A DNA stretch of 8,018 nucleotides from J088 sp003695505 [NCBI: Candidatus Dadabacteria bacterium] (lineage in GTDB: Bacteria; J088), in contig RFIY01000178.1 of assembly GCA_003695505.1 (NCBI GenBank), positions 1-8,018 on the forward strand, in the 5' to 3' direction. The position numbers were made by a program, and so were the translations under genes. Under the pieces are notes generated by a model. It was not told the origin of the DNA. It worked only from the letters and a program-made list of their open reading frames with translations, and made no database searches. Position 1 is the first letter of the stretch. The number at the start of each line of letters is the position of its first letter. Below, in pieces: positions 1 through 8,018 of this stretch.

Positions 1-692
1 CCGCGGAATCGGGCCCGCTGGATGCGCAGACCAATCACATTGCCGTCGGCATCGACGACCAGTCGCTCTCCGCGACTGAACGGCCAGACGTCGATGCCCC
101 GCTTGCGCACGGCGTCCTTGAGTCCCTGAAAGATGACGCTGCCGGTCAGACCGTGCCCGAGAGGACGGTGACCGCGCGGCGCGGGTTCCGCCTTTTCGTT
201 ATAGGGCCAGCAGATCTCGTTCCCCGAAAAGTAGAGTGTGCAGTCGTCGGGCGGATAGGAGGTCTTGTATGCCTTCCCGCTGGCAACGAACGGAATCCCG
301 TGCCCCTTGAGCCACTCGAAGTTGTCGCGGCTCTGCTCGCAGAAGGCGCGCAGAACCTCGTCGCTGACGACGCCGTCGGCCTCCTGTTTGACGTACCTGA
401 ACATGTTCTCGGGGTCATCGTTGTAGCCGGCCTTCTCCTGCAACTCCGTGCCGCCGCCGGCATAGAAAATCCCGCCGCTGAGCTTCGTCGATCCGCCACC
501 ACGAAAGCGATCGACGAGCAGCACCTTCGCGCCGTTGTCGTGCGCCTCGATCGCGGCCGCGGAACCGGCGCCGCCAAAGCCGACGACGACCGCGTCGAAA
601 GTTTCGTCCCAGGCGTGCAACACGCCATGTTCGTCCGTGACGCCCTGATCGTTGCCGCTGAGCGGCTGAGGGGGACGGCTGTCGAGATCCAT
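1..692 (-). CDS. FAD-binding dehydrogenase, fumarate reductase / 3-ketosteroid dehydrogenase type (N-terminal part, cut by window edge)
   Basis: Seen: the minus-strand frame stays open from position 692 to the window edge (about 230 codons; the C-terminus lies outside). After a hydrophilic leader of about 31 residues comes a Rossmann dinucleotide fold, FDAVVVGFGGAGSAAAIEA, with the GxGxxG glycines at residues 38, 40 and 43. Asp61 ends the second strand, and GGGSTKLSGGIFYAGGG follows at about 65-81. This layout is typical of the FAD_binding_2 family: fumarate reductase and succinate dehydrogenase flavoproteins and 3-ketosteroid delta-1-dehydrogenases. Start choice: AGGAGG (699-704) lies 6 bases before the ATG at 690-692. 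The in-frame ATG at 696-698 directly abuts it and is less likely. Inferred role: FAD-dependent (de)hydrogenation of an organic substrate, possibly a steroid or terpenoid ketone given the nearby SDR and P450. The substrate cannot be read from this fragment, and the catalytic domain is missing from the window. The gene has its own operator-like site (747-762) and lies 80 bases downstream of msrA. Confidence 0.85.
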   Translation of the reverse strand, partial: MDLDSRPPQPLSGNDQGVTDEHGVLHAWDETFDAVVVGFGGAGSAAAIEAHDNGAKVLLVDRFRGGGSTKLSGGIFYAGGGTELQEKAGYNDDPENMFRYVKQEADGVVSDEVLRAFCEQSRDNFEWLKGHGIPFVASGKAYKTSYPPDDCTLYFSGNEICWPYNEKAEPAPRGHRPLGHGLTGSVIFQGLKDAVRKRGIDVWPFSRGERLVVDADGNVIGLRIQRARFR

Positions 693-746
693 GTGCATCC
701 TCCTGTGTCGCGCCCGACGTGGGCCGGCAGATTGGAACGCGAACAG

Positions 747-762
747 TTTACCAAATGGTCAA
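747..762. promoter_or_regulatory. TetR-type operator candidate (RutR-like palindrome) upstream of the FAD dehydrogenase
   Basis: TTTACCAAATGGTCAA is an inverted repeat with arms TTTACCA and TGGTCAA around AA. It matches 13 of 14 defined positions of TTGACCA-N2-TGGTCAA, which I recall as the E. coli RutR (TetR family) operator. It lies 54 bases before the FAD-dehydrogenase ATG and 11 bases after the msrA stop. On the minus strand it contains TTGACC, a 5/6 match to a -35 box, but I find no convincing -10. A nearly identical site (2354-2369) precedes the P450. The regulator's identity is inferred; no regulator gene is in the window. Confidence 0.6.
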
Positions 763-772
763 CAAGTTCCCA

Positions 773-1399
773 TTACGGGCACGGCACACCGGTTCCCTGC
801 AGGCCGCAGTAGCCATCCGGATGGCGCACAAGGTATTGCTGGTGGTACGTTTCGGCGTAGTAAAACGTCCCGGCGGCGCGGATTTCCGTTGTCACCCGAC
901 CGAGGCCGGCCTTTTGCAGCGCCGCTTCGTAATCACGGCGGCTGCGCCGGGCGAGCTGGAGGTCGGCCTCCTTCAGCGTGTAGATGGCCGAACGATACTG
1001 CGTGCCGACATCGTTTCCCTGCCGCATGCCCTGCGTCGGATCGTGTACTTCCCAGAACACGCGCAGGAGGTCGCCCAGACGGAGCGTATCGGGATCCCAG
1101 ATGACCCGCACGACTTCCGCGTGCCCGGTGCGGCCGCTGCAGACGTCTTCGTAGGAGGGATGTGCCGTCACCCCGCCGGCATAGCCGACGGCCGTCAGCC
1201 AGACCCCTTCGACTTGCCAGAAACGCCGCTCCGCCCCCCAGAAGCACCCCATGCCAAACCAGATCTCGCCAAATCCGGGCGGTGCTGGCACATCGAGGCG
1301 CCGACCAAAAACCAGATGTGGCTCGGACGGGATCAGCGGTGTGTCGCGGTCAGGCAGCGGCCGCTGCGGCATCCGGATCCGATCGCGGTCCGAAAACAT
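773..1399 (-). CDS. msrA: Peptide methionine (S)-S-oxide reductase MsrA
   Basis: Reduces the S-epimer of methionine sulfoxide in proteins or as free amino acid, using thioredoxin. Seen: 208 residues, the length of long-form E. coli-type MsrA, with the N-terminal extension before the core. The catalytic motif FGMGCFWGAER places the nucleophilic cysteine at residue 52. Conserved core blocks follow: YAGG, CSGRTGHAEVVRV, FWEVHDPTQGMRQGNDVGTQYRSAIY and ETYHQQYL. Both recycling cysteines are present near the end (GYCG, Cys198; GVPCP, Cys207), so the three-cysteine relay looks intact. Start: the ATG at 1397-1399 shares its A with the SDR stop (TGATG), implying translational coupling; there is no strong separate ribosome site. 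An in-frame ATG nine codons further in is the alternative. A TTG one codon upstream lies inside the overlap and is not needed. No signal peptide, so cytoplasmic. Confidence 0.95.
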   Translation of the reverse strand: MFSDRDRIRMPQRPLPDRDTPLIPSEPHLVFGRRLDVPAPPGFGEIWFGMGCFWGAERRFWQVEGVWLTAVGYAGGVTAHPSYEDVCSGRTGHAEVVRVIWDPDTLRLGDLLRVFWEVHDPTQGMRQGNDVGTQYRSAIYTLKEADLQLARRSRRDYEAALQKAGLGRVTTEIRAAGTFYYAETYHQQYLVRHPDGYCGLQGTGVPCP

Positions 1400-2226
1400 C
1401 AACGGCGCACCGGAGCCAGCCGTGACAATACGGCCTGGTACCCCGTTGGCGCCAGGCGCTGCATCAGGTCAATCGCAACCGCATCCGGGCCAATCAGCAC
1501 GCGCCGCTGGTTGCGCCGCACACCGCGGAGGATCGCCCTGGCGGCCTGCTCCGGTGACGTGCGAGCGACCTTGTCGAAGTCCGGCCCGATGGACGCCGGA
1601 TCCCGTTCCAGCGGCCCCAGTCCGCCAACGCGGGCACTGCGTGCGATATTGGTGCGAATGCCGCCCGGATGCACGCACGTCGCGCTGACGCCGCAGCGCT
1701 CGATGTCCAGCTCTTCGCGCAAGGCCTCCGTAAAACCACGCACCGCGAACTTTGCGGCGTTATACACGGACTGGGTCGGGACGCCGATCAGTCCAAACAC
1801 GCTGGAAATGTTGACGATGTGCCCCTCGCCCGCGGCCTTGAGGTGCGGCAGGAAGGCCTTCGTGCCGTACACGACGCCCCAGAAATTGATGTTCATCAGC
1901 CACTCGAAGTCTTCCCACTCGACATCACTCACCGTGGCGCCGAGGGCCACGCCGGCGTTGTTGATCACCAGATTGACCGTTCCAAACCGATCCAGCACGG
2001 CATCGGCATGCGCAAATACCGCGTCGCGATCCGCGACATCGAGCTTCGCGTCGAGAACATCGACACCCTGGCCGCGCAAGCGGTCCGCAACCTCGGCCAC
2101 GCCTGCTTCGTTGATATCCGATATCGCAAGGCGCGCACCGCGCCGCCCCAGTTCCTCGGCGAGCGCCCGACCAATACCTGACGCCGCACCGGTAACCACC
2201 GCGACCCGATCCCTGAATGTCCGCAT
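1399..2226 (-). CDS. SDR-family NAD(P)-dependent oxidoreductase
   Basis: A classical short-chain dehydrogenase/reductase of 275 residues. Seen: the cofactor motif TGAASGIG (residues 12-19); Asp37 at the end of the second strand (AISDIN), which in this family usually favours NAD(H) over NADP(H); VINNAG (87-92); MNINFWG with the catalytic-tetrad asparagine (111-117); catalytic Ser142 in VNISSVFG; and YNAAK giving Tyr155 and Lys159. All tetrad residues are present. The C-terminal part (about 200-275) has the looser, basic sequence common in SDRs acting on lipophilic alcohols and ketones, but the substrate is unknown. Start: the ATG at 2224-2226 has AGGAG (2235-2239) 8 bases upstream. A longer open frame reaches 2289, but its extra residues precede the fold and have no ribosome site. 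First gene of a minus-strand pair with msrA (one-base overlap), divergent from the P450. Confidence 0.93.
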   Translation of the reverse strand: MRTFRDRVAVVTGAASGIGRALAEELGRRGARLAISDINEAGVAEVADRLRGQGVDVLDAKLDVADRDAVFAHADAVLDRFGTVNLVINNAGVALGATVSDVEWEDFEWLMNINFWGVVYGTKAFLPHLKAAGEGHIVNISSVFGLIGVPTQSVYNAAKFAVRGFTEALREELDIERCGVSATCVHPGGIRTNIARSARVGGLGPLERDPASIGPDFDKVARTSPEQAARAILRGVRRNQRRVLIGPDAVAIDLMQRLAPTGYQAVLSRLAPVRR

Positions 2227-2353
2227 GTTTCCAGCTCCTGTATAAAAAGTGAGTTCTGTAGCCACAAGATACTGGCCAACAGTCAGCAAGATTCAGCATA
2301 GCAGACCACCGACCACGCCCCGACTGGATCATATCCAAAATCAAACATGAATT

Positions 2354-2369
2354 TTTTCCATATGGTCAA
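2354..2369. promoter_or_regulatory. TetR-type operator candidate (RutR-like palindrome) upstream of the P450
   Basis: TTTTCCATATGGTCAA matches 12 of 14 defined positions of TTGACCA-N2-TGGTCAA. Its right arm, TGGTCAA, is identical to that of the site at 747-762; across CCAWATGGTCAA the two sites differ at one base. It ends 55 bases before the P450 ATG, almost exactly the spacing seen at the FAD-dehydrogenase gene. It overlaps the candidate -35 box, which fits repression. It could also serve the divergent SDR gene, 127 bases away. Confidence 0.58.
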
Positions 2370-2384
2370 ACTCCATGGTATGCT
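2355..2384 (+). promoter_or_regulatory. Candidate sigma-70 promoter of the P450 gene
   Basis: TTTCCA (2355-2360, 4/6 to TTGACA), an 18-base spacer, and TATGCT (2379-2384, 4/6 to TATAAT). Both boxes are weak. Support comes mainly from the AT-rich setting, the overlap with the operator-like palindrome, and a plausible leader of about 35 bases. Confidence 0.35.
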
Positions 2385-2424
2385 ATGAGCCTAACGGATG
2401 TTAGCCTGGACAGGAGGAGCCCCC

Positions 2425-3834
2425 ATGCTGCAGACCGCACCGTTGTCGACACCGCACGTCGAAGTCGATTCCAATCGTGCCCGCGAATTCACCAACGTGC
2501 GTCCATTTGAAGAAATCCCCGGACACCCCGGCTGGCCGGTTCTTGGGAATACCATCCCGATGATGGCGACGCCGGTGACCTTTCTGGAGAACTGGTACAA
2601 AAAATATGGCCCGATTTCGCGCACGCGGTCGGTGGGCGTCGATATCCTGCTGTTGCTCGGTCCGGAACTGAACCGCCTGATCCTGCTCGACCCCCACGAG
2701 GCCATCTCGAGCCGTCAGGGGCTCAGCTTCTACATGGATCCGTTCTTCAAGGACGGGCTCGTGCTGCTCGACTTCGACGAGCATAAACTGCATCGCGGGA
2801 TCATGATGTCGGCCTTCCGCAAGGAGCGGCTGGCGGAATACCTGAACCTGATGAACCCGGTCATCGACGACCATACCGATCGCTGGATGCAGACCCGCGG
2901 CGGCCGCCCTCTGGATCGCCGCACCTTCTACTTTTTCCCGAATTTCAAGCACATGGCGCTGCAGATCGCAACGCGTGTCTTTATGGGACATGAGCTGGAC
3001 GCCAACGGCGACAAGCTGATCAAGGCGTTTCAGGATGTCGTTGCCGCGAGCGTCGCCGTCGTGCGCAAGCCGATTCCTGGCACCGCGTACTACCGCGGCA
3101 TCAAGGCGCGTGAAATGCTCGAAGACTATTTTTACAGTCACATTCCCGAAAAACGCGCCAACCCGGGCCACGACCTGTTCAGCCAGCTCTGCATCGCGGA
3201 AGACGACGACGGCAACACCTTTACCGACGAGCAGATCGTCAACCACATGATCTTCCTGATGATGGCCGCGCACGATACGACGACGATGACGACGACCCGC
3301 GTCGTCTACCACCTCGCCAAGCATCTCGACTGGCAGGAAAAAGTTCGTCAGGAGTGCCGGGCGCTCGAAACGGATTTTCTGACACCGGATCATGTGATGG
3401 ACTTGCCGAACCTGGAGATGGTCATCAAGGAAGCGCTGCGCCTCTGTGCTCCGGTGCCGGGCCTGCCACGCAAGACGATCAAGGACCTCAACATCGGCGG
3501 CTACTTCGTACCGGCCGGCACGCAGGTCCAGGTCGACATGCGGCACACCCACTATATGGATGAGTACTGGGATGATCCACACGAATTTCGCCCGGAGCGC
3601 TACGCCGAAGGCGGCATCGAAAACAAGGCGCACCGCTACGCCTGGCTGCCGTTCGGCGGTGGTGCCCACAAATGCATCGGACGCCATTTCGGACTGTATC
3701 TGATTCGGGCCGTCGTACACCAGCTCACCCAGAAATATCGCTGGCATGTGCGTCCGGGTTACAAGATGCCGCTCAAGAACCCGGGGCTGCCGATGCCGGC
3801 GGACGGCTTTCCGGTGACGTTCGAGCGACTCTGA
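2425..3834 (+). CDS. Cytochrome P450 (soluble bacterial, CYP family not assigned)
   Basis: A haem-thiolate monooxygenase of 469 residues; inserts one oxygen atom into an organic substrate using electrons from a redox partner. Seen: proline-rich start of the fold (EIPGHPGWPVLGNTIP); I-helix oxygen-activation motif MMAAHDTTT with Asp284 and Thr285; K-helix ExxR (Glu336, Arg339, in KEALRL); meander region PHEFRPERY; haem loop FGGGAHKCIGRHFG with the axial Cys417. There is no N-terminal membrane anchor, so it is soluble. The overall pattern (I helix ending in repeated Thr, FGGGxHxCxG, LPxKTxKD-type block after ExxR) recalls the CYP51/CYP120/CYP26-like branch rather than camphor-type bacterial P450s; that is a resemblance only. 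Start: AGGAGG (2412-2417) is 7 bases before the ATG at 2425; the upstream in-frame ATG at 2398 lies before that ribosome site. No ferredoxin or reductase gene is in the window. An operator-like site shared with the FAD dehydrogenase suggests one pathway. Confidence 0.96.
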   Translation: MLQTAPLSTPHVEVDSNRAREFTNVRPFEEIPGHPGWPVLGNTIPMMATPVTFLENWYKKYGPISRTRSVGVDILLLLGPELNRLILLDPHEAISSRQGLSFYMDPFFKDGLVLLDFDEHKLHRGIMMSAFRKERLAEYLNLMNPVIDDHTDRWMQTRGGRPLDRRTFYFFPNFKHMALQIATRVFMGHELDANGDKLIKAFQDVVAASVAVVRKPIPGTAYYRGIKAREMLEDYFYSHIPEKRANPGHDLFSQLCIAEDDDGNTFTDEQIVNHMIFLMMAAHDTTTMTTTRVVYHLAKHLDWQEKVRQECRALETDFLTPDHVMDLPNLEMVIKEALRLCAPVPGLPRKTIKDLNIGGYFVPAGTQVQVDMRHTHYMDEYWDDPHEFRPERYAEGGIENKAHRYAWLPFGGGAHKCIGRHFGLYLIRAVVHQLTQKYRWHVRPGYKMPLKNPGLPMPADGFPVTFERL

Positions 3835-3924
3835 GCGGCCAGACCCGGATGATCACTTCACGCGGACCCCACCCGACATCAACAAGCAGGCGGGGGGGCC
3901 GCTGCTGATCGTCCGGGAAAACAT

Positions 3925-3943
3925 ATGTGTCGATCAGACACAT
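3925..3943. repeat. Inverted repeat ATGTGTC-N5-GACACAT
   Basis: A perfect 7-bp inverted repeat with loop GATCA, 90 bases after the P450 stop and 3 bases before the larger hairpin. It could be part of a tandem-hairpin terminator or a protein-binding palindrome. Confidence 0.5.
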
Positions 3944-3946
3944 TGT

Positions 3947-3984
3947 GAAACCGAAGGCCGGCCGCCGCGCTGGCCTTCGGTTTC
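3947..3984. terminator. Strong hairpin, probable P450 transcript terminator
   Basis: Arms GAAACCGAAGGCC (3947-3959) and GGCCTTCGGTTTC (3972-3984) pair perfectly over 13 bp. The stem extends to 16 pairs with one G-U pair, leaving a six-base loop. The stem is GC-rich at the loop and ends in A/T on both sides, as in bidirectional terminators, but no real T-run follows on either strand. It may therefore stabilise the 3' end rather than terminate on its own. Confidence 0.55.
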
Positions 3985-4195
3985 GCACGGGCATCTGCCC
4001 CCCCGGAACAAAAGCGCGAACCAATCGCGCACGCAGCGTAGTCACAACTCACGACGCTCGTAACCAGACTCCGGCAACTGGAGAAAGGTCCGAAGCATCG
4101 ATGCCTCTTGACCGATCGTTTTTGCGTTGTTCAGAACACCGCCAGCGCCGTGACTCCAGCCCCCGCATGGCGTGCAGCGGTACGACCGGCGCATA

Positions 4196-4222
4196 TGTCA
4201 CAATAGTAGCCCGTGCATCGTC
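4196..4222 (+). promoter_or_regulatory. ECF41-type promoter of the sigma factor gene (autoregulation)
   Basis: TGTCACA (4196-4202), 16-base spacer, CGTC (4219-4222), ending 41 bases before the sigma factor ATG. From memory, TGTCACA (-35) and CGTC (-10) form the conserved promoter of ECF41 sigma factors, and the gene that follows is an ECF41 factor by its own motifs, so positive autoregulation is expected. A second copy of the motif precedes the next gene. Confidence 0.8.
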
Positions 4223-4263
4223 TGTTGTGTTGAATCACGTCGAATCGCGGAGTACTTTATCCG

Positions 4264-5145
4264 ATGACAACGACCGTCAAAGAGGACAGCGCAGAAAACA
4301 CATTTGTTTCCCGCCGAAAGAAGCTTTTCCTCATTGCCTACCGCATGACGGGTTCGATCTGTGACAGTGAAGACCTCGTCCAGGATGCGTGGCTACGCTG
4401 GCAACGCACAGGAGCCAGCCAGGCAAGAGATGCGGATCGTTACCTTACGCGAATCATTGTCAATCTTGCGCGTGACCACCTCGTGTCCGCGCGCCGCCAA
4501 CGTGAGCGCTACATCGGGACGTGGCTGCCAGAGCCACTGTTAGCGGAGCCTTCGCGAGCGGAAGAGGGATTGATTGAAGAAGAAGCTATCCGCTTCGCCT
4601 TGCTCCATATTTGTGAGGCGCTCACGCCGAATGAGCGCGCCGTATTCGTCCTTCGTGAGTGTCTCGAACTCGACTTTCGCACAATCGCTGCGTTACTCGC
4701 ACTCTCTCCGGCAAACTGCCGGAAACTCGCCCAGCGCAGCCGCGACAAGCTTCGCGCGCACCGAGAGATTGCTCCGAGGGATGCACCAGCGGATCTGTTA
4801 CTTGCATTTTCCGAAGCAGCACGCAGCGGCAATCCCGATGCTCTGATTCGTTTGCTTCGCGATGACGCGGTGTTGTTGAGTGACGGTGGAGGCAAGGCCC
4901 TCGCCGCCCTGCACCCTGTACGGTCGCCCCTCCCGATTGCCCGTTTTTTCTCCGCGACTGCCCGGGCACTGCGACCCGAAGACCTGCACCCAATCCTCGT
5001 CAATGGAGCTGCGGGACTCCTCGCTACGCCTACGAATCAGCCGTGCACCTGCCTGACAGCCACGATCGATCACCCTGGGCGAATCACCACGATCTATCTG
5101 TTACGCAATCCCGACAAAATTCACATACCGGGACACGGAATCTGA
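4264..5145 (+). CDS. ECF41-family RNA polymerase sigma factor with fused SnoaL-like regulatory domain
   Basis: Directs RNA polymerase to a small set of promoters. Group ECF41 lacks a classical anti-sigma factor; a C-terminal SnoaL-like (NTF2-fold) extension controls activity instead. Seen in 293 residues: sigma region 2 (about 14-80, with CDSEDLVQDAWLRW at 33-46 for core binding), the linker motif YIGTWLPEP (83-91), and sigma region 4 helix-turn-helix (about 105-165, LTPNERAVFVLRE and LSPANCRKLAQRSRDKLR). The extension (about 172-293) carries DGGGK (207-211) and NPDK (282-285). WLPEP, DGGGK and NPDK are the three signatures of the group, and length is normal, so the protein looks intact. Start: ATG at 4264 with a modest GGAG (4249-4252) 11 bases upstream; region 2 starts soon after, so no much later start is possible. 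Four leucines are coded by TTA (residues 93, 144, 179, 280), unlike the P450, which has none. The downstream cytochrome b gene carries the same promoter motif. Confidence 0.95.
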   Translation: MTTTVKEDSAENTFVSRRKKLFLIAYRMTGSICDSEDLVQDAWLRWQRTGASQARDADRYLTRIIVNLARDHLVSARRQRERYIGTWLPEPLLAEPSRAEEGLIEEEAIRFALLHICEALTPNERAVFVLRECLELDFRTIAALLALSPANCRKLAQRSRDKLRAHREIAPRDAPADLLLAFSEAARSGNPDALIRLLRDDAVLLSDGGGKALAALHPVRSPLPIARFFSATARALRPEDLHPILVNGAAGLLATPTNQPCTCLTATIDHPGRITTIYLLRNPDKIHIPGHGI

Positions 5146-5189
5146 ACCAACCTTGTGGCAATAGGCGTCGGCTCCTCGCTTACCGTCAT

Positions 5190-5237
5190 CTGCCTGCATC
5201 TCACTGCTATCCCTCCTGTAATCTGGGAGGCAGGCAG
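5190..5237. repeat. Inverted repeat between sigma gene and cytochrome b gene
   Basis: CTGCCTGC (5190-5197) is perfectly complementary to GCAGGCAG (5230-5237). Between them CCTCC (5212-5216) can pair with GGAGG (5226-5230). The two pairings compete for base 5230, so they are alternatives or slightly offset stems. It lies 44 bases after the sigma stop and just before the second ECF promoter. It may end the sigma transcript, though no T-run follows. Confidence 0.4.
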
Positions 5238-5260
5238 CGACACCGTGCGCCTGCAGCGCC

Positions 5261-5288
5261 TGTCACAATCAGTGACGGTTATATCGTC
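5261..5288 (+). promoter_or_regulatory. ECF41-type promoter of the cytochrome b-like gene
   Basis: TGTCACA (5261-5267), 17-base spacer, CGTC (5285-5288), ending 38 bases before the ATG of the next gene. Both elements are identical to those upstream of the sigma gene, and the distance to the start codon is nearly the same. It is therefore the likely target promoter of the sigma factor just upstream. The -35 element also forms an inverted repeat GTCAC-N5-GTGAC (5262-5276) with the spacer, which might allow a second regulator. Confidence 0.78.
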
Positions 5289-5326
5289 ATACAGGGTATG
5301 AATCCCGCTTACCCGGAGGGACCATC

Positions 5327-6133
5327 ATGCCCACTGCTTATCCAGTCCGATTCTTACACCGTCACCTCAAAAGGATGCGCGGGCTACAGGCAGCCACAGG
5401 CCTGTACCTGGCCGGCTTTCTGTTTCTCCATCTGAGCACGACACTTGCGGCATTTGCCGGTCCGCGCCGACAGCAAGAGTGGCTGGATCTCGTTCGCGAA
5501 ATCTATCAGAGTCCCATGCAGGAATTGGCTTTACTAACTATGCTGTTCCTGCATGCTGTCAGCGGAGTGTTGATACACCGTCTCCGACCGGGCCCGGTGA
5601 AACGGCGCACTCCGATTCCGTTGCACCGGCGCGCTGGCCGGGGGCTGGCTGCCGTTGTTTTTTTGCATGTACTTGGCACGCGGGCACCCGTCTGGTTTGG
5701 TGGAATCGCCGTCGATGTTTCGTACGTCTCCTACAGCCTGGAACGGTATGGCGCTTTCTTCTACCCATACTACACCCTGCTGTTCACCGCAGGTATCGTT
5801 CACCTCGCTGGTTCCTTGCCGCGCGCGCTGAAACGGCTGTGGCCGCGCGCGTGGGCACGCCTCCCTGTTCCGGCCCCGTCCTTCCTGCCTCGACTCGCTG
5901 TGACAGCCGCCACCATCGGATTCCTCGCGTTGGCCTCGGCAGGTGGTCTGTGGTACCCGGTTGCTCGTGTGAACTACCCCCGGTACGACGCCTGGTTCGC
6001 GTCCTGGTTTGGCACCGCTCCACGGAGCGAACAACTCCGCCCGGTCACACCCGCAGGTAGAACTGCTCTCCCATTCCGAACACGTCGTCGAACGCGACCG
6101 GGTCGGCGCCTGCCGGTCGCACGACACCGTTGA
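5327..6133 (+). CDS. Five-helix membrane protein, dihaem cytochrome b of succinate dehydrogenase / fumarate reductase type (putative)
   Basis: Seen: 268 residues with five hydrophobic segments, about 22-44, 64-86, 103-126, 145-166 and 186-209. Helices I-IV each carry a histidine in a similar setting (FLHLST His35, FLHAVSG His76, FLHVLG His114, IVHLAG His159). Spacings of 41, 38 and 45 closely follow the four haem-ligand histidines of dihaem SdhC/FrdC cytochromes such as Bacillus SdhC. Known of that family: it anchors flavoprotein and iron-sulfur subunits and passes electrons between quinone and the active site. Inferred here: a b-type haem membrane electron carrier; no catalytic subunits adjoin it. 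Start: GGAGG (5315-5319) is 7 bases before the ATG. An ECF41-type promoter (5261-5288) links it to the sigma gene. The last 24 or so residues (from Arg245) are arginine-rich and run antisense over the end of the DUF2804 gene, so the natural stop may have been lost. One TTA leucine codon is present. Alternative: a small membrane protein unrelated to SdhC with chance histidines. Confidence 0.7.
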   Translation: MPTAYPVRFLHRHLKRMRGLQAATGLYLAGFLFLHLSTTLAAFAGPRRQQEWLDLVREIYQSPMQELALLTMLFLHAVSGVLIHRLRPGPVKRRTPIPLHRRAGRGLAAVVFLHVLGTRAPVWFGGIAVDVSYVSYSLERYGAFFYPYYTLLFTAGIVHLAGSLPRALKRLWPRAWARLPVPAPSFLPRLAVTAATIGFLALASAGGLWYPVARVNYPRYDAWFASWFGTAPRSEQLRPVTPAGRTALPFRTRRRTRPGRRLPVARHR

Positions 6134-7061
6134 TCCGGCCAAAGGGACCCCGATAACGCGATTCGATCAGCAGCGCGTTGAGGCGCAGATCGCCGGGCAC
6201 CTGGACATCGAACGTCAGATCGACATCGCCGCGATCGTCGCGGACGACCCAGCGCTCTTCGCCTGCGGTCTGGCTGCGCTCGAAGCAAACCGGCGGCAGC
6301 GCGTGGCAGCGGCCATCGACCCAGCATGCGTTTTCGTTGTAGCGTTGCGGATCACGCGATGCGTTGCGTGTCAGATTCAGACCAATCCATGAGCCGTCCG
6401 TCTGGCGAACCGCCGTCGTCAGCCAGTCCCAGCGCATCACATAGCCATAGAAGCCCCGATGGTCGTCCATCATCAGAGCCGTATCATCCTCGGACCAGGT
6501 TTCCTGTTGGTCACCACAGGAGATCCGGCCCGCGACCGGCAGGATGCCTTTTTGCGAATACATCGCGCGACCCGGGCGCAGTGGAATCGCGACGACGAGC
6601 GGTTCCAGGCCTGATGCATTCGCCACCGCGTCGATGGTCAGCCGTTCCCCTTTGCCGACGTCCACGTCGCAGGCAATCTCGATCCGGTCCTGCGCGAGCC
6701 GATTGCGAAAGCTGATCGAGCCTCCGCGCCCGCGCCACTGCATAGCCGAATCGAGCAACTGCTCCGGCGCATCAAAAGCCCATGGCGGAAGCTGTCGTTC
6801 GAACAGGACCTTCCGCTGCGACGTACGATCGAATGCCTTGACCTGCGCCAGCGCCAGCAGGCCCGTGTGAAACAATGCAATGTTGACGAACCAGCCCGGG
6901 CTGGTGATCTGGAAGGCCTGCCAGCGTTTCAGTCTGGACCGCAATACAGGTCGCGGCAGGCGATTGGCGGCCTCGAGAAGATTGACCCTGGGAAAGGGGC
7001 GGTCATACCGGCCAAATCGTACACTGCCATCGACGACAAGAGGCTGATTCTGGGGTTCCAT
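6045..7061 (-). CDS. DUF2804 family protein
   Basis: 338 residues of unknown biochemical function. Seen: an N-terminal block that opens with PLVVDGSVRFGRYDRPFPRVNLLEA, then RLKRWQAFQITSPGWFVNIALFH. A middle part follows with LVVAIPLRPGRAMYSQKGILPVAGRI and the aromatic DDHRGFYGYVMRWDWLT, and the end reads VFGMGEQFYLRV. This order and the W/Y-rich centre match my memory of DUF2804 proteins, beta-rich and lipocalin-like in appearance. I see no signal peptide or membrane helix, so it is probably cytoplasmic. Start: GGAG (7069-7072) is 7 bases before the ATG at 7059-7061; a GTG at 7100 would add 13 residues, including a His-rich stretch, and has no ribosome site. It diverges from DUF4202 across 63 bases and converges on the cytochrome b-like gene, overlapping by 89 bases. 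A short GC hairpin (CGCTCC-AC-GGAGCG, 6016-6029) lies just past its stop and might help termination. Role not inferred. Confidence 0.82.
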   Translation of the reverse strand: MEPQNQPLVVDGSVRFGRYDRPFPRVNLLEAANRLPRPVLRSRLKRWQAFQITSPGWFVNIALFHTGLLALAQVKAFDRTSQRKVLFERQLPPWAFDAPEQLLDSAMQWRGRGGSISFRNRLAQDRIEIACDVDVGKGERLTIDAVANASGLEPLVVAIPLRPGRAMYSQKGILPVAGRISCGDQQETWSEDDTALMMDDHRGFYGYVMRWDWLTTAVRQTDGSWIGLNLTRNASRDPQRYNENACWVDGRCHALPPVCFERSQTAGEERWVVRDDRGDVDLTFDVQVPGDLRLNALLIESRYRGPFGRINGVVRPAGADPVAFDDVFGMGEQFYLRV

Positions 7062-7124
7062 GTTGCATCTCCACAGGTGGTGGTGTCGATCGATCCGCAC
7101 CGACGATCCGGTATCATGGTGGGC
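7062..7124. promoter_or_regulatory. Short divergent promoter region, DUF2804 / DUF4202
   Basis: Only 63 bases separate the two divergent starts, so both promoters and ribosome sites must be packed or overlapping. I see no good -35/-10 pair and no operator-like palindrome of the type found upstream of the P450. Confidence 0.4.
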
Positions 7125-7748
7125 ATGTCTGACACATCGGTCAACTCCACGCGCCTCGCGGCCGTCCTGACGGCGATCGACGAGGCCAACACCGCCGATC
7201 CGAAGCAGGTTCCGACAGACGACGGGCCGCTACCGGCGGCGCTCGTCTACGGTCGCCGAATGAGCGCCGAGCTGGCCGACCTCGTACCCGACGCCGGCGA
7301 ACCATTGCAGATCGCCGTGCGCGGTCAGCACATCGAACGTTTTCGTCGACCGCGTGACCAGTATCCGATGACGCGCGAGGGGTATCTGGCCTGGCGACGC
7401 GATGCGGCCCGCTTTCACGCCGAGCGGCTGGCCGAACTGATGCGCGACGCCGGCTATGATCAGCCGACGATCGAACGCGTCGGCCAGATCGTGCGCAAAC
7501 AGAACATCAAGCGTGACCCCGATGCACAGGCGCTCGAGGACTGCGCTGCCCTTGTATTTCTGCGCCATGAGCTCGACGATTTCATCTGCGCGCACCCCGA
7601 GTACGATGAGCAACGCATGCTGCGCATCCTGCGCAAGACGTGGAAAAAGATGTCGCCGGCCGGCCACGATCGTGCGCTGGCCATTGCGTTCAGCGATATC
7701 GCGGCGCCGTGGATCAAAAAGGCGCTGGCCGAAACGGAGACAGCATGA
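7125..7748 (+). CDS. DUF4202 family protein
   Basis: 207 residues, all-helical in appearance and rich in charged residues. Seen: AVLTAIDEANTADP near the start, ALVYGRRMSAELADLVPDA, the conserved AVRGQHIERFRRPRDQYPMTREGYLAWRRDAARFHAE block (about 65-101), and IERVGQIVRKQNIKRDPDAQALEDCAALVFLRHELDDF. The C-terminal block is MLRILRKTWKKMSPAGHDRALAI. This order matches DUF4202 as I know it. The conserved His, Glu and Asp (QH, LEDCA, RHELDDF, GHDRAL) hint at a metal site like that of HD-type hydrolases, but that is inference. Start: ATG at 7125, with GGTGGG immediately upstream; an in-frame ATG at 7116 would add three residues and cannot be excluded. Its TGA overlaps the next gene's ATG by 4 bases (ATGA), implying coupled translation. 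No signal peptide. Confidence 0.85.
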   Translation: MSDTSVNSTRLAAVLTAIDEANTADPKQVPTDDGPLPAALVYGRRMSAELADLVPDAGEPLQIAVRGQHIERFRRPRDQYPMTREGYLAWRRDAARFHAERLAELMRDAGYDQPTIERVGQIVRKQNIKRDPDAQALEDCAALVFLRHELDDFICAHPEYDEQRMLRILRKTWKKMSPAGHDRALAIAFSDIAAPWIKKALAETETA

Positions 7749-8018
7749 AGGCCATATGGGTTGACCGACTGGCAACAGACACGTCCGCCGTTGTCGTGCG
7801 CGACAGCGAGCCACCAAAGCCCGGACCCGGGCAGGTGCTGATTCGCGTCCATCGCGCGCCGATCAACCCGTCGGATTTCAACTACATTCACGGGACCTAC
7901 CGGGACGCGCTGGAGCGGTTGATCTGGAACCGCTCGCGCAGTGCCGATGACCCGGTCTGGTTCGACCCCGAACGCACCACCCCCTGCCCCGAACCGCCTT
8001 ATATCCTCGGTGGAGAAG
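7745..8018 (+). CDS. MDR-family (GroES-like) NAD(P)H oxidoreductase, N-terminal part, cut by window edge
   Basis: 91 codons are visible before the window ends. Seen: MKAIWVDRL, then PPKPGPGQVLIRVHRAPINPSDFNYIHGTY, the standard GroES-like opening of medium-chain dehydrogenases/reductases such as quinone and 2-enoyl reductases. PYILGGE follows, where the family normally has P-x-x-P-G-x-E-G. The NPSD form, rather than the C-x-T-D of zinc alcohol dehydrogenases, argues for a zinc-free reductase. Odd: about 30 residues (from RDALERLIWN to PCPEP, with WFDPERTTP) separate HGTY from PYILGGE, where related proteins usually have about ten. This looks like an insertion at the substrate-cleft loop. The ATG overlaps the DUF4202 stop (ATGA). 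The cofactor domain lies outside, so the reaction cannot be named. Confidence 0.85.
   Translation, partial: MKAIWVDRLATDTSAVVVRDSEPPKPGPGQVLIRVHRAPINPSDFNYIHGTYRDALERLIWNRSRSADDPVWFDPERTTPCPEPPYILGGE

Follow-up and report, generated by a model that had tools for sequence, protein, structure and literature searches.

A stand-alone SdhC-like cytochrome b as a predicted output of an ECF41 sigma factor

Introduction

ECF41 sigma factors are recognized by a C-terminal extension, a WLPEP linker motif, and a promoter in which TGTCACA and CGTC are separated by 16 ± 1 nt (Wecke et al., 2012, PMC3426412). That survey, on parts of which we draw here and below, counted about 400 such proteins in 10 phyla; the inducing conditions were not known to that study. 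Its Table 4 relates the promoter to neighboring genes for carboxymuconolactone decarboxylases, oxidoreductases, or epimerases (COE genes). The motif lies at the COE gene in 97 of the 107 loci in which that gene comes first; in sigma-first loci, it precedes the sigma gene in 14 of 53 and the COE gene in 24 of 53. A COE neighbor is not required, as 34% of the genes are orphans and 6% are ungrouped. In loci studied in the laboratory, the neighboring COE gene was the sole target detected besides the sigma gene (PMC3426412). For the S. meliloti ECF41 factor RpoE9, the excerpts used here list only a carboxymuconolactone decarboxylase target (PMC6180224). A title cited in PMC8999054 ties an Azospirillum ECF41 factor to motility and lateral flagella, and COE proteins are therefore not the sole reported output.

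The locus described here resembles the ECF41-COE modules of B. licheniformis (ecf41-ydfG), R. sphaeroides (ecf41-RSP_0606), and S. meliloti (rpoE9-SMb20029) in having a C-terminal extension fused to the sigma factor, no anti-sigma gene, a TGTCACA-N16(±1)-CGTC promoter, and a neighboring gene as the target, which in our case is predicted. It differs in that this target would be a membrane SdhC-like cytochrome rather than a carboxymuconolactone decarboxylase, an oxidoreductase of the listed Pfam families, or an epimerase. A cytochrome b-like gene controlled by ECF sigma factors has a precedent in S. meliloti SMc01022, a target of RpoE1/RpoE3; however, the material consulted places these factors in ECF26, with another promoter (PMC6180224).

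The cytochrome itself is related to two described groups. With SdhC/FrdC b558 (TIGR02046) it shares a membrane core and four aligned histidines, but its gene stands alone and it forms a separate branch of the tree. Like the ferredoxin-type class IIIb adenylate cyclases, it carries an SdhC-like four-histidine membrane module outside complex II; their anchors are fused to ferredoxin and cyclase domains, whereas the protein described here is separate and encoded beside a sigma factor. A cluster of 30 SdhC-like cyclase anchors with four haem-binding histidines is reported in the part of eLife 13098 used here, which shows that signalling proteins can contain modules of this type.

We found no ECF41-cytochrome pair in the ECF41 literature searched; the 2021 reclassification (gkaa1229), PMC8404707, and the supplements fall outside that scope and may list such contexts. 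The ECF41 group, its promoter, and its tendency to have a single target are established; a membrane cytochrome b did not appear as a target in the literature searched.

Results

An ECF41 sigma factor gene and two matching promoters

The window, by which we mean the whole stretch of DNA analyzed, is an entire contig of 8018 bases from a draft genome of 2,829,385 bases (395 contigs, 84.5% complete). The genes of interest, at 4264-5145 and 5327-6133, are both on the + strand; they are flanked by a P450 gene, whose end is at 3834, and a convergent DUF2804 gene. The first gene and the two promoters are as follows:

4196..4222, + strand: ECF41-type promoter of the sigma gene (TGTCACA at 4196-4202, N16, CGTC at 4219-4222), exact, 41 nt to the ATG
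4264..5145, + strand: intact ECF41 sigma factor P0001, 293 aa, with a C-terminal SnoaL-like extension, identified by its domains, SigJ match, and motifs
5261..5288, + strand: ECF41-type promoter of the cytochrome gene (TGTCACA at 5261-5267, N17, CGTC at 5285-5288), exact, 38 nt to the ATG

Judged from its sequence, P0001 is an ECF41-type sigma factor. Sigma regions 2 and 4 are present, as Sigma70_r2 scores 41.1 bits (cut-off 24) and Sigma70_r4_2 scores 35.5 bits (cut-off 25.7). Near full-length matches were obtained to TIGR02957 (SigX4; 1.1e-78) and PRK09636/SigJ (6e-78), at 264 and 262 bits below the curated cut-offs of 323 and 271; the ECF41 group is not defined by these models. Among the linked sigma factors described below, that of locus L015 passes both cut-offs (360.6 and 340.8 bits) and those of L061 and L096 do not. 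Residues 13-286 of P0001 match the SigJ structure 5xe7 (E 9.8e-37), which places the C-terminal extension of about 100 aa. Pfam SnoaL_2 gave no match in P0001 and weak matches, below the cut-off, in the L015 and L096 sigma factors. P0001 carries the WLPEP linker, plus SDGGG and NPDK in the extension, and the initial annotation was thus right to call the gene an intact ECF41 member.

The immediate neighbors of the sigma gene are the P450, cytochrome, and DUF2804 genes, with no COE gene among them. Upstream, on the opposite strand, are an SDR gene at ~2 kb and a gene for a FAD_binding_2 protein at ~3.5 kb; FAD_binding_2 is a domain on the oxidoreductase list in the survey (PMC3426412). A hairpin at 3945-3988, read from the sequence and with a 5-pair core in the terminator listing, lies 3′ of the P450 gene and is likely to be a terminator that separates this gene from the sigma gene. 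Because of this terminator-like structure near 3960, the sigma gene seems to have its own transcription unit. The + strand showed no terminator-like site between the sigma and cytochrome genes, and transcripts from the first promoter may therefore run on and supplement those from the second. The RNA of this gap folds somewhat better than its own shuffles (z -2.15). The GC content of the two-gene island is 0.58-0.60 and that of the outer parts about 0.64, a difference too small to judge horizontal transfer.

Both copies of TGTCACA-N16/17-CGTC, together with their gaps of 41 and 38 bases to the next genes, lie exactly where they had been annotated. A motif scan of all 8018 bases found no further exact copy. 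With spacers of 14 to 19 nt allowed, the window contains two matches against 0.04 expected, and two matches arose in 1 of 200 shuffles. When the 150 nt upstream were shuffled 2000 times, the sigma promoter was equalled once and the cytochrome promoter never. Across the draft genome, the same pattern matches 11 times and its reverse three times. Only three of the 11 matches have a spacer of 15-17 nt: the two in the window and one within a long open frame on contig 6. We take this frame to be the flagellar gene flgH. Outside coding frames, the 2.83 Mb draft genome thus has no exact copy with a spacer of 15-17 nt other than the two window motifs. On the shuffle counts, the genome-wide count, and the positions before both genes, we rejected the possibility that the two motifs arose by chance.

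In two of six promoters, those of the window cytochrome gene and of locus L084, the -35 element lies inside a small inverted repeat (GTCAC-N5-GTGAC at 5262-5276 of the window; GTCACA-TTT-TGTGAC at 4278-4264 on the - strand of L084). These repeats may be the site of a second regulator or may be due to chance.

The second gene encodes a stand-alone relative of SdhC

The second gene starts 181 bases after the sigma gene. Its features are as follows:

5315-5319, + strand: ribosome site GGAGG of the cytochrome gene
5327..6133, + strand: P0002, 268 aa, a stand-alone SdhC/FrdC-type, predicted dihaem, cytochrome b-like membrane protein, assigned by profile homology to SdhC
5429..5431, + strand: codon of His35 in helix 1, predicted haem ligand; aligns with invariant His39 of SdhC L075 and is invariant in 14 of 14 family members
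5552..5554, + strand: codon of His76 in helix 2, predicted haem ligand; aligns with invariant His80 of L075
5666..5668, + strand: codon of His114 in helix 3, predicted haem ligand; aligns with invariant His129 of L075 and is invariant in 14 of 14
5801..5803, + strand: codon of His159 in helix 4, predicted haem ligand; aligns with invariant His175 of L075 and is present in 13 of 14, the exception being L084, which is cut short

P0002 scores 2.4e-4 (20.8 bits) against TIGR02046 (sdhC_b558), far below the cut-off of 96; the linked cytochromes score 1.6e-6 (L061), 3.1e-7 (L015), and 4.6e-5 (L096). No Pfam family matched P0002 at E ≤ 0.01, a threshold at which eight of the 14 family members match Sdh_cyt. 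One annotated family member is named a hypothetical protein.

When a profile of the 14-member family was aligned with six SdhC proteins by hhalign, the homology was scored at 97.8% (E 7e-13), and His35, His76, His114, and His159 of P0002 were each aligned with a histidine shared by all six SdhC proteins. With only the four linked sequences in the profile, the score was 97.2%. A search of the PDB with the family profile returned, at E ≤ 1, only the SdhC chains 6lum_C (1.2e-8) and 9lay_C (0.0018). Two structure predictions were poor (pLDDT 52.7 and 49.6) and too weak to serve as proof; with the second, low-confidence model, chain C of Wolinella fumarate reductase ranked first and second (E 0.035 and 0.14), in agreement with the profile results, and no match reached 0.001.

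The profile comparison and the four aligned histidines thus support the annotation of the gene next to the sigma factor as dihaem cytochrome b-like, and we infer its haem content from these positions. Pairing of the ligands as 35/114 and 76/159 would presumably follow the scheme of B. subtilis SdhC. The helix-2 histidine is kept in the window, L015, L061, and L084; it is glutamine in L096 and in nine unlinked aligned members. Since the L096 cytochrome lacks this residue, dihaem binding would not be constant across the linked members.

The last ~46 residues of P0002 (5993-6133) are rich in arginine and have no counterpart in the 13 aligned relatives. At its end, the gene shares 89 bases with the 3′ end of the convergent DUF2804 gene, whose stop lies at 6045.

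The cytochrome differs from succinate dehydrogenase anchors

The window genome has a separate sdhC-sdhA-sdhB locus on contig 231, in which its own SdhC is encoded beside SdhA and SdhB; P0002 is therefore a stand-alone relative of the dihaem anchor and not the anchor. No sdhA or sdhB gene was found in any of the five linked stretches, the window included; one of them, the G288 contig, ends with the cytochrome gene. A 100/99 branch of the tree splits the stand-alone family from SdhC. In addition, all 13 uncut stand-alone members examined carry an FxPYY motif, which is missing from the six distinct SdhC proteins and from the three cyclase anchors examined. The reference SdhC set consisted of these six proteins, five from other genomes matched by the A1 cytochrome profile and one the window genome's own; SdhA adjoins all six. 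Given the separate locus, the tree split, and the lack of sdhA or sdhB nearby, P0002 was rejected as the genome's succinate dehydrogenase anchor.

True anchors make up most of what the A1 profile detects. Among 386 genomes, 35 had a match, including the window's and G288, and SdhA adjoins the match in 27 of the 28 kept loci beyond the pair (L033-L060).

Another explanation is that, under stress, the cytochrome takes the place of SdhC in succinate dehydrogenase, which would alter complex II. Such a role would suit a protein that is clearly homologous to SdhC and has all four histidines, and the genome's SdhA and SdhB could serve both anchors. We consider this improbable, as the stretches of the five linked genes hold no sdhA or sdhB and both the 100/99 branch and the distribution of FxPYY set the stand-alone family apart.

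The gene pair and its promoter recur in four further genomes

The initial annotation had staked its proposal on relatives keeping both the promoter and the gene pair. Such relatives exist: an ECF41 gene adjoins a homologous cytochrome gene in G288 (locus L015), G386 (L061), G757 (L084), and G1348 (L096), in both gene orders.

A search with the sigma factor gave E ≤ 1e-20 in 12 of 386 diverse genomes, the window's own included. The second-best match outside the window was G288 (L015), where the cytochrome gene starts 24 nt after the sigma stop codon. Its product is 36% identical to P0002 over 156 aa (6e-22); the contig ends within the gene. An exact N16 promoter lies 25 nt before the L015 sigma gene (equalled in none of 2000 shuffles). 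We found no separate motif in the 24-nt gap before the L015 cytochrome gene; the second gene of the window has its own copy.

A genome_contigs scan with the window and L015 cytochromes gave 74 pattern matches, of which one was a relative, L061. On this gammaproteobacterial contig (JAPUIA010000014.1), the cytochrome gene comes first and the sigma gene overlaps its end. A promoter with two mismatches (cGTCACg-N16-CGTC) lies 31 nt before the cytochrome gene and was equalled by 26 of 2000 shuffles.

Searches with growing profiles yielded the remaining two pairs: G757 (L084) was one of nine matching genomes among 293, and G1348 (L096) one of 13 among 398. In L096, an exact N16 promoter (equalled by two of 2000 shuffles) lies 30 nt before the cytochrome gene, which overlaps the ECF41 gene. 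In L084, the cytochrome gene again precedes the sigma gene, with a one-mismatch promoter 44 nt upstream (equalled by 16 of 2000 shuffles). Here the pair is broken, as the 3′ part of the cytochrome gene and the 5′ part of the ECF41 gene have been lost in a natural deletion at 3840-3860. The L084 cytochrome frame ends just past the helix-3 histidine, and the sigma frame starts at about residue 64 of its relatives. The WLPEP linker is present in the sigma factors of the window, L015, L061, and L084, and reads WLPAP in L096.

Thus, an ECF41-type promoter lies 25-44 nt before the first gene in all five pairs, with three exact copies, one with one mismatch, and one with two. As a control, we examined nine of the 12 unlinked short relatives, those other than G918, G1384, and Bernardetia: none of the nine has an exact promoter, and the best, L094, has two mismatches.

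Since the same pair occurs in four other bacteria, a new kind of output for the ECF41 family, a cytochrome, looks real on the sequence comparisons. The annotated notion of an ECF41 factor with a non-canonical cytochrome target gains support from this recurrence of pair and promoter. We rejected the view that the recurrence reflects one block inherited by near relatives, based on the low identity of the cytochromes to P0002 (25-37%), the two gene orders, and the tree.

An ordinary autoregulated ECF41 sigma gene might also be followed by an unrelated cytochrome gene by happenstance. About a third of ECF41 genes are orphans in Table 4 of the survey, as far as we drew on it (PMC3426412), and 17 of 18 ECF41-like loci outside the window have no such cytochrome within ~1.5 kb. 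Yet the cytochrome gene is preceded by a second exact promoter, and the pair recurs four times, twice with overlapping genes (L061 and L096) and once with a gap of 24 nt (L015). Fortuitous adjacency is therefore very hard to credit.

Frequency and history of the pairing

An ECF41 gene adjoins five of the 17 short stand-alone family members with a visible neighborhood, the window included; for L094, L095, L097, and L098, this neighborhood covers only ~1.5 kb per side. As the other 12 have no ECF41 neighbor, the cytochrome does not need one. From the side of the sigma factor, a cytochrome lies within ~1.5 kb in one of 18 ECF41-like loci outside the window, namely L015, whose own cytochrome was part of the profile used for the scan; eight of the 18 have no WLPEP-like motif and may not be ECF41.

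On the cytochrome tree, the linked state needs two changes, also when judged by the starred branches alone. The ECF41-cytochrome link was accordingly made twice, or made once and lost in part. The L096 cytochrome groups among unlinked Pseudomonadota proteins that likewise have glutamine for the helix-2 histidine. The place of P0002 is unsure because it has the longest branch, and whether the linked sigma factors form one clade is a question for which the sigma tree is too weak. The cytochrome tree was built without L033 and L036, which are the same genes as L074 and L075, and leaves out the near-copy L095, G918 (L077/L085), Bernardetia (L108), and the long or fused proteins of G812, G1204, G1224, G1354, and Paraburkholderia. 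We regard the pairing as rare and as either old or repeated; it is no accident confined to a single genome.

Several other collections did not contain the pair. Direct searches with P0002 found no relative in plasmids, 58 other genomes, or viral contigs, nor among 65 pattern matches in genome_contigs. The A1 and A2 cytochrome profiles found nothing in viral contigs, and the L015 and L061 cytochromes nothing in plasmids. The L096 cytochrome matched three plasmid records, none with an ECF41 gene within ~4 kb.

Nine loci (L086-L090, L094, L097, L098, and L071) encode stand-alone SdhC-like proteins of ~200 aa from Pseudomonadota, with FxPYY and with glutamine for the helix-2 histidine. Near these, we found no sdhA, sdhB, or ECF41 gene in the stretches covered.

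SdhC-like modules beside or within regulatory proteins

On the Bernardetia plasmid NZ_CP147018.1 (L108, 3208-4519), the gene for a Crp/Fnr family regulator is followed after 97 nt by that for a stand-alone SdhC-like protein, a further case in which a member of this cytochrome family is paired with a transcription regulator. Four further proteins (L101, L102, L104, and L105) fuse an SdhC-like domain to a 2Fe-2S ferredoxin and a guanylate or adenylate cyclase; Pfam was run on the first three, and L105 was assigned by likeness.

These fusions bear on whether the cytochrome might act upstream of the sigma factor. Possibly, it is a membrane sensor of redox or quinone state that sets the activity of the sigma factor made with it through the C-terminal extension, with the promoters merely balancing the two. 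SdhC-type four-histidine modules serve as the membrane part of signalling enzymes in the part of eLife 13098 that we used, the fusions L101, L102, and L104 came from the same profile search as the linked cytochromes, and the gene overlaps in L061 and L096 fit a fixed stoichiometry. Against this, the sections of Wecke et al. at hand describe no signalling role of the neighboring COE proteins and consider a second protein unlikely, and the B. licheniformis sigma factor worked in B. subtilis, which has no ECF41 of its own (PMC3426412). P0002 also has no sizeable cytoplasmic domain, its arginine-rich tail occurs in the window protein only among the 14 aligned, and promoters before the cytochrome gene fit an output. 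A sensory function is thus unlikely, if less so than replacement of SdhC. If true, it would connect a transmembrane redox switch directly to a sigma factor and would give ECF41 an input.

Discussion

We think that the window probably encodes an ECF41 module of two genes that amplifies itself and has a stand-alone membrane cytochrome b as its output. The cytochrome stands in place of the known ECF41 targets, and the best reading is therefore a small autoregulated module with a membrane output. Since the cytochrome loci follow the promoter pattern of COE loci, the simplest reading of the cytochrome is likewise as the output.

In the proposed mechanism, the sigma factor would be held down by its own C-terminal extension, as is known for the group. 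A signal would relieve this hold and the sigma factor would then guide RNA polymerase to TGTCACA-N16/17-CGTC. More sigma factor and the cytochrome would be made as a result, such that sigma factor and output amplify together. The cytochrome would fill the slot held in other ECF41 loci by the COE genes. From its SdhC ancestry, it would most likely shuttle electrons between the quinone pool and a partner during redox stress. A link of the sigma factor's C-terminal domain to quinone or respiratory redox state, suggested in the initial annotation, is a guess.

For the ECF41 family, a recurrent cytochrome b output would suggest that electron transfer in the membrane is among the processes that these sigma factors serve. 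It would also narrow the candidate signals to quinone redox state, oxygen, nitric oxide, and oxidants. For the stand-alone SdhC-like family, the pair provides a regulatory setting.
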